Shown: positions 1 through 64,000 of the stretch, one piece after another | Numbering within the stretch: position 1 is the stretch's first letter | How the letters are laid out: every line of letters starts with the position of its first letter | Assembly: GCF_040782645.1 (NCBI RefSeq) | Contig: NZ_CP160403.1 | Location: 2,914,001-2,978,000 of the forward strand | Reading direction: 5' to 3' | DNA: 64,000 nt | Source of the DNA: Streptomyces sp. HUAS ZL42 | Lineage (GTDB): Bacteria > Actinomycetota > Actinomycetes > Streptomycetales > Streptomycetaceae | Position numbers and translations under genes: made by a program | The notes under the pieces: model-generated | Databases searched by the model: none | Seen by the model: the letters and a program-made list of their open reading frames with translations, nothing else | What the model was told of the DNA's origin: nothing

Positions 1-388
1 GCTCGTGCTCGAAGATCTCGGCGTCGGCGGGCGAGGCGAAGTACTTGTGGTCCTCGCCGGCCTTCCGGTACGTCTTTACGATGCGGTCGATCAGCTGCTT
101 GAGGCTGACCTCGCGCTGCGGGGTGCCGACGGCGCCCCGGAAGTACTTGCTGGTGACGATGTTGACCGCGTTCACCGACCAGAAGTCGGGGAACTCGACG
201 CCGCGCTGCTCGAAATTGACCGAGCCGTCGCGCCAGTTGGTCATGACGACGTCACGGCGCTCCCAGGCCACCTCGTCGTACGGGTGCACGCCGGGGGTGG
301 TGTGGATGCGCTCGATACGCAGTCCCTTGGTCGCCTTGGTGCCCTTGGCGCGGGAACTCCGTGCCGGACCGCTCGCCGTCTCTGTCAT
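1..388 (-). CDS. nrdJ: Vitamin B12-dependent (class II) ribonucleotide reductase, N-terminal part
   Basis: Class II reductases make deoxyribonucleotides with adenosylcobalamin and need no oxygen. Only the first ~129 residues lie in the window; the gene continues beyond position 1. The N-terminus reads MTETASGPARSSRAKG and is followed by the family signature GLRIERIHTTPGVHPYDEV and then WERRDVVMTNWRDGSVNFE. The ATG is at 386-388. It lies 165 nt downstream of nrdR in the same direction, the usual nrdR-nrdJ operon order in streptomycetes, so it is probably controlled by the NrdR boxes upstream of nrdR. The identification rests on motif recall; the catalytic cysteines are outside the window. Confidence 0.93.
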   Translation of the reverse strand, partial: MTETASGPARSSRAKGTKATKGLRIERIHTTPGVHPYDEVAWERRDVVMTNWRDGSVNFEQRGVEFPDFWSVNAVNIVTSKYFRGAVGTPQREVSLKQLIDRIVKTYRKAGEDHKYFASPADAEIFEHE

Positions 389-553
389 GCCGCCTCCCTG
401 TACGGGCTAAAACGCCCTGAAGTGCCCCGATGTTCCCCGTGGCACGTGTTCTGTCTGGTGTTGCGGGCTCTGCTCGCCGCCGCCCGCAACAGGTCTTCGT
501 CCGCCGCCGCACGACCGGTACCGGAGCCTGGAGGTCCGGGTCCGGCCCGCCTG

Positions 554-1114
554 TCAGCCGGCGGCGCCTGCGGGCTGGGGAACCTGAGCAGTCCCCCCGG
601 GCCCACTGTCGTCTTCCTGGCCCCCCGCTCCCGTGTCCTCGCGGTCTTCGTCGTCCGCGACGGGGCGTTCCGTCTGTTCCCTGAGTTCCGCGATGGCGGC
701 CTCGAAGTCCTCGAGCGAGTCGAACGCCCGGTAGACGGAGGCGAATCGCAGATACGCGACGAGGTCGAGCTCCTGCAACGGGCCGAGTATGGCCAGCCCC
801 ACGTCATGGGTGGTCAGCTCGGCGCTTCCGGTGGCCCGCACCGCCTCCTCGACCCGCTGGCCGAGCTGGGCGAGTGCGTCCTCGGTGACAGGCCGCCCCT
901 GGCATGCCTTGCGCACACCGTTGATGACCTTGGTACGGCTGAAGGGCTCCGTGACTCCGGACCGCTTGACCACCATGAGCGAGCACGTCTCCACGGTCGT
1001 GAAACGACGGGAGCAGTCCGGACACTGGCGGCGCCTGCGGATCGACGTGCCGTCATCGGTCGTACGACTGTCGACGACGCGGCTGTCGGGGTGCCTGCAG
1101 AAGGGGCAATGCAT
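554..1114 (-). CDS. nrdR: Transcriptional repressor NrdR
   Basis: NrdR represses ribonucleotide reductase operons in response to ATP/dATP. The 186-residue product begins [17 protein letters not shown] and carries a zinc ribbon with Cys3, Cys6, Cys31 and Cys34, followed by an ATP-cone domain at about residues 46-136 ([20 protein letters not shown] onward). The last ~40 residues are acidic and Gly/Pro-rich, a common streptomycete extension. I chose the ATG at 1112-1114 rather than the TTG nine bases upstream: AGGAGGG sits about 9 nt before the ATG, and the CPFC zinc knuckle normally starts at residue 3. nrdJ follows on the same strand. Two NrdR-box-like repeats lie upstream, implying autoregulation. 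Confidence 0.95.
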
Positions 1115-1222
1115 GGATCCCAACCCTCCTCACAGCAGACTCAATAGCCTCGCTGGGCCTCATGAGCCCCTCGAAGCAGCCCCAAGCATAGGCGATCTCC
1201 GAGGCCGCGAAGACCCGGGGGA

Positions 1223-1266
1223 CCACAACTTCTGGGCCGCTACTGCAATCCAACCACTAGATGTGG
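1223..1266 (-). promoter_or_regulatory. Tandem pair of NrdR boxes upstream of nrdR
   Basis: Two 13-bp imperfect palindromes, CCACAACTTCTGG (1223-1235) and CCACTAGATGTGG (1254-1266), share the form CCAC-N5-(C/G)TGG. Their centres (1229 and 1260) are 31 bp apart, close to three helical turns. Known NrdR sites are paired boxes separated by a whole number of turns, so the geometry as well as the sequence fits. The nearer box is 109 nt upstream of the nrdR ATG. The site probably controls nrdR-nrdJ. Confidence 0.72.
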
Positions 1267-1358
1267 GGCTTGGCTCATACATGCACACCGCCCGCGCGTG
1301 TCGCGCACGTCCTGGCATGTGCCACACGGCCGCGACGCCGCTCCGGACGCACAGGGCC

Positions 1359-1395
1359 CCGCCCGATACGGGGACGCGCAGCCGTATCGGGGCGG
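1359..1395. repeat. Strong inverted repeat between nrdR and lexA
   Basis: The arms CCCGATACGG (1362-1371) and CCGTATCGGG (1382-1391) pair perfectly over 10 bp around a 10-nt loop, and three more pairs form after a single bulged G. It sits inside the 585-bp divergent nrdR/lexA region, upstream of both genes, so it is not an obvious terminator. It may be an operator or a leader structure. Apart from the NrdR boxes, this repeat and the LexA box, I see nothing else in 1115-1699. Confidence 0.5.
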
Positions 1396-1625
1396 CGCAT
1401 ACGGAGATACCGTGGGCGCCACAGGGAGGAGCGGTGGGACTCCCGCACAGAGCGGGGGTCGTTTCCCGATTGACGGGATACCGGATGGCAGACTGGGGCA
1501 ACGACCCAAGAGGTCATCGACCCCGGCGGTGAAGGGTACAACAATGGACCCTTTTGCCCGTCGGGTGCCGCGTCAGCCATACACCCAGACAAATGATCAC
1601 GTCAGGCGAATCGCGTTTTTTCACT

Positions 1626-1639
1626 CGAACGTGTGTTTG
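1626..1639 (+). promoter_or_regulatory. LexA (SOS) box upstream of lexA
   Basis: CGAACGTGTGTTTG differs at one position from the actinobacterial LexA consensus CGAAC-N4-GTTCG. It lies 60 nt upstream of the lexA GTG, in the expected place for autoregulation. A T-rich tract (1615-1621) immediately precedes it. Confidence 0.78.
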
Positions 1640-1699
1640 GCGCAACCTTTCGAAAGCAACTACCGTTGTCCAGCAGGGAGACCATCGAGAGGGGCCGAC

Positions 1700-2479
1700 G
1701 TGACCACCACCGCAGACAGTGCCACCATCACTGCCCAGGACCGCTCCCAGGGCCGACTCGAGCCGGTGCATGCGATGAACGAAGCCATGAATCCCGAGGG
1801 GCCCAAGCGCTCCCTGCCGGGCCGACCTCCAGGCATCCGTGCGGACAGCTCGGGACTCACCGACCGCCAGCGCCGGGTGATCGAGGTCATCAGGGACTCC
1901 GTGCAGCGGCGCGGCTACCCGCCGTCCATGCGGGAGATCGGGCAGGCGGTCGGCCTGTCCAGCACTTCCTCCGTCGCCCACCAGCTGATGGCGCTCGAGC
2001 GCAAGGGCTTCCTGCGCCGAGACCCGCACCGGCCGCGCGCGTACGAGGTGCGGGGCTCCGACCAGGCCGCCTCAGTACAGCCCACGGACACCGCGGGCAA
2101 GCCCGCCGCGTCGTACGTCCCGCTGGTCGGCCGCATCGCCGCCGGTGGCCCGATCCTCGCCGAGGAGTCGGTCGAGGACGTCTTCCCCCTCCCGCGGCAG
2201 CTGGTCGGTGACGGTGAGCTGTTCGTCCTCAAGATCGTCGGCGACTCGATGATCGAGGCCGCGATCTGCGACGGCGACTGGGTCACGGTCCGCCGCCAGC
2301 CTGTCGCCGAGAACGGCGACATCGTGGCCGCGATGCTCGAAGGCGAGGCCACCGTCAAGCGCTTCAAGCGTGAGGACGGCCATGTGTGGCTGCTGCCGCA
2401 CAACGCGGCGTACGAGCCGATCCCCGGCGACGACGCGACCATTCTCGGCAAGGTGGTGGCGGTACTGCGCCGCGTCTGA
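1700..2479 (+). CDS. lexA: SOS-response repressor LexA
   Basis: LexA represses DNA-damage genes and cleaves itself when bound to RecA filaments. The 259-residue product has an N-terminal winged helix (residues ~54-120, recognition region [20 protein letters not shown]) and a C-terminal S24 peptidase domain. The Ala148-Gly149 cleavage bond (RIAAGGP), the nucleophile Ser183 (GDSMIEAAI) and the general base Lys220 (EATVKRF) are all present. The GTG at 1700 is preceded by GAGAGGGG and gives the usual Streptomyces length; the open frame extends upstream but has no comparable start. An SOS box lies 60 nt upstream. recA, its co-protease, is also in this window at 45391. Confidence 0.97.
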
Positions 2480-2489
2480 GAACACCGGC

Positions 2490-2553
2490 GGGCGGGCCTC
2501 ACCGACCCGCCCTCTGACTGGGCCCCGGGATCCCTGCGCCGGTTCCGGGGCCC
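2490..2553. terminator. Two tandem hairpins between lexA and the converging helicase gene
   Basis: GGGCGGG (2490-2496) pairs with CCCGCCC (2506-2512). GGGCCCCGG (2520-2528) pairs with CCGGGGCCC (2545-2553). Both stems are perfect. lexA ends at 2479 and the leftward helicase gene ends at 2583, so this is a bidirectional terminator for convergent transcripts. There is no U-tract, as is common in high-GC genomes. Confidence 0.7.
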
Positions 2554-2582
2554 TGTGCTGTGTCAGGGCTGAAAGCGGGCCA

Positions 2583-4559
2583 TCACTCTGCTTCCGTCTG
2601 CCTCGCCGCCTGGTCGATCGCCGCCAGCGACTTGCGCACCTGGTTACGGTCCGTGGTGAACCAGAAGTCGGGCAGTGACGCCTTCAGATAGCTCCCGTAA
2701 CGGGCCGTGGCCAGACGCTGGTCCAGTACGGCAACCACGCCACGGTCGCCCGACGCGCGTACGAGGCGGCCGGCGCCCTGAGCCATGAGCAGCGCGGCGT
2801 GCGTGGCGGCCACGGCCATGAAGCCGTTGCCCCCGGCGTCCTCCACAGCCTTCTGGCGGGCGCTCATCAGCGGATCGTCCGGGCGCGGGAAGGGGATCTT
2901 GTCCATGACCACCAGCTGGCAGCTGGGGCCGGGGACATCGACGCCCTGCCAGAGCGACAGCGTGCCGAACAGGCATGTCCGGGGATCCGCCGAGAAGTTC
3001 TTGATCAGCTCACCGAGGGTCTCCTCGCCCTGGAGGAGGATCGGGAACTCGGGAATGCGGGTGCGCAGTTCCTCTGCGGCGAGCTGGGCGGCCCGCATGG
3101 AGGAGAACAGACCGAGCGTGCGTCCCCCGGCCGCCTGGATCAGCTCCGTCAGCTCGTCCAGCATGTCCGCGCGGTCGCCGTCCCGCGCCGGGCGCGACAG
3201 GTGCTTGGCGACATACAGAATGCCCTGCTTGCGGTAGTCGAAGGGCGAGCCGACATCGATGCCCCTCCAGTTCGGCAGGTCGTCGCCCTCCGTGCCTTCG
3301 GGGGCGAGGCCCAGAGAGGCGCCCACGCCGTTGAAGTCGCCGCCGAGCTTCAGGGTTGCGGAGGCCAGGATCACGGAGCGGTCCGCGAAGAGCTTCTCCC
3401 TCAACAGTCCCGAGACGGACATGGGGGCGACGCGCAGGGAGGCTCCGAAGCGGTCGTGGCGCTCGTACCAGACGACGTCCCACTCCGAGCCGTTCACGAT
3501 GCGTTCCGCCACGTCGTGAACGCTCTCCACGGAGGCCAGTGCCTGCTTGCGGACCGCGTCCTCGTCCTGGACCGACTTGTCGCGCGTCGCGCCGATCGCG
3601 GAGATCACGGTGCGGGCGGCATCGCGCAGCGCCATCAGCGCATAGCCGAGATCCTCGGGGATCTCCTCGAGACGGCCCGGCAGAGCGAGTTCCATCAGCC
3701 GCTCGAAGCCTTCGGCGGCGGTCTGGAGCTGATCGGCGGCCTTCTCGTTGACGAGCTTCGCGGCCCGGCGCACCGCGCGGTTGACCTGACCGGGAGTGAG
3801 CTCCCCCGTCGCCACCCCGGTCACGCGGGACACCAGCTCATGGGCCTCGTCGACGATCAGCACCTCGTGCTGGGGGAGGACCGGGGCGCCTTCGATGGCG
3901 TCGATCGCGAGCAGCGCGTGATTGGTGACGACGACCTCGGAGAGCTTGGCCCGCTCCCGGGCCATCTCGGCGAAGCACTCGGCACCGTACGCGCACTTCG
4001 ACGCGCCCAGGCACTCCCGGGAGGAGACGGACACCTGGGCCCAGGCGCGATCCGACACACCGGGCGTCAGATCGTCGCGGTCGCCGGACTCGGTCTCGTC
4101 CGCCCAGTTATGCATGCGCAGCAGGTCCTGGCCGAGCTTGCTGGTGGGGGCGGCCGCCTCGAACTGGTCGAAGAGCCCCTCTTCCTCGTCCTGCGGCATT
4201 CCCTCGTGCAGGCGGTGCAGGCACAGGTAGTTCGACCTGCCCTTGAGCATCGCGAACTCGGGGCGGCGGCGCAGCAGAGGGTGCAGCGCGTCGACCGTGC
4301 GGGGCAGGTCGCGCTCCACGAGCTGGCGCTGCAGTGCGAGGGTGGCGGTCGCGATGACGACGCGCTCCCCGTGCGCGAGCGCGGGCACGAGATAGCCGAG
4401 CGACTTTCCGGTGCCGGTGCCGGCCTGGACCAGCAGATGCGAGCTGTCGTCGATCGCCTCCGCGACGGCTTCGGCCATGGCCACCTGGCCGGGGCGCTCC
4501 GTGCCGCCGACAGCAGTGACGGCAGCGTGCAGGAGTTCGGGGAGTGAGGGCTTCGTCAT
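2583..4559 (-). CDS. DinG/XPD-like ATP-dependent DNA helicase with iron-sulfur cluster
   Basis: A 658-residue superfamily 2 helicase of the DinG/YoaA type, predicted to unwind DNA 5'-3' at damaged or R-loop structures. Walker A is GTGTGKS (residues ~42-48) and the DEAH box is VDEAHEL. Four cysteines, in NYLCLHRL, RECLGASKC and AECF, match the 4Fe-4S domain of the XPD/DinG group. C-terminal helicase motifs include FGTLSLWQGVDVPG and QGAGRLVR. The ATG at 4557-4559 is the first in frame. It converges on lexA; I could not find a LexA box in its upstream region, so SOS control is not supported here. Confidence 0.9.
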   Translation of the reverse strand: MTKPSLPELLHAAVTAVGGTERPGQVAMAEAVAEAIDDSSHLLVQAGTGTGKSLGYLVPALAHGERVVIATATLALQRQLVERDLPRTVDALHPLLRRRPEFAMLKGRSNYLCLHRLHEGMPQDEEEGLFDQFEAAAPTSKLGQDLLRMHNWADETESGDRDDLTPGVSDRAWAQVSVSSRECLGASKCAYGAECFAEMARERAKLSEVVVTNHALLAIDAIEGAPVLPQHEVLIVDEAHELVSRVTGVATGELTPGQVNRAVRRAAKLVNEKAADQLQTAAEGFERLMELALPGRLEEIPEDLGYALMALRDAARTVISAIGATRDKSVQDEDAVRKQALASVESVHDVAERIVNGSEWDVVWYERHDRFGASLRVAPMSVSGLLREKLFADRSVILASATLKLGGDFNGVGASLGLAPEGTEGDDLPNWRGIDVGSPFDYRKQGILYVAKHLSRPARDGDRADMLDELTELIQAAGGRTLGLFSSMRAAQLAAEELRTRIPEFPILLQGEETLGELIKNFSADPRTCLFGTLSLWQGVDVPGPSCQLVVMDKIPFPRPDDPLMSARQKAVEDAGGNGFMAVAATHAALLMAQGAGRLVRASGDRGVVAVLDQRLATARYGSYLKASLPDFWFTTDRNQVRKSLAAIDQAARQTEAE

Positions 4560-4895
4560 AGCGCGTCCACCCTACGGCCCGGCACTGACAATCGGGCGAT
4601 CAAGACGGAGGCGAGGGGTGCGATCAAGACCGTGCGGCTCTCGGGTGGGGACGGGACGGGGGCGGCGGGGGTGCGGATGGGGATCGATGACGGTCGGCTT
4701 GGGAGTCGGATCCGACCGGCTGGGATCGGAGATGGTTCGAGTGGGGCTCCGGCTCGGGCGTAAGTGCGAAGCGCCGCCGACCAGGTTGATCTCACCGCGT
4801 CTGATGGGTCACGCGGCCTGAAAAAAGCTCCGGCGCAAGTGGGAACCGGATCGGCTCGAGCGGTGTACCAGAAGTGACGACGCAACTGCAGGGCG
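4560..4895. other. Intergenic region upstream of the helicase gene, G-rich
   Basis: No supported gene. It holds an 11-bp direct repeat, GCGATCAAGAC, at 4596-4606 and 4620-4630. A run of five G-tracts on the + strand at 4643-4671 (GGG, GGGG, GGG, GGGGG and GGGGG, with short spacers) could form a G-quadruplex. The siderophore acyltransferase gene ends at 4896, so the region carries the helicase promoter and possibly the end of the siderophore transcript. Confidence 0.5.
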
Positions 4896-5654
4896 TCACA
4901 GCAGATGGCGCACGGACCGGTCTCGGACCATGAGGGCCGCCCGCTTGGCGGGCAGGTCGACCTCGGCGGAGAACCGGAAACCGGCGCCCAGGAATGCGGC
5001 TACGGAAGGGGTGTTGCGAATGTCGGGTTCAGCGACGACACGTGCACAGGCGGTCCGCTTGTCCAGCGCGAGATCGGCAACGGCTCTCAGCAGGATGCTC
5101 CCGAGCCCTTGCCCACGGTCGGCGACACCGCCGATGAGGAGGTGGATCCCGGTGTCGTGAGGTCGAGCGGGATAGCGGCGGGCCAGCGGGTCGAGATCTG
5201 CCCGGTAGATCTCCCAGTAGCTCATCGGGGTGCCCTCCAGGACCCCGAGGCACGGAACACTGCGTCCGTCGGCCGCGAGCTGGGAACGGAGATGGTCCTC
5301 GGTCACATCCTGGGGACCTGCCAATTCCCAGAACGCTGCGACGGCTGGGTCGTTCATCCACCGGCTGATCAGTGGAAGGTCCCGCTCGACGCGGACGGGG
5401 ACGAGGTGGAACACGCCTGCGGGCGTGACGGTCGGCCCCCAGTCACCGACGCGATCGAGCAGGTCGTCACTGTTCGGCGTGGGGCAGAGGGTCGGTGCCG
5501 ACGCCGTGCCCCGGCCTCGTCCCCGGCCTGCCTCGGTTTCCTCCTCCGCGTCCGCTTCCGCAACGAGCGCGAAGAAGCCGTCCGGCAGACGCAGATCCAG
5601 CGTGTCCTCACTGCTCGCACCGCACGTGCGGGCACCGGCGTCGATGGGCGGCAC
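4896..5654 (-). CDS. GNAT-type siderophore acyltransferase (IucB/AlcB-like)
   Basis: Predicted to transfer an acyl group from acyl-CoA to an amine or hydroxylamine during siderophore assembly. The 252-residue product contains the IucB/AlcB-type fold: FHLVPVRVERDLPLISRWMND, then FWELAG, SYWEIYRAD and the acetyl-CoA loop GGVADRGQGLGSILLRA, ending NTPSVAAFLGAGF. I prefer the GTG at 5652-5654 because GAGAGGAG lies 7 nt upstream; the open frame begins earlier, at a TTG (5732), without a ribosome site. It is last in a leftward operon with an IucA/IucC synthetase and an aminotransferase. The acyl donor cannot be deduced. Confidence 0.87.
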   Translation of the reverse strand: MPPIDAGARTCGASSEDTLDLRLPDGFFALVAEADAEEETEAGRGRGRGTASAPTLCPTPNSDDLLDRVGDWGPTVTPAGVFHLVPVRVERDLPLISRWMNDPAVAAFWELAGPQDVTEDHLRSQLAADGRSVPCLGVLEGTPMSYWEIYRADLDPLARRYPARPHDTGIHLLIGGVADRGQGLGSILLRAVADLALDKRTACARVVAEPDIRNTPSVAAFLGAGFRFSAEVDLPAKRAALMVRDRSVRHLL

Positions 5655-5735
5655 GGCGCCGCTCCTCTCAAGAGATGGGATGGGGCATGTTCGGCAGAGA
5701 CGAAGGGAGTTGATGGTGGTCGGGAGCGGCAACCG

Positions 5736-7673
5736 TCAGGAACGAAGGGGGTTGGCGATGGTGACGTAGAGGGACTGGGTGTCCACCGGGCCGACGAGTT
5801 CGTCGAGGCCGTGCAGCCGGGTCAGCAGGTTGGCCTTGCAGCGCAGGACGGGTGAGTCGAGCAGGCGGGCGGGCAGCGAGCTGCGCAGCCGGGAAGGGCC
5901 GGAGGCGAGCGCTTCGAGGAAGCGGCGGAACGCGGCGAGCAGGAGCAGCTCGTCGGCGAGGCCCTGGGATCCGAATGCGCCGATGAGGCCGAGCACGTTG
6001 TTGATCGCGAGGTAGTACGCGAAGCGCTCGTCGGTGACGTCGTCGGAAACGAAGGTGTCGCTGTGTTCACCGATGCCGGGCAGCCGGGCCCCGAGGTCCG
6101 CGCGGCGGGACTCGCGGAAGTAGTAACCCTGGTTGTCGCGGTAGCGGCCACCCACGGGCCAGCCGTCCCCGTCCAGCAGGAGCAACGTGTTCTGCTGGTG
6201 TGCCTCCAGGGCGATCCCCGCCTCGCCGTCCAGCCACAGCACGGGCCGGACGACCTGCTCGAGGTACCGCAGGAACCACTCGGCGGCGACGGCTCCGAGA
6301 GGGCGCCCCGTACCGTCGGCGAGGCGCGTGACGATCTCGGCCAGCCTGGAACGCAGGATGCTCGGCATCGAGGAGGCGGGCCTCTCCTCCGCTCCCGCGC
6401 GGTCAACGACGGCGGCACCCGGCCCGTTCCACGGGCGGGGCGAGACAAGTCCGGCGATGCACGAGACGTCGTCGGACGGAGTGAACGGGTTGTGCCGGAT
6501 CACCACGTCGAGCCCTGTCAGGGGGGCGCCGGCCGGTCCGTCGACGGCCAGCCAGGCGGGGTCTCGGACGATGTCGAAGCCCGGGTGAGCGGCGCGCCAC
6601 TGCTCGGACAGGCCGGCGCGCAGCAACCGGTGAACCTCGACGCCGCGGTGGAGCTCCTTGCGGAGGTTCTCACGACGGGAGTTGGTGAGGCGCAGGCCGA
6701 GGGACAGTTTCAGCATGGCGGGGGCGCCGGATTGGTGGACGGTACGCAGGGAGGAGGTGGGATGCCACGGATCGCCGTACGTGCCGACGTCCCGGAGAAG
6801 GCCTGCGTCCAGCAGCGCCGCGACCTCGGGACGCCGGCGGACCTCGCGCAGCTGCCAGGGGTGCAGCGGCAGGGCGGTGTAACCGTCGGGCAGCGGCAGC
6901 TCTGGTCCCGCGAGCCGCGCCAGGAGCCGGGGTGCGGAGACGGAGCGTCCGCGCTCGGTCCAGGCCGAGTCGGTGGCGAGGAGGGAAGGTGCGACAGCGA
7001 TCCAGTGCAGTGGGAAGAAGCCGCGCAACTCGGGTGAGTAAGGCCGCGCTTCGGCGTCGGAGAGGCCCTCGCGGCTCTTCGGGGTCGGGTGCAGTGGGTG
7101 CCCGAGGACGAGTGCCTGCTCGGCCGCCAGGAAGAGGTCGGAGCCGTCGGGTTGCTCCCTGCGCTCGCTGATGAAGGTGGCGGTTCGGCGGACGGAGTCG
7201 GCCACACGGGCGACGAGGTCGGGGCCGTGGGTGATCCCGGGAGGTGACGTGACCGTGTGGGGTGCTTCCGCGGAGGCACCGGCCGCGGCCCACGCACCGG
7301 CGGTCTCGCGGGCGAGCAGGGCCGCGACTGTGACCGCGTCGGCTGGTGGGCATGGTTCGGGGGCGTCGGCCAGAGTCGGGAGGCCGAAGCGGTGCCAGCC
7401 CGTCGGGGACCAGTAGTGAACGGGAGCGAGCAGGGCCGTACCACTGGCCGGCAAGGGGATGCGGAGGGTGCCGTTGCCGGGTGCGGGGAGGTCGTTCTCG
7501 CGCACCCAGCAGCGCAGCAGGTTCTCGACGGCGGCGGCCTGGGCTGCGATGTGCGGGTCGGGATGTTCCAGGAGGTCGGAGGTGGTGCTGTACGGACGCT
7601 CGGCGGTCGCAGACCCGGCGTTGCGCTCGGGGACCGAGGACGGCGCCGGCACCTGCGTGGAGGTGGCGTTCAA
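5736..7673 (-). CDS. IucA/IucC family NRPS-independent siderophore synthetase
   Basis: These enzymes adenylate a carboxylate such as citrate and condense it with an amine or hydroxylamine. Family motifs are clear: GHPLHPTPKSREG, LPLHPWQLREV, SLRTVHQ followed by KLSLGLRLTNSRREN, and EAHQQNTLLLLDG before the FhuF-like C-terminus. The start is uncertain. The TTG at 7671-7673 follows AGGA at a 7-nt gap and gives MNATSTQVPAPSS; ATG codons exist farther upstream (frame open to 7817) but precede low-complexity Arg/Pro sequence. The acyltransferase starts 81 nt downstream and the aminotransferase ends 243 nt upstream. The subtype (A, B or C) cannot be assigned by eye. Confidence 0.9.
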   Translation of the reverse strand: MNATSTQVPAPSSVPERNAGSATAERPYSTTSDLLEHPDPHIAAQAAAVENLLRCWVRENDLPAPGNGTLRIPLPASGTALLAPVHYWSPTGWHRFGLPTLADAPEPCPPADAVTVAALLARETAGAWAAAGASAEAPHTVTSPPGITHGPDLVARVADSVRRTATFISERREQPDGSDLFLAAEQALVLGHPLHPTPKSREGLSDAEARPYSPELRGFFPLHWIAVAPSLLATDSAWTERGRSVSAPRLLARLAGPELPLPDGYTALPLHPWQLREVRRRPEVAALLDAGLLRDVGTYGDPWHPTSSLRTVHQSGAPAMLKLSLGLRLTNSRRENLRKELHRGVEVHRLLRAGLSEQWRAAHPGFDIVRDPAWLAVDGPAGAPLTGLDVVIRHNPFTPSDDVSCIAGLVSPRPWNGPGAAVVDRAGAEERPASSMPSILRSRLAEIVTRLADGTGRPLGAVAAEWFLRYLEQVVRPVLWLDGEAGIALEAHQQNTLLLLDGDGWPVGGRYRDNQGYYFRESRRADLGARLPGIGEHSDTFVSDDVTDERFAYYLAINNVLGLIGAFGSQGLADELLLLAAFRRFLEALASGPSRLRSSLPARLLDSPVLRCKANLLTRLHGLDELVGPVDTQSLYVTIANPLRS

Positions 7674-7916
7674 GACGGTTCCTAGGGAGGTGGTTCTGGC
7701 TCGAGGTCTACGAGGCGGAGTGGGGCTGTGGTGCATGTGTGTGTTCGTGCGTGAGGGGGGCCGGTCCCACGAACGCCGCATATGCAGGGCCGTCGATCTG
7801 CGCGAGGCCCTCGGCACACATAGCGCTGTCGGCGGGAATCAAGATCATCGGCCTGTGCCTGGCGAGCGGGAGCGCACGCGGCAACGACCCGCGCCACAGT
7901 CCACCCGGCCACCCGC

Positions 7917-9557
7917 CTACCCGGCGCGCTCCGCGCGGTCGCTGTGTCGGCTCCGCGGTGGGTGGGGCTCGTCGCGTCCCCCGTCGCGGTGAGCGTGGCG
8001 ACCCGCCTGACCGCGCGCCACCGCCTCCACCGCGTCGGTCAGGCGGTCGAGTACCGCGGCCGCCTGCTCGTCGGTGATGGTCAGCGGCGGCAGGAGCCGT
8101 ACGACGCTTGCGTGGCGGCCGCCGAGTTCGACGATCAGGCCTCGGCGCAGGCACTCCCGTTGGACGGCGGAGGCGAGTTCGGGGGCCGCCGGGCGGGGAG
8201 CGGCGGCAGGAGCCGGCGCCGCAAACCCCACGTCACTGCCGCCTCCGTCCCGGCGCAAGCCGGGACTCCCGGTCCCGGTCTCGGTCCCGTCGCCGCCCGG
8301 ATCCCGGTTTCCCCCGTCCGTCCCCGGGCCCACCATCCCTGGCTCCGCCTCCGGTTCCACCACTTCGATGCCGATCATCAGCCCCCTCCCCCGCACGTGT
8401 CCGACGCACGGGAACTCCTTGGCCAGCTTGTGGAGCTCGGACAGCATGCGGGCGCCCAGCGTCGCCGCCCGTTCGGCGAGGCGATGTTCGCGGACGTAGG
8501 CGAGGGTGGCCGTGCCGGCGGCCATGGCGAGTTGGTTGCCGCGGAACGTTCCGGCGTGGGCGCCGGGCTGCCAGACGTCGAGGTCTTCGTGGTAGACCAC
8601 GACGGCCAGGGGCAGGCTGCCGCCGATGGCTTTCGAGAGAACCATCACATCGGGGGTGATGCCGCTGTGTTCCACCGCCCAGAAGGTGCCTGTCCTGCCG
8701 ACTCCCGTCTGGATCTCGTCCGCGATCAGCGGGATGGACCGGTCGGCTGTGATCTGCCGCATGCGCCGCATCCAGGCGTCCGGTGCGGGGATCACCCCGC
8801 CCTCGCCCTGGACGGGTTCGAGGATCACTCCTGCGGGTTGCCGTACTCCGGACTTGGGGTCGTCGAGGACGGACTCGGTCCAGCGGGCGGCGAGTTCGGC
8901 GCCGCGTTCGCCGCCGACGCCGAACGGACAGCGGTAGTCCTGAGGATAGGGCAGGCGCGCGACCCGTACGTCGAAGGCGTCCCCGGATGCTTCCAGGGCG
9001 CCGGTGGTCATGCCGTGGTAGGCACCGGTGAAAGCGAGGGTTCCGGTGCGGCCGGTCGCGGCACGTACGAGCTTGAGCGCTGCCTCCACGGCGTCCGTGC
9101 CGGCGGGCCCGCAGAACTGCACACGCGCGCGGTCGGCGAGACCGGGCGGCAGGGTGTGGAACAGTTCGGTGACGAAGGCGTCCTTGACGGGGGTGGCCAG
9201 GTCGAGGACGTGCAGCGGAGCGCCCGAGTCGAGGACCTTGCGGATCGCCTCGAGGACGACGGGGTGGTTGTGGCCGAGGGCGAGGGTTCCGGCGCCGGAG
9301 AGACAGTCCAGGTAGCGGCGGCCGTCGGCGCCCTCGATGGTCAACCCGCGGGCCCGTACCGGCACGATGGGCAGGGAGCGCGCGTACGTGCGTGCGGACG
9401 ACTCGCGCGCCGACTGGCGCCGCAGGATTCCCTCGTGCGAGGGGCGCGCCCCGGTGCACGCCTCGGCGGCATTGCTCCTCAGGGCGCCGTCCGCAGAGAC
9501 CCCGACAGGGGCCCGCCCCACGGTCGCCTCCCCGGGCGCAGACTCGGTCACGGCCAC
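7917..9557 (-). CDS. Diaminobutyrate-2-oxoglutarate aminotransferase-like, PLP-dependent
   Basis: A class III aminotransferase of the EctB/PvdH type, predicted to make L-2,4-diaminobutyrate from aspartate semialdehyde for the siderophore backbone. Family features include GAGTLALGHNHP, FCGPAGTDAVEAALKL, GAYHGMT, the PLP aspartate in LIADEIQTGVGR and the lysine in VLSKAIGGSLPLA. The GTG at 9555-9557 has GGAG 8 nt upstream. At 546 residues it is about 100 longer than usual: residues ~401-461 form a Gly/Pro/Asp-rich insertion between the GLMIGIE strand and the C-terminal domain, and the C-terminus adds a His/Arg-rich tail. It is first in the siderophore operon. Confidence 0.87.
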   Translation of the reverse strand: MAVTESAPGEATVGRAPVGVSADGALRSNAAEACTGARPSHEGILRRQSARESSARTYARSLPIVPVRARGLTIEGADGRRYLDCLSGAGTLALGHNHPVVLEAIRKVLDSGAPLHVLDLATPVKDAFVTELFHTLPPGLADRARVQFCGPAGTDAVEAALKLVRAATGRTGTLAFTGAYHGMTTGALEASGDAFDVRVARLPYPQDYRCPFGVGGERGAELAARWTESVLDDPKSGVRQPAGVILEPVQGEGGVIPAPDAWMRRMRQITADRSIPLIADEIQTGVGRTGTFWAVEHSGITPDVMVLSKAIGGSLPLAVVVYHEDLDVWQPGAHAGTFRGNQLAMAAGTATLAYVREHRLAERAATLGARMLSELHKLAKEFPCVGHVRGRGLMIGIEVVEPEAEPGMVGPGTDGGNRDPGGDGTETGTGSPGLRRDGGGSDVGFAAPAPAAAPRPAAPELASAVQRECLRRGLIVELGGRHASVVRLLPPLTITDEQAAAVLDRLTDAVEAVARGQAGRHAHRDGGRDEPHPPRSRHSDRAERAG

Positions 9558-9723
9558 AGCTCCCTGTCCTCCCGCTGTTCACAGGCGAGTTGGTTCTCCC
9601 CAGGGGTCGGCAGCTCCCGCACTCAACCCGGCTGCCCTTGTCCCGGCACCGGCAGCCGGGCCCCACCGCTACCAACCGCGCACCGGCCACCTGGTTACGG
9701 GTTGCCTCAAGATCCTTGCCGTG

Positions 9724-9744
9724 ACGGAACCGTTGCGGTTCCGT
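9724..9744. promoter_or_regulatory. Perfect 9-3-9 palindrome in the siderophore/protease divergent region
   Basis: ACGGAACCG (9724-9732) and CGGTTCCGT (9736-9744) are exact inverted copies around TTG. The site is 167 nt upstream of the aminotransferase GTG and 167 nt upstream of the protease ATG on the other strand. The short spacer suits a dimeric regulator better than a terminator. It does not resemble an IdeR/DmdR iron box, and none was found in 9558-9910. Confidence 0.55.
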
Positions 9745-9796
9745 GGGAAGTCCCCCACAGCGAACGCATATCGTGTGTTGCCGTTCCCGAAGTTCG

Positions 9797-9840
9797 TGAG
9801 TCCGGTATGAGCTCGGCATGAGATCGGCGTGAGATCGGCG
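9797..9840. repeat. Four tandem 11-bp repeats upstream of the first protease gene
   Basis: TGAGTCCGGTA, TGAGCTCGGCA, TGAGATCGGCG and TGAGATCGGCG lie head to tail, ending 70 nt before the protease ATG. The 11-bp period matches one helical turn. On the reverse strand the units share CTCA(C/T). PhoP boxes in Streptomyces are also 11-nt direct repeat units with a TCA core, but the match to GTTCACC is poor, so the binding protein is unknown. Confidence 0.6.
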
Positions 9841-9910
9841 AAATCAGCAGGCGATCGCCGGAGATCACGGACACGGCGCCAAGTCAGTTCACTTCAGGGG
9901 GAGTCACACC

Positions 9911-11128
9911 ATGCGATCCATACGGCCGTCGTTCACCGCTCGCCGAGGGAGGAACGCGCGCCGCAGAACCTCCCCCGTTCTGGCCACGTTCGCCCTCGCC
10001 TCGGCGCTCGCTCTCACCGCCACCGCCTGCGACTCGGGGGACGGCACCGACACGAACAGCCAGGCCTCTGCCTCCGCGGACGACGGAAAGATCCAGATCC
10101 CGTCCGACATCAGGGACAAGCTCAAAGAGCACGGGGTCGACATCGACAAGTGGAAGAACGGCGCCTGGAAGAACTGGGACAAGGACGACTGGCTGCGCGA
10201 GGCCCAGGACTTCATCAACCCCATCATCGAGGACCTGTGGGACCCGGACCGGATGCGTGACGCCGAGGACCCGGACAGGGGCGTCGACGACAGCGACCTC
10301 TCCGGTGACCAGGGCGTGACCGACCCGACGCCGGACCCGGTGGACGCGAAGGCCGTGCCGGCTACGTACCACGCCAATGCCCCCGAGGCGGGCAAGGTGT
10401 TCTTCGACTCCCCCGAAGGCACGATGGTCTGCTCGGCGACGGTCGTGGAGGACCCGGCGCATCCCGGCAAGTCCAACCTGGTGTGGACGGCGGGCCACTG
10501 CGTGCACGCCGGGAAGAACGGCGGCTGGTACCGGAACATCGCGTTCGTGCCGTCGTACAACGACTCGGGCAAGCCGGTCGCCGAGCTGGAGAACGTCGCC
10601 AAGGAGGAGGTCGCTCCCTACGGCGTCTGGTGGGGCGACTGGGCGCAGACCTCGGACCAGTGGATCGAGCAGGGCGGCCAGACCGGCGGTGACGGCGCCT
10701 CGTACGACTTCGCCGTCATCCATGTGACGCCGGAGAAGGGCGGCAACGGCAAGTCCCTGGAGGAGACCGTCGGTTCGGCGCTTCCGGTGGACTTCAAGGC
10801 CCCGTCCGTACCGAAGGTGAAGAGCATCACGGCGACCGGCTACCCGGCGGCGGCCCCGTTCGACGGTCAGAAGCTGTACCAGTGCAAGGACAAGCCCGGA
10901 CGGCTGTCGCTCAACGAGTCGGACCCGACGATGTACCGCATCGGCTGCACCATGACCGGAGGTTCGTCGGGCGGCGGCTGGGTCGCGACGGGCTCGGACG
11001 GCAAGCCTGCACTCGTGTCCAACACCTCGATCGGTCCGGTGAGAGCGGGTTGGCTGGCAGGTCCGCGGCTGGGTGATGTCGCCAAGGGCGTGTACGACTC
11101 GGTGAGCAAGAAGTTCGCCGGCCAGTAG
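9911..11128 (+). CDS. Trypsin-like serine protease lipoprotein, copy 1
   Basis: A predicted secreted, membrane-anchored serine peptidase. The 405-residue product has an Arg-rich N-terminus, a hydrophobic segment and a lipobox LTATAC with Cys40, then a charged linker. The catalytic His is in VWTAGHCVH and the Ser in MTGGSSGGGW; the Asp is probably in YDFAVIHV. GGGAG stands 7 nt before the ATG. The gene is followed 154 nt later by a paralog with the same domain order and many identical blocks (EHGVDIDKWKNGAWK, PTMYRIGCTMTGGSSGG). Its physiological substrate is unknown. Tandem 11-bp repeats lie upstream. Confidence 0.85.
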   Translation: MRSIRPSFTARRGRNARRRTSPVLATFALASALALTATACDSGDGTDTNSQASASADDGKIQIPSDIRDKLKEHGVDIDKWKNGAWKNWDKDDWLREAQDFINPIIEDLWDPDRMRDAEDPDRGVDDSDLSGDQGVTDPTPDPVDAKAVPATYHANAPEAGKVFFDSPEGTMVCSATVVEDPAHPGKSNLVWTAGHCVHAGKNGGWYRNIAFVPSYNDSGKPVAELENVAKEEVAPYGVWWGDWAQTSDQWIEQGGQTGGDGASYDFAVIHVTPEKGGNGKSLEETVGSALPVDFKAPSVPKVKSITATGYPAAAPFDGQKLYQCKDKPGRLSLNESDPTMYRIGCTMTGGSSGGGWVATGSDGKPALVSNTSIGPVRAGWLAGPRLGDVAKGVYDSVSKKFAGQ

Positions 11129-11162
11129 GCACGGCAACGGTGCGGCGGCGGCGGTGAGGTCC

Positions 11163-11198
11163 CACAGGAGTCACAGCAATCACAGGAACCACAGGAAC
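11163..11198. repeat. Four tandem 9-bp repeats between the paralogous proteases
   Basis: CACAGGAGT, CACAGCAAT, CACAGGAAC and CACAGGAAC run without gaps, starting 35 bp after the first protease stop. They lie in the leader of the second gene. No protein known to me binds this sequence; slippage during duplication of the gene pair is a simple explanation. Confidence 0.6.
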
Positions 11199-11282
11199 CT
11201 CACCGCCTCACCCGGTTCGTCCCGAACTCCACGGGCATAGTGGGGTGTTGTCTCGCACAGTTCCAACGGGGGTCCACGCACC

Positions 11283-12494
11283 ATGTGTTCCACACCTACG
11301 CCCATCGCGCACCCGCGCGCCAGGCGACGCACTCTCCTCGCCGCCACCGGCCTCGTCGCCGCGCTGGCGCTCACCGCCACCGCCTGCGACGGCTCGGGCG
11401 ACGACAGGAGGAGCGGCACGTCCGACGCCACCGCATCCCAGTCCGCGGACAGCGGCGACGGCAAGGTCCAGGTCCCGGCCGACATCGCGGGCAAGCTCAA
11501 GGAGCACGGCATCGATGTCGACAAGTGGAAGAACGGCGCCTGGAAGGACTGGGACAAGGACAAGTGGCTCAGTGAGGCCAAGGACTTCGTCAACCCGGTG
11601 ATCGAGGGCCTCTGGAAGCCGGAGCGCATGAAGTCCGCGAAGGAGGCCAACAAGACCGTCACGACGAAGGACGCAGCCACCGACCAGGGCGTCAGCGATC
11701 CGGAACCGGCCCCCGTGGAGGCGGAGGCCGAGAAGACGCCGTACCACGAGAACGCGGCACCGGTCGGCAAGGTCTTCTTCGACTCGCCCGAGGGCACGAT
11801 GGTCTGCTCGGGCACCGTCATCACGGACGTGAACCACCCCGGCAAGTCCAACCTCGTCTGGACGGCGGGCCACTGCGTGCACGCGGGTGGCGACGGAGGC
11901 TGGTACCGGAACATCGTCTTCGTCCCCGCCTACAACGACCTCGGCAAGTCCGAGGCGCGGCTGAGCAACGCGACCGCCGAGGAGATCGCCCCGTACGGCA
12001 ACTGGTGGGCCGACTGGGCCTCCACCTCCAACGAGTGGATCCAGGGCGGCTCGGAGACCGGCGGCGCGGGTGCCGCGTACGACTTCGCGGTGCTGCACGT
12101 GAAGCCGGAGAACGGCTCCAAGTCCCTGGAGGAGACGCTCGGCGGGGCTCTGGACGTCGACTTCTCGGCCCCGGCCGCGACCGAGGTGGCCAAGATGGGT
12201 GCCTGGGGCTATCCGGCGGCACCCCCGTACAACGGTCTGAAGATGTTCAAGTGCATCGACCGGCCCGGCCGGCTCTCGCTGAGCACCTCCCTGCCGACGA
12301 TGTACCGCATCGGCTGCACCATGACCGGCGGCTCGTCCGGCGGCGGCTGGTTCCGGGTGGTGGACGGCAGGACCGAGCTGGTCTCCAACACCTCGATCGG
12401 CCCGGCCGACAGCACATGGCTGGCGGGCCCGCAGCTCGGCAAGGAAGCCGAGGCGATGTACCAGAACATGAGCAAGAGGTACGGCGGTCAGTGA
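11283..12494 (+). CDS. Trypsin-like serine protease lipoprotein, copy 2
   Basis: Paralog of the preceding gene, 403 residues. The signal sequence ends in the lipobox LTATAC with Cys35. It shares EHGIDVDKWKNGAWKDWD, the catalytic His in VWTAGHCVHAG, a probable Asp in YDFAVLHV and the Ser in MTGGSSGGGW. The signal and linker regions have diverged more than the peptidase domain. The N-terminal charged module (residues ~60-110, EHGIDVDKWKNG onward) is conserved between the copies and belongs to no domain I recognise. A strong hairpin follows 11 nt after the stop. Confidence 0.85.
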   Translation: MCSTPTPIAHPRARRRTLLAATGLVAALALTATACDGSGDDRRSGTSDATASQSADSGDGKVQVPADIAGKLKEHGIDVDKWKNGAWKDWDKDKWLSEAKDFVNPVIEGLWKPERMKSAKEANKTVTTKDAATDQGVSDPEPAPVEAEAEKTPYHENAAPVGKVFFDSPEGTMVCSGTVITDVNHPGKSNLVWTAGHCVHAGGDGGWYRNIVFVPAYNDLGKSEARLSNATAEEIAPYGNWWADWASTSNEWIQGGSETGGAGAAYDFAVLHVKPENGSKSLEETLGGALDVDFSAPAATEVAKMGAWGYPAAPPYNGLKMFKCIDRPGRLSLSTSLPTMYRIGCTMTGGSSGGGWFRVVDGRTELVSNTSIGPADSTWLAGPQLGKEAEAMYQNMSKRYGGQ

Positions 12495-12505
12495 CGCCGG
12501 AGATG

Positions 12506-12543
12506 CCGAAGGCCCGCCCCTCGCGAAAGGGGCGGGCCTTCGG
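12506..12543. terminator. Bidirectional terminator between protease 2 and hflX
   Basis: A perfect 16-bp stem: CCGAAGGCCCGCCCCT (12506-12521) pairs with 12528-12543 around the 6-nt loop CGCGAA. The genes converge here (stops at 12494 and 12567), so the hairpin can serve both strands. Confidence 0.88.
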
Positions 12544-12566
12544 GCTCTCGGTGAGCTACGACGGGC

Positions 12567-14060
12567 TCAGGCGGCAGGCGCCGGAACGTACGGCGCGAGA
12601 TCCGCCGCCAGTTCCTCATGCACCCGCACCTTGAGCAGCGTGCCCTCCGGGGTGTGCTCCTCGGAGATCACTTCGCCCTCGGTGTGGGCGCGGGCGACCA
12701 GCTTGCCGAGCGTGTACGGCACGAGCGCCTCGATCTCGACCGACGGGCGCGGCAGCTCGTTGTCGATGAGCGCGAGCAACTCGTCGATGCCCTGACCGGT
12801 GCGGGCCGAGACCGCGATGGAGCGCTTCTCGATCCGCATCAGCCGCTGGAGCGTCAGCGGGTCGGCCGCGTCGGCCTTGTTGATCACGACGATCTCGGGT
12901 ACGTCGATGGCGCCGACGTCCCTGATCACCTCGCGCACGGCGGCCAGCTGCTCCTCCGGGTTCGGGTGCGAGCCGTCCACCACGTGCAGGATCAGGTCGG
13001 ACTCGCCGACCTCCTCCATGGTGGAGCGGAACGCCTCGACCAGGTGGTGCGGCAGGTGCCGTACAAAGCCGACGGTGTCGGCCAGGGTGTACAGCCGTCC
13101 GCCCGGGGTCTCGGCCCGGCGCACGGTCGGGTCGAGGGTCGCGAACAGGGCGTTCTCGACCAGGACACCCGCGCCCGTGAGGCGGTTGAGCAGGGAGGAC
13201 TTGCCGGCGTTGGTGTAGCCCGCGATGGCGACCGAGGGCACCTTGTGGCGCTTGCGCTCCTTGCGCTTGATCTCGCGGCCGGTCTTCATCTCCGCGATCT
13301 CCCGGCGCATCTTCGCCATCTTCTCGCGGATCCGTCGCCGGTCCGTCTCGATCTTGGTCTCACCGGGACCACGGGTGGCGAGGCCGCCGCCCTTGCCGCC
13401 GCCCATCTGGCGGGACAACGACTGACCCCAGCCTCGCAGCCTCGGCAGCATGTACTGCATCTGCGCGAGCGCGACCTGCGCCTTGCCCTCTCGGGACTTG
13501 GCGTGCTGGGCGAAGATGTCGAGGATCAGGGCCGTACGGTCGATGACCTTGACCTTGACGACGTCCTCGAGGTGGATCAGCTGACCCGGGCTGAGCTCAC
13601 CGTCGCAGATGACGGTGTCCGCGCCCGTTTCGAGGACGACGTCCCGCAGCTCGTCGGCCTTGCCGGAGCCGATGTAGGTCGCGGCGTCGGGCTTGTCCCG
13701 GCGCTGGATGACGCCGTCCAGCACGAGCGCGCCCGCGGTCTCCGCGAGCGCGGCGAGCTCCGCGAGGGAGTTCTCCGCGTCCTGCACGGTCCCCGTGGTC
13801 CAGACGCCGACGAGGACGACCCGCTCCAGGCGGAGCTGACGGTACTCGACCTCGGTGACGTCCTCGAGCTCGGTGGAGAGGCCCGCCACGCGGCGCAGGG
13901 CCGCGCGGTCGGAGCGGTCGAACTGGTCGCCGTCCCGCTCTCCGTCGATCTCGTGGCTCCAGGCGACGTCCTCTTCCATCAGGGCATCGGCCCGAAGTCC
14001 TTCGGGATAGTCGTGCGCGAGGCGCTTGGTGTCCTGGGAAGGGGAAGAAGAGGAGGTCAT
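12567..14060 (-). CDS. hflX: GTPase HflX
   Basis: HflX is a ribosome-associated GTPase that splits stalled or heat-damaged ribosomes. The 497-residue product has the N-terminal domain (ERVVLVGVWTTG, GADTVICDGELSPGQL), the linker helices with the Gly-rich loop GGGKGGGLATRGPGETKIE, and the G domain. G1 is GYTNAGKSS (~280), G3 is DTVGFVRHLP, G4 is NKAD. The ATG at 14058-14060 is preceded by AAGGA. It has an N-terminal extension of about 40 residues relative to short bacterial forms, common in Streptomyces. It appears to be transcribed alone. Confidence 0.95.
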   Translation of the reverse strand: MTSSSSPSQDTKRLAHDYPEGLRADALMEEDVAWSHEIDGERDGDQFDRSDRAALRRVAGLSTELEDVTEVEYRQLRLERVVLVGVWTTGTVQDAENSLAELAALAETAGALVLDGVIQRRDKPDAATYIGSGKADELRDVVLETGADTVICDGELSPGQLIHLEDVVKVKVIDRTALILDIFAQHAKSREGKAQVALAQMQYMLPRLRGWGQSLSRQMGGGKGGGLATRGPGETKIETDRRRIREKMAKMRREIAEMKTGREIKRKERKRHKVPSVAIAGYTNAGKSSLLNRLTGAGVLVENALFATLDPTVRRAETPGGRLYTLADTVGFVRHLPHHLVEAFRSTMEEVGESDLILHVVDGSHPNPEEQLAAVREVIRDVGAIDVPEIVVINKADAADPLTLQRLMRIEKRSIAVSARTGQGIDELLALIDNELPRPSVEIEALVPYTLGKLVARAHTEGEVISEEHTPEGTLLKVRVHEELAADLAPYVPAPAA

Positions 14061-14194
14061 TGGGTCCTTACGTCGAAGGGGGTTCCGATTCGGCGGTCAT
14101 TGTGCACAACGCACGAGCACCCCGGGAGATTCCCGTGCCCCGTGCCGCGCCGACCTGAAGATGGTCGCACGGGACGGGGCGTCTCGTCACCGTG

Positions 14195-15706
14195 TTATTT
14201 CGCGAGCCCCTCGGCGGCGGCGTCGGCGGGCACTTCGGCGGGCGGCACCGGCTTCCAGTCCGGGTGGCCGGGCATCGGCGGGGTCTTCTCGCCGTACAGC
14301 CAGCCCTGGAAGAAGGCGTCGAGGTTCCGCCCGGAGATCCGGGACGCCAGGTCGACGAAGTCGGCCGTGCTCGCGGTGCCGTCCCGGTGGTCACGCACCC
14401 AGACCCGCTCCAGTCGCTCGAAGGCCTTCCGGCCGATCTCCTGGCGCAGGGCGTACAGCACGAGCGCGGCGCCGTCGTAGACGTTCGGGCGGAAGATGCT
14501 GATCTTCTGGCCGGGAGCGGGTGCCTTGGGAGCCGCGGGCGGTCCGCCGGCCGCGCGCCAGCGGTCGGAGGCGCCGTACGCCGCCTTCATCCGCGCCTCC
14601 ATCGTCCGGTGCGCCTTCTCCTCCGCGTACAGGGCCTCGTACCAGGTGGCGTGCCCCTCGTTGAGCCACAGGTCGGACCAGGTGCGCGGGCTGACGCTGT
14701 CGCCGAACCACTGGTGGGACAGCTCGTGCACCATGATCGACTCGACGTACCAGGCGGGGTAGGCGGGCTCGGTGAACAGTCCTCTCTCGAAGAGGGAGAG
14801 GGTCTGCGTCTCCAGTTCGAAGCCGGTGGAGGCTTCGGCGACGAGCAGTCCGTAGGTCTCGAACGGATAGGCGCCGACCTTGCTCTCCATCCAGGCGATC
14901 TGGTCGGGGGTCGTCTGCAGCCACGGTTCGAGCGAGTCGCGGTCCTTGGCGGGCACGACGTCCCTGACGGGCAGTCCGTGGGGGCCGGTGCGTCGCAGGA
15001 CGCTCGAGCGGCCGATCGAGACCTGGGCCAGCTCGGTGGCCATGGGGTGCTGGGTGCGGTACGTCCACGTGGTCGCCCTGCCGACGCGGTCGACGTCGGC
15101 CGGCAGACCATTGGCCACGGCCGTGTAGCCGTTGGGCGCGGTGATCCGGATGGTGAACCTCGCCTTGTCCGACGGGTGGTCATTGCACGGGAACACCAGG
15201 TGCGCTGCGTCGGCCTGATTTGCCATGGCGAGACCGTCCGCGGTGGCCACCCAGCCGCCGTCCCGGCCGTCGGCGGGGACGGGGTCACTGGTGTGCCGCA
15301 CGGTGATGCGCATCCAGCTGCCCTCGGGCAGCGGGGTCCGCGGTGTGACCACCAGGTCGTCGCCGGCGCCGGTGAAGGCGGCGGGCTCGCCGTCGACCTC
15401 GACCGAGCCCACCTTGCCGTGGGCGAAGTCCAGGTTGATGCGGTCCAGCGGGGTCGTGGTCCAGGCGTCGATCGTGGTGACCGCCTTGAGCGGCTTGCTG
15501 TTGCTGCCGGAATAGGTGAAGGAGAGGTCGTACGACGCCACGTCGTATCCCGGGTTGCCCAGGTACGGGAAGAGGCGGTCGCCGACGCCCAGCGGGGTCG
15601 CCGGGGCGCTCGCGGCGACGAGGCAGACGGAGACGGCGGAGGCGAGCAGTGCGGTCGCTTTCAGCCGTCGGGGGGTCCTGGCACGGAGGCGGGGGGTGAG
15701 CAGCAT
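14195..15706 (-). CDS. Secreted M1 family zinc metallopeptidase
   Basis: A gluzincin aminopeptidase-type protein of 503 residues. An N-terminal signal peptide (Arg-rich start, hydrophobic LKATALLASAVSVCLVAASA) suggests export. The zinc site is MVHELSHQWFGDS with the third ligand in LWLNEGHATWYE. A GAMEN-like substrate motif is not obvious; TGFELETQT occupies its usual position. It is shorter than the ~850-residue PepN type and ends soon after the catalytic domain. The ATG is at 15704-15706. hflX begins 134 nt downstream on the same strand. Confidence 0.9.
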   Translation of the reverse strand: MLLTPRLRARTPRRLKATALLASAVSVCLVAASAPATPLGVGDRLFPYLGNPGYDVASYDLSFTYSGSNSKPLKAVTTIDAWTTTPLDRINLDFAHGKVGSVEVDGEPAAFTGAGDDLVVTPRTPLPEGSWMRITVRHTSDPVPADGRDGGWVATADGLAMANQADAAHLVFPCNDHPSDKARFTIRITAPNGYTAVANGLPADVDRVGRATTWTYRTQHPMATELAQVSIGRSSVLRRTGPHGLPVRDVVPAKDRDSLEPWLQTTPDQIAWMESKVGAYPFETYGLLVAEASTGFELETQTLSLFERGLFTEPAYPAWYVESIMVHELSHQWFGDSVSPRTWSDLWLNEGHATWYEALYAEEKAHRTMEARMKAAYGASDRWRAAGGPPAAPKAPAPGQKISIFRPNVYDGAALVLYALRQEIGRKAFERLERVWVRDHRDGTASTADFVDLASRISGRNLDAFFQGWLYGEKTPPMPGHPDWKPVPPAEVPADAAAEGLAK

Positions 15707-15828
15707 GGACCACCGCTACCAGCGCGCGCGTGCCGTACGGCGACGGCGCGCGTTCGGCCCACTCGATCGGGTACGTCCGGGCGGCGTGAGGCGGTGCGGT
15801 TCGCGGGTGTGCCCGGCGTTGCCCGCGG

Positions 15829-17967
15829 CTATCTCCCCGGCGTCTGCGCCCGGCTCACGTCGTACACCCCCGGCACGTTCCGCATCGCGCGCATCAGGGC
15901 GGGCAGGTGGGCCGCGTCCGGGAGTTGGACGGTGTAGGTGTGGCGTACGCGCTGCTGGCTCGGGGGTTCGACGGTCGCCGAGACGATTTCCGCGCCCTCC
16001 AGGGCCATCGCTTCCGTGAGGTCCGCGAGGAGATGAGCGCGCCCGAACGATTCGGCGACCAGGGTGACCCGGCACTCGGCGGTGTCGCCCCAGCTCACGC
16101 CGACCTCCGCGCGCCCCGCTTCCTTCATCCGTCCCACCGCGGCGCACTCGACGCGGTGGACGGTCACCACTCCCCCGCGCACGGTGAAGCCGGTGACCTC
16201 GTCCGGCGGGACGGGAGTGCAGCAGCCGGCGAGCCGTACGGTGGCACCCGGTCGGTCGAGGACGACGTTCGCGGCGTCGTGCCGGCCGACGGGGCCGTCG
16301 CCAAGGGGACGCAGGGCCACGGGTGACGCGCCACCGCCCTCGGCGGCCTCGGTCTCCTGCGGTTCGTCGTGCGCCGGGTGGGCCGCGATCCACCGTTGGA
16401 TGGCGATCCGTGCGGCCGGTGTGTGGGCGTGCTCCAGCCACTCCCGGGACGGCTCCGAGGCGGGGTCCTGGCCCATGAGGAGCTGGACGGTGTCGCCGTC
16501 CCGCAGGACGGTGCTCAGCGTCGCCAGGCGGCCGTTGACGCGGGCGCCGATGCACGCGTGCGCGTCCTCGCCGTACTGCGCGTACGCGGCGTCCACACAG
16601 GTCGCTCCCTCGGGCAGGCCCAGCGTGCCGCCGTCGGGCCGGAAGACGGTGATCTCGCGGTCCTGGGCCAGGTCCTCGCGCAGGGTCGACCAGAACGTGT
16701 CGGGGTCGGGCGCGGCCTCCTGCCAGTCGAGGAGGCGGGAGAGCCAGCCGGGCCGGGTGGGGTCCGCGCGCTCGCCGTCGACGGGCTCCTCCGAAGGCGG
16801 AGCGTAGGGATTGCCGAGCGCGACGACGCCGGCCTCGGCGACCTTGTGCATCTGGTGGGTGCGGATGAGGACTTCGCCGACCTGGCCGTCCTCGCGGGCG
16901 ACCGCCGTGTGCAGCGACTGGTACAGGTTGAACTTGGGGACGGCGATGAAGTCCTTGAACTCCGAGACGACGGGCGTCATACAGGTGTGCAGTTCGCCGA
17001 GGACGGCGTAACAGTCGGCGTCGTCGTTGACCAGCACCAGCAGACGGCCGAAGTCGGCGCCGCGCAGTCGGCCCCGCTTGCGGGCGACGCGGTGCAGGGA
17101 GACGAAATGCCGCGGCCGGATGAGGACTTCCGCCTGGATCCCGGCGTCACGCAGGACCGTGCGCATCTCGTCGGCCATCTCGGCGAGCGGGTCGTCCGCG
17201 CGGGAGGCGTTGTCGACGATCAGCCCGCGCGTGTGCTCGTACTCCTCGGGGTGGAGGATCGCGAAGACGAGGTCCTCCAGTTCGGTCTTGAGCGCCTGGA
17301 CGCCGAGCCGTTCGGCGAGCGGGATGAGGACGTCGCGGGTGACCTTGGCGATGCGCGCCTGCTTCTCCGGGCGCATCACGCCGAGGGTGCGCATGTTGTG
17401 CAGCCGGTCCGCGAGTTTGATCGACATCACGCGGACGTCGCTGCCGGTGGCGACGAGCATCTTGCGGAAGGTCTCCGGCTCGGCTGCCGCGCCGTAGTCG
17501 ACCTTCTCCAGCTTGGTGACACCGTCGACGAGGTAACGGACCTCCTCGCCGAACTGCTCGCGGACCTGATCGAGCGTCACGTCGGTGTCCTCGACGGTGT
17601 CGTGCAGCAGAGAGGCCGTCAAGGTGGTGGTCTCCGCGCCCAGTTCGGCGAGGATCAGGGTCACGGCCAGGGGATGCGTGATGTACGGCTCGCCGCTCTT
17701 GCGCATCTGGCCGCGGTGCGAGGACTCGGCCAGGACGTAGGCCCGGCGCAGCGGTTCGATGTCGGCGTCGGCGTGGTGGGCGCGGTGGGCGTCGACGACG
17801 TGTCCGATCGCGTCGGGCAGCCGGTCGCGGGAGGCGGAGCCGAGCAGGGCGGCCCTGCCCAGTCGGCGCAGGTCGATCCTGGCCCGGGCCTTCCTGCGGG
17901 GCACCGCAGGCGTCACAGCTTCCACTACTGGACCTGGGGTCGCAGGATTCGTGGCCTCCGCACTCAT
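15829..17967 (-). CDS. rshA: RelA/SpoT homologue RshA, (p)ppGpp hydrolase with altered synthetase domain
   Basis: RSH proteins control (p)ppGpp. This 712-residue protein has an intact HD hydrolase domain: THPLAVTLILAELG, SLLHDTVEDTD and IKLADRLHNMRT. The synthetase region departs from the usual motifs: IRPRHFVSLHR replaces GRPKHxYSIYxKM, and GRLLVLV lacks the usual Arg of the GVRVLV strand, although FKDFIAVPKFNLYQSLHT is kept. TGS and ACT domains follow. The ATG at 17965-17967 has GGAGG 5 nt upstream; an earlier GTG overlaps that site. I name it RshA because streptomycetes have a separate RelA and this divergent second copy sits near dapF. Confidence 0.88.
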   Translation of the reverse strand: MSAEATNPATPGPVVEAVTPAVPRRKARARIDLRRLGRAALLGSASRDRLPDAIGHVVDAHRAHHADADIEPLRRAYVLAESSHRGQMRKSGEPYITHPLAVTLILAELGAETTTLTASLLHDTVEDTDVTLDQVREQFGEEVRYLVDGVTKLEKVDYGAAAEPETFRKMLVATGSDVRVMSIKLADRLHNMRTLGVMRPEKQARIAKVTRDVLIPLAERLGVQALKTELEDLVFAILHPEEYEHTRGLIVDNASRADDPLAEMADEMRTVLRDAGIQAEVLIRPRHFVSLHRVARKRGRLRGADFGRLLVLVNDDADCYAVLGELHTCMTPVVSEFKDFIAVPKFNLYQSLHTAVAREDGQVGEVLIRTHQMHKVAEAGVVALGNPYAPPSEEPVDGERADPTRPGWLSRLLDWQEAAPDPDTFWSTLREDLAQDREITVFRPDGGTLGLPEGATCVDAAYAQYGEDAHACIGARVNGRLATLSTVLRDGDTVQLLMGQDPASEPSREWLEHAHTPAARIAIQRWIAAHPAHDEPQETEAAEGGGASPVALRPLGDGPVGRHDAANVVLDRPGATVRLAGCCTPVPPDEVTGFTVRGGVVTVHRVECAAVGRMKEAGRAEVGVSWGDTAECRVTLVAESFGRAHLLADLTEAMALEGAEIVSATVEPPSQQRVRHTYTVQLPDAAHLPALMRAMRNVPGVYDVSRAQTPGR

Positions 17968-18156
17968 GGGCACCTCCGGCTGCGTGGACCGGCGGACGGA
18001 GTGCCCATGGCGGACACGGCTCAGGGGGTGGCAACGGTCCCCCGTCCGGGCCGGTGCTTGATGCTACCGAGCCCACCACGCGCGACTGACCGCCTCTCCC
18101 CGAGCGTGAAACGGATCACCCATTCGAGCGACGCTTTGGGGGTTTACGGTTTTGCG

Positions 18157-18169
18157 CCATGTGACATGG
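18157..18169. promoter_or_regulatory. 13-bp palindrome upstream of rshA
   Basis: CCATGT-G-ACATGG is a perfect dyad, located 190 nt upstream of the rshA ATG and 96 nt past the dapF stop. A candidate operator for rshA; I do not recognise the binding protein. The rest of 17968-18264 shows no gene. Confidence 0.4.
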
Positions 18170-18264
18170 AGTCAGCCGCACTCTCGAAACCCGCATCCAG
18201 ACCCGGGGGTTGCCTTGCTCACGACTCGGCCGCCCGGACCTCCGATACGAAGCTTTCGCTCCCG

Positions 18265-19158
18265 TCAGCGAACCGACGTTTCCAGCCACTCCGCGTCGAT
18301 CTCGCCCTCGGCGACGATCACCGCGGGGCCGGTCATCTCGATCTCGCCGTCGGGCCGCTCGGTGATCACCAGACGGCCGCCCAGGACGTCGACGGTGTAC
18401 GTCGCCGGAGTCCCGGTGGCCGTCGGGTCGGCACCGTCCCGCCGCGCGGCCGCCACGGCGACGGCGCACGCGCCCGTGCCGCACGAGCGGGTCTCGCCGG
18501 CGCCGCGCTCGTGCACGCGCATCGCGACGTGCCGGGGGCCGCGATCGACGACGAACTCGACGTTGACCCCGTCCGGGTAGGCGGAGGCAGGGCTGAAGGG
18601 CGGGGCGGAGAACAGGTCCCCGGCGTGTGTGAGATCGTCCACGAAGGCGACCGCGTGGGGGTTGCCCATGTTCACGTTCCGCGCGGGCCAGCTGCGCTCG
18701 CCCACGCTCACCGTGACGTCCCCTTCGGGGAGGCGTGCCTTGCCCATGCCGACGGTGATGTCGCCCGCGGTGGAGCCGCCGTGGGATGCGGTCTTCGCGA
18801 TGTGCACGGTCTTCACGCCCCCGCGCGTGGCGACCGCGAGGTCGCCCTCCCCCACGTGCCCGGCGCGCTGGAGGTAGCGCGCGAACACCCGCACGCCGTT
18901 GCCGCACATCTCCGCGATCGAGCCGTCGCCATTGCGGTAGTCCATGAACCACTCGGCCTCGGCCGCCATGTCCTGGGCCTCGGGGTGCGCCGCGGACCGC
19001 ACGACGTGCAGCAGTCCGTCACCGCCGATGCCCGCACGGCGGTCGCACAGGGCGGCCACCGCGGCCGGGGGCAGGTCGATGGCGTTCTCCGGGTCCGGGA
19101 CGATCACGAAGTCGTTCTCGGTGCCGTGACCCTTGAGGAAGGCGATCCGCGTGCTCAT
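18265..19158 (-). CDS. dapF: Diaminopimelate epimerase
   Basis: Converts LL- to meso-diaminopimelate for lysine and cell-wall synthesis, using two cysteines as acid and base. The 297-residue product begins MSTRIAFLKGHGTENDFV. The first catalytic Cys is in MCGNGVRVFARYL and the second in SCGTGACAVAVAA. RRAGIGGDGLL, GNPHAVAFVDD and DRGPRHVAMRVHERGAGETR are further family blocks. ATG at 19156-19158. Streptomyces peptidoglycan contains LL-DAP, so the enzyme mainly serves lysine synthesis in this genus. It lies between miaA and rshA on the same strand. Confidence 0.96.
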   Translation of the reverse strand: MSTRIAFLKGHGTENDFVIVPDPENAIDLPPAAVAALCDRRAGIGGDGLLHVVRSAAHPEAQDMAAEAEWFMDYRNGDGSIAEMCGNGVRVFARYLQRAGHVGEGDLAVATRGGVKTVHIAKTASHGGSTAGDITVGMGKARLPEGDVTVSVGERSWPARNVNMGNPHAVAFVDDLTHAGDLFSAPPFSPASAYPDGVNVEFVVDRGPRHVAMRVHERGAGETRSCGTGACAVAVAAARRDGADPTATGTPATYTVDVLGGRLVITERPDGEIEMTGPAVIVAEGEIDAEWLETSVR

Positions 19159-19204
19159 TCCTCGATCGTACGGGGTGGGTACGACAACCCGTCGCGCACC
19201 GGCG

Positions 19205-19708
19205 TCAGCGCAGGCGGGCGACCCGCCACACGGCCAGCACCACCACAGCGGCGACCATCACGGCGTACGCCAGTACGACCCGCCAGTCCGGGCGGCGCCC
19301 GGAGCCGCGCGGGGGCAGGCCCGGCCAGGTGTACCCCACCCGGCGCGCGGCCATCATGCCCCAGCCCGCCGCACAGGAGCAGATCAGCAGCCCCAGCATG
19401 GCGATCACCGCCCCGCTGTCTCCGAAGTCGAAGGCCAGCGGGAAGGCGAACATCAGGGAGCCGGTCGCGGCCAGGGCCACGATGGGAGCGAGCTGCCAGA
19501 TGCGCAGCCGGCGCTGCGGGCGCAGCTCGACCTCGACCTCGGGGCCACCCGCGAACATCTCCTCGGGCTCGGGCCCGTCGTCGGTGACGCCACCCTGGGT
19601 GTCGTCCGGCCCGTCGGGGCTCAGACGCTCGTCACCCCGCTCCGGCTCAGCACTGCCGGTGGTGACTGACTCGGTGCCTTCTGCGGTGTCGCGAGGGCCG
19701 GCCTCCAT
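19205..19708 (-). CDS. Conserved hypothetical membrane protein
   Basis: About 167 residues. The first ~75 are acidic and disordered (PERGDERLSPDGPDDTQGG). Three hydrophobic segments follow: LAPIVALAATGSLMFAFPL, AVIAMLGLLICSCAAGWGMM and VVLAYAVMVAAVVVLAVW. The ATG at 19706-19708 follows GGAGGG at about 10 nt and is preferred over a GTG at 19738 that lacks a ribosome site. It lies 46 nt upstream of dapF and may be co-transcribed with it. I do not recognise a domain. Confidence 0.75.
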   Translation of the reverse strand: MEAGPRDTAEGTESVTTGSAEPERGDERLSPDGPDDTQGGVTDDGPEPEEMFAGGPEVEVELRPQRRLRIWQLAPIVALAATGSLMFAFPLAFDFGDSGAVIAMLGLLICSCAAGWGMMAARRVGYTWPGLPPRGSGRRPDWRVVLAYAVMVAAVVVLAVWRVARLR

Positions 19709-19816
19709 CGCCACGCGCCCTCCCAACTCGGACTCCACTTGGTCGATCGAAGCTCGATGATGGCACGGTGTCGGAGGCCCGGACGGCGGCCTGGGCGTCC
19801 CGATGCAATGACGTGA

Positions 19817-20755
19817 TCAGGCTGTAACCGGTCGGGCGACCAACGCCAGCGCGAGCTGCGGAAGTTCTGTGAGGTCCGCCGCAGCCCCACTCAACCAGTG
19901 CACCCGCGGATCGCGCCTGAACCACGAATCCTGACGGCGCGCGAAGCGCTTGGTGGCCCGGACGGTCTCCGCGCGCGCCTCCTCCTGCGTGCACTCCCCG
20001 GCGAGCGCGTCGAGCACCTGCTGGTAGCCGAGCGCGCGCGACGCCGTACGCCCTTCGCGCAACCCCTGGGCCTCCAGTGCGCGGACCTCGTCCACCAGCC
20101 CGGCGTCCCACATCCGGTCGACCCGTCGGGCGATGCGCTCGTCGAGCTCGGGGCGGGCCACGTCGACGCCGATCTGGACCGTGTCGTAGACGGAGTCGTG
20201 GCCCGGGAGGTTGGCAGTGAAGGGCTTGCCGGTGATCTCGATCACTTCGAGGGCCCGGACGATACGGCGGCCGTTGCTGGGCAGGATCGCCTGCGCGGCC
20301 TCGGGATCGGCGGCGGCCAGCCGGGCGTGCAGCGCGCCGGAGCCACGCAGCGTGAGCTCCTCCTCGAGCCGGGCCCGGACCTCGGGGTCGGTACCGGGGA
20401 ACTCCAGGTTGTCGACGGCCCCGCGGACGTACAGCCCGGAGCCGCCGACCAGGATCGGCCAGCGCCCCTCGGCGAGCAGCGCGTCGATCCGCTCCCGCGC
20501 GAGCCGCTGGTACTCGGCGACGGACGCCGTGACGGTCACGTCCCAGATGTCCAGGAGATGATGCGGGACCCCGCCGCGTTCCTCGGGCGTCAGCTTGGCG
20601 GTGCCGATGTCCATCCCTCGGTAGAGCTGCATGGAGTCGGCGTTGACGACGTCGCCGCCGAGCTGCCGGGCCAGGAAGACGCCCAGATCGGACTTTCCGG
20701 CCGCGGTGGGTCCGACGACGGCGATGACACGGGGGGCGGAAGGTGCGCTGCTCAC
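19817..20755 (-). CDS. miaA: tRNA dimethylallyltransferase MiaA
   Basis: Adds a dimethylallyl group to A37 of tRNAs reading UNN codons; MiaB, encoded 1.6 kb away, then methylthiolates it. The 312-residue product starts at the GTG at 20753-20755 (VSSAPSAPRVIAVVG). It contains the P-loop GPTAAGKS, NADSMQLYRGMDIGTAK, PHHLLDIWD, and the tRNA-binding GYQQVLDAL and RATKRFARRQDSWFRRD. The open frame runs another ~230 codons upstream, but that part has the composition of noncoding sequence and gives a protein far too long for the family. Confidence 0.95.
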   Translation of the reverse strand: MSSAPSAPRVIAVVGPTAAGKSDLGVFLARQLGGDVVNADSMQLYRGMDIGTAKLTPEERGGVPHHLLDIWDVTVTASVAEYQRLARERIDALLAEGRWPILVGGSGLYVRGAVDNLEFPGTDPEVRARLEEELTLRGSGALHARLAAADPEAAQAILPSNGRRIVRALEVIEITGKPFTANLPGHDSVYDTVQIGVDVARPELDERIARRVDRMWDAGLVDEVRALEAQGLREGRTASRALGYQQVLDALAGECTQEEARAETVRATKRFARRQDSWFRRDPRVHWLSGAAADLTELPQLALALVARPVTA

Positions 20756-20937
20756 CGCATCAGTGTCCCAAACCTCGCACCCCGGCCTCGAACGAGTTAC
20801 GTGACGAAGCGGGTCGGGGGTCGTTGCCCGTTGCGAGGTTTCCGCCGCCGTTTCGCAGACGCGGCGAGCCGGGTGACGCAAACGGACGCACCGGGCGACG
20901 CGGGATTTCGTCCGCACGAGTAGCATATGGAGTGGAT

Positions 20938-21222
20938 ATGGGCGTTTTTGCGCGACTTCTCCGGAGGTCGAAGGCGACGGAGGAGGCGTCAACCGCCGAG
21001 GCACAGACCGCCACACCGGCGGCCCCGCCCACGGCGGGGGACGGTGTGACGGACGAGCCCGCGGAGGCGGGGCAGGCGAAGGGGTCGGCGGAGTCCGAGG
21101 ACGCGGTGGAGGAAGCGACGGAGGCCGTCGCGGAAGCCGCTGCCGAGGCCGTGGACATCCCGAAGCAGCAGTCCGCCGAGGAGGCGGCCGACAGTGAGGC
21201 CGGCGAGGGCGCCCGCACGTGA
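20938..21222 (+). CDS. Small acidic Ala/Glu-rich protein
   Basis: A 94-residue product, MGVFARLLRRSKATEEAST onward, with a basic amphipathic N-terminus and then a long Ala/Glu/Thr-rich disordered region. GGAG lies 5 nt before the ATG. It starts 26 bases upstream of the antitoxin-like gene on the same strand and diverges from miaA. No domain recognised; it may be a partner of the following gene. Confidence 0.7.
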   Translation: MGVFARLLRRSKATEEASTAEAQTATPAAPPTAGDGVTDEPAEAGQAKGSAESEDAVEEATEAVAEAAAEAVDIPKQQSAEEAADSEAGEGART

Positions 21223-21247
21223 GTGGACCCGCGAGGGAAGGTGACCC

Positions 21248-21517
21248 ATGGGTCTTTTGCACAATTTGAAGGCCAAGCTCTCCCCGGCCAAGGACAAGGT
21301 CTCGGACCTCGCGCAACAGCACGGGGGCAAGATCACACACGGCCTGGACAAGGCCGCCAAGGTCGTCGACGAGAAGACCAAGGGCAAGTACAGCGACAGG
21401 ATCCATACGGGCACCGGCAAGGCCAAGGGCGCCATGGACCGCCTCGCGCACAAGGGCGACACCTCAGCGGGTGGCGACACCTTCACGCCGCCGGACTCCC
21501 CACCGCCGGCTTCCTGA
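21248..21517 (+). CDS. Antitoxin-like small protein (MT0933 family)
   Basis: 89 residues, MGLLHNLKAKLSPAKDKVSD, Lys/Ala-rich with the repeating pattern AKDKVSDLAQQHGGKITHGLDKAAKVVDEKTKGKY that I associate with the actinobacterial MT0933-type putative antitoxins. No recognisable toxin gene is adjacent; the upstream neighbour is a small acidic protein. The antitoxin label is therefore a family name rather than a demonstrated role. A strong hairpin follows the stop. Confidence 0.72.
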   Translation: MGLLHNLKAKLSPAKDKVSDLAQQHGGKITHGLDKAAKVVDEKTKGKYSDRIHTGTGKAKGAMDRLAHKGDTSAGGDTFTPPDSPPPAS

Positions 21518-21530
21518 AGGGCACATCGAT

Positions 21531-21573
21531 CGGCGGACGGCCGCGAAGCACGACGACTCGCGGCCGTCCGCCG
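21531..21573. terminator. Terminator after the antitoxin-like gene
   Basis: A perfect 16-bp stem: CGGCGGACGGCCGCGA (21531-21546) pairs with 21558-21573 around an 11-nt loop. It is 14 nt past the stop at 21517 and 56 nt before the end of the converging gene at 21629. Confidence 0.85.
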
Positions 21574-21628
21574 TTTCACCGGCTGTACGACACGGCCGTC
21601 GACGCCCCCGGATGCGGTCCGGGCCGGC

Positions 21629-22348
21629 CTACGACCACGTCGCGACCAGGTATCCCACGCCGTACGGCGCGTCCTCGTACAGCAGCGCGCCGGAGAGCCC
21701 CGTGTCCTCGGCGGCGCCCGCGAGCACCTGCCAGGGAGCCCGGCCCGACGCCTTCAGCTCGTGAGCCAGCCCGGCGTCGAGCGCTTTGACCGCCGCGATG
21801 TCCGCCTCACCCAGCGCACGCGCGACCTCCGCGTCGAAGGGCGCCGCCCGCTCGTCGAGGTAGCCCGGCGCCTTCAGCGTCCGGCACGCGCTGGCGTCGC
21901 CCATCACCAGCAGTGCCACCCGCCCGGCCCGTCCGCCGATTTCCCTTCCGACTTCGATACACCGCTCGGCCTCGAGAGGTTCCCCCACGCCGAGTCCCAC
22001 GATCGGGGCATCGGACCAGCCGGTCCGCCCCAGCAGCCACGCGGCCACCGCGAGCGAGGGCGGCAGCTCCCGCTCGGATGCCGCGTCTGCGCCCTCCTCC
22101 GGGCCCAGCGTCACATCGAGATCCACGCCGAAGCCCCGGAACGAGCCCCGCGCACCCTGCGGATAGGGCCCACGTCCGCTCTGTTCGGCGGGCCCGACCA
22201 CCACCAGCCGGTCCGGCCGGGCGGCAGCGAGCACGCCCAGCGCGTCCGTGCAGGCGGCACGCGCTGCGTCCAGCTCGGGCGCGGCGCCCGCGGCGACCTC
22301 GGGCACGAGGAGAGGCGGGCAGGGGCAGACTGCTGCGGCGACAAGCAT
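21629..22348 (-). CDS. Class III extradiol dioxygenase-like conserved protein
   Basis: 239 residues, beginning MLVAAAVCPCPPLLVPEVAAG. The overall pattern (CPCPPLLVPE, RPDRLVVVGPA, YPQGARGSFRGFGVD, VALLVMGDASACR) resembles the actinobacterial proteins annotated as LigB-like or extradiol dioxygenase subunit B-like. The usual metal-binding His pair near the N-terminus is not visible, so ring cleavage is doubtful. It lies 38 nt downstream of miaB and is conserved there, from memory, in Streptomyces. Confidence 0.72.
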   Translation of the reverse strand: MLVAAAVCPCPPLLVPEVAAGAAPELDAARAACTDALGVLAAARPDRLVVVGPAEQSGRGPYPQGARGSFRGFGVDLDVTLGPEEGADAASERELPPSLAVAAWLLGRTGWSDAPIVGLGVGEPLEAERCIEVGREIGGRAGRVALLVMGDASACRTLKAPGYLDERAAPFDAEVARALGEADIAAVKALDAGLAHELKASGRAPWQVLAGAAEDTGLSGALLYEDAPYGVGYLVATWS

Positions 22349-22386
22349 GATCGGCAGGGTAACCCCGGGGGCCTTCGGCAGGAGCG

Positions 22387-23916
22387 TCAGTCGCAGCCGC
22401 AGGCGCTGCCCGTGGCGACGGGCAGCGGCTCGGGGACGCCGATCTTCGGCAGGCCGAGCATCACGCCCGCAGGCGCGGCCGCCTTCTCGACGTTCCGCTT
22501 CTCCCAGGCGTCCCCCGCGCGCGTGCGGCGCACGTCCAGGACGGCGGCCTCGGCGAGGAGGTGGTGCGGGGCGGCGTACGTGATCTCGACCGTGACGACG
22601 TCGCCGGGGCGCACCTCCTGCTCCGGCTTGGTGAAATGGACCAGGCGGTTGTCGGGGGCACGGCCGGAGAGCCGGTGGGTGACGCCGTCCTTGCGGCCCT
22701 CGCCCTCGGCGACCATGAGTTCGAGCGTGCGGCCGACCTGCTTCTTGTTCTCCTCCCAGGAGATCTCCTCCTGGAGGGCGACGAGACGCTCGTAACGCGC
22801 CTGGACGACCTCCTTGGGGATCTGGTTCTCCATGGTCGCCGCCGGGGTGCCGGGCCGCTTGGAGTACTGGAAGGTGAACGCCTGCGCGAACCGCGCCTCG
22901 CGCACCACGTGCAGGGTCTGCTCGAAGTCCTCCTCGGTCTCGCCGGGGAAGCCCACGATGATGTCGGTGGTGATCGCGGCGTGCGGGATGGCCGCGCGGA
23001 CCTTCTCGATGATCCCGAGGTAACGCTCCTGCCGGTAGGAGCGGCGCATCGCCTTCAAGACCGTGTCCGAGCCGGACTGCAGCGGCATGTGCAGCTGGGG
23101 CATCACGTTCGGCGTCTCGGCCATGGCGGCGATCACGTCGTCCGTGAAGTCGCGCGGGTGCGGGGACGTGAAGCGGACGCGCTCCAGGCCCTCGATGGTG
23201 CCGCAGGCCCGCAGCAGCTTGCTGAACGCCTCACGGTCTCCGATGTCGGAGCCGTACGCGTTCACGTTCTGCCCGAGCAGCGTGATCTCGGAGACGCCCT
23301 CGGCGACCAGGGCCTCGATCTCGGCGAGGATGTCGCCGGTGCGGCGGTCCTTCTCCTTGCCGCGCAGCGCCGGGACGATGCAGAAGGTGCACGTGTTGTT
23401 GCAGCCGACGGAGATGGAGACCCAGGCCGCGTAGGCGCTCTCGCGGCGGGTGGGCAGCGTGGAGGGGAAGGCCTCGAGCGACTCGGCGATCTCGACCTGG
23501 GCCTCTTCCTGCACGCGGGCACGCTCGAGCAGCACCGGCAGCTTGCCGATGTTGTGCGTGCCGAAGACGACGTCCACCCAGGGCGCCTTCTTCACGATGG
23601 TGTCCCGGTCCTTCTGCGCCAGACAGCCGCCGACCGCGATCTGCATGCCCGGTCGCACGGCCTTCTTCGGTGCGAGGCGGCCGAGGTTGCCGTACAGCCG
23701 GTTGTCGGCGTTCTCCCGTACCGCGCAGGTGTTGAAGACCACCACGTCCGCGTCGCCGTCCGACCCCTCGGGCGCACGCACGTAACCGGCTTCCTCCAGC
23801 AGTCCGGACAATCGCTCGGAATCGTGGACGTTCATCTGGCACCCGTAGGTACGGATTTCGTATGTCTTGGATGATCGAACGTCCACTGCCGGGCTCCGGT
23901 CGCTGCTGCTGGTCAT
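22387..23916 (-). CDS. miaB: tRNA-2-methylthio-N6-dimethylallyladenosine synthase MiaB
   Basis: A radical SAM methylthiotransferase that acts on the MiaA product. The 509-residue protein has the N-terminal cluster cysteines in [21 protein letters not shown] and GGCLAQKD, the radical SAM triad in [20 protein letters not shown] and a C-terminal TRAM domain (~residues 390-460). It ends in a Cys-rich tail, ATGSACGCD. The ATG is at 23914-23916. Its first 75 bp recur, decayed, at 29407-29480 (see the repeats). Confidence 0.96.
23840..23914. repeat. Direct repeat copy A (5' end of miaB), left border of accessory island
   Basis: This stretch of miaB codons 1-26 matches 29407-29480 in the same orientation at about 60 of 75 positions by eye. 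The last ~38 bases (from ACGTCCACTGCCGGG to CGCTGCTGCTGGTC) are identical apart from one indel. Confidence 0.8.
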
Positions 23917-24084
23917 GGGTCAAGGGTAGGTGCTGTCGAGGGCCCTGTGCTCAGCGCTTCCTTCACCGGTGCCCCATGCCCGCCCGCGCCCTGGGTTCTG
24001 GGCACAGCCGAATGCCGGACCTTCTTCGACGGCCCACTTACGAGCCTCGGCAGAAGACGACAGAGCGAGGGTCCTGAGCCGTCT

Positions 24085-24380
24085 CGCGCATGGGGTGCAG
24101 CGTGCCCGGCGGCGGCCGTGGTGGCGGCCGCCGCAGCCGGTCCCCGAGGCCGACGGCACGCGCCGGGGTGCACCGCTGCCGGGCTCAGCGCGAACGGGGG
24201 CTTCGCACCAGGTCCACCGGCGTGCCGGCAATCTGCCCGGCGCGCGGCTTGCCGCCCAGCCGTCCCGATACCTCCAGCAGGGTCACGTGCATGCCCGTCC
24301 CGGTGAGCCGGTGGACGGGCGGCGAGGCCGGAGATCCCTCCGCCGACGACGATGGCGCGAACAGCCCCCGGTGCGAATTC
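24085..24380 (-). pseudogene. Frameshifted N-terminal fragment of a HemY/HemG-like protoporphyrinogen oxidase
   Basis: Read leftward, three frames together give a flavin-oxidase N-terminus. VRAIVVGGGISGLAA is the dinucleotide-binding loop. After a frameshift near 24315 comes VHRLTGTGMHVTLLEVSGRL, then GGKPRAGQIAGTPVDL. After a further decayed stretch containing a stop comes RAVGLGDRL. The spacing between VDL and RAVGLGDRL (16 codons) equals that in intact HemY proteins as I remember them. The rest of the gene is absent. The remaining sequence of 23917-24084 shows nothing recognisable. Confidence 0.72.
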
Positions 24381-24425
24381 GGTGGGTGGAGGTGTTGTTC
24401 GCAGGGGCTCCTTCGCGGGCGTCGG

Positions 24426-25727
24426 TCACTGATCGGTGATCGCCGGGCAGGGGGGAAGAGGTACCGTGCCGCCGACCGGGTCGTGGCGGATCCGGTCGGC
24501 GGGCAGGTTCATGGCGGTCAGCCGCCGCACCGTGGCGCTGACCATGGCGGGCGGGCCGCTCACGTAGGCGACGAGGTGCCGGGACCAGTCGCCGAGCCGG
24601 GCCACCGCGTCGGCCACCGAGCCGTCCTCGGCGGCCACGGTGCCCGCGCCGAGCACAGGGACGACACGCAGCCACGGGCGGCCCTTCTTCGCAAGCTCGG
24701 CCAGGGCGGCCCTGTCGTACACCTCGTCCAGCGTGCGAGCGCCGAGGAACAGGTGCACGCCTCGGCCGGGCGGACGGCGTACGGTCAGCTCTTCCAGCAG
24801 TGCTTTGGCGGTGGCCCATCCGGTGCCGCCTGCCACGATCAGCACGCCCCTCGTCAGTCCGTCGTCGAGTGTCATGGACCCCCGCGCGGGTCCCAGGCGC
24901 AGCGGGTCGCCGACGCGGGTATGGGACACCAGCGCCTCGCTCACGCCGCCGGAGCCGGTGCGGCGGATGTGGAACTCCAGCTCCCTGTCCGGGCGGGGCG
25001 CGCGGGCGAGGGAGTACGGCCGCCATGCGTGCGGCAGCAGCGGGGACTGGAGGTTCGCGTACTGCCCGGCCCGGTAGGGATACGGCTCCGCGGTGCGGAC
25101 GCGGAGGACGGCGAGGTCCGGACGGCACAGCTGATGTTCCGTCACCGTTCCGTTCCAGTACGGAGGCTCTGCCAGGGCTTCGTCCGCTCCGTCCACCATG
25201 GCCGCGACGGCGAACCGCAGCATCCCCAGCCACGCCCGCTCCAGGTCACCGGTCCACCGCTCGCCCGCGCTCCGGCGCAGCGCCTCGGCGAGCGCGGTCT
25301 CGAACACCTCGTAGTGCACGGGCCGCACTCCCAGCTTGCGGTGGTCGCGGCCCAGCCGGGCGCAGAAGGCGACCACGTCGTCGGGCCGGTCCAGGTGTTC
25401 GATCAGATACCAGAAGGCCCGCTCCAGATGGGCCCGCTGGAACTCCAACGAGTCGGGGAACAGCCCGCGCAGATACGGATGCCGCTCGAACATGGCCTCG
25501 TAGAGGTGCGCGATGAGGTCGCTGAAGGGGGTCACCAGCGGCAGGTACCGGATGATCGTCTGCTGGTCGGCACTCCCGTCGTAGGAGCGTCCGGCTTCCT
25601 GCGGTGCGGCGGACGCCAAGGATGGCAGCCGTGCCGGGGAACGCAGTTGCTGACGCAGCCGCATCGCGTCCTGCCGCGCGAGGAGCGCGTGGTACTCGTC
25701 GAATTCGTCGCTTCTGGTGGTGCTCAA
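24426..25727 (-). CDS. Flavohemoglobin-like globin with FAD/NAD reductase domain
   Basis: Flavohemoglobins convert nitric oxide to nitrate or act as heme oxidoreductases. A globin domain (residues ~50-190: RYLPLVTPFSDLIAHLYEAMF through the proximal-His region LGRDHRKLGVRPVHYEVF) is fused to a ferredoxin-reductase-type module with the FAD motif WRPYSLA and the nucleotide loop VAGGTGWATAKALLEEL. The ~30-residue N-terminal extension and divergent globin place it outside classical Hmp. The start is uncertain: the TTG at 25725-25727 follows GGGAGAGG at 8 nt; an ATG at 25758-25760 is an alternative. A small membrane protein gene lies 56 nt upstream. Confidence 0.83.
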   Translation of the reverse strand: MSTTRSDEFDEYHALLARQDAMRLRQQLRSPARLPSLASAAPQEAGRSYDGSADQQTIIRYLPLVTPFSDLIAHLYEAMFERHPYLRGLFPDSLEFQRAHLERAFWYLIEHLDRPDDVVAFCARLGRDHRKLGVRPVHYEVFETALAEALRRSAGERWTGDLERAWLGMLRFAVAAMVDGADEALAEPPYWNGTVTEHQLCRPDLAVLRVRTAEPYPYRAGQYANLQSPLLPHAWRPYSLARAPRPDRELEFHIRRTGSGGVSEALVSHTRVGDPLRLGPARGSMTLDDGLTRGVLIVAGGTGWATAKALLEELTVRRPPGRGVHLFLGARTLDEVYDRAALAELAKKGRPWLRVVPVLGAGTVAAEDGSVADAVARLGDWSRHLVAYVSGPPAMVSATVRRLTAMNLPADRIRHDPVGGTVPLPPCPAITDQ

Positions 25728-25783
25728 GAGCCGGCCCTCTCCCTGAGGTATCCCTCGCATCACCCTCCCGTGCCCGGCGGTCG

Positions 25784-26107
25784 TCAGCGGGGCTCCTTCG
25801 ACGTCGTCTTCACGCAGACACCGCACGCGCCGCCACCCTCACAGCCGAGGGACGCCGGCGCGGTTCCTCCCCCGGGTCCGGGCCTGCGGATGACGACCCT
25901 GGCCCGGGTGCCGGTCCCGTTCCCGGCCGTGCCCCCGCCTCGGCGCGCGTAGTACCAGGTCATGTTGGAGGCAAGCCCGGCCAGAAGGACCCAGACGATC
26001 CCCACCCATCCGCCGCGGATGAAGGACACCACCGCGGCGGCCGTGGCCAGAGCGCAGACGCAGCCGGCGTACACCCTGAGTCGAGGCGGATACAGCGGAC
26101 GAGGCAT
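25784..26107 (-). CDS. Small membrane protein with Cys-containing C-terminus
   Basis: 107 residues. Two hydrophobic helices (VYAGCVCALATAAAVVSFI and GIVWVLLAGLASNMTWYYA) are followed by a Gly/Arg tail ending CEGGGACGVCVKTTSKEPR. The ATG at 26105-26107 has AGGAG 8 nt upstream. Probably an operon with the flavohemoglobin-like gene. The function is unknown; three closely spaced Cys near the C-terminus could bind metal, but that is speculation. Confidence 0.68.
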   Translation of the reverse strand: MPRPLYPPRLRVYAGCVCALATAAAVVSFIRGGWVGIVWVLLAGLASNMTWYYARRGGGTAGNGTGTRARVVIRRPGPGGGTAPASLGCEGGGACGVCVKTTSKEPR

Positions 26108-26512
26108 GGGGGCGTCTCCTGTCGAAGCATGATTGCGGCTCCTGCCGGACAGACCTGAACGCGCCTTCCCCAGCGGCCGCGCCCAAGCCGGACGATGACG
26201 CGCGGCGCACGCGCACGGCCGGGCGGACCGGCCGCCGCGACAGCGGCCGCGCCGAAGACGCCGGAAGGCGCACCAGTGTTGCACCACCGTCCCGCCGCCG
26301 TCCGGCCCCAGCCGACAGGGCCGTTCGACCCTTTCGCCCCAGTCCCACCTGGTGGTTTCCTGGCGCCGCGGCCGGGTGCACCCTCCCTCTGCGGGCTCCC
26401 GATCCCCCAGACCGGGAGCAGGGTCGGAGCACCCGGAACGCGCGCCGACCCACATACCCCGTACGCGCCAGTAGGGTCGAACGGCCCCAGCGGAGCCACC
26501 GCGCGGCCACAT
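26108..26512. other. Intergenic region with a 17-bp direct repeat
   Basis: No supported gene between the small membrane protein and the desaturase relic. CAGCGGCCGCGCC(C/G)AAG occurs at 26171-26187 and 26241-26257, 70 bp apart, with one mismatch. The right edge adjoins the operator-like palindrome at 26513. Confidence 0.45.
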
Positions 26513-26532
26513 AACTTACGGAACCGTAGGTT
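26513..26532. promoter_or_regulatory. 20-bp operator-like palindrome upstream of the desaturase relic
   Basis: AACTTACGG-AA-CCGTAGGTT: 9-bp arms with one mismatch around an AA centre, 31 nt before the GTG of the desaturase relic. The form fits a dimeric regulator of the TetR type, which commonly controls desaturase genes. It could still act on the leftward small membrane protein gene. Confidence 0.58.
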
Positions 26533-26562
26533 CAGTCCCCGCAGCGAGAGGCCGGTTTCTCC

Positions 26563-26790
26563 GTGGCCACCACCTCCCCGTCCAGTTCCGCCCGACGCAC
26601 CACGTGGACGGACGCGCGACTCCTCCACGCGCTGGAGGAGGTGGTCGAGCGCGAACTCAACCGCCACCTGGGGGTGTTCAAGGAGTGGATGCCGCACGAG
26701 TACGTCCCGTGAGCCGAGGACGTGACTTCGACGGGGTCCTGGACGGCGAACCCTGGGCGCCGGAGCAGTCTCCCCTGACTGAACCCGCAT
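26563..26790 (+). pseudogene. Truncated, frameshifted acyl-ACP desaturase fragment
   Basis: From the GTG at 26563 the frame reads ARLLHALEEVVERELNRHL then GVFKEWMPHEYVP and stops at TGA 26710-26712. Adding one base restores EYVPWSRGRDFDGVLDGEPW then APEQSPLTEPA, the continuation expected in plant/actinobacterial stearoyl-ACP desaturases (WMPHEYVPW is the family signature). Similarity ends near 26790; the di-iron helices and most of the ~330-residue protein are missing. The remaining 26791-26943 shows no recognisable feature. Confidence 0.82.
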
Positions 26791-26943
26791 CAATTCGTGC
26801 TGCTGCGGGCGTGCCCTGCACTGTGTCTGCGGTCTCGGTCTGCCTGCTGGGCGCCGGTCGGGCTGCACCCCTCACCTGAGGAACGGCCCCACGTCTTCGC
26901 AGAGCAAGGGGCTCACGCCATGACCTGAGGTGCCGCTGCGCGA

Positions 26944-27321
26944 TCAGCGGGCCGGCAGAGAGCCTGCTGCACCGGCCGCTGCGGAGAACGCCACCAGCAG
27001 GCAGGCGCAGGCGGCATGCCGCCTGAGCAGGGTGCGCCGCAATGCTGCGTAGCGGGCCTCGTACTCGCCGCGCAGGCGCTCGGCCCGGTCGGCGGTGGCC
27101 TGGAGCGCCTGCCGGGTCAGGCCGAGGCGTTGCTCGGTGTAGTGCCGGGTGAGGTCTTCGGCCTGACCGGTCGTGAGCCAGGGCAGGCGCGCGCAGAGCA
27201 CTTCGGCCTCGCGCTGCGCCTGCTCTCGCTCTGCTTGCGCCAGAAGGTAGCCCTCGACCTCGTTGGCGAGTGCGCCGCCCTGCCTGTCCAGCGGGGCTCC
27301 TCGACGGCTCGACGCTGTCAA
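26944..27321 (-). CDS. Hypothetical protein with coiled coil and C-terminal membrane helix
   Basis: About 125 residues if begun at the TTG at 27319-27321, which overlaps the ctaD stop as TTGA. The middle is charged and helical ([17 protein letters not shown] and [20 protein letters not shown]), the end hydrophobic ([19 protein letters not shown]). No clear ribosome site; coupling to ctaD is the best argument for the start. I recognise no family. It may anchor or assist the adjacent oxidase subunit. Confidence 0.55.
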
Positions 27322-29057
27322 GGCCGGCCGCTTTCGGATCCCGGCGTTTCCATCGTGTCCCGTGTGCTGCGCTGGGCCTCGTACTCGAGTTGGGCGATCT
27401 CGGGGTGGTGCAGGTCGAACGCCGGGGATTCGCTGCGGATCCGCGGCAGGGTGAGGAAGTTGTGCCGCGGCGGCGGGCAGGAGGTCGCCCACTCGAGCGA
27501 GCGGCCGTAGCCCCACGGGTCGTCGACGCCGACCGGCCTGCCGTACTTCGCCGTCTTCCACACGTTGTAGAGGAACGGCAGGATCGACAGGCCCAGCAGG
27601 AACGAGCTGATCGTCGAGATCGTGTTCAGGGCGGTGAAGCCGTCGGCTGCCAGGTAGTCGGCGTACCGGCGCGGCATGCCCTCGGCGCCCAGCCAGTGCT
27701 GGACCAGGAACGTGGAGTGGAAGCCGACGAACAGCGTCCAGAAGGTGATCTTGCCGAGGCGCTCGTCGAGCAGCTTGCCGGTGAACTTCGGCCACCAGAA
27801 GTGGAAGCCGGAGAACATCGCGAAGACCACGGTGCCGAAGACGACGTAGTGGAAGTGCGCCACCACGAAGTACGAGTCGGAGACGTGGAAGTCCATCGGC
27901 GGCGAGGCCAGGATCACCCCGGTCAGGCCGCCGAAGAGGAACGTGACGAGAAAGCCGGTCGCCCACAGCATCGGCGTCTCGAAGGACAGCGAGCCCTTCC
28001 ACATGGTGCCGATCCAGTTGAAGAACTTCACACCGGTCGGGACCGCGATCAGGAAGGTCATGAAGGAGAAGAACGGCAACAGCACACCACCGGTGACATA
28101 CATGTGGTGGGCCCACACGGTCACGGACAGACCGGCGATCGCGATGGTGGCGCCGATCAGACCCATGTAGCCGAACATGGGCTTGCGGGAGAAGACCGGG
28201 ATGACCTCGGAGATGATGCCGAAGAACGGCAGCGCGATGATGTACACCTCCGGGTGGCCGAAGAACCAGAAGAGGTGTTGCCACAGCAGGGCTCCGCCGT
28301 TGGCGGAATCAAACACATGGGCGCCGAACTTGCGGTCCACCTCCAGGGCGAACAGCGCGGCCGCCAGGACCGGGAAGACCAACAGGACCAGCACGGCCGT
28401 CAGCAGCACGTTCCAGCAGAAGATCGGCATGCGGAACATGGTCATGCCCGGTGCGCGCATGCAGATGATCGTGGTGATGAAGTTGACCGCGCCGAGGATG
28501 GTACCGAAACCGGAGAAGGCCAGACCCATGATGCCCATGTCGGCGCCGATGCCCGGCGAGCGGACCGCGCCCGACAGGGGCGTGTACATGAACCAGCCGA
28601 AGTCGGGGGCGCCCTGCGGGGTGAGGAAGCTGGCCGCCGCGATCAGCGAGCCGAACAGGTACAGCCAGTAGGCGAACATGTTCAGCCGCGGGAACGCCAC
28701 GTCGGGCGCGCCGATCTGCAACGGCATGATCCAGTTCGTGAAGCCGGCGAACAGCGGCGTCGCGAACATCAGCAGCATGATCAGGCCGTGCATCGTGAAC
28801 GCCTGGTTGTACTGCTCGTTCGAGACGATCTGCTGGCCCGGCCGGGCCAGCTCGGCGCGCATGACCAGAGCCATCACGCCACCGACCAGGAAGAACGCGA
28901 ACGACGTCCCCAGATAGAGCGTGCCGATCGTCTTGTGATCGGTGGTCGTCAGCCACTTCACCACGACATTGCCGGGCCGCCTGCGACTGAGCGGTACCTC
29001 GTTCGCGTACGACTCCTCGGCTGCCTCGGCACCATGGGATTCGTTGTGGACGGTCAC
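27318..29057 (-). CDS. ctaD: Cytochrome c oxidase subunit I (isolated paralog)
   Basis: The heme-copper catalytic subunit of the aa3 oxidase, 579 residues with about 12 membrane helices. Ligand motifs are intact: [25 protein letters not shown] (His-Tyr pair), [10 protein letters not shown] and [11 protein letters not shown]. The proton-channel segment [19 protein letters not shown] is also present. The genes for subunits II and III and the usual ctaCDE context are absent, so this is probably a second copy that shares subunits encoded elsewhere. The start is at 29057, as [15 protein letters not shown]. It lies within the island flanked by miaB-end repeats. Confidence 0.94.
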
Positions 29058-29406
29058 AAGTGGGTGTCTCCCGACGCTCGCGGTTCATGTCGCCTGTCAG
29101 CCGCATCCTCGCGCTCCCGGGGGTGGCGCTGCCGCCATGAACGGCCGAGGTTCGGCCAAGCGCCTGACCGTCGGCCCCGAACGGAACAGCAAGGGCATGT
29201 CGCCTTGCCAAGCCAGCGCGCCCCTCTTCGCCGGCCCCCACGGCCGCTGTCACTCCTCGGCCCACTGTCCCCAGCGCCTTCGAACACCTCCGCCGACCGG
29301 GCCTCCGGCACGACAGGCGTGAACGCCGGCACGATGCGGCCTCCCGGTAGCGGGCTCGGACCCATCGCAGCAGGTCAGAAGGCTCCCGGGCGTTTGTGAA
29401 AGTCAC
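29058..29406. other. Intergenic region upstream of ctaD
   Basis: No supported gene. It must hold the ctaD promoter. No clear palindrome or repeat was seen before the miaB-like repeat begins at 29407. Confidence 0.4.
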
Positions 29407-29480
29407 CACCCGTCGGTGCGGATTTCGTAGCTCTCGGGTACGTCGACGTCCACTGCCGGGCCCGGTCGCTGCTGCTGGTC
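29407..29480. repeat. Direct repeat copy B: decayed copy of the miaB 5' end, right border of island
   Basis: Matches 23840-23914 in the same orientation (about 60 of 75 positions). Read leftward it gives DQQQRPGPAVDVDVPESYEI then RTDGW and a stop, where miaB continues [12 protein letters not shown]. One missing base shifts the first third out of the miaB frame. A short open frame could begin at a TTG near 29488, so a tiny independent protein cannot be ruled out. Confidence 0.75.
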
Positions 29481-29513
29481 CTTCCTCAAGGACGCGGCCG
29501 CGAAGCGGTCCGT

Positions 29514-31862
29514 TCAGCCGGAGGGTGCGAGGGTCGCCTCGGTGGCGAGGTAGGACTCCAGCGCCTTGGAGGACATGGGCCGGCAGAAGTAGAAGCCCTG
29601 GCCGTGCGGACAGCCCAGAACCCGGAGACGCTCGGCCTGGTCCGGAGTCTCGATGCCCTCCGCGACGACGTCCAGGCCGAGGGCGTGGCCGAGGTCGAGG
29701 ATGGCCTGGATGAGGCTGTTGCTGACGTCGGCGCCTCCTCTGAGAACGAAGCTCTGGTCGATCTTGACGATGTCGACGGGGAGGTCGCGCAGGTAGGCCA
29801 GTGAGGAGTAGCCGGTGCCGAAGTCGTCGATGGAGATGCGGACGCCGAGCTCGCGCAGCGTGCGCATGCGTTCGGAAGCGGTCTCGGCGTCGGCGATCAG
29901 CGTGCTCTCGGTGATCTCCAGGACGAGGGAGGTGGCGGGGAAGCCGGTTTCCGCCAGGACCTGCCGGACGGTGTTCGGGAAGCGGTGGTCCTTGAGCTGG
30001 CGGCCCGAGACGTTGACCGCGACGCCGATGGCCCGGTGTCCGGGCAGGATGCCGTGCCAGCGCTGTCCCTGGCGGCAGGCCTCGCGCAGGGCCCAGGTAC
30101 CGATGGGGACGATGAGGCCCGTCTCCTCGGCGATGGGGACGAACACCTCCGGCGGGGTTTCGGGGCGGCCGGGCTGCTGCCAGCGCAGCAGTGCCTCGAC
30201 GCCGGTGATCTCTGTGGTGGTCAGGTCGACGACCGGCTGATAGTGCAGTTCGAGTTCGTTGCTGGTCAGGGCGTGGCGCAGGTCCTGGGCGATGCGGGCG
30301 TGGTCCTGCTGTGCCCGGCTCATGGCGGGCTCGAACAGGACCACACGGTTGCGGCCGAGGTCCTTGGCCTCGTAGAGGGCGATGTCCGCGTCACGCAGCA
30401 CGTCGTTGGGTGTGGCCGGTTCGGTGATGGCGATGACGCCGATGCTCGCGGTGACGAAGACGGTGCGGTGGCCGGACAGGACGAAGGGATCCTTGAACCG
30501 GTCCAGAAAGCGTTGCGCGTAGCTCGTGGCGGAAGTGTCCCGCAGATCCTCCGCGAGGATGGCGAACTCGTCTCCGCCCATACGGGCGACGGTGTCGTTC
30601 CGTCGCGCGGCGCCCAGGAGCCGCTGGCCGACGGTGATGAGGAGTTCGTCACCGACGGGGTGGCCGAGGCTGTCGTTGATGTCCTTGAAGTGGTCGAGGT
30701 CGATCACCAGGAGGGCGGTGTCGCGGGCCGTCGAGGCGCGGCCGAGGGCGTGTTCCAGCCGTTCGGAGAACAGGGCCCGGTTGGCCAGACCGGTGAGCGC
30801 GTCGTGGAACGCCTGGTGGGCGAGCTGCCGTTGCAGCGAGGCCTGCTCACGCAGGGCGTCCTCCGCCACGCGGGCGCGCACCTTGGCCTCGTCGGCCCGG
30901 GCTTCGGCGAATCGTGCGAGAAGCATGATGCGCAGCACCAGCAGGAGGGTCAGCGCCGCGACGATGCCGGAGACGATGGCGGCGTGCACAGGGTGATCGC
31001 GCACATCGCCGACGGCGATCACGAGCGTGGGTCCCAGCAGGGCCAGCAGGATGAGTACCGCCATGCGGGAGCGCGAGAGCCGCTCCTGGCACTGCGGAAC
31101 CAGCCGGGTCGTCCCGGCCATCGACGGATGCAGGGCGGCCGCGCCGACGGCCGCGTACGCGGCCCCCCACAGGATGTCGGAGAGGTCCGCGGCGATCGGG
31201 GTGCCGGTGGCGGCCAGCGTGGAGTAATACAGGGCGTCGGCGGCGAGCGTGGCGGACACCCACAGGGTGAACAGCGCCAACGAGACCGAGCGCACCCCCG
31301 TGGTGAGCACCAGCCTGGCGGCCATGCACAACAGCACCAGATCGGCCAGTGGATAGGCCAGCGAAACCGCCAGCGGCAGCGCGGACAGGTGGCTGCCCAG
31401 GTAGGGGACGACGACGAACGTCCAGGTCACCGTCGACATCCCCAGCGTGATGATCCCCGCGTCCAGCAGGGGTGCCCAGCGCATGCCGCTGGCCGGTGCG
31501 GGCCCCAGTCTGAGCAGGCCCGTGGCGAGGACGACGTAGCCGGCCAGGTAGAGCGCGTCGGCCACGGAGGGTACGGGCACCTCCGTTCCGGCGACCTGGA
31601 AGCTGCCGAAGATCCAGTCTCCCGCGGCGAGCAGCCCGATACCGGCGGCGAACAGACACCACGGTCCGGCCGGGCGTGGCCGGCTCCGGCGGATGCCCAC
31701 GAGGATCGCGAGGGTGGCCGCGGCCGCCAGCATCGGGGAGAACAGATTGCGCACCGGGGCGGTGACGAGGAGGTAGGCGATGGCCTCCAGCCCTCCGGCG
31801 ATCAGAAACCACCACCACACGTTTCTCCGAACGACTCCCCCGGCGCCGCGTGCCTCCTCCAT
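29514..31862 (-). CDS. Membrane-bound GGDEF-EAL cyclic di-GMP enzyme
   Basis: 782 residues. The first ~310 form about ten membrane helices, a probable sensor. The diguanylate cyclase domain has an intact RMGGDEF and an inhibitory I-site (RRND five residues upstream). The phosphodiesterase domain keeps the main catalytic motifs: VEALLRW, VNVSGRQL, EITEST, DDFGTGYSSL, VKIDQSF and EGIETP. Both activities are therefore possible. A predicted helix with a coiled-coil look (~residues 310-345) links the sensor to GGDEF. The ATG at 31860-31862 has AGGAGG 4-5 nt upstream. Cyclic di-GMP controls development in Streptomyces. Confidence 0.93.
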   Translation of the reverse strand: MEEARGAGGVVRRNVWWWFLIAGGLEAIAYLLVTAPVRNLFSPMLAAAATLAILVGIRRSRPRPAGPWCLFAAGIGLLAAGDWIFGSFQVAGTEVPVPSVADALYLAGYVVLATGLLRLGPAPASGMRWAPLLDAGIITLGMSTVTWTFVVVPYLGSHLSALPLAVSLAYPLADLVLLCMAARLVLTTGVRSVSLALFTLWVSATLAADALYYSTLAATGTPIAADLSDILWGAAYAAVGAAALHPSMAGTTRLVPQCQERLSRSRMAVLILLALLGPTLVIAVGDVRDHPVHAAIVSGIVAALTLLLVLRIMLLARFAEARADEAKVRARVAEDALREQASLQRQLAHQAFHDALTGLANRALFSERLEHALGRASTARDTALLVIDLDHFKDINDSLGHPVGDELLITVGQRLLGAARRNDTVARMGGDEFAILAEDLRDTSATSYAQRFLDRFKDPFVLSGHRTVFVTASIGVIAITEPATPNDVLRDADIALYEAKDLGRNRVVLFEPAMSRAQQDHARIAQDLRHALTSNELELHYQPVVDLTTTEITGVEALLRWQQPGRPETPPEVFVPIAEETGLIVPIGTWALREACRQGQRWHGILPGHRAIGVAVNVSGRQLKDHRFPNTVRQVLAETGFPATSLVLEITESTLIADAETASERMRTLRELGVRISIDDFGTGYSSLAYLRDLPVDIVKIDQSFVLRGGADVSNSLIQAILDLGHALGLDVVAEGIETPDQAERLRVLGCPHGQGFYFCRPMSSKALESYLATEATLAPSG

Positions 31863-32112
31863 ACGTCCTCCTGGGGCGCGGCACGATCACCCGCTTCGGA
31901 GCAGCTGCTTCTTTCAGCGAAAGACGGCTCCTGGAAGATCGCAACACGGCATGCCATGGCCGCCCGGCCGTGGCGCACGTCACACCAGGACGTGGCCGGA
32001 ACCTGAGGGCCCGCTGTGACAGGCGTGCCATGCTCATGCCTTGTTACCGGCCAGTACGGAATTCTCCACTCGCCGGTCCTCCCTCTTCACCCCCCACACT
32101 CCAGGACTGACC

Positions 32113-33543
32113 TTGCGCAGACGCATGAGGCACGGACGTGCCCTCCTGCCCGCATTGGCCGCGACCGCCCTCTTCCTCGCGGCGGGCTGCTCCTCTCCCT
32201 CCGGCCGGGCCGACGACTCGGCGGGAGGGACAGGTCATGACACCCGCCGCTCGAACCCCTCCGCAGGCACCGCGGACCGTTCGCTCGCCGTCGCGGCCGC
32301 GCCCGCCGGCGGCACCGCGACGGCGACCGCGAGCCCGGGCAGCTCCGGCGGCCGGGCCCACAGGACGACGCTCGCCGTGAGCTCGTACGACAGCAAGACC
32401 CGACGTGCCGTCATCTCGTCCAGGGACAAGCCGGGTTCGTCACCGTCGCCCGGCGCCACCGACGGCCCCACGGTGTCACCGTCGCCCGGCCCCACAGGGA
32501 CAGCCCGGCGCACCGCCGTCGGCGACGTCATCGCCAGCGTCCCCGCTCCCGGAGCTCCGTAGGGGCTCCTCGCCAAGGTCACGAAGGTGCTCGGCGAGAC
32601 CGACGAGGGCACGGCGGTGCAGACCGAACCGGCCACCCTCAACGCCCTGCTCGGCGACGACACCGCGAAGGGCACGGTCCCCGTCGACCCCGCCGCCTTC
32701 GACGTGGACAGACTGCTGCCCGATGTGGACCTCTCCTGGGCGAGGACGGGCGACGTCCACTTCGGGCCGGAGGGCGCCGAGGTGCCGCTCGGCAGTCTGC
32801 GGCTCGATGTGCGGGCCGAGGTGCCGACGCCCGACGGCGCGCCCGTGTCGGCGGCCGCGTCCGTCTCCGGGTTCGTCCAGGTCGCCCCCGAGGTCGACTT
32901 CCGGTACGGCGGTGAGGGCAGCGACTCCGCACCCGCGTCGGCGTACCTCGCCGTGTCCGGCGACTGGACCTCGGGCTGGTCGCTCAAGGGCCGCGCCGCC
33001 GCCTCGACCGGCGCCCCGCTGCGGATCCCCTTCGCGAAGCTGCACGCCGACCCGGTGCTCCAGGTCGGACCCGTTCCCGTCGTCGTCAACCTCGACCTGA
33101 CCTGCTACATCCAGCTCAGCGGCGACGGCAGCGTCACCGTCGACGTGGAGCAGAGCCTCAAGGGCGATTTCAAGGCCGGCGGCACCTTCGGGCCCGCCCA
33201 GGGATGGACTCCGGTCAGCGAAGCCCACATGACGAGCACGCCGGTGCGAGCCTCCGTGACCACCGCCGGGCAGGCGAAGGCGGCGCTCGGTGCGGAGGCC
33301 GGTGTCGGCCTGTACGGCACCGTGGGCGTCGCCGCCGACCTGGCACCCTACGTGCGCGCGGAGGCGTCGGGCACGGTCGGCACGGCCAAGAAGGCCGGCG
33401 CCTCCTGGGCGGTGTACGGCGGCGTCGACCTGCGCGGGACCCTGCGCATCCAGCTGTCGATCTTCGGTACGCCGCTGTTCCAGCGGGACGTCCCGCTGGG
33501 CTCGCTGCACCGGGAGTGGAGGCTGGCGGGCGGCACCCCGTAG
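32113..33543 (+). pseudogene. Secreted lipoprotein gene interrupted by an in-frame TAG
   Basis: One reading frame of 477 codons is split only by TAG at 32560-32562 (codon 150). The N-terminal part has a signal and lipobox LFLAAGC and a Ser/Pro/Gly-rich linker. Past the TAG the frame continues GLLAKVTKVLGETDEGTAV and then ~310 residues of beta-rich sequence (SLRLDVRAEVPTPDGAPVSA, VGPVPVVVNLDLTCYIQL). A change of GAG to TAG would explain it. The chosen TTG at 32113 follows AGGA; the ATG at 32125 is an alternative. The second part could restart at the GTG at 32587 but would lack a signal peptide. The domain is not recognised. Confidence 0.72.
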
Positions 33544-33552
33544 CGACCGGAG

Positions 33553-33960
33553 TCAGACTGCGCCGTCGGGGACCCATCCCTGGCGGCGCAGTACGCCGGT
33601 CACGTCAGGGACCTCGTAGTGGTCCCCCTTGAGCACCTTGCCGTCGGCCCGGCGGGCGACCTGGCCGTCGGGGCCCAGCTTGGTCATGTTGGAGCGGTGG
33701 ATCTCGGCGATCACCGCGTCGAGGTCGATGCCGTGAACGAGCGCCGTGCCGTACGCGACATAGACGACATCCGCCAGTTCGTGCGCGAGCCGATCAAGCG
33801 GGCCACCCACCGACACCTCGGCGACCTCCGCTGCCTCCTCCGCGAGCAGTTCACCGCGGTGGGCGGCCAGGGCGGGCGACACCTCGGTCGGTCTGGTGCG
33901 GGCGTCGAGCCCGAAGGCGAGGTGGAATTCACGGACCAGGTCGGCGGGCGAGGAGCTCAT
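33553..33960 (-). CDS. MazG-like nucleotide pyrophosphohydrolase
   Basis: 135 residues. The alpha-helical NTP-PPase metal motif is visible as LLAEEAAEVAEV (EExxE) followed by ELADVVYVAYG (ExxD). A C-terminal lobe, NMTKLGPDGQVARRADGKVL then KGDHYEVPDV, resembles the MazG-like proteins that hydrolyse NTPs or phosphoribosyl-ATP. ATG at 33958-33960; the frame extends 23 codons upstream without a better start. It converges on the broken lipoprotein gene and diverges from the TAXI receptor gene. Confidence 0.85.
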   Translation of the reverse strand: MSSSPADLVREFHLAFGLDARTRPTEVSPALAAHRGELLAEEAAEVAEVSVGGPLDRLAHELADVVYVAYGTALVHGIDLDAVIAEIHRSNMTKLGPDGQVARRADGKVLKGDHYEVPDVTGVLRRQGWVPDGAV

Positions 33961-34056
33961 GGGGCGACTGTAGCCACCGCCACTGACACTCCCCGCCCTC
34001 TCCGTCCCGTGACCCGGCCTGGTCAGCACGCCGTACGGCCTGGCAGGATCGCGCGC

Positions 34057-35055
34057 ATGTCCAGAGTGCTCCCCCGTCTCAGCAGGCGCCGGGCCCTGGA
34101 GGGCGCGGCCGCCGGCTTCGTGGTCCTCGGGCTGCTGCTGTGGTGGCTGCTGCCGCTGGGCGAGGAGCCGCCGAGTGGGACGATCACCTTCAGCACGGGG
34201 TCACAGGCCGGGGTCTACCAGGAGTACGGCAGCCTTCTGCGCAACGAGCTGGGCAAGGACATGCCGGACCTGAAGGTGACGCTGAGGACCAGCAACGGTT
34301 CACAGGAGAACGTCGAGCGCGTGGCGACCGGCGAGGCCGACTTCACCATCGCCGCGGCCGACGCGGTCGAGACGTTCGAACTGCACCACAAGTCCGGCGC
34401 CGGCCGGCTGCGCGGGGTGGCCCGCCTGTACGACGACTACGTCCAGATCCTCGTCCCGCGCGACTCCGACATCAGGTCCGTCGCCGACCTGCGGGGCAAA
34501 CGCGTGGCCACCGGGCTGCCCCGCTCGGGGGTGCGGCTGATCGCCAACCGGGTGCTCAAGGCGGCAGGCCTGGACCCGGAAAAGGACATCACCCCCATGT
34601 CCAAGGGCATCGACACCGGACCCGACGAGCTCGCGCGGGGCGAGATCGACGCGTTCTTCTGGTCCGGCGGGGTGCCGACGGCCGGGATCCAGGATCTGGC
34701 GGACACCTTCACCTTCCGGTTCATCCCTATCGACGCCGCCCTCGTCGCCAAGCTGCACGACGAGGACGACGCCACCGGCTACTACCGCGCCACCAACATG
34801 CCGGAGTCGGCCTACCCCACCATCCAGAACGGAACCACCGTGCCGACGATCGCGGTGTCCAACCTGCTGATCACTCGCGAGGACATGGACCCGAGGCTCA
34901 CCGAGTGGGTGACCCGGATCGTGATCAAGAGCCGTGACGACATCGGCTCGCACGTCCACTCCGCGCAACTGGTCGACCTGCGCACGGCGATCTACACCGA
35001 CCCACTCCCGCTGCACGAGGGCGCGCAGCGCTACTACCGGTCCGTCAAGCCGTAG
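34057..35055 (+). CDS. TAXI family TRAP transporter solute-binding protein
   Basis: 332 residues, with a membrane anchor near the N-terminus (AAGFVVLGLLLWWLLPLG) rather than a lipobox. The TAXI signature is ITFSTGSQAGVYQEYGSLL, followed by TSNGSQENVERVATGEADFT, VPRDSDIRSVADLRGKRVATG and DAFFWSGGVPTAGI. These receptors often bind glutamate or other carboxylates. TRAP membrane subunits are not in the window. The converging gene is a sensor kinase with its regulator, suggesting a sensing role for the receptor; gluABCD is nearby. Confidence 0.88.
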   Translation: MSRVLPRLSRRRALEGAAAGFVVLGLLLWWLLPLGEEPPSGTITFSTGSQAGVYQEYGSLLRNELGKDMPDLKVTLRTSNGSQENVERVATGEADFTIAAADAVETFELHHKSGAGRLRGVARLYDDYVQILVPRDSDIRSVADLRGKRVATGLPRSGVRLIANRVLKAAGLDPEKDITPMSKGIDTGPDELARGEIDAFFWSGGVPTAGIQDLADTFTFRFIPIDAALVAKLHDEDDATGYYRATNMPESAYPTIQNGTTVPTIAVSNLLITREDMDPRLTEWVTRIVIKSRDDIGSHVHSAQLVDLRTAIYTDPLPLHEGAQRYYRSVKP

Positions 35056-35067
35056 CAAACCGGCGTC

Positions 35068-36471
35068 CTACGACCCCGGTGACCTCGGCACGGACACCGT
35101 CACCCGCAGTCCGTTCGGCTCGTGACGGTCGTACGAGATCGAACCCCCACCCGCCGCGAGCAGCGCCCGTGAGATGGACAGGCCGAGGCCCGAGCCCTTG
35201 ATGTTCTGGTGGCGGCCGCTGCGCCAGAAGCGGTCGCCGACGCGGATGAGTTCCTCGTCGGTGAGGCCGGGGCCGTGGTCGGTGACGACGACGGTCGACG
35301 TCTCGCCGTCGGAGTCGACCGTCACCTCGACGCTCTTGCCCTCGGGGGTGAACTTCACGGCGTTGTCGATCACCGCGTCCAGGGCGCTGGACAGCGTGAC
35401 CGGGTCGGCCCAGGCGGTGGTGGGCGGGCAGTCGCCGACCAGCCGTACGCCCTTGGCCCCGGCGGTGGGCGCCCAGGCCGCGACACGCTCGGCGGTCAGC
35501 GCGCCGATGTCGGTGATCCGCAGGTCGGCCTCGGTGTGCTCGGCCAGCGCAAGGTCGAGCAGGTCGTCCAGGACCTGTGCGAGGCGCTTGCCCTCCGTCT
35601 GGACGGAGGCGATCTCCTCGTTGCCCTCCGGGAGTTCGAGGGCGAGCAGTTCGATGCGCAGCAGCAGCGCCGAGAGCGGGTTGCGCAGCTGGTGCGAGGC
35701 GTCGGCGACGAAGGCGCGCTGCTGCTCCAGCACGTCCTCGACGTTGTCCGCCATCTCGTTGAACGACCGGGCCAGCCGTCTGAGTTCCGGCGGACCGCTG
35801 GCCACCGCGACCCGGGACTTCAGGCGCCCGGTGGCGATGTCGTGCGTGGTGGCGTCCAGGACGCGCACCGGCCTGAGCACCCATCCCGTCAGGCGCAGTG
35901 CGGCGCCCACGGCCAGCAGCATCGCTGCGGCCTCACCGGCGGCGATGACCAGCCAGCCGTGCAGGATCCGTGACCGCATCTGCCCGGTGGGCGAGTCGGT
36001 GACGACGACCGCGGCGACGTCGCCGTCCCGGATGACGGGCGACGCGACGATCAGGCGGCCGCGCTGCCAGGGCCATACCTGCTTCGGATCGTGGCTGCGG
36101 CGGCTGAGGAACGCCTCCTCGAACGCATCCCGCACCTCACCCGTCGCGGGGAGGAACCAGTCCGCCGGCGCATGCGCCATGGGGGTGTCGCTGCGGTAGA
36201 AGATTCCGGCACGGATGCCGTAGACGTCGTAGTAGTTCCGCAGTTCGCGGCTCAGGGTGTCAAGGCGCTCGTCGTTGGACCCCTGCGCGGGGCCGCTGGG
36301 CGCGGCGGTGACGAACTGGGCGAGTGCGGCGAAGCGCGCGGTGTCGTCTATCCGGTCGACAACCGCTTTCTGCTGCTGCGCCCCGGCCACACTGACGGCC
36401 AGCGGGACACCGAGCGCGAGCAGCACGGCCGCCATCAGGACGATGAGCAGCGGGAGCAGACGTGTGCGCAA
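35068..36471 (-). CDS. Sensor histidine kinase
   Basis: 467 residues. A first membrane helix (LLIVLMAAVLLALGVPLAV), an extracytoplasmic domain of ~130 residues and a second helix precede a HAMP domain (~residues 195-250). The phospho-acceptor His is in DASHQLRNPLSALLLR; the ATPase domain has N, D and G boxes (DNAVKF, DHGPGL, GSGLGLSISRALL). It starts at a TTG (36469-36471), 14 nt after the response-regulator stop. The TAXI receptor gene ends 13 nt from its stop on the opposite strand. Confidence 0.92.
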   Translation of the reverse strand: MRTRLLPLLIVLMAAVLLALGVPLAVSVAGAQQQKAVVDRIDDTARFAALAQFVTAAPSGPAQGSNDERLDTLSRELRNYYDVYGIRAGIFYRSDTPMAHAPADWFLPATGEVRDAFEEAFLSRRSHDPKQVWPWQRGRLIVASPVIRDGDVAAVVVTDSPTGQMRSRILHGWLVIAAGEAAAMLLAVGAALRLTGWVLRPVRVLDATTHDIATGRLKSRVAVASGPPELRRLARSFNEMADNVEDVLEQQRAFVADASHQLRNPLSALLLRIELLALELPEGNEEIASVQTEGKRLAQVLDDLLDLALAEHTEADLRITDIGALTAERVAAWAPTAGAKGVRLVGDCPPTTAWADPVTLSSALDAVIDNAVKFTPEGKSVEVTVDSDGETSTVVVTDHGPGLTDEELIRVGDRFWRSGRHQNIKGSGLGLSISRALLAAGGGSISYDRHEPNGLRVTVSVPRSPGS

Positions 36472-36485
36472 CCCGTCCCGCCCCG

Positions 36486-37172
36486 TTACGCGGCCGGTGC
36501 GACGAGCCGGTAGCCGACGCCGCGCACGGTTTCGATCAGGGCCGGCATGCGCAGCTTCGCACGCAGGGATGCGACATGTACCTCCAGGGTGCGCCCGGTG
36601 CCCTCCCAGCTGGTGCGCCAGACCTCGCTGATGATCTGCTCGCGGCGGAACACGACGCCGGGGCGCTGGGCGAGCAGGGCGAGAAGGTCGAACTCCTTGC
36701 GGGTGAGCTGGACGACCGTGCCGTCCACGGTGACCTGCCGGGTGGGCAGTTCGATGTGCACGGGGCCGAGGCGCAGCGCCGTCTCGGCAACCGCGGCGGG
36801 GTCCTCGTGCGCGGTGCGCCGGCTGACGGCGTGAATCCGGGCCAGCAGTTCGCCGGTGTCGTACGGCTTCACCACGTAGTCGTCGGCGCCGAGGTTGAGG
36901 CCGTGGATACGGGAGCGCACATCGGACCGCGCGGTGACCATGATCACCGGGGTGCCGGTGCGCTTGCGGATCTTGCCGCAGACCTCGTAGCCGTCCTGGT
37001 CGGGCAGGCCCAGGTCGAGGAGCACGACGCCGAAGCCGGGGCCTTCCGGGACCAGCGCCTGGAGGGCCTCCTCGCCGTTGCGGGCGTGCGTGACGTCGAA
37101 ACCGTGCCGCCTGAGGACCGCGGACAGCGCGGCGGCGACATGGTTGTCGTCCTCGACGAGGAGCAGTCTCAT
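36486..37172 (-). CDS. OmpR-family response regulator
   Basis: 228 residues: a receiver domain with VEDD, phospho-acceptor Asp in VLLDLGLPDQDG, conserved Thr in MVTA and Lys in VVKPYD, then a winged-helix DNA-binding domain (LTRKEFDLLALLAQRPG, SLRAKLRMPALIETVRGVGYRL). Partner of the kinase 14 nt downstream. From memory this pair sits beside gluABCD in other Streptomyces, so regulation of glutamate uptake is plausible but not shown. Confidence 0.93.
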   Translation of the reverse strand: MRLLLVEDDNHVAAALSAVLRRHGFDVTHARNGEEALQALVPEGPGFGVVLLDLGLPDQDGYEVCGKIRKRTGTPVIMVTARSDVRSRIHGLNLGADDYVVKPYDTGELLARIHAVSRRTAHEDPAAVAETALRLGPVHIELPTRQVTVDGTVVQLTRKEFDLLALLAQRPGVVFRREQIISEVWRTSWEGTGRTLEVHVASLRAKLRMPALIETVRGVGYRLVAPAA

Positions 37173-37245
37173 CCCGGCCCCCTCCGATTCATCGGCCGTT
37201 TGGTCTCGTTATGTACAAAAACGCGGGTACGCGCGCGGGTGCACC

Positions 37246-37374
37246 ATGGCAGTCACGCTGATGGACGAAGACGCCGTCAAGTGGGTTCCGGTTGCGGACA
37301 CCTTCCGTTACGCGGCCGAGACCTGCCCTGCTCACAAGTCCTACGACACGTGTCCGATTGCTATCGGATCGTGA
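37246..37374 (+). CDS. Possible 42-residue small protein upstream of gluA
   Basis: MAVTLMDEDAVKWVPVADTF, then a segment containing two Cys (AETCPAHKSYDTCPIAIGS). GC at third positions is about 70%, lower than neighbours, and the ribosome site is weak. It may instead be untranslated leader. The rest of 37173-37461 contains a hairpin, GTCCTCC/GGAGGAC, near 37425-37446 just before the gluA ribosome site. Confidence 0.3.
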   Translation: MAVTLMDEDAVKWVPVADTFRYAAETCPAHKSYDTCPIAIGS

Positions 37375-37461
37375 TGCTCAGATTCCCCTCAGATGTAATG
37401 ACGCTGGTCGCGTAGGGTTACTACTGTCCTCCGAAACCGAGGAGGACGGAGCCTGAGAGCG

Positions 37462-38238
37462 ATGACCGAAGTATCGGTGGCCAAGGAAGACGTGGCCGCG
37501 ACCGGCGAACTGGTCGTCCTGAAGAGCGTCAACAAGCACTTCGGCGCGTTGCACGTGCTCCAGGACATCGATCTGACGATCGACCGCGGTGAGGTCGTCG
37601 TGGTCATCGGACCCTCCGGGTCCGGCAAGTCCACGCTGTGCCGCACCATCAACCGGCTGGAGACGATCGACTCCGGCACGATTGTGATCGACGGCAGGCC
37701 ACTGCCCCAGGAGGGCAAGGCCCTGGCCCGGCTGCGTGCCGACGTGGGCATGGTCTTCCAGTCCTTCAACCTGTTCGCGCACAAGACCGTGCTGCAGAAC
37801 GTGATGCTGGGCCAGATCAAGGTCCGCAAGGCCGACAAGAAGAAGGCCGAGGAGAGCGCCCGCGCCCTGCTCGACCGGGTCGGCGTGGGCACCCAGGCCG
37901 ACAAGTACCCCGCGCAGCTCTCCGGCGGCCAGCAGCAGCGCGTGGCCATCGCGCGGGCCCTGGCCATGGACCCGAAGGTCATGCTCTTCGACGAGCCGAC
38001 GTCGGCTCTGGACCCGGAGATGATCAACGAGGTCCTGGAGGTCATGCAGCAGCTCGCCCGTGACGGGATGACGATGGTCGTCGTCACCCACGAGATGGGC
38101 TTCGCACGATCGGCTGCAAACCGCGTGGTGTTCATGGCGGACGGCCGCATCGTCGAACAGGCTGCGCCCGACCAGTTCTTCAGCAACCCGCGCAGCGACC
38201 GAGCCAAGGACTTCCTGTCGAAGATCCTGCACCACTGA
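37462..38238 (+). CDS. gluA: Glutamate ABC transporter ATP-binding protein
   Basis: 258 residues with Walker [10 protein letters not shown], the Q-loop FQSFNLFAH, signature [15 protein letters not shown], Walker [13 protein letters not shown] and the switch His in VVVTHEMGF. This is the polar amino acid importer class. GGAG lies 10 nt upstream of the ATG. It is first in the operon with a binding protein and two permeases, the GluABCD arrangement of Corynebacterium and Streptomyces. Confidence 0.94.
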
Positions 38239-38314
38239 CCGCACGCAGCACCCTGACGACCTGCGTCACCCGTTCCCGACGGCCCGCATCTTCACCAGTC
38301 AAAGGATGTTCCCC

Positions 38315-39166
38315 ATGAAGCTCCGCAAGGTCACTGCCGCTTCGGCCGCCGTAATCGTGCTCGCCCTGACCGCCACCGCGTGCGGCGGCGACGACAGCAA
38401 GGACGAGACCGGCAGCGGCTCGACGACGAACGGCGGCGGCAAGATCAAGATCGGTATCAAGTACGACCAGCCGGGTCTGGGTCTGAAGGAGCCGGACGGT
38501 TCCTTCTCCGGCTTCGACGTGGACGTGGCCACCTACGTGGCCAAGCAGCTCGGCTACGAGCCCAACCAGATCGAGTTCGTCGAGACCAAGAGCGCCGACC
38601 GTGAGAACGCGCTCTCCCGCGGCGACGTGAAGTTCATCGCGGCCACCTACTCCATCACCGACGAGCGCAAGCAGAAGGTCGACTTCGCCGGCCCGTACCT
38701 GCTGGCCCACCAGGACCTGCTCGTCAAGGCCAACTCCGACATCTCCGCAGGCACGGACCTCAACGACAAGAAGCTGTGTTCCGTGACCGGCTCCACCTCG
38801 GCGCAGAAGGTCAAGGACTCCATCGCCCCGAAGGCCCAGCTGCGTGAGTACAGCGGCTACTCGGAGTGCATCGCCGGTCTGCAGAGCGGCGCCGTGGACG
38901 CCGTGACCACCGACGACTCGATCCTCGCGGGCTTCGCCGCCCAGGACAAGTACAAGGGTCAGTTCAAGCTCGCCGGCCTCAAGCTGAGCAACGAGAACTA
39001 CGGCATCGGTGTGAAGAAGGGCGACACCGCGACCTTGAACAAGATCAACGACGCGCTGACGAAGATGGTCAGCGACGGCTCCTGGCAGAAGGCCGTGGAC
39101 GCCAACTTCGGCCCGGCGAACTACAAGAACGAGCCGGCCCCGCAGATCGGCAACATCGTCAAGTAA
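38315..39166 (+). CDS. gluB: Glutamate-binding lipoprotein
   Basis: 283 residues. Signal MKLRKVTAASAAVIVLALTA is followed by the lipobox Cys at 23 and a Gly/Ser/Asp linker. The mature part is a type II polar amino acid receptor: IKIGIKYDQPGLGLKEPDGS, FSGFDVDVATYVAKQLGY, ENALSRGDVKFIAATYSIT, VTTDDSILAGFA. AAGGA lies 9 nt before the ATG at 38315; an ATG at 38306 overlaps that site and is less likely. Second gene of gluABCD. Confidence 0.94.
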   Translation: MKLRKVTAASAAVIVLALTATACGGDDSKDETGSGSTTNGGGKIKIGIKYDQPGLGLKEPDGSFSGFDVDVATYVAKQLGYEPNQIEFVETKSADRENALSRGDVKFIAATYSITDERKQKVDFAGPYLLAHQDLLVKANSDISAGTDLNDKKLCSVTGSTSAQKVKDSIAPKAQLREYSGYSECIAGLQSGAVDAVTTDDSILAGFAAQDKYKGQFKLAGLKLSNENYGIGVKKGDTATLNKINDALTKMVSDGSWQKAVDANFGPANYKNEPAPQIGNIVK

Positions 39167-39283
39167 AGCGCGGCTCCGGCCGAGCAACGCAGGGTTCCAC
39201 GGGCGCGCCGCCGCCCGCCGCGATCACGGCGGCGGTGCGCCATGCCCTCCACGTACGCCACACACCCGGAAGCGCGGGAGATC

Positions 39284-39952
39284 GTGTTCGACTTTCTTGA
39301 AGGTTACGACGTCCTAGGGGCGTTCTGGATGACGGTGAAACTCACCGCCCTCTCCGCCCTCGGCTCCCTGGTCTGGGGCACCCTGCTGGCCGCGATGCGG
39401 GTCAGCCCGGTCCCGCTCATGCGCGGGTTCGGCACCGCCTACGTCAACATCGTGCGGAACATCCCTCTGACGGTCATCATCGTCTTCAACTCGCTCGGCC
39501 TGGCCGACATCTTCGGCGTGACCATGGGCGCGTCCGACGACTTCAAACTGCAGGGATTCCGCCTCGCGGTGCTCGGTTTCGTCGCCTACACAGCGGCCTT
39601 CGTCTGCGAGGCGCTCCGCTCCGGCATCAACACGGTGCCGCTCGGCCAGGCCGAGGCGGCCCGCGCCATCGGCCTGAACTTCAGCCAGACCCTGCGGCTC
39701 ATCGTGCTGCCGCAGGCCTTCCGTTCGGTCATCGGCCCGCTGGCCAACGTACTGATCGCGCTGACCAAGAACACCACCGTGGCGGCCGCGATCGGCGTGG
39801 CCGAGGCCGCCTACCTGATGAAGGGGATGATCGAGAACGAGGCCCAGACGCTGGCCATCGGCGCGGTCTTCGCCCTCGGGTTCGTGGTACTGACCCTGCC
39901 CACCGGACTCATCCTCGGCTGGCTGAGCAAGCGACTGGCGGTGAAGCGATGA
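39284..39952 (+). CDS. gluC: Glutamate ABC transporter permease
   Basis: About 222 residues, with five membrane helices and the inner-membrane EAA loop EALRSGINTVPLGQAEAARAIG. I favour the GTG at 39284 (FDFLEGYDVLGAFWMTVKLT), which matches the family N-terminus; its GGGAG is only 3 nt away, so the in-frame ATG at 39242 remains possible. The stop overlaps the next start by four bases (ATGA). Confidence 0.9.
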   Translation: MFDFLEGYDVLGAFWMTVKLTALSALGSLVWGTLLAAMRVSPVPLMRGFGTAYVNIVRNIPLTVIIVFNSLGLADIFGVTMGASDDFKLQGFRLAVLGFVAYTAAFVCEALRSGINTVPLGQAEAARAIGLNFSQTLRLIVLPQAFRSVIGPLANVLIALTKNTTVAAAIGVAEAAYLMKGMIENEAQTLAIGAVFALGFVVLTLPTGLILGWLSKRLAVKR

Positions 39953-40878
39953 CCTCCGTCCTCTACGACGCCCCCGGCTCCCGGGCCAAGCGGCGCAACG
40001 TGCTTCTCTCGGTGGTCTTCGTCCTTCTGCTCGCCCTCCTGGTGTGGTGGGTCTGGCGGACGATGGACGACAAGGGGCAGCTGACGTGGGCCCTGTGGGA
40101 GCCCTTCACCACGTCCGAGGCGTGGACGACGTATCTGCTGCCGGGCCTCGCGGACACACTCAAGGCCGCGGCGCTCTCCATGATCATCGCGCTGCCGCTG
40201 GGCGCGTTCTTCGGGATCGCGCGCATGTCCGACCATCGGTGGGTGCGGGTCCCGGCCGCAGTGGTGGTCGAGTTCTTCCGGGCGATCCCGGTGCTGCTGC
40301 TGATGCTGTTCGCCAACGAGGTCTACGCCCGCTCCGGGAGCGTCAGCAGCGAGGATCGGCCCCTGTACGCGGTCGTCACCGGCCTGGTGCTCTACAACGC
40401 CGCGGTCCTTGCCGAGATCGTGCGGGCCGGCATCCTCGCGCTCCCCAAGGGGCAGACCGAGGCGGCCTACGCCATCGGTCTGCGCAAGGGCCAGACCATG
40501 AGCAGCATCCTGCTCCCGCAGGCGGTCACGGCGATGCTGCCGGCCATCGTCAGCCAGCTCGTGGTCATCGTGAAGGACACCGCGCTGGGCGGCGTGATGA
40601 TCGGGTTCACCGAGCTGCTCAACGCCCGCCAGACGCTGGCGGCCAACTACGCCAACGTGATCCAGAGCTTCATCGTGGTGGCGGTCATCTACATCGTGCT
40701 CAACTTCATCCTCACCAGCTTCGCCAGCTGGCTGGAGGGCTACCTGCGGCGCAGCAAGCGCACAACGGGCGCGGTCCTCAGCGAGGACACGGTGGAGATG
40801 AACCCGGCCGCGGTGGGTGGCGGCTTCGGAACCGGTGGCGAGGGCGGCGGCCTCCCGGGCAGCAAGACCTATTCCTGA
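39949..40878 (+). CDS. gluD: Glutamate ABC transporter permease
   Basis: 309 residues with an N-terminal helix, then a substrate-protein permease domain carrying the EAA loop EIVRAGILALPKGQTEAAYAIGL. The C-terminus is a Gly-rich cytoplasmic tail (VGGGFGTGGEGGGLPG). The ATG overlaps the gluC stop, implying translational coupling. It ends the operon; a perfect hairpin follows. Confidence 0.93.
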   Translation: MTSVLYDAPGSRAKRRNVLLSVVFVLLLALLVWWVWRTMDDKGQLTWALWEPFTTSEAWTTYLLPGLADTLKAAALSMIIALPLGAFFGIARMSDHRWVRVPAAVVVEFFRAIPVLLLMLFANEVYARSGSVSSEDRPLYAVVTGLVLYNAAVLAEIVRAGILALPKGQTEAAYAIGLRKGQTMSSILLPQAVTAMLPAIVSQLVVIVKDTALGGVMIGFTELLNARQTLAANYANVIQSFIVVAVIYIVLNFILTSFASWLEGYLRRSKRTTGAVLSEDTVEMNPAAVGGGFGTGGEGGGLPGSKTYS

Positions 40879-40899
40879 CGATCAGTCAAATAATGCGGC

Positions 40900-40933
40900 A
40901 CGAAGGCAGTGGCACGAGCGCCACTGCCTTCGT
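40900..40933 (+). terminator. Terminator of gluABCD
   Basis: A 14-bp perfect stem, ACGAAGGCAGTGGC (40900-40913) with 40920-40933, around the loop ACGAGC, 22 nt after the gluD stop. A short T-containing stretch, CGTCGCTT, follows. Confidence 0.88.
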
Positions 40934-41049
40934 CGCTTGACGCAAACACCGCCAATGGGTTGCATACGTTCTGTGATCGTGCACCCTGCTCCAACCTTCT
41001 GTTCCGCCATGTCTTCGAGGACACCGCCACGGGCAGGAGGGGCCACGCC

Positions 41050-42657
41050 GTGGACCCGGTGATCATCGTCGGAGCGGGGCCCGTGGGGCTCACGCTCGCC
41101 TTGGCGCTGGCGCGTCAGGAGGTCCCGTCGGTCGTTCTGGACGAGGGCCCGGGCAAGGACGAACCGCGACTCGCGCGCACGGTCGTACTGCGTGAGGACA
41201 CCGCGGCCCTCATGGAACGGCTGACGGCGTTGCAGCTCGCCGAGGCCGGGGTCCGCTGGGCCGGATGGCGGTCGATGCGGCGCAGGCAGGTGATGCGCGA
41301 GATCACCTTCGACGCCTCCGAGCCCGCCCCCCTGCACATCGCCCAGCACGTGCTGACCGGCGCCCTGCGCGCGGCTCTCGCCGGCGAGCGGCTCGTCGAG
41401 GTCGCCGTGGACAGCCGCCTCGACACCATCGAGCAGGAACGCTCCGGCGTCATCGCCCACACCCGCGGTCCCAAGGGCACGTGGTGGCGCGGCAGTTACC
41501 TCGTGGGCTGCGACGGCCCCCGCTCCACGGTGCGCAAACTGCAGGACATCCGCTTTCCCGGCCGTACGTCGGTGGAGCGGCACGCCGTCGCCGCGCTGCG
41601 CACGGAACTTCCGTGGACCGACGAGGCGTTGCTCCATCGGACGCCGCCGTGGCGGACCTCCGGTCCCTCCGCCGGGGAAATCACCGGACGTCCGCTGCCG
41701 AACGGCGTCTGGCGCCTGGACTGGCTGCTGCCGCCCGGCAAGGATCTGGTCACACCCGAGCTGCTGGTGGCCAACGTCCGCGAGACGCTCGCGGGCTGGA
41801 GCGGCGGGCCCACACCGCCGTACGAACTCCTCGACACCGGCGTCCACACCGTCCACCACCGCCTGGCCCGCCGCTGGCGGGTGGGCCGGGTCTTCCTCGC
41901 CGGGGACGCGGCGCACCTGCTCGGCGCGCTCGGCACCCAGGGGCTCGACGAGGGCCTCAGGGACGCCGACAACCTCGCCTGGAAGCTGGCCGCGGCCTGG
42001 CACCACGGCCCGCACGAGGGGCTGCTCGACAGCTACCAGGCCGAGCGGCGCGCGGCCGTCTCCGCCCGGCTGCGCGCCGCCGACCAGGTGCTGCCGCTGC
42101 TGCGCGGCGGCGGGGGCCTGAGGACCTACGTCCCCGGTTCGGCCCGCGGTCACGACGCGCTGCTCACCGACGGCCACCTGGGGCGCGGCCCGCTGGGCAT
42201 GCCGGGGACGTACGCCGACTCACCGCTGGCGCCCCGGCACCTCGAGGCCGAGGTGCCGGTGGACACGCCGCCCGGCGCGGCGGTCGCGGACGTGCGGGTG
42301 ACGGCCGAGGACGGCTCCTTCGTACGGCTGCGGGAGCGGCTCGGGCGCGGTGCGCTGCTCGTCGTACTGATCGCGCCGGGCACGGGCGTGTGGGAGCGCA
42401 AGCACTGGGTGGGCGCCGGGCTCATGCCCCGGCTCGCGGCCGCGGTGACCGCGCTGCCGCACCCCGCGGAGCTGCTGGTCGCGGAGAACTACCCGGGTGC
42501 GGCCGCCCACACCGTTTTGTTGGTACGACCGGACGGTCACCTGGTGACCGCGCTGAGCGGGGTGCGTCCCGCCGACCTGTACACCGCGGCGGAGGCCGCG
42601 CTGGGTGGACCGGCGAAGGCGGAGGCCGAAGCCGGGGCGGGCTCCGCGGTGAAGTGA
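41050..42657 (+). CDS. FAD-dependent aromatic-type monooxygenase
   Basis: 535 residues of the PheA/TfdB (p-hydroxybenzoate hydroxylase fold) group. It has the N-terminal FAD loop IIVGAGPVGLTLALALAR, the DG motif VGCDGPRSTVRK and the GD motif VFLAGDAAHLLGALGTQGLD then EGLRDADNLAWKL. A C-terminal thioredoxin-like domain (~residues 400-520) is typical of antibiotic-tailoring and phenol hydroxylases. The GTG at 41050 has GGAGG 9 nt upstream. It appears to be a single gene; the substrate is unknown. Confidence 0.88.
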   Translation: MDPVIIVGAGPVGLTLALALARQEVPSVVLDEGPGKDEPRLARTVVLREDTAALMERLTALQLAEAGVRWAGWRSMRRRQVMREITFDASEPAPLHIAQHVLTGALRAALAGERLVEVAVDSRLDTIEQERSGVIAHTRGPKGTWWRGSYLVGCDGPRSTVRKLQDIRFPGRTSVERHAVAALRTELPWTDEALLHRTPPWRTSGPSAGEITGRPLPNGVWRLDWLLPPGKDLVTPELLVANVRETLAGWSGGPTPPYELLDTGVHTVHHRLARRWRVGRVFLAGDAAHLLGALGTQGLDEGLRDADNLAWKLAAAWHHGPHEGLLDSYQAERRAAVSARLRAADQVLPLLRGGGGLRTYVPGSARGHDALLTDGHLGRGPLGMPGTYADSPLAPRHLEAEVPVDTPPGAAVADVRVTAEDGSFVRLRERLGRGALLVVLIAPGTGVWERKHWVGAGLMPRLAAAVTALPHPAELLVAENYPGAAAHTVLLVRPDGHLVTALSGVRPADLYTAAEAALGGPAKAEAEAGAGSAVK

Positions 42658-42775
42658 CCGTACCCCCCGTCACTGTGCTGTCCGCATGGTTTACGTTGAG
42701 TTGACCGGTCTGCGCCCTCGTGGTGTACTCCGGATCGTGACCGACACCTGTGTGCGCCTGTGGCGGAGGGTCCAT

Positions 42776-42823
42776 ATGGACCTCGTCCGCTATGCGGGCT
42801 GCGTGTGTCGTCCGTCCTGCTGA
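42776..42823 (+). promoter_or_regulatory. Cysteine-rich leader peptide ORF upstream of cysteine dioxygenase
   Basis: The ORF encodes MDLVRYAGCVCRPSC, 15 residues with three Cys, the last directly before the TGA. GGAGG stands 6 nt before the ATG, a better ribosome site than many genes here. It ends 92 nt before the dioxygenase GTG. Ribosome stalling at Cys codons when cysteinyl-tRNA is scarce would be a direct sensor for a cysteine-degrading operon. Cys-rich upstream ORFs are known before sulfur genes in actinobacteria; this one was found by reading and is not confirmed. Confidence 0.68.
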
Positions 42824-42914
42824 ATTCGCATCCCTTTTCTCCTCCACGCTCTTTCCGCGCGCCTCCGACGCGCCGCCGAGCGTGCCCACGCGAGCACTCA
42901 CCAGGACGGTATCC

Positions 42915-43442
42915 GTGTCTGTCTCCCCCTCCTTGTCCACCGCCGCCCCCGCTCCCACCCAGGCGGAACTCCTCGACTTCGTACGGCGTACAGCCGCCGA
43001 CTCCGAACTGATCGCCTCGCTTCCGCTGGACCCCGAGGGCCGCACCTGGGTGCGTCTCGAAGGGCCCGGCGGCAGCGAGGCCTGGCTGATCGGCTGGCCG
43101 CCCGGCACCGGCACCGGCTGGCACGACCACGCCGAATCGGTGGGTGCCTTCCTCACCGCCCGGGGCGAGCTCACGGAGAACTCGCTCGCCGCCCGGCTGC
43201 CCGGTGACGGCTGGAAGACCCTGGAGCTGACGGAGGGCGTGGACCGGGAGCGGCGGCTGCCGGCCGGCGAGGGCCGCTCCTTCGGCCGCCACCACGTCCA
43301 CGAGGTCCTCAACCGGTCCACCGACCGGCACGCGATCTCCGTCCACGCCTACCACCCGCCCCTGCCGCTGATCCGCCGCTACAGCCGTACGGGGCAGGTA
43401 CTTCGTCTGGAGCAGGTCGAGCGTCCGGAGGACTGGCAGTGA
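42915..43442 (+). CDS. Cysteine dioxygenase-type cupin
   Basis: Oxidises cysteine to cysteine sulfinate with mononuclear iron. 175 residues. The three-His site is WHDHAESVGAF (two His) and a later His in FGRHHVHEVLN. Other family blocks are GWPPGTGTG and GRLLPAGEG-like RRLPAGEGRSF. The GTG at 42915 has AGGA 8 nt upstream. The next gene, a rhodanese, overlaps by four bases (GTGA). The Cys-rich leader ORF lies 92 nt upstream. Confidence 0.87.
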   Translation: MSVSPSLSTAAPAPTQAELLDFVRRTAADSELIASLPLDPEGRTWVRLEGPGGSEAWLIGWPPGTGTGWHDHAESVGAFLTARGELTENSLAARLPGDGWKTLELTEGVDRERRLPAGEGRSFGRHHVHEVLNRSTDRHAISVHAYHPPLPLIRRYSRTGQVLRLEQVERPEDWQ

Positions 43443-43876
43443 GCGGGGCGGTCGGACGACTGGGAGACGAAGGAGTGGGCGACGTGGCGGAACGGCCGGT
43501 CGGCATAGACGAGTTGCTGGAGCGGGTCCGGGCGGGGTACGCGCGCGTGGAGGCGCGGGAGGCGTACGACGCCGCCCGGGCAGGTGCGGCTCTCCTGGTC
43601 GACATCCGGTACGCCGCCCTGCGCGAGCGGGACGGCCTGATCCCCGGCGCCCTGGTCGTCGAGCGCAATGAGCTGGAGTGGCGGCTCGACCCCCAGGGCA
43701 GCCACCGCGCTCCCGAGGCCACGCGCCACGACCTGCGTGTCGTGGTGATCTGCAACGAGGGCTACGCGTCGAGTCTTGCGGCCGCGTCCCTGCACCAGCT
43801 GGGGCTGTACCGGGCCACGGACCTGGTCGGCGGGTTCCAGGCGTGGAAGGCTGCGGGACTGCCGGTGACGTCGTAG
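43439..43876 (+). CDS. Rhodanese-like sulfurtransferase
   Basis: 145 residues, one rhodanese domain. The active-site Cys is in VVVICNEGYASS and the fold blocks VDIRYAALRERDGLIPGAL and GLYRATDLVGGFQAWKAAG are clear. The GTG overlaps the dioxygenase stop and has GGAGG 7 nt upstream. With the dioxygenase it forms a sulfur-oxidation pair: one removes cysteine, the other probably handles sulfane sulfur. Confidence 0.9.
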   Translation: MSGAVGRLGDEGVGDVAERPVGIDELLERVRAGYARVEAREAYDAARAGAALLVDIRYAALRERDGLIPGALVVERNELEWRLDPQGSHRAPEATRHDLRVVVICNEGYASSLAAASLHQLGLYRATDLVGGFQAWKAAGLPVTS

Positions 43877-43939
43877 CACTGCTGATGCCGCGTGGGGTGG
43901 CATGAGCCCTACTCCTTGGCCGTCGCCACGGTCACCGCG

Positions 43940-44390
43940 GGGACCCTGAGCGCCGCGCGCCCGGCAGGGAGGTGGCGGTGAGAGCCAGGAGCGCGGCGAC
44001 GGCCACCACCGTGACGTACACCAGCTGTGTGACCGCGGGCGCGGCACGGCGTAGGCGTGGTGGTTGAGTTCGTCCATGCCGTGCCGCATCCCGGGACTCC
44101 GGCGGCTGCGGGGTGGGAAGCGGCGGTCACCGGGGACGGCCCGCCACCAGTGCTCCCGGCCGTGACCGGCCGTGGCGTCGGTCTCCTCTACGAAGCCGTA
44201 GCGCGCGAGCTCGCGCAGGTGGTAGCTGGTCGACCCGGTGTTCAACCCGAGCGCGCGGGCCGGCGACGCGGAGGTGGCCGGCCGTGCAGGACCCGGTGCT
44301 GGAGCATCCGCTGGCGCCGCGGCTGCGCGAGCGCCTTCAGCGCGGCGAGATCGTTGAGTTCGACGGGAGGGGCGGCTGCTGGAGCTCGTC
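43940..44390 (-). pseudogene. Relic of an ArsR-type regulator joined to a membrane-protein end
   Basis: Read leftward: VELNDLAALKALAQPRRQRM then LQHRVLHG is a winged-helix N-terminus. One missing C near 44283 shifts the frame to ARALGLNTGSTSYHLRELAR then YGFVEETDATAGHGREHWWR and MDELNHHAYA. After ~44040 similarity ends and another frame gives a membrane helix, TQLVYVTVVAVAALLALTAT, with a stop near 43940. This looks like a regulator and a neighbouring transporter fused by a deletion. The rest of 43877-44592 shows no gene. Confidence 0.75.
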
Positions 44391-44592
44391 CCGCGCCTGT
44401 CGGCTCGCCGGCACCGGGTTGCTGTGGCTTACGTACACAGTCGTTTGTGCACAGGGGTCTGTGCACTGCTGTGGTCCGGCGACTTCAGAGGGGGGTTAAC
44501 CCCACCCGGTCCTCTGGGAGTTGGCGGGCTCGCCCGGCTCCGGACGCGATCGGCGCCCCCGCGCGTCTACCGTGCCCGGAGCCGGTGAGAAG

Positions 44593-45387
44593 TCAGAACC
44601 CGTCGTCCGCGAGGAACTCGGCGTCCTCGCCCTCTTCCTCCAGGGCCTGGCGGACCACCCGCAGAGCCATGCCCTCGGAGTAGCCCTTGCGGGCGAGCAT
44701 GCCCGCGAGGCGGCGGAGTCGTTTGTCGCGGTCGAGGCCCCGGGTGGCGCGCAGCTTGCGCGCGACGAGCTCGCGCGCGGTCGCCTCCTCCTGCTCGGAG
44801 TCGAGCTGGGCCACGGCCTCGTCGATCAGCCCGGAGTCGACACCCTTGGTCCGCAGCTCCTGGGCCAGCGCACGCCGGGCCAGCCCCCGGCCGTGGTGCC
44901 GGGACTCCACCCAGGCGTCGGCGAAGGCACTGTCGTCGATCAGCCCGACCTCCTCGAACCGTGACAGCACCTCCTCGGCCACGTCGTCCGGGATCTCCCG
45001 CTTGCGCAGGGCGTCCGCGAGCTGCTTCCGCGTGCGCGGGGTCCCGGTGAGCAGGCGCAGACAGATCGCCCGCGCCCGCTCAGCCGGGTCCCCTGAAGGC
45101 TCCCCCGCCTCGGCCCTCGACGAAGAGGGGGCGCCTCCGTCCTCACCGGGCGGCTCGGCGAAGCCGCGCCGTCGGCGCCCGCGTCCGGCGCGCGCCCCAC
45201 CGTCGCCTCGACGCCGGCCCCCGCCAGGCTCGTCGCCGCGCGGACCGCCCGGTGCGCCGGTGCCGTACGGTTCGTCGTCTCCGTACCCGCCGTCGTCCGG
45301 CAGGCCCGGGCCCGCGTCACCTCTGATCCCGTGCTCTCGCGAAGCGTCGAGGTGGGCGTACTCGGCCCAGTCGGTTCGTCGTGTCAC
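44593..45387 (-). CDS. recX: Recombination regulator RecX
   Basis: Modulates RecA filaments. The C-terminal ~155 residues carry the family helices: ICLRLLTGTPRTRKQLADAL, VLSRFEEVGLIDDSAFADAW, GRGLARRALAQELRTKGV and GYSEGMALRVVRQALEEE. The first ~105 residues are low-complexity (Gly/Arg/Asp), an extension that makes it longer (264) than the ~150-190 usual. The start lies 3 nt after the recA stop, so it is translated with recA. Confidence 0.94.
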   Translation of the reverse strand: MTRRTDWAEYAHLDASREHGIRGDAGPGLPDDGGYGDDEPYGTGAPGGPRGDEPGGGRRRGDGGARAGRGRRRRGFAEPPGEDGGAPSSSRAEAGEPSGDPAERARAICLRLLTGTPRTRKQLADALRKREIPDDVAEEVLSRFEEVGLIDDSAFADAWVESRHHGRGLARRALAQELRTKGVDSGLIDEAVAQLDSEQEEATARELVARKLRATRGLDRDKRLRRLAGMLARKGYSEGMALRVVRQALEEEGEDAEFLADDGF

Positions 45388-45390
45388 GGA

Positions 45391-46524
45391 TCAGCTCTTG
45401 GCGGTCGCGGCCCTGGTCTTGGCAGCCTTGGCCGCCGCGGGGGCGGGTACCGTCTTCGCGGCGTCGTCCGCGGACGTGGCCGTGGAGACGGCCGCGTCCG
45501 CGCCCGGCTCCGCCGCCGGCTCCTCCGGCCGCACGCCGACGCCCAGCTTCTCCTTGATCTTCTTCTCGATCTCGTTGGCCAGGTCGGGGTTGTCCTTGAG
45601 GAAGTTGCGCGCGTTCTCCTTGCCCTGGCCGAGCTGGTCGCCCTCGTACGTGTACCAGGCGCCGGCCTTGCGGACGAAGCCGTGCTCCACGCCCATGTCG
45701 ATCAGGCCGCCCTCGCGGCTGATGCCCTGGCCGTAGAGGATGTCGAACTCGGCCTGCTTGAAGGGCGGCGCGACCTTGTTCTTGACGACCTTGCAGCGGG
45801 TGCGGTTGCCCACCGCCTCCGTGCCGTCCTTCAGGGTCTCGATACGGCGGATGTCGATACGCACCGAGGCGTAGAACTTCAGCGCGCGGCCACCGGTCGT
45901 GGTCTCCGGGGAGCCGAACATCACTCCGATCTTCTCGCGGAGCTGGTTGATGAAGATCGCGGTGGTCTTCGACTGGTTGAGCGCGCTGGTGATCTTCCGC
46001 AGCGCCTGGCTCATCAGACGGGCCTGCAGACCGACGTGGCTGTCGCCCATCTCGCCCTCGATCTCCGCGCGCGGGACGAGCGCGGCGACGGAGTCGATGA
46101 CGATGAGGTCGAGGGCGCCGGAGCGGACCAGCATGTCCACGATCTCCAGGGCCTGCTCGCCGTTGTCGGGCTGGGAGAGGATCAGGTTGTCGATGTCGAC
46201 GCCGAGCTTGCGCGCGTACTCGGGGTCGAGGGCGTGCTCCGCGTCCACGAAGGCGACCTGACCGCCGGCCTTCTGGGCGTTCGCCACCGCGTGCAGGGTC
46301 AGGGTCGTCTTACCCGAGGACTCGGGGCCGTAGATCTCCACGACGCGGCCGCGCGGCAGGCCGCCGACGCCGAGGGCCACGTCGAGCGCGGTCGACCCGG
46401 TCGGGATGACCTCGATGGGCTCCTTCGACCGCTCGCCCATGCGCATGACCGCGCCCTTGCCGAATTGCCGTTCAATCTGTGCGAGCGCGGCATCCAGGGC
46501 CTTCTCGCGGTCGGTTCCTGCCAT
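45391..46524 (-). CDS. recA: Recombinase RecA
   Basis: Central recombinase and LexA co-protease. 377 residues. Walker [10 protein letters not shown] (66-74), Walker [10 protein letters not shown], the L1 loop [20 protein letters not shown] and L2 [10 protein letters not shown] are intact. The C-terminus ends in an Ala/Thr/Lys-rich tail typical of Streptomyces. I chose the ATG at 46522-46524 ([16 protein letters not shown]); the frame runs on to 46722 but that part overlaps the promoter. A LexA box lies upstream. Confidence 0.97.
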
Positions 46525-46684
46525 GGGTTCCACCCGGTTTGCTTGAGTCGATCGCTTCACGTCAAAGACGCTAACGCCTGCCACTGACAATGCGCCCCGA
46601 CGCCGGTCCGGCCTGTGGATAACTCGGGTACTTCTCCATCGAAACCGTGTCGAAATCCCCCGCGTGAGCCCGCCGGAGCCTCCA

Positions 46685-46713
46685 TCAGAATGGATGTTCG
46701 ATTTTGATGTCAA
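46685..46713 (-). promoter_or_regulatory. recA promoter with overlapping LexA box
   Basis: On the minus strand, -35 TTGACA (46713-46708) and -10 TTCTGA (46690-46685) are separated by 17 bp. The imperfect box CGAACATCCATTCT (46700-46687) covers the downstream spacer and -10. It resembles the SOS box I recall for Streptomyces recA (GAACATCCATTC). The remainder of 46525-46942 has no supported gene but must contain the promoter of the divergent membrane protein. Confidence 0.78.
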
Positions 46714-46942
46714 GCGCACCATGCGGCACCTCCGAGACTACGCTCGCGGTCCGGCAGCGGCCGGGGGTCGCGGCCGACACCCCACTTCTTGCGCCGACTT
46801 GCCGCCACGGCTGTCTCCCGCCCGGCTACCTCCCGCGTCGCACGACGGGTGTCTCCGACCGGACGACGACTGCGCGCGGTGATGTCGCGAGGCTGGGGAA
46901 TGGCTTGGGACATGAACAACGCGCGGAGGGGAGCAGGGGCTG

Positions 46943-47734
46943 ATGGGAGCGTCCACGCTGCCGGTTCAGCCGTCGGCACCGGCGGCACGGGCGCCCGGTA
47001 TGCGCCCTGCTGAACGTCTCTGCCACGCGACCGGTCTGCTCCTGATCCTCTCCGGCCTCGTCCACCTGGTGGTGTTCGCCGTCGAAGGCGGCCCTTGGGA
47101 CGGGCCCGTCTCCTGGCGCAAGCCGGTGACGTTCCGGCTGTCCTTCGGGGTGACGCTCATCGCCGTCACCTGGGTCACCTCGTACGTGCGTGTCGGGCCG
47201 CGACTGCGGGCCGTGCTGCTGGTCGTGTTCGCCGTCGACCGCGTCGTGGAGGTCGGCGGCATCACCCTGCAGGCGTGGCGGCGGGTGCCCTCGCACCTGA
47301 ACATGGAGATGCCCTTCGACACGGCGGTGTCCATGACCCTCGCGGTCGGCGGAGGTGTCCTCGTCGTCCTGCTCACCGTTTTCGCGATCGCGTCCTTCCG
47401 GCACCGGCCCTCGGGTCCCGCCGGGATGGCGCTCGCGGTGCGTTCCGGGTTCGCCGTCCTGCTCGTCGCACTGGCCTGCGGCGCGGCGATGATCGCGCGC
47501 GGGGTCGTGCTCACGCGGACCGGCCATCAGGCGGCGGCGTATCACTCGACGCCACCGCTCAAGCCGCTGCACGGGGTCAGCCTGCACGCCGTCCTGGTGC
47601 TGCCCGTGCTGGCCTGGCTGCTGTCCCGGACGTCCTGGAGCGAATCGGCACGGCGGCGGATCGTGGCGATGGCGGCCGGCTGCCATGCGGCCGCCGTCAT
47701 CGGTGCGGGGGCTTGGGCCGGTCTCACTTACTGA
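46943..47734 (+). CDS. Integral membrane protein of unknown function
   Basis: 263 residues with about seven hydrophobic helices, among them GLLLILSGLVHLVVFAVEGG, AVSMTLAVGGGVLVVLLTVF and SLHAVLVLPVLAWLL. The motif GPWDGPVSWRKPVTFRLSFG between helices 1 and 2 is conserved, from memory, in an actinobacterial family without assigned role. The ATG follows GGAG-CAGGGG. Divergent from recA; converges on the AI-2E gene with a 12-nt gap. Confidence 0.78.
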   Translation: MGASTLPVQPSAPAARAPGMRPAERLCHATGLLLILSGLVHLVVFAVEGGPWDGPVSWRKPVTFRLSFGVTLIAVTWVTSYVRVGPRLRAVLLVVFAVDRVVEVGGITLQAWRRVPSHLNMEMPFDTAVSMTLAVGGGVLVVLLTVFAIASFRHRPSGPAGMALAVRSGFAVLLVALACGAAMIARGVVLTRTGHQAAAYHSTPPLKPLHGVSLHAVLVLPVLAWLLSRTSWSESARRRIVAMAAGCHAAAVIGAGAWAGLTY

Positions 47735-47746
47735 CGCGGCGGGGCG

Positions 47747-49018
47747 TCAGGAGCCCGGCGACTCCCCGGAAGGCGCCTCCTCGGCACGCTCCGGCCCCGG
47801 CCGCCGCTCCCACAGCGACCGCACGCGCGTGAACAGGCCCCGCCCGGAGCCGAAGGTGCGGTGCCCGTGGACACGAGGATCGTCCGTGACGTCGTACCGC
47901 TTCACGTACGCCCCCAGGAACGCCTGCAGGGTGGCGACGGCCGGGATGGCGATCAGTGCGCCGACGGCGCCGAGGAGCGCGGTGCCCGCGACGACCGAAC
48001 CGAAGGCGACCGCGGGATGGATGTCGACGGTCTTCGAGGTCAGCTTGGGCTGCAGCACGTAGTTCTCGAACTGCTGGTAGATCACTACGAAGATCAGCAC
48101 CCACAGCGCGTACCAGGGGTCGACCGTGAAGGCGATCAACATGGGCAGGGCGCCGGCGAGATAGGTACCGATGGTGGGGATGAACTGCGAGACCAGGCCC
48201 ACCCACACGGCGAGCACGGGCGCGTAGGGCACGTCCAGGGACTGCAGCAGGATGTAGTGGGCTACCCCCGAGACGAGCGCCATCAGGCCGCGCGAGTAGA
48301 GGTAGCCGCCGGTCTTGTTCACGGCGATCTCCCACGCGCGCAGGGCCTCGGCCTGCCTGGCGGGCGGCAGGACCGAGCAGATCGCCTTCCTCAGTCGCGG
48401 GCCGTCCGCTGCGAAGTAGAACGAGAACAGCGCGATCGTCAGCAGTTGGAAGAGGCCCCCGAGCACCTGGGCCGAGACGTCCAGGACACCCGTGGCACTG
48501 TTGCGCACGTAGTTGCGCAGCCAGTCGGACCGGAGCAGGCCCTCCTGGATGTCCACCCGTTTCAGGTCGGTGTGGAAGTGCGTGTTGATCCAGTTGATGA
48601 CGGAGTCGAGATAGTCCGGGAAGTCCTCGACGATCTTGATGATCTGGCCCGCGAGCATGGAGCCGAGCAGGGTGACGAAACCCGCGGCCGCGATCATCAC
48701 GGCGAGGAAGACCAGGAAGGTGGCGAGCCCCCTGCGTATGCCGCGGGAGGCCATCCAGCTCACCGCGGGCTCGATGGCGAGAGCCAGGAAGAACGCGATG
48801 AGGATGTTGATCAGCAGGCCGGTGAGCTGGTGGAAGGCCCAGGTGCCCAGCTGGAACACGGCGAAGAGCGCGAGCGCGAGCACCATGGCGCGCGGCAGCC
48901 AGCGCGGCATGCGGGAACCCGGCACGGCGGCGCCGTCGGCCGGGGGCCTGTCGGGGGGCGTCGTACCGAACGGGGATGCGTGCCGGGCGGTCTGCCCCGG
49001 GTCGTCAGAGGGTGCCAC
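47747..49018 (-). CDS. AI-2E family transporter / putative permease
   Basis: 423 residues with the AI-2E (PF01594-type) pattern: paired N-terminal helices, a soluble segment with DYLDSVINWINTHFHTDLKR, then LTIALFSFYFAADGPRLRKAI, LVSGVAHYILLQSLDVPYAP, GLVSQFIPTIGTYLAGALPM and VFVVIYQQFENYVLQP-like VIYQQFENYVLQP. Members export diverse solutes or act as Na+/H+ antiporters; the substrate here is unknown. It begins at a GTG (49016-49018) and ends with a charged cytoplasmic tail. Confidence 0.9.
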   Translation of the reverse strand: MAPSDDPGQTARHASPFGTTPPDRPPADGAAVPGSRMPRWLPRAMVLALALFAVFQLGTWAFHQLTGLLINILIAFFLALAIEPAVSWMASRGIRRGLATFLVFLAVMIAAAGFVTLLGSMLAGQIIKIVEDFPDYLDSVINWINTHFHTDLKRVDIQEGLLRSDWLRNYVRNSATGVLDVSAQVLGGLFQLLTIALFSFYFAADGPRLRKAICSVLPPARQAEALRAWEIAVNKTGGYLYSRGLMALVSGVAHYILLQSLDVPYAPVLAVWVGLVSQFIPTIGTYLAGALPMLIAFTVDPWYALWVLIFVVIYQQFENYVLQPKLTSKTVDIHPAVAFGSVVAGTALLGAVGALIAIPAVATLQAFLGAYVKRYDVTDDPRVHGHRTFGSGRGLFTRVRSLWERRPGPERAEEAPSGESPGS

Positions 49019-49078
49019 GGATCAAGTCTCGCCCACGCCACCGACAACCGGTTGCGGCCCCTGCGATCCTCATTCCGA

Positions 49079-49273
49079 TCAGCGCTTCTCGTTCGGAACG
49101 TTCATCACCGTGCAGACCACGCGCCACACGTCCTTCGCGTCCCAGCCGGACGCCAGCGCCTCGTGCACCGTGCGCCCGCCGAGCTCCGACATCACGTGAT
49201 CGCGCGCGAAGGTCTCGGCGTACCCCGTGCCGAAGTGCTCCGCCATCCGCTGCCAGAAGACCGTCAACCGCAT
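49079..49273 (-). CDS. DUF3046 protein
   Basis: 64 residues, MRLTVFWQRMAEHFGTGYA through WRVVCTVMNVPNEKR. This matches the actinobacterial DUF3046 family, commonly found just upstream of recA. No biochemical role is known to me. It lies 60 nt upstream of the AI-2E gene on the same strand. Confidence 0.88.
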   Translation of the reverse strand: MRLTVFWQRMAEHFGTGYAETFARDHVMSELGGRTVHEALASGWDAKDVWRVVCTVMNVPNEKR

Positions 49274-49353
49274 GACATCAGTATCCCGCCCCTGAGGGTG
49301 GCCCCGAGCCGGGACCGCATGCCGAGACCGCTTTCCGTCCTACGGTCTGAGGC

Positions 49354-50298
49354 ATGGCCGAAACAGGAGCATCCCCACTCCCCTCTGAGCCCCAGGCGCG
49401 CTCCCCGCTCTTCCGTGCCGAGCAGTTCGTCTGGCTCACCGCGCGTGTGCTGGAACAGCACCTCTTCGCGTACCACTTCCTGAACGCCGGCGCAGAACCG
49501 GTGGAGACCGCGCTGGACGCCTACCGCAACCCGGACGGCGGGTACGGCCACGCGCTGGAACCCGATCTGCGCGGCCCCGTCAGCCAACCGCTGCACACCG
49601 CTCACGCGCTGGGCGTACTCGACGCCATCGGGCGCTGCGGAGGGCAACGGGTGGAGCGCATGTGCCGCTATCTGTCGTCGGTCTCCACGGCGGACGGCGC
49701 CCTTCCGGCGATCCATCCCAGCCAGCGCGGATACCCGGCAGCCCCGTTCATTCCGATCGTGGACGACCCACCGGGCGAACTCCTCGCCACCGGACCGGTG
49801 GTGGGCCTGTTGCACCGCAACGAGGTGTGGCACGCCTGGCTGTTCCGGGCCACGGACTTCTGCTGGCAACGGGTCGAGTCCCTGGAGAAGACCCATCCGT
49901 ACGAGATCGAGGCCGCGGTGACGTTCCTGGACTCCGCCCCCGACCGCCCGCGCGCCGAGGCGGCCGCCGACCGTCTCGGCCGCCTGGTGCGCGAAAACCG
50001 GCTCGCGGCACTGGACCCGGACGATCTCGACGCCTACCCGGTGGCACCCGGCTACGCCCCCGGCGAGCACCACTTCCCGCACGACTACGCGAGGACGCCG
50101 GGCTCCCTTGCGCGCGCGTGGTTCACGGACGAGGAGATGACGCGGTCTCTCGACTTCCTCGCGGGCCTGCAGCAGGAGGACGGCGGCTGGCCGATCCGCT
50201 GGCGCCAGTGGGCCCCGGGCACCTCTCTGGAGGCGCGCCCCATCGTGACGATCAAGGCACTGCACACCCTCAGGGCCTACGGCCGCGCCATCGGCTGA
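49354..50298 (+). CDS. Prenyltransferase/squalene-cyclase-fold hypothetical protein
   Basis: 314 residues. Repeats of the alpha/alpha-barrel type are visible: ALDAYRNPDGGYGHALEPDL near residue 65 and FLAGLQQEDGGWPIRWRQW near 270, each with the QW-like (D/E)GG(Y/W) turn. The catalytic DxDD of cyclases is absent, so an enzyme of that kind is unlikely. ATG at 49354. It converges on azlD with an 8-nt gap. Confidence 0.75.
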   Translation: MAETGASPLPSEPQARSPLFRAEQFVWLTARVLEQHLFAYHFLNAGAEPVETALDAYRNPDGGYGHALEPDLRGPVSQPLHTAHALGVLDAIGRCGGQRVERMCRYLSSVSTADGALPAIHPSQRGYPAAPFIPIVDDPPGELLATGPVVGLLHRNEVWHAWLFRATDFCWQRVESLEKTHPYEIEAAVTFLDSAPDRPRAEAAADRLGRLVRENRLAALDPDDLDAYPVAPGYAPGEHHFPHDYARTPGSLARAWFTDEEMTRSLDFLAGLQQEDGGWPIRWRQWAPGTSLEARPIVTIKALHTLRAYGRAIG

Positions 50299-50306
50299 CC
50301 GCCCCC

Positions 50307-50615
50307 TCAGCCGCCCATGGCCCGCACCCCGGCCGTGACCACCACGGCCGCCGCGACGACGAGCAGGAACGGGGCCCGCAGCAACAGCACCACGGCGGCC
50401 GCCGCGAGCCCCGCGAGCCTCGCGTCCAGCACGAGCGCGTGCCCGTCGGCGAAGGTCTGCTGGGCCGTGAGGGCGGCGAGGAGGGCCACGGGCAGCAGGG
50501 CGGCGAGCCGCCGCACCAGAGGCCTCTCGAGAACGCCCGCGGGGACGAGCAGCCCGGCGAGCTTGACGGCATAACAGCCGAGGACGGTGGCGCCGATCGC
50601 GATCCAGGTGCTCAA
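50307..50615 (-). CDS. azlD: Branched-chain amino acid exporter small subunit (AzlD family)
   Basis: 102 residues with four hydrophobic helices (ATVLGCYAVKLAGLLVPAGV, LLPVALLAALTAQQTFADG, LVLDARLAGLAAAAVVLLLR and PFLLVVAAAVVVTAGVRAM). The TTG at 50613-50615 overlaps the azlC stop (TTGA) and has GGGGGAG upstream. Forms a complex with the preceding AzlC. Confidence 0.88.
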   Translation of the reverse strand: MSTWIAIGATVLGCYAVKLAGLLVPAGVLERPLVRRLAALLPVALLAALTAQQTFADGHALVLDARLAGLAAAAVVLLLRAPFLLVVAAAVVVTAGVRAMGG

Positions 50616-51352
50616 CGCTCCCCCTCTCGTACGCCGCCGCGCTTGTGCCGCTGACCCTCCACGAACAGGACGGCCGGCGCGGCGAGCGCGGCGACCAGGA
50701 CCGGCACACCGGCGGGGAGGAGGGGCAGCAGACCGAGCCCCAGGAGCACTGCGAGCCCGGCGACGGCCCGCTCGGTGGTGGTCTTCAGCATGGGTGCCAG
50801 CAGCGCGAGGAAGACCGCCGGACCGGCCGCGTCCAGGCCCCAGGCGTCGGTGTCTCCGATGGCCCCGGCACCCAGCGCGCCCAGCAGCGTGGTGAGGTTC
50901 CACAGCACGTACAGACTCAGCCCCGTCACGGCGAAGCCGATCCGCGCACTGCGTCGCGTGGGTTGCGCCAGCGCGACGGCCGCCGTCTCGTCGATCACCC
51001 ACTGGGCGGCGACCGGACGCACCGCGCGCGGGAGGGCCAGCAACTGCGACAGACGCAATCCGTAGAACGCGTTGCGTACGCCCAGGAAGAAGGCGCCCGC
51101 GGCCGCCGTCAGCGGATTGCCACCCGCTGCGAGCGCCCCCACGAGCGCGAACTGGGACGCGCCCGTGAACACCAGGAGGCTGAGCGCGCACGTCTGCCAG
51201 AGCGTGAGCCCACCGCCCGCCGAGGTCACCCCGAAGGCGAACCCGGACAGTCCGACGGCGACCCCGACGCCGAGGGCGTCCCGTACTACGACGGCGTCCG
51301 GCTTTCCCTCACCGTCGTCGCGTATGTGTGCGAGAGCTGTCTGTTCTGTCAC
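50612..51352 (-). CDS. azlC: Branched-chain amino acid exporter large subunit (AzlC family)
   Basis: 246 residues. AzlC pattern: [54 protein letters not shown] and QWVIDETAAVALA. The GTG at 51350-51352 overlaps the AraC stop (GTGA), so all three genes (araC-type, azlC, azlD) are translationally linked. The open frame extends far upstream through the AraC gene, but that part is a shadow. Confidence 0.92.
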   Translation of the reverse strand: MTEQTALAHIRDDGEGKPDAVVVRDALGVGVAVGLSGFAFGVTSAGGGLTLWQTCALSLLVFTGASQFALVGALAAGGNPLTAAAGAFFLGVRNAFYGLRLSQLLALPRAVRPVAAQWVIDETAAVALAQPTRRSARIGFAVTGLSLYVLWNLTTLLGALGAGAIGDTDAWGLDAAGPAVFLALLAPMLKTTTERAVAGLAVLLGLGLLPLLPAGVPVLVAALAAPAVLFVEGQRHKRGGVREGER

Positions 51353-52218
51353 GTGTCGGACGGTAGGAGCAGCCGCGTCCGCGCGTCTTGTACGTTCTTG
51401 CGCTCCCGCTGGTACGCCCCGGGCGGCACCCCCACGATCCGGGCGAAGTGCCGATTGAGATGCGGCTGATCCGCGAACCCGACAGCGACGGCGGCCTCGG
51501 CGGGCGACGTCCCGGCGTCCAGCAACCGCCGCGCCTGCCGCACCCGGGCATCGGTGAGCCAGGCATGGGGCGGCATCCCGTACACGTCGCGGAAGGCCCG
51601 CAGCAGCGCGAACGGGCTGGTTCCCAGATCCCCGGCGAGCTTGTCCAGGGTCGGCGGCGCGGCCATCCGCTCCTCCAGCACGGCACGCGCGCGTACCGCG
51701 ATCCGCGCCCCCGCGCTCCGCACCTCCCGCTGCGCCAGAACCCCGCCGTTGAGCCGCAACAGCCGCGTCACCGCCACCCGCAGCAGCGTGTCGGCGGCCA
51801 GCGCGTTGCCCTCCTCCGCGGCCCGCAGCACCCGGTGCACCAGCGCGCCGGTGTACGGATCGTCGAGCACGGGAGAGACGAATCCCGGGGTACCCCGGAT
51901 GGCCGTGGTCTCGGCGGCTATCCCGGCCACGACCTCCGGCGACGGATACACCGCCCCGTACCGCCACCCCTCGGGCACACCCGCACGCCCCGTATGAGGC
52001 GTGTCCGGATTGACCAGCGCGAGCGCCCCGGCCCCCGCGTACTGATCGCCCCCACCATGGTGAAAGACCTCCACGCCCTCGGCGATGGCGGCGATGACGA
52101 AGTTCTCGTGCGTATGCCGCACAAATGTCTTCCGTACATACCGAGCCCGCAGCAGATCGACCCCGGGCAACTCGGCGTACTGCCAGTGCCGCGCAAGCTC
52201 CTTCCCCGAACCCGCCAT
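51349..52218 (-). CDS. AraC family transcriptional regulator
   Basis: 289 residues: an N-terminal cupin-like ligand domain (HTHENFVIAAIAEGVEVFHH, LVNPDTPHTG) and a C-terminal double helix-turn-helix (PPTLDKLAGDLGTSPFALLRAF, VAVGFADQPHLNRHFARIVG). The start is the ATG at 52216-52218. Directly coupled to azlCD, it most likely controls the exporter in response to an amino acid. Divergent from lhr. Confidence 0.9.
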   Translation of the reverse strand: MAGSGKELARHWQYAELPGVDLLRARYVRKTFVRHTHENFVIAAIAEGVEVFHHGGGDQYAGAGALALVNPDTPHTGRAGVPEGWRYGAVYPSPEVVAGIAAETTAIRGTPGFVSPVLDDPYTGALVHRVLRAAEEGNALAADTLLRVAVTRLLRLNGGVLAQREVRSAGARIAVRARAVLEERMAAPPTLDKLAGDLGTSPFALLRAFRDVYGMPPHAWLTDARVRQARRLLDAGTSPAEAAVAVGFADQPHLNRHFARIVGVPPGAYQRERKNVQDARTRLLLPSDT

Positions 52219-52405
52219 ACCCCCATTCTCGACCACGACCGGACGTCGTCCGCCGCGGGCCGCTTCTCCACCACGACGGCGGGACGGCCGCCAGACCACG
52301 GGAGCGGGACCCGAGCCACAACGCACCGCGCCCGTCCCGAGCCGGCACAGCGAACCGAAGCCCCAGGTCAGACCCGTTGTCAGTCCCCGGGTGCAGGATG
52401 GACGC

Positions 52406-55400
52406 ATGGTCAGCTCCGCACACCGAGCCCTGGACGGCTTCTCCCCCGCGACCCGCGGCTGGTTCACGGGGGCGTTCTCCGCGCCCACTGCCGCCCAGGC
52501 CGGCGCGTGGCAGGCCATCGCGGCCGGCTCGGACGTGCTGGTGGTCGCCCCCACCGGCTCGGGCAAGACCCTGGCCGCCTTCCTCGCCGCCCTGGACCAG
52601 CTCGCCTCGACACCCCCACCGGCCGACCCCAGGAAGCGCTGCCGCGTCCTGTACGTCTCCCCGCTGAAGGCACTCGCGGTCGACGTGGAGCGCAACCTCC
52701 GCAGCCCCCTGACCGGCATCCGCCAGGAATCCGTACGCCTGGGCCTGCCCGAACCGGAGGTCAAGGTCGGCATCCGCTCCGGCGACACCCCCGCCGCCGA
52801 GCGCCGAGCCCTGTCCACCCGCCCGCCGGACATCCTGATCACAACCCCGGAGTCCCTGTTCCTGATGCTGACGTCGGCCACGCGCGACGCACTGACCGGC
52901 ATCGAGACGGTGATCCTCGACGAGGTGCACGCGGTGGCGGGCACCAAGCGCGGGGCACACCTGGCACTCTCCCTGGAGCGCCTGGACGAACTCCTGCCGA
53001 AGCCGGCCCGCCGCATCGGCCTCTCGGCCACCGTCCGCCCGGTCGACGAGGTCGCCCGCTACCTCTCGCCGCGCCGCAAGGTGGAGATCGTCCAGCCGAA
53101 GTCGGGCAAGGAGTTCGACCTCTCGGTGGTCGTCCCGGTCGAGGACCTGGGCGAGCTGGGCGGCTCCCCGGTGGCCGACGGGACGGAGGGCACAGAACGC
53201 CCGTCCATCTGGCCGCACGTCGAGGAGCGGATCACCGACCTGGTCCAGGCCCACCGCTCGACGATCGTGTTCGCCAACTCCCGCCGGCTCGCGGAGCGCC
53301 TGTGCAACCGGCTGAACGAAATCGCGTACGAGCGGGCCACCGGCGAAACCCTCGACGAACACCACGCCCCGGCCGAGCTCATGGGCGGCTCGGGCGCGGC
53401 CCAGGGCGCCCCGCCCGTCATCGCCCGCGCCCACCACGGCTCGGTCTCCAAGGAGCAGCGAGCCCTCGTCGAGGAGGACCTCAAGGCAGGCCGCCTGCCC
53501 GCCGTGGTCGCCACCTCCAGCCTCGAACTGGGCATCGACATGGGCGCGGTCGACCTCGTCGTCCAGGTGGAGTCCCCGCCCTCCGTGGCCTCCGGCCTCC
53601 AGCGCGTGGGCCGCGCGGGTCACCAGGTCGGTGCGGTCTCCACCGGCGTGGTCTTCCCGAAGTACCGCGGCGACCTGGTCCAGGCGGCCGTGGTCACCGA
53701 ACGCATGCGTACCGGCTCCATCGAGTCCCTGAAGGTCCCGGCCAATCCGCTGGACGTCCTGGCCCAGCAGCTCGTCGCCATGACCGCGCTGGACACCTGG
53801 CAGGTGGACGACCTGCTCGCCACGGTCCGCCGCTCCGCTCCCTTCGCGTCACTGCCGGAATCCGCCTTCACGGCGACCCTCGACATGCTCGCCGGCCGCT
53901 ACCCCTCAGACGCCTTCGCGGAGCTGCGCCCGCGCCTGGTCTGGGACCGCGTCGCCGGCACGGTCGCCGGCCGCCCCGGCGCGCAGCGTCTCGCCGTCAC
54001 CTCCGGCGGCACCATCCCCGATCGGGGCCTCTTCGGAGTGTTCCTCGCCGGCGCCGACCCCAAGAAGGGCGGCGGCCGGGTGGGCGAGCTCGACGAGGAG
54101 ATGGTGTACGAGTCCCGTGTCGGCGACGTCTTCACCCTCGGCACCAGCTCCTGGCGTATCGAGGACATCACGCGCGACCGCGTCCTGGTCTCCCCCGCCC
54201 CCGGCGTCCCGGGCCGACTGCCGTTCTGGAAGGGCGACCAACTGGGCCGCCCACTCGAACTGGGCCGCGCGGTGGGCGCGTTCCTGCGCGAGGTGGGATC
54301 GCTCACCAAGGAGGACGCCCGCTTGCGCCTGCTCGCCGCGGGCCTGGACGCCTGGGCCGCGGACAACGTCCTGTCCTATCTGGACGAGCAGCGCGAGGCC
54401 TGCGGCCATGTCCCCGACGACCGCACGATCGTGGTGGAGCGCTTCCGCGACGAACTGGGCGACTGGCGGGTCGTCGTCCACTCACCCTTCGGCGCCCAGG
54501 TCCACGCCCCGTGGGCGCTCGCGCTCGGCGCCCGGCTGTCCGAGCGGTACGGCATGGACGCGCAGGTCATGCACGCCGACGACGGCATCGTGCTGCGCCT
54601 GCCGGACGCCGACCTGATGGGCCTGGACCTGCTCGACCAGGAACCCGTGAAGGCCGGGACGGAGTACGACGCCGACCAGGCCCCCGTCGGCGCGGCGGAC
54701 GTCGTCTTCGACAAGGGCGAGGTCGACCAGGTCGTCACCGACCAGGTCGGCGGCTCGGCCCTGTTCGCGTCCCGCTTCCGGGAGTGCGCCGCCCGCGCTC
54801 TGCTGCTGCCGCGCCGCAACCCCGGCAAGCGCACCCCGCTGTGGCAGCAGCGCCAGCGCGCCGCCCAGCTGCTCGAGGTGGCGAGCGAGTTCGGCTCGTT
54901 CCCGATCGTCCTGGAGGCGGTGCGCGAGTGCCTCCAGGACGTCTTCGACGTCCCCGGACTCGTCGAGCTGATGGGCGACCTGGAGTCCCGCAGGGTGCGC
55001 CTCGTCGAGGTAACGACACCCGAGCCGTCCCCCTTCGCGCGCTCCCTCCTCTTCGGGTACGTCGCCCAGTTCCTGTACGAGGGAGACTCCCCGCTCGCCG
55101 AGCGCCGCGCCGCCGCCCTGTCGCTGGACTCGCGGCTGCTGGCCGAGCTGCTCGGCCAGGCCGAGCTGCGCGAGCTGCTCGACGCCGAGGTACTGACCGA
55201 GCTGGAGCAGGAGCTCCAATGGCTCACCGAGGACCGCCGCGTCAAGGACGCCGAAGGCGTGGCGGACGTCCTTCGCCTCCTGGGCCCGCTCACCGACGCC
55301 GAGTTGGCCGAGCGGGGTGCCGAGCCGCACTGGGCCCAGGAACTGGCCGCCGCCCGCCGCGCGATCCGGGTCCGCGTCGCCGGCGCCGACCACTGGGCGG

Positions 55401-57352
55401 CGATCGAGGACGCGGGCCGCCTGCGTGACGCGCTGGGCACCGCGCTGCCCGTCGGAGTGCCGGAGGCGTTCACCGAACCGTTCAAGGACCCGCTGGGTGA
55501 CCTCCTCGCGCGCTACGCCCGCACCCACGGCCCCTTCACGTCGGCCACCGCGGCGGCCCGCTTCGGCCTGGGCGTCGCGGTCACCGAGGGCGCGTTGCAG
55601 CGGCTCGCCGCGAACGGCCGTGTCGTACAGGGTGAGTTCCATCCGGCCGGGATCGGCCAGGAATGGTGCGACGCGGCGGTACTGCGCCGGCTGCGGCGCC
55701 GTTCCCTCGCCGCTCTGCGGCACGAGCTGGAGCCCGTTCCGCCCGCCGCGCTCGCCCAGTTCCTCCCGCAGTGGCAGCACATCGGCAAGGGCCACTCCCT
55801 GCGCGGCATCGACGGACTGGTGCGCGCGGTCGAGCAGTTGCAGGGCGCGTCCGTGCCGGCGTCCGCCCTGGAGAAGCTGGTCCTGCCGTCCCGCGTCACG
55901 AACTACACCCCGGCGATGCTCGACGAACTCACCGCGGCCGGGGAGGTGGTGTGGGCCGGAGCAGGGGCCCTGCCCGGCAAGGACGGCTGGGTGTCCCTGT
56001 ACCTGGCGGACGCGGCGCCGCTCCTTCTGCCCCCCGGGCATCCCCTGGAGCTGACGGCGCTCCACCAGTCCGTCCTGGACGCCCTCTCCGGGGGCTACGG
56101 CCTGTTCTTCCGCCAGATCGCCGACCAGGTCCGCGCCACCACGCACCCGGACGTGACCGACCCCCAACTGGCGGACGCCGTCTGGGACCTGGCCTGGTCC
56201 GGCCGGCTCACGAACGACACGCTGGCACCGATGCGCTCCCTCCTCGGCTCGGGCCGCACCGCGGGCTCCACGGCCCACCGCGCCAAGCGTGCCGTCCCAC
56301 GGGGCCGCTACGGCTCCCTGACGGCCGCCGCCCGCCCTGCGTCCCGGAGCGGTCCGCCCACCGTCGCGGGCCGCTGGTCCCTGCTCCCGGCACGCGAGGC
56401 CGACCCCACGGTGCGCGCCCACGCCCTCGCCCGGGCGCTCCTCGACCGGCACGGTGTGGTGACCCGGGGAGCCGTCTCCGCGGAGGGCGTCGAGGGCGGC
56501 TTTTCGGCGACGTACCGCATCCTGTCCGCCTTCGAGGAGAGCGGTCAGGCGCGGCGCGGTTACGTGGTGGAGGGACTCGGCGCCGCGCAGTTCGCGATGG
56601 ACGGCGCCGTGGACCGCCTGCGCGCGGTGGCCAACGCCCGCGACCGGGGCGAGGCTCTGCCGGGCCCGGGCTTCGGCAGCGGCGGAGCCGACGGCTTCGG
56701 CTCACCCGACGGATTCCCACCGGGCGGCGGCACAGAGCCGTCCGGCGCCTTCGGCGCATCCGACGGCTTCGGTCCGTCCGACGGCTTCGACCTCGACGAC
56801 GACTTCGGCATGCTCGGCGCGTCCCGGTCGCCGGGCGACTACATCTCACCCCGCGACTTCGCCGCACCGGGCGCCGGCGGCCCTCGAGGCGGCCCGGCCT
56901 CACCGTACGGCGGCTCGGGATTCGGCAACCGCCGTACCCGCCCCGCCCCCGCCTCCCGAGCCGTCGTCCTCGCGGCCGCCGACCCGGCGAACGCATACGG
57001 CGCGGCCCTCGCCTGGCCCGAGCCACCGACCGGCGCCGGGCACAAGCCGGGCCGCAAGGCGGGCTCCCTGGTGGTCCTCGTCGACGGCGAGCTGGCGCTC
57101 TACATGGAGCGGGGCGGCAAAACGCTCCTGGCCTGGCCCGCCGACCCGGACGGCACCGACACGGCGGCCACGGACGACCCGCGTCTGCAGGACGCGGCGG
57201 AGGCGCTCGCCGCGGCCGCCCGCGCGGGTTCCCTCGGCACGGTCACGGTGGAGCGGGTCAACGGTGCCTCGGCCCTCACGTCCCCCATAGGCACCCTCCT
57301 GGAAGGAGCAGGCTTCATCGCGACCCCCCGTGGGTTGCGGCTGCGGGCATGA
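52406..57352 (+). CDS. lhr: Large ATP-dependent helicase Lhr
   Basis: 1648 residues, the long Lhr-type superfamily 2 helicase. Walker A is APTGSGKT, the DEVH box ILDEVHAVAGTKRG, and later motifs ATSSLELGIDMGAVD and QRVGRAGHQ. The winged-helix and C-terminal Lhr domains follow (PLLLPPGHPLELT, FFRQIADQV). Residues ~1418-1511 are an inserted low-complexity linker with repeated DGFG-like units. The ATG at 52406 begins MVSSAHRALDGFSPATRGWF. It is involved in DNA repair (mitomycin-type damage) in other actinobacteria. nei follows 54 nt later. Confidence 0.95.
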   Translation: MVSSAHRALDGFSPATRGWFTGAFSAPTAAQAGAWQAIAAGSDVLVVAPTGSGKTLAAFLAALDQLASTPPPADPRKRCRVLYVSPLKALAVDVERNLRSPLTGIRQESVRLGLPEPEVKVGIRSGDTPAAERRALSTRPPDILITTPESLFLMLTSATRDALTGIETVILDEVHAVAGTKRGAHLALSLERLDELLPKPARRIGLSATVRPVDEVARYLSPRRKVEIVQPKSGKEFDLSVVVPVEDLGELGGSPVADGTEGTERPSIWPHVEERITDLVQAHRSTIVFANSRRLAERLCNRLNEIAYERATGETLDEHHAPAELMGGSGAAQGAPPVIARAHHGSVSKEQRALVEEDLKAGRLPAVVATSSLELGIDMGAVDLVVQVESPPSVASGLQRVGRAGHQVGAVSTGVVFPKYRGDLVQAAVVTERMRTGSIESLKVPANPLDVLAQQLVAMTALDTWQVDDLLATVRRSAPFASLPESAFTATLDMLAGRYPSDAFAELRPRLVWDRVAGTVAGRPGAQRLAVTSGGTIPDRGLFGVFLAGADPKKGGGRVGELDEEMVYESRVGDVFTLGTSSWRIEDITRDRVLVSPAPGVPGRLPFWKGDQLGRPLELGRAVGAFLREVGSLTKEDARLRLLAAGLDAWAADNVLSYLDEQREACGHVPDDRTIVVERFRDELGDWRVVVHSPFGAQVHAPWALALGARLSERYGMDAQVMHADDGIVLRLPDADLMGLDLLDQEPVKAGTEYDADQAPVGAADVVFDKGEVDQVVTDQVGGSALFASRFRECAARALLLPRRNPGKRTPLWQQRQRAAQLLEVASEFGSFPIVLEAVRECLQDVFDVPGLVELMGDLESRRVRLVEVTTPEPSPFARSLLFGYVAQFLYEGDSPLAERRAAALSLDSRLLAELLGQAELRELLDAEVLTELEQELQWLTEDRRVKDAEGVADVLRLLGPLTDAELAERGAEPHWAQELAAARRAIRVRVAGADHWAAIEDAGRLRDALGTALPVGVPEAFTEPFKDPLGDLLARYARTHGPFTSATAAARFGLGVAVTEGALQRLAANGRVVQGEFHPAGIGQEWCDAAVLRRLRRRSLAALRHELEPVPPAALAQFLPQWQHIGKGHSLRGIDGLVRAVEQLQGASVPASALEKLVLPSRVTNYTPAMLDELTAAGEVVWAGAGALPGKDGWVSLYLADAAPLLLPPGHPLELTALHQSVLDALSGGYGLFFRQIADQVRATTHPDVTDPQLADAVWDLAWSGRLTNDTLAPMRSLLGSGRTAGSTAHRAKRAVPRGRYGSLTAAARPASRSGPPTVAGRWSLLPAREADPTVRAHALARALLDRHGVVTRGAVSAEGVEGGFSATYRILSAFEESGQARRGYVVEGLGAAQFAMDGAVDRLRAVANARDRGEALPGPGFGSGGADGFGSPDGFPPGGGTEPSGAFGASDGFGPSDGFDLDDDFGMLGASRSPGDYISPRDFAAPGAGGPRGGPASPYGGSGFGNRRTRPAPASRAVVLAAADPANAYGAALAWPEPPTGAGHKPGRKAGSLVVLVDGELALYMERGGKTLLAWPADPDGTDTAATDDPRLQDAAEALAAAARAGSLGTVTVERVNGASALTSPIGTLLEGAGFIATPRGLRLRA

Positions 57353-57406
57353 CACCACCACGCCACCCCGGCCCCACCCGCGGCCCCCGCATGCCACCCT
57401 TGACCC

Positions 57407-58249
57407 ATGCCCGAAGGAGACACGGTCTGGCAGACCGCGAGACGGCTGCACGGCGCTCTCGCGGGCAAGGCGCTGACCCGCTCCGACCTGCGGGTGCCCA
57501 AGTACGCCACGGCCGACCTGACCGGCCGGGCGGTCCTGGACGTCACCCCGCGCGGCAAGCACCTCCTCACCCGCGTCGAGGGCGGCCTGACACTGCACTC
57601 GCACTTGGGGATGGACGGCTCGTGGAAGGTGTACGCCACCGGCCTGCGCTGGACCGGCGGCCCGGCCCACCAGATCCGCGCCATCCTGGGCACCGCCGAC
57701 CACGCTGCCGTCGGCTACCGCCTCCCCGTACTCGAACTGCTCCGCACCGGCGACGAAGACCGTGCCGTCGGCCACCTCGGCCCCGACCTGCTGGGCCCGG
57801 ACTGGAACCCCGACCAGGCCCTCGCCAACCTCCTCTCGGACCCCTCGCGCCCCCTGGGCGAGGCCCTCCTCGACCAGCGCAACCTCGCCGGCATCGGCAA
57901 CGTGTACAAGAGCGAGCTCTGCTTCCTGCTCGGCGCCACGCCCTGGCTCCCCGTCGGCGCGCTCCCCGCCGACCGCGCCGCACAGCTCCCGGCCCTCGCC
58001 AAGAAGCTCCTCGAGGCCAACCGCGACCGACCGATCCGCACGACGACGGGCCGCCGCGGCCAGGACCTGTTCGTGTACGGACGCGCACCCCGCCCCTGCC
58101 TGCGCTGCGGCACATCCGTCCGTGTCGCCGACCAGGGCGACGGCTCCCGCGAGCGTCCGACGTACTGGTGCCCGGCCTGCCAGACGGGCCCGGCACCGGC
58201 CCCCGGCGCTCGAGCGGCCCGGCGATTCCGCCCCCGCACGACCAATTGA
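57407..58249 (+). CDS. DNA glycosylase/AP lyase, Nei (endonuclease VIII) family
   Basis: Removes oxidised pyrimidines. 280 residues, N-terminal MPEGDTVWQTARRLHGAL with the catalytic Pro2 and Glu3. The helix-two-turn-helix is LLDQRNLAGIGNVYKSELCF, and the zinc finger has two CxxC knuckles (CLRCG and CPAC). It follows lhr by 54 nt on the same strand, making a small repair unit. Confidence 0.94.
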   Translation: MPEGDTVWQTARRLHGALAGKALTRSDLRVPKYATADLTGRAVLDVTPRGKHLLTRVEGGLTLHSHLGMDGSWKVYATGLRWTGGPAHQIRAILGTADHAAVGYRLPVLELLRTGDEDRAVGHLGPDLLGPDWNPDQALANLLSDPSRPLGEALLDQRNLAGIGNVYKSELCFLLGATPWLPVGALPADRAAQLPALAKKLLEANRDRPIRTTTGRRGQDLFVYGRAPRPCLRCGTSVRVADQGDGSRERPTYWCPACQTGPAPAPGARAARRFRPRTTN

Positions 58250-58281
58250 CGACCCGTCAGAAACCCTCGTACCGTCCCTTC

Positions 58282-59046
58282 ATGCCCGTCAAGGCGTACG
58301 ACCTCACCGGACGCACCGCGTTCGTCACCGGCGCGGCCGGCGGCATCGGCCGTGCCAGTGCGGTCCTGCTCGCAGAGGCGGGGGCCACCGTGCACTGCGC
58401 GGACCTCGACGCACGGGGCCTGCACGAGACGGCGACCCTGATCAAGGACCAGGGTGGGGCGGCCCGCTGCCACCACCTCGACGTCACCGACCGCGCCCAG
58501 CTCAAACAGGCCGTCGAGTCGTGCGAGCGGCTGGACGTGATGGCGGCGGTCGCCGGGATCATGCACAGCAGTCCCGTGCTGGAGACGCGCGACGAGGACC
58601 TCGACCGGGTGCTGACCGTCAATTTCAAGGGCGTGCTGTACGCCTGCCAGGAGGCGGCCCGTCTGATGCTCGCCCGGAACGTCCGGGGCAGCATCGTCAC
58701 CATGGCCTCGGGCGCCGTCGACACCGGCGGCCCGGGCCTGCTCTGCTACGGCGTGGCCAAGGCGGCCGTCGTCCAGCTGACGAAGACGCTCGCGACGGAG
58801 CTGGGCCGCTACGGCATCCGCGTCAACGCCGTCGCCCCAGGCTGGATCCGCACGCCCATGACCGACCGGCACGACGGCGAGGCCCAGGCGCGGACCGAGG
58901 CGCTCATGTCCCGCATGTCCCCGCTGGGCCGGGTCGGAGAGCCACAGGACGTGGCCCACACCGTCCTGCACCTGGCGTCCGACGCGTCGTCCTTCACGAC
59001 GGGCCAGATCCTCCGTCCCAACGGCGGTGTGACGATGCCCTGGTAG
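58282..59046 (+). CDS. Short-chain dehydrogenase/reductase
   Basis: 254 residues. Rossmann loop TGAAGGIGRA, NAG-equivalent AAVAGIMHS, catalytic Ser in VTMASGA and YxxxK in CYGVAKAAV, then NAVAPGWIRTPMT. The family is broad and the substrate cannot be predicted. ATG at 58282, 32 nt after nei; possibly part of the same transcript. Confidence 0.92.
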   Translation: MPVKAYDLTGRTAFVTGAAGGIGRASAVLLAEAGATVHCADLDARGLHETATLIKDQGGAARCHHLDVTDRAQLKQAVESCERLDVMAAVAGIMHSSPVLETRDEDLDRVLTVNFKGVLYACQEAARLMLARNVRGSIVTMASGAVDTGGPGLLCYGVAKAAVVQLTKTLATELGRYGIRVNAVAPGWIRTPMTDRHDGEAQARTEALMSRMSPLGRVGEPQDVAHTVLHLASDASSFTTGQILRPNGGVTMPW

Positions 59047-59278
59047 GACCACCCCCGGCGGCCCCCCAAGCTCTTCTCCACCGCCCCGCCGCGAGCGCCC
59101 CCGCGGCCCGCGCCTTGGGTACACAGTGCACCGGCAACAGGCTCAGCCCCCACCCGCCGACCAGGACCGCTCCCTCCAGCACCCCCTCGCCCGGCGCCAG
59201 CACGAGCCGGAGCGCGGCCCACCACCAGACCGCCCCGAGCCCCAGAACGGCTCCCCAGCGCGCTGTCCGCCCCGTCAT
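58994..59278 (-). CDS. Possible small membrane protein overlapping the SDR 3' end
   Basis: 94 residues, MTGRTARWGAVLGLGAVWWW, with two hydrophobic stretches ending LLPVHCVPKARAAG. GGAGG lies 9 nt before the ATG at 59276-59278. The last 17 codons overlap the converging SDR gene. The ribosome site and hydrophobic pattern argue for a real gene; the Arg/Gly-rich C-terminus is less convincing. Confidence 0.5.
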   Translation of the reverse strand: MTGRTARWGAVLGLGAVWWWAALRLVLAPGEGVLEGAVLVGGWGLSLLPVHCVPKARAAGALAAGRWRRAWGAAGGGPTRASSHRRWDGGSGPS

Positions 59279-59413
59279 GGCCCGCCACCTCCAGCCGGAC
59301 GCCGAACACCTCCGTAAGCCGCCCCGCACGCAGCCACCATGACCGCCGCACCCGTCACCGGCAAACGGAACAAGCTTCCCGCACAGACCCGCGCAGGCCC
59401 CCACAACGCGAAA

Positions 59414-59463
59414 AACCCCGACCGGACTCCTCCGGTTCTCCCGGAGAAACCCCGGACGGGGCT
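59414..59463. terminator. Branched hairpin downstream of clgR
   Basis: CCCCG-A-CCGG (59416-59425) pairs with CCGG-A-CGGGG (59452-59461), enclosing a second stem CTCCGG/CCGGAG (59430-59435 and 59441-59446). It is 32 nt beyond the clgR stop. Confidence 0.68.
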
Positions 59464-59495
59464 TCAAACAGCTCGTCAGTGGACGCGTGTGCGAA

Positions 59496-59876
59496 TCACG
59501 CGGCGACCACGTCCACCGCCTCGGCGGGCGCCTTGATGGTCACCCGTTCCGGTGGCACACCGGTCACCGACACGGAACCCAGCATCGGACGAACCGGCGT
59601 CGGCACAGGCTCGCTGGGAGTGGCCGCAGCAGACTGCGCCAGCTCGGCGAGGGCGAGCTCGTCGCTCACTTCCCGCATGAGCTCGGACATCCGTACGTCC
59701 AGCGCGTCGCAGATGGCGGCGAGCAGCTCGGAGGAAGCCTCCTTCTGCCCCCGCTCCACCTCGGAGAGATAGCCGAGTGAGACTCGGGCGGACGAGGAGA
59801 CTTCGCGCAGAGTACGGCCCTGGCGTTGGCGCTGCCGACGCAGCACGTCACCCAGCAGGCGACGGAGCAGAATCAT
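59496..59876 (-). CDS. clgR: XRE-type regulator ClgR
   Basis: Activator of clp protease and other stress genes in actinobacteria. 126 residues. Helix-turn-helix: [20 protein letters not shown] then [18 protein letters not shown]. The C-terminal block [18 protein letters not shown] ends in Ala-Ala, the kind of tail that makes ClgR a ClpP substrate. The ATG at 59874-59876 has a GGAGGGAG region upstream; the frame extends 11 codons further without reason. Located downstream of cinA, the usual place. Confidence 0.93.
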
Positions 59877-59985
59877 CGGTGGCTCCCTCCTCGGACCGCG
59901 TAACCGCATCCTTCACGCCCCACCGTACCGCCTTGCGCCGCGGCCGTGCGGGGAGCGATGTCGTGTTCACTCAGGGCTGCAAACA

Positions 59986-60531
59986 TCAAAACCCCCCGTT
60001 CCGTTCCGTATCCTGTGCCCGCTCATTCCCAGTGTGTTCGCTCACAAGCTCCTTCAGGAGCAGTGCGAGTACGCTCCGTACACTCTCCATACGAATTTCC
60101 GCGCGGTCGCCGTTCAACCGCAGCGCCTCCACTTTTCCGCCACCGGCGGAACCCGCTTCCGTCCCGAAGGGTCCGTCCACGGCCACGAAGACCGTCCCGA
60201 CGGGTTGGCCGTCCTGGGCTTCCGGACCGGCCACACCGGTGGTCGCGATGCCCCAGTCGGCGCCCAGCGCCTTCCGCGCTCCGGCCGCCATCTGCGCCGC
60301 GACCTGCGGATCCACCGCGCCGCACTCGGCCAGCAGGGTGGCATCGACACCGAGCAGCTCGTGCTTCAGCTCGGTGGCGTAGGCCGTCACCGAGCCCCGG
60401 AAGACCTTGGACGCTCCGGGAACCGATGTGATCTCCGCCGCAACCAGGCCTCCGGTCAGCGACTCGGCCACAGCGAGGGTCTGGCCCTTCACTCCGAGTA
60501 GTCGCACCACGTCGGTGGCCGGGGAACTCAC
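59986..60531 (-). CDS. cinA: CinA family nicotinamide-nucleotide amidohydrolase
   Basis: 181 residues, only the C-terminal CinA (PncC-type) domain, which deamidates NMN to NaMN. Motifs: VAESLTGGLVAAEITSVPGA, FRGSVTAYATELKHELLG, GAVDPQVAAQMAAGAR, GIATTGVAGP and GTVFVAV. The GTG at 60529-60531 overlaps the pgsA stop (GTGA). The N-terminal COG1058 domain of long CinA is absent, as is normal in Streptomyces. Confidence 0.93.
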   Translation of the reverse strand: MSSPATDVVRLLGVKGQTLAVAESLTGGLVAAEITSVPGASKVFRGSVTAYATELKHELLGVDATLLAECGAVDPQVAAQMAAGARKALGADWGIATTGVAGPEAQDGQPVGTVFVAVDGPFGTEAGSAGGGKVEALRLNGDRAEIRMESVRSVLALLLKELVSEHTGNERAQDTERNGGF

Positions 60532-61286
60532 GCTTCCGTCTCCTCCAACGCGGCCTTGCGCTCGGCGATTCCCTGCCGGCGCAGCACAATGGCCTGTCTC
60601 ACATAGTCGAGCCCGGTCACGACGGTCAGGATGACGGCCGCCGCCATCACCCACCACCTCAGGGTGGCGAGCCATCCCGTCAGCGCCAGCACATACATCC
60701 CGACGGCCACGCCCTGCGTGAGCGTCTTGAGCTTGCCTCCACGGCTTGCCGGGATGACGCCGTATCGAATGACCAGGAAACGCAGCAGCGTCACACCGAG
60801 TTCCCGGCCGAGGATGACGGCTGTCACCCACCACGGCAGGTCGCCCAGCGCGGAGAGACAGATCAGCGCCGCCCCCATGATCGCCTTGTCGGCGATGGGG
60901 TCGGCGATCTTCCCGAAGTCCGTGACCAGGTTGTACGTCCGCGCCAGGTGCCCGTCGAACAGGTCGGTGATCATGGCGATGGCGAAGGCGGCCCAGGCGA
61001 GCGAACGCCACGCCGGGTCGTATCCGCCGTCGGCCAGCATCAGCGCGACGAAGCCGGGCACCAGGACGAGCCGGAGCATGGTCAGCAGATTGGCGACGTT
61101 CCAGACGCTGGCCTGGTTGACCGCCGCGGCCGCGATCTTCCCGCCCCGCACTGGCTTCACGCCGCCCGGTGCGCCGGCAGCAGCGCCGGAAGCAGTCCCG
61201 GAGGAGGCAGCGGCAGATGCCGCACCGCCCGTGGTGGCCTTCGCTTTCGGGGAGCCGCCCGCGGCGGACGCCGGTACACCGGTCAT
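60528..61286 (-). CDS. pgsA: CDP-diacylglycerol-glycerol-3-phosphate 3-phosphatidyltransferase
   Basis: Makes phosphatidylglycerol phosphate. 252 residues. The CDP-alcohol phosphotransferase motif [18 protein letters not shown] then KIADPIADK is complete, with about five membrane helices. The first ~50 residues are an Ala/Gly-rich extension. Its ATG overlaps the rimO stop by four bases and its stop overlaps cinA, so rimO-pgsA-cinA form one coupled unit. Confidence 0.94.
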
Positions 61287-62755
61287 CTGTCCGCCTCCTC
61301 ACGCCATGCGAGCGAGCCCTGCAGCGGCTCGGCCACCAGGTCGACACCCTCCGTACCGACCACCTTCGCCTCGACCATACGGCCGACGGTGAGCCCCTCG
61401 CTGCCCGTGAGCAGCACCTGGCCGTCCGTCTCGGGCGCCTGGTGCGTCCCGCGGCCGTACACGCCCTCCTCGCCGTCGACGGACTCGACGAGCACGCGCA
61501 CGGTTTCCCCGACGCGCTCCTCCGCGCGCTGCGAGACGAGCTCCTCCGCCAGGCGGGAGACACGGGCGAGACGGTCGGCGACGACGTCCTCGTCGAGCTT
61601 GTTCTCGTACGTCGCCGCTTCGGTGCCCTCCTCGTCGGAGTAGCCGAAGACGCCGATGGCGTCCAGCCGCGCGCTGTTCAGGAAGCGCTCCAGCTCGGCC
61701 AGATCCGCCTCGGACTCGCCGGGGAAGCCCACGATGAAGTTCGAGCGCACGCCGGCCTCGGGGGCCTTGGCGCGGATGGTGTCGAGCAGTTCCAGGAAAC
61801 GGTCCGTGTCGCCGAAGCGGCGCATGGCGCGCAGCACACCGGGCGCGGAGTGCTGGAAGGACAGGTCGAAGTAGGGCGCGATCTTCGGGGTCGAGGTCAG
61901 TACGTCGATGAGGCCGGGTCGCATCTCGGCCGGCTGGAGGTAACTCACCCGCACCCGCTCGATGCCGTCGACCTCCGCCAGCTCGGGCAGCAGGGACTCC
62001 AGCAGGCGGATGTCGCCCAGGTCCTTGCCGTAGGAGGTGTTGTTCTCGGAGACCAGCATGATCTCCTTGACGCCCTGCTCGGCCAGCCAGCGCGTCTCGT
62101 TCAGGACGTCGCTCGGGCGGCGCGAGATGAAGGAGCCGCGGAAGGAGGGGATGGCGCAGAAGGAGCAGCGCCGGTCGCAGCCGGAGGCGAGCTTCACCGA
62201 GGCGACCGGGGCGCCGTCCAGGCGGCGGCGCAGGGGTGCGCGCGGGCCCGAGGCCGGAGCGAGGCCCTCCGGGAGATCGGCCGCGGCACCGTGTCCGGGA
62301 AGGGCGACGTCCGAGACCGACTGCCGCTCGGCCGGGGTGATCGGCAGCAGCCTGCGGCGGTCGCGCGGGGTGTGCGAGGCGTGGATGCCGCCGTTCAGGA
62401 TGGTCTGCAGACGGTCGGAGATGTCCGCGTAGTCGTCGAAGCCGAGCACGCCGTCGGCCTCGGGGAGGGCTTCGGCGAGTTCCTTGCCGTACCGCTCGGC
62501 CATGCAGCCCACCGCCACGACGGCCTGGGTTCTGCCGTGCCCCTTGAGGTCGTTGGCCTCGAGCAGCGCGTCGACGGAGTCCTTCTTGGCGGCGTCGACG
62601 AAACCACAGGTGTTGACGACGGCGACGTCCGCTTCCGCGGCGTCCTCCACGAGGTTCCAGCCGTCCGCCTCCAAGCGGCCTGCGAGCTCCTCCGAGTCCA
62701 CCTCGTTACGGGCGCAGCCAAGGGTGACGAGTGCGACGGTACGGCGTTCAGGCAT
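61283..62755 (-). CDS. rimO: Ribosomal protein S12 methylthiotransferase RimO
   Basis: Radical SAM enzyme that methylthiolates an Asp of S12. 490 residues. N-terminal cluster: [30 protein letters not shown] and [10 protein letters not shown]; radical SAM triad in [21 protein letters not shown]-terminal TRAM domain. The ATG at 62753-62755 begins [13 protein letters not shown]; a GTG eight codons upstream is possible. It is a paralog of miaB in the same window, distinguished by [10 protein letters not shown] and the short AIPSFRG. Confidence 0.95.
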
Positions 62756-62794
62756 GGGCTCAAGACTACTTTGTCTCACTGACAGCCCACGTCG

Positions 62795-62830
62795 ACGGGG
62801 TTGGCGATCTTGACCGGCCGCCGACCCCGT
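62795..62830. terminator. Hairpin between the RodZ-like gene and rimO
   Basis: ACGGGGTTGGCG (62795-62806) pairs with CGCCGACCCCGT (62819-62830), 12 bp including one G-U. It is 17 nt beyond the stop of the upstream gene and 40 nt before the rimO start. Confidence 0.72.
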
Positions 62831-62847
62831 ACCAGTGAGCCTGCCTC

Positions 62848-63687
62848 TTACCCGACCTGCGGATCACCCTTCGTGTACGTCAGACGCTCCACGGCGCCGG
62901 GCTGGAAGTCGTCCTCGATCTTCTTGCCGTTGACGTACAACTGGATGGCGCCGGCGTCACCGAGGACGAGGTTGATCTTCGAGCTGTCCTGGAAGGTCTT
63001 GGACTCGCCCTGCTTGAGGAGACCGTCGAACAGCAGCCGGCCGTTGTGGTCCTTGGCGGAGATCCAGCTGCGGCCGTCGACGGCGCTCACCTGGACGGTC
63101 ACCTTGTCCTGGGGCGCGGCCGCGATGGCGCTGTCCGAGGGCTCGGGCTTCTCGTCGGCCGGCTTGCTGCTCTTCGGCGTGGGTGAGGCGGACTTGCCGG
63201 CCTCGGGCAGGGTGCCCTCGGCGACCTGTCCCTTCGCGCCGCCGTCGTCACCGCCCCTGACCACGGTGAACCCGACGAAGCCGACGACGGCGACGATCGC
63301 GGCGACCATCGCCGCGGTCCAGTTCGGCCCGCGCCGCTCCGGGCGGATGCGTTCCGCCTCGAACATGGGCGCGGCCGGCGTCGGCGCCGGACGGCCGCCG
63401 TGCTCGGCGTCGTACTGCGCGAGCAGCGGGGCCGGATCGAGGTGGACGGCCCTGGCCAGCGTCTTGATGTGACCGCGGGCGTAGACGTCGCCGCCACAAG
63501 GGGCGAAGTTGTCCGCCTCGATCGCATGGACGATGGCGATACGGACCCGGGTGGCGGTACTGACGTCGTCGACGGTCAGCCCGGCTGCGATGCGCGCCTG
63601 CTGCAGCGCACGGCCGACGGAGGGGCGGGCTTCCTCGGAAACGTCTTCGAACGGACGCTCGTCTTCAGGGGAGTTGCCGATGGACAC
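62848..63687 (-). CDS. RodZ-like helix-turn-helix membrane protein
   Basis: 279 residues: an N-terminal XRE-type domain ([39 protein letters not shown]), one membrane helix ([19 protein letters not shown]) and an external C-terminal domain of the DUF4115 kind ([18 protein letters not shown] then [18 protein letters not shown]). RodZ links MreB to the membrane in rods; in Streptomyces the homologue's role is less clear. I chose the GTG at 63685-63687, which has AAAGG 7 nt upstream; another GTG lies at 63714. Confidence 0.88.
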
Positions 63688-63877
63688 GGGGGCGCCTTTC
63701 GAGCGTGTAGCCACCTGTGCTGGAGGTTCAGTCTAGGGGGGGTGCGAAAGGGTGGGGCAACCGGGCGGTATCGATTTGTACGCCATCGGAATGGCCGGTC
63801 ATGCCGATGGTGGGGTGCAAGCTTGTCGCTTCCCTCAACTTGACGTACGCCGAAGGGAAACGGTTGCTCAATGATCG

Positions 63878-63889
63878 CTCACGAGTGAG
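63878..63889. repeat. Inverted repeat between ftsK and the RodZ-like gene
   Basis: CTCAC-GA-GTGAG, flanked by outer GATCG and CGATC arms with a 3-nt offset (63872-63898). It is 63 nt past the ftsK stop and may act as its terminator or as an operator for the next gene. Otherwise 63688-63952 shows nothing. Confidence 0.4.
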
Positions 63890-63952
63890 TCACGATCGAA
63901 CATCACCCGGATTGCGCACCCGCCCGCGAGACGACCTCGACGTCCCGTTTCC

Positions 63953-64000
63953 CTACCCTTCAGACTCCCCGCGGATCACGGCGAGTACGCCGTCCAACTC
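63953..64000 (-). CDS. ftsK: FtsK/SpoIIIE DNA translocase, C-terminal end only
   Basis: The last 15 codons read ELDGVLAVIRGESEG before TAG at 63953-63955. This is the C-terminal helix of the FtsK gamma (winged-helix) domain as I remember it in Streptomyces, and ftsK is the expected neighbour of this gene group. Only a fragment is inside the window, so confidence is moderate. Confidence 0.65.
   Translation of the reverse strand, partial: ELDGVLAVIRGESEG

Follow-up and report, generated by a model that had tools for sequence, protein, structure and literature searches.

A conserved cysteine-rich leader peptide and a predicted translational switch upstream of a cysteine dioxygenase–rhodanese operon in Streptomyces

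Why an operon that degrades cysteine should be preceded by a short, cysteine-rich open reading frame (ORF), and in which direction such a leader would act, is the question raised by a locus in Streptomyces sp. HUAS ZL42. The window analysed here is a 64,000-nucleotide stretch of this genome, and the features described in it lie on the forward strand. A type I cysteine dioxygenase (CDO) is encoded from a GTG start at 42915..43442 (PF05995, 166.7 bits, E 4.3e-49), followed by a rhodanese-domain protein at 43439..43876 (PF00581, 50.7 bits, E 2.7e-13), which overlaps the CDO stop by 4 nt. The first product matches CDO chains in the PDB down to E 2.1e-11; rat-type CDO alignments begin after the Arg of cysteine-specific dioxygenases, and the three alignments seen were to other chains. 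CDO enzymes with proven activity are found in S. coelicolor. A close association with a second gene is common, as a same-strand neighbour lies no more than 150 nt from CDO in 99 of 110 loci.

Conservation of the upstream ORF was assessed at 133 Streptomyces CDO loci, consisting of 80 named records, 30 loci from genus genomes and another 23 stretches of those genomes. The named records are the best 80 of 505 relatives, and the sample leans towards close kin; the 30 loci, with the window's own among them, were drawn from 61 genus genomes, 53 of which carry CDO. A full leader stands upstream of CDO in 131 of the 133 loci. Most of these (130) match the motif W[RK][RK]VH.DL and form the basis of most per-codon counts, and one more, HMDFFRYAGCVC at L089, was missed by the motif because DF replaces DL. 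The two exceptions are L141, where no leader was found before CDO, and L055, which has lost the promoter and the first half of the leader and keeps only the 3′ half. At L055, unrelated DNA (about 2300-2420) takes the place of the lost part, ATGGACCTC onwards and the stem involving the CDO Shine–Dalgarno sequence (SD) remain, and the junction looks like a mobile-element boundary. In-frame conservation of the ORF and its Cys codons in related species, on which an earlier note on this DNA had staked its proposal, is therefore what the 131 loci display, and its central idea of a conserved Cys-rich leader peptide that precedes the CDO–rhodanese operon, and controls it or is placed to do so, is borne out. 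Among loci of other genera in the same family that have a closer CDO, a recognisable leader is present in 22 of 31 (21, together with L194, where it lies further upstream).

The conserved frame comprises 28 codons, MTDTCVRLWRRVHMDLVRYAGCVCRPSC, at 42737..42823, with a GTG start and a TGA stop. The earlier note had described its 3′ half, a 15-codon ORF at 42776..42823 reading ATG GAC CTC GTC CGC TAT GCG GGC TGC GTG TGT CGT CCG TCC TGC TGA. This Cys-rich sequence is present as described, but the start assigned to it does not stand, since the conserved frame begins 13 codons upstream at the GTG at 42737. The ATG at 42776 is not the general start: among the 130 Streptomyces leaders it is replaced by CTG in 8 and by GTG in 4, and many other genera have CTG at this position. 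Codons 5′ of 42776 are conserved equally with those 3′ of it (Trp9, Arg10, Val12 and His13 in 130/130 each), and the stretch earlier taken for an excellent ribosome site, GGCGGAGG, encodes Trp-Arg-Arg inside the 28-codon leader. With an ATG that is not conserved and a conserved start 13 codons upstream, a 15-codon start with its own ribosome site was rejected. The distance from the leader stop to the CDO start, earlier given as 92 nt, is 91 nt (42824-42914).

Upstream of the leader lie a −35-like TTGACC (42701..42706), an instance of a conserved TTGAC-type hexamer, and a −10-like TGTACT (42724..42729) 7 nt before the start codon; a strict consensus promoter scan called no promoter at these two elements. 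A T-n-n-A-C/G-T hexamer precedes the in-frame start by 7 nt in 121 of the 130 loci, by 6 nt in 6 and by 9 nt in 1; in the other 2 none was recognised. Behind this hexamer the start codon is GTG in 96 loci, ATG in 31 and TTG in 1 (128/130), and in 126 of these 128 a TTGAC-type −35 stands 17 or 18 nt from the −10. Because the start sits 7 nt past a conserved −10-like hexamer, the mRNA is probably leaderless, starting at the GTG of the 28-codon ORF. In S. coelicolor, about 21% of mapped start sites are reported to yield leaderless mRNAs (PMC4895711).

The 28-residue peptide (42737-42820) matches the NCBIfam model NF042934 (cis_reg_atten, putative leader peptide), with a score of 37.1 bits against a cut-off of 27, and residues 6-28 (42752-42820) score 38.4 bits. 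Against NF042933, the Ms5788A Cys-rich leader, the scores of 17.9-19.2 bits fall below the cut-off of 45. Seven NF042934 matches occur in the genome, the CDO leader included, and the other six precede a PLP-dependent enzyme, two NMT1-type binding proteins, a nitrite/sulfite reductase, a flavin reductase and a tandem rhodanese; the ORF of the PLP-dependent enzyme (L113) begins about 400 nt beyond its leader, past another ORF. These genes appear to be of kinds that commonly act in sulfur uptake and cysteine synthesis, which makes a catabolic CDO target exceptional. The CDO leader shares with the other members the core R-x-H-x-D-L-x-R...C and a UGU codon at His+11, but adds Cys22 and ends in CVCRPSC rather than SAIC. 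In a leader before a tandem rhodanese (L119, 1483-1567; MKRQADLTKRRAVDLCRVAAMLCRTTL), Ala replaces the usual His and the TGT distance is kept. The genome that holds the window also carries a second CDO_I family gene (L243, 5747051-5747431, minus strand, 66.8 bits), upstream of which a motif search found no such leader.

Three Cys codons lie near the leader stop, conserved without forming one continuous run. Cys22 (TGC, 42800..42802) is Cys in 129 of the 130 Streptomyces CDO leaders (TGC 123, TGT 6), and Cys28 is the least conserved of the three (119/130). Cys24 (42806..42808), the His+11 residue, is invariant and is encoded by TGT in all 130. Other genera use this TGT in 29 of 29 CDO-linked leaders. 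It is also present in all 34 NF042934 leaders that were read at 36 loci, a set that includes 3 CDO leaders and in which other Cys positions are TGC 30 times and TGT 5 times; L119, one of the two loci missed by the motif, has TGT at this position by eye. The bias between His+11 and other Cys positions corresponds to a Fisher p of 1e-14, a value that ignores relatedness. As a peptide-only sensor would treat UGU and UGC equally, this restriction points to decoding. RNA structure offers a further reason for the codon, since the third base of UGU is predicted to be paired with a mean of 0.98 in the 130 CDO leaders and of 0.60 after a change to UGC (60 loci). Pairing alone was rejected as the cause, because the mean is just 0.53, with a wide spread, in 31 non-CDO leaders; pairing may help to set UGU in CDO leaders but leaves the family as a whole unexplained. 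A UGU-only signature at one Cys position could mark such leaders in other genomes.

A link between these codons and the dioxygenase gene is suggested by the predicted fold. The CDO SD, CAGGACGG at 42902..42909, is the exact reverse complement of CCGTCCTG at 42812..42819, a candidate anti-SD inside the Pro26-Ser27-Cys28 codons. The same SD octamer is found in 123 of the 130 loci, with GGACGG in 4 and CAGGAACGG in 3, and in 107 the spacing between SD and start codon is 5 nt; an exact complement of at least 8 nt between the SD and the leader end, CCG TCC TG(C), exists in 103. The stem is extended by an inner arm TTCGC just past the stop codon (42825..42829), which pairs with GCGAG at 42890..42894 (GCGAA in most relatives), its pairs being present in 71, 92, 100, 99 and 100 of 100 non-redundant loci. 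When each locus was folded over the stretch between the GTG region and the CDO start, 118 of 130 gave a predicted SD:anti-SD pairing probability above 0.5 (median 0.995), so that in these loci the SD would be sequestered, in a manner dependent on codon choice, by leader sequence that a stalled ribosome could cover. Synonymous recoding that kept the peptide, with codon frequencies drawn from five of the window's genes, lowered the mean pairing from 0.90 (60 real loci) to 0.33 (480 recodings), which argues that the pairing is not a mere by-product of the peptide. Pro26 is CCG in 115 of 121 leaders and never CCC, a codon that makes up 45% of Pro codons in the five-gene sample; the Arg25 codon varies freely. 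After removal of the leader, the SD is still paired elsewhere, with a probability above 0.5, in 113 of 130 loci. Within the leader itself, the ViennaRNA minimum-energy structure of the window's sequence contains a predicted hairpin at 42760..42793 with a GGUCC-AUAU-GGACC core, whose codons GUC and GAC are kept in 130/130 and 128/130. Leader codons 3-4, CGACAC (42742-42747), can also pair with GUGUCG around Cys24 (42805-42810), which would fold almost all of the leader ORF into a single long hairpin upstream of the SD stem.

The SD varies so little that its stem shows only weak covariation, and a test by permutation was negative: among 21 distinct arm pairs, 141 of 168 cells are paired, permuted arm pairs give a mean of 140.0, and 1643 of 5000 permutations reach the observed value. 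RNAalifold applied to 100 non-redundant loci found conserved, nearly invariant pairs and little covariation. Leader pairs are lost without a matching SD change in L013, L059, L128 and L138, and L133 and L135 carry the altered leader codons of L126 and L134 yet have the usual SD. Outside the genus, CCGTCCCG occurs with TGGGACGG in 3 genomes of one genus (U-A to C-G), and CCGTCCTG with CGGGACGG in 2 genomes of another (U-G). At L198, an unrelated SD is predicted to pair with the leader's own Cys codons in a helix of 9 pairs; shuffling the leader segment gave as many in 118 of 5000 trials, and this single supporting case is suggestive only. Genus searches for further relatives of L198 (1/2 genomes) and of the CCGTCCCG/TGGGACGG group (3/3) yielded no additional cases. 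Folding of CDO-linked leaders outside Streptomyces paired the SD with the Cys-to-stop segment in 8 of 24 and not in the other 16. The other NF042934 leaders tested differ in that CDO-type pairing of the SD with the last codons is not consistent among them: by a crude rule a start could be picked in 19 of 34 non-CDO leaders, and the share of SD pairing that falls to the Cys-to-stop segment ranges from 0 to 0.51.

The explanation that best fits the locus as a whole, held at a probability of about 0.55, is that the 28-codon leader controls CDO–rhodanese translation by translational attenuation. With no ribosome near the leader end, the Pro26-Ser27-Cys28 codons would pair with the CDO SD and keep the gene off; a ribosome dwelling with the Cys24 UGU in its A site would cover the anti-SD and open the CDO start, and a ribosome terminating at the leader UGA would do likewise. 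The ribosome footprint usually ends some 12-13 nt 3′ of the first base in the A site. With the UGU at 42806 in the A site its reach is to 42818-42819, the end of the anti-SD, and at Cys22 just to 42812-42813. The median energy needed to open the SD over the 130 loci is 12.5 kcal/mol in the free RNA, 8.8 with a ribosome at Cys22, 6.9 at UGU and 6.9 at the stop, and the Cys22 and UGU values differ by more than 1 kcal/mol in 73 of the 130. In the window's own sequence a stall at either codon opens the SD equally (6.8 and 6.9 kcal/mol), and a cost of about 7 kcal/mol remains with the ribosome at UGU. The presence of a translational switch is considered likely on this evidence.

The direction of control is a separate matter. 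Since a ribosome at UGU or at the stop covers the anti-SD, stalling should switch CDO on, and if ribosomes stall at UGU when charged tRNA-Cys is short, low cysteine would raise CDO translation. This sign would be that of the biosynthetic leaders in the same family. The earlier note had expected the opposite sign for a degradative operon, and this anatomy speaks against that expectation. Given a switch, the low-cysteine-on sign is slightly favoured, and it is paradoxical, as inducing a cysteine-degrading enzyme at low cysteine makes little metabolic sense. The opposite sign is possible should plentiful cysteine be what arrests the ribosome, or should Cys22 be the dominant stall site.

Both conditions belong to a possible but doubtful alternative in which the same RNA switch is turned on by high cysteine. 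By one route, entertained as a tentative idea, the conserved nascent peptide would be a cysteine-responsive arrest peptide, much as TnaC is with tryptophan: abundant cysteine would cause a pause between UGU and stop, uncover the CDO start and so have the excess removed. By the other, scarcity would hold ribosomes at Cys22, short of the anti-SD, and only plenty would let them reach UGU or the stop. High-cysteine induction fits metabolic logic, and the amino-acid conservation of WRRVHMDLVRYAGCVC is strong beyond what counting Cys would need; the near-invariant Cys22 generally opens the SD less than UGU does, and the 19 non-CDO leaders with a picked start do not consistently pair the SD with the region from Cys to stop, a layout unlike that of CDO. 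A peptide-only sensor, however, has no need for UGU over UGC at His+11, a choice kept across leader types, while L198 has the layout without Cys22 and the equal opening by Cys22 and UGU in the window's own sequence does not favour the second route. Were the cysteine-arrest reading true, both sides of cysteine balance would fall to one leader family, and the site of RNA pairing would set the sign of control.

An action on transcription rather than on CDO translation is unlikely. In that case the leader would govern Rho-dependent or intrinsic termination in the 91-nt gap, a notion to which the C-rich, G-poor composition of roughly the first 25 nt past the leader stop lends itself (nt 6-30: C 0.52, G 0.19; 130 loci), and Rho was raised for mycobacterial cys leaders by Seliverstov et al. 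2005 (PMC1262725). The region 42650-42960 contains zero terminator-like sites, on which ground a classical intrinsic attenuator was rejected, and the codon-level constraint seen on the SD and its complement would not be needed for Rho. A known Rfam element was likewise rejected for the leader and gap, a covariance-model scan of 42600-43000 having given 0 matches up to E 1. It is improbable, too, that leader translation merely keeps the CDO start open, with no cysteine sensing and incidental Cys codons: a terminating ribosome does open the SD equally with one at UGU, but the invariance of Cys24, the retention of Cys22 in all but one of 130 leaders, the family-wide UGU and the sulfur-related gene types behind the genome's other leaders go against it. 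Very improbable is a model in which translation of a 15-codon ORF begins at the ATG at 42776 from a dedicated ribosome site and the regulatory sign is a separate one. A GGAGG does lie 5-10 nt before that ATG, and L055, with its upstream half gone, still has ATGGACCTC and the 3′ half; the replacement of the ATG by CTG in Streptomyces leaders and many other genera, and the conserved start upstream, weigh against it.

Translational attenuation of the CDO operon has counterparts among known leaders. In erm-type systems a stalled leader ribosome frees a sequestered ribosome site, as would happen in the CDO model; there the signal is an antibiotic, whereas here it would be a cysteine-related stall. 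TnaC, which like the CDO leader stands ahead of an amino-acid-degrading operon, senses free tryptophan through arrest of its nascent chain and works by way of Rho; for the CDO leader both features would be hypothetical. Canestrari et al. 2020 reportedly dealt with the Cys-rich leaderless short ORFs of mycobacteria. Such ORFs are described by Shell et al. 2015 (PMC4633059), one of them preceding the rhodanese gene cysA2, and Smith et al. 2022 (PMC9094748) cite the Canestrari study for the cysteine response of mycobacterial short ORFs. The CDO leader resembles them in being short, Cys-rich, conserved, located at an operon 5′ end and probably leaderless too, and differs in that its Cys codons are not one run and its target is a cysteine-degrading dioxygenase. 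For Mycobacterium, P. acnes and B. longum, Cys leaders were predicted by Seliverstov et al. 2005, who give their mode of action as unknown (PMC1262725). These leaders, found upstream of cys genes, likewise have Cys codons near the stop and no terminator; they differ in preceding biosynthetic genes, and the passages that describe them name no CDO (PMC1262725). If the proposed attenuation is right, a cysteine-degrading operon is under the same leader family as sulfur-assimilation genes throughout Streptomyces, and the mode of action, which the passages of the 2005 study on cysteine leaders of actinobacteria did not settle (PMC1262725), would be an explicit RNA switch that can be put to the test. 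It also poses a puzzle of sign, that of starvation-type control of a catabolic enzyme versus cysteine-induced arrest.

Variants of this arrangement were observed in more distant loci. In another genus of the family (L149, L150, L151, L152 and L162), CDO leaders end in CVCTAAR, and their Cys-codon region GUGUACGG can pair with a post-stop CCGU-CAC segment, to which the leader 5′ start GUGAACG can also pair in some of the five; the SD lies inside a local hairpin, a different switch design. Outside the family, a CDO-family gene that is 39% identical (L183) is located behind an NF042934-like leader, LRLHVDLRMTASALCPCTSV. A divergent CDO (about 36-43% identical) in a further genus (L204 and L206-L209) follows a leader of the form CRLHVDLRRQAS(D/S)(M/I)CAC, with TGT at His+11.
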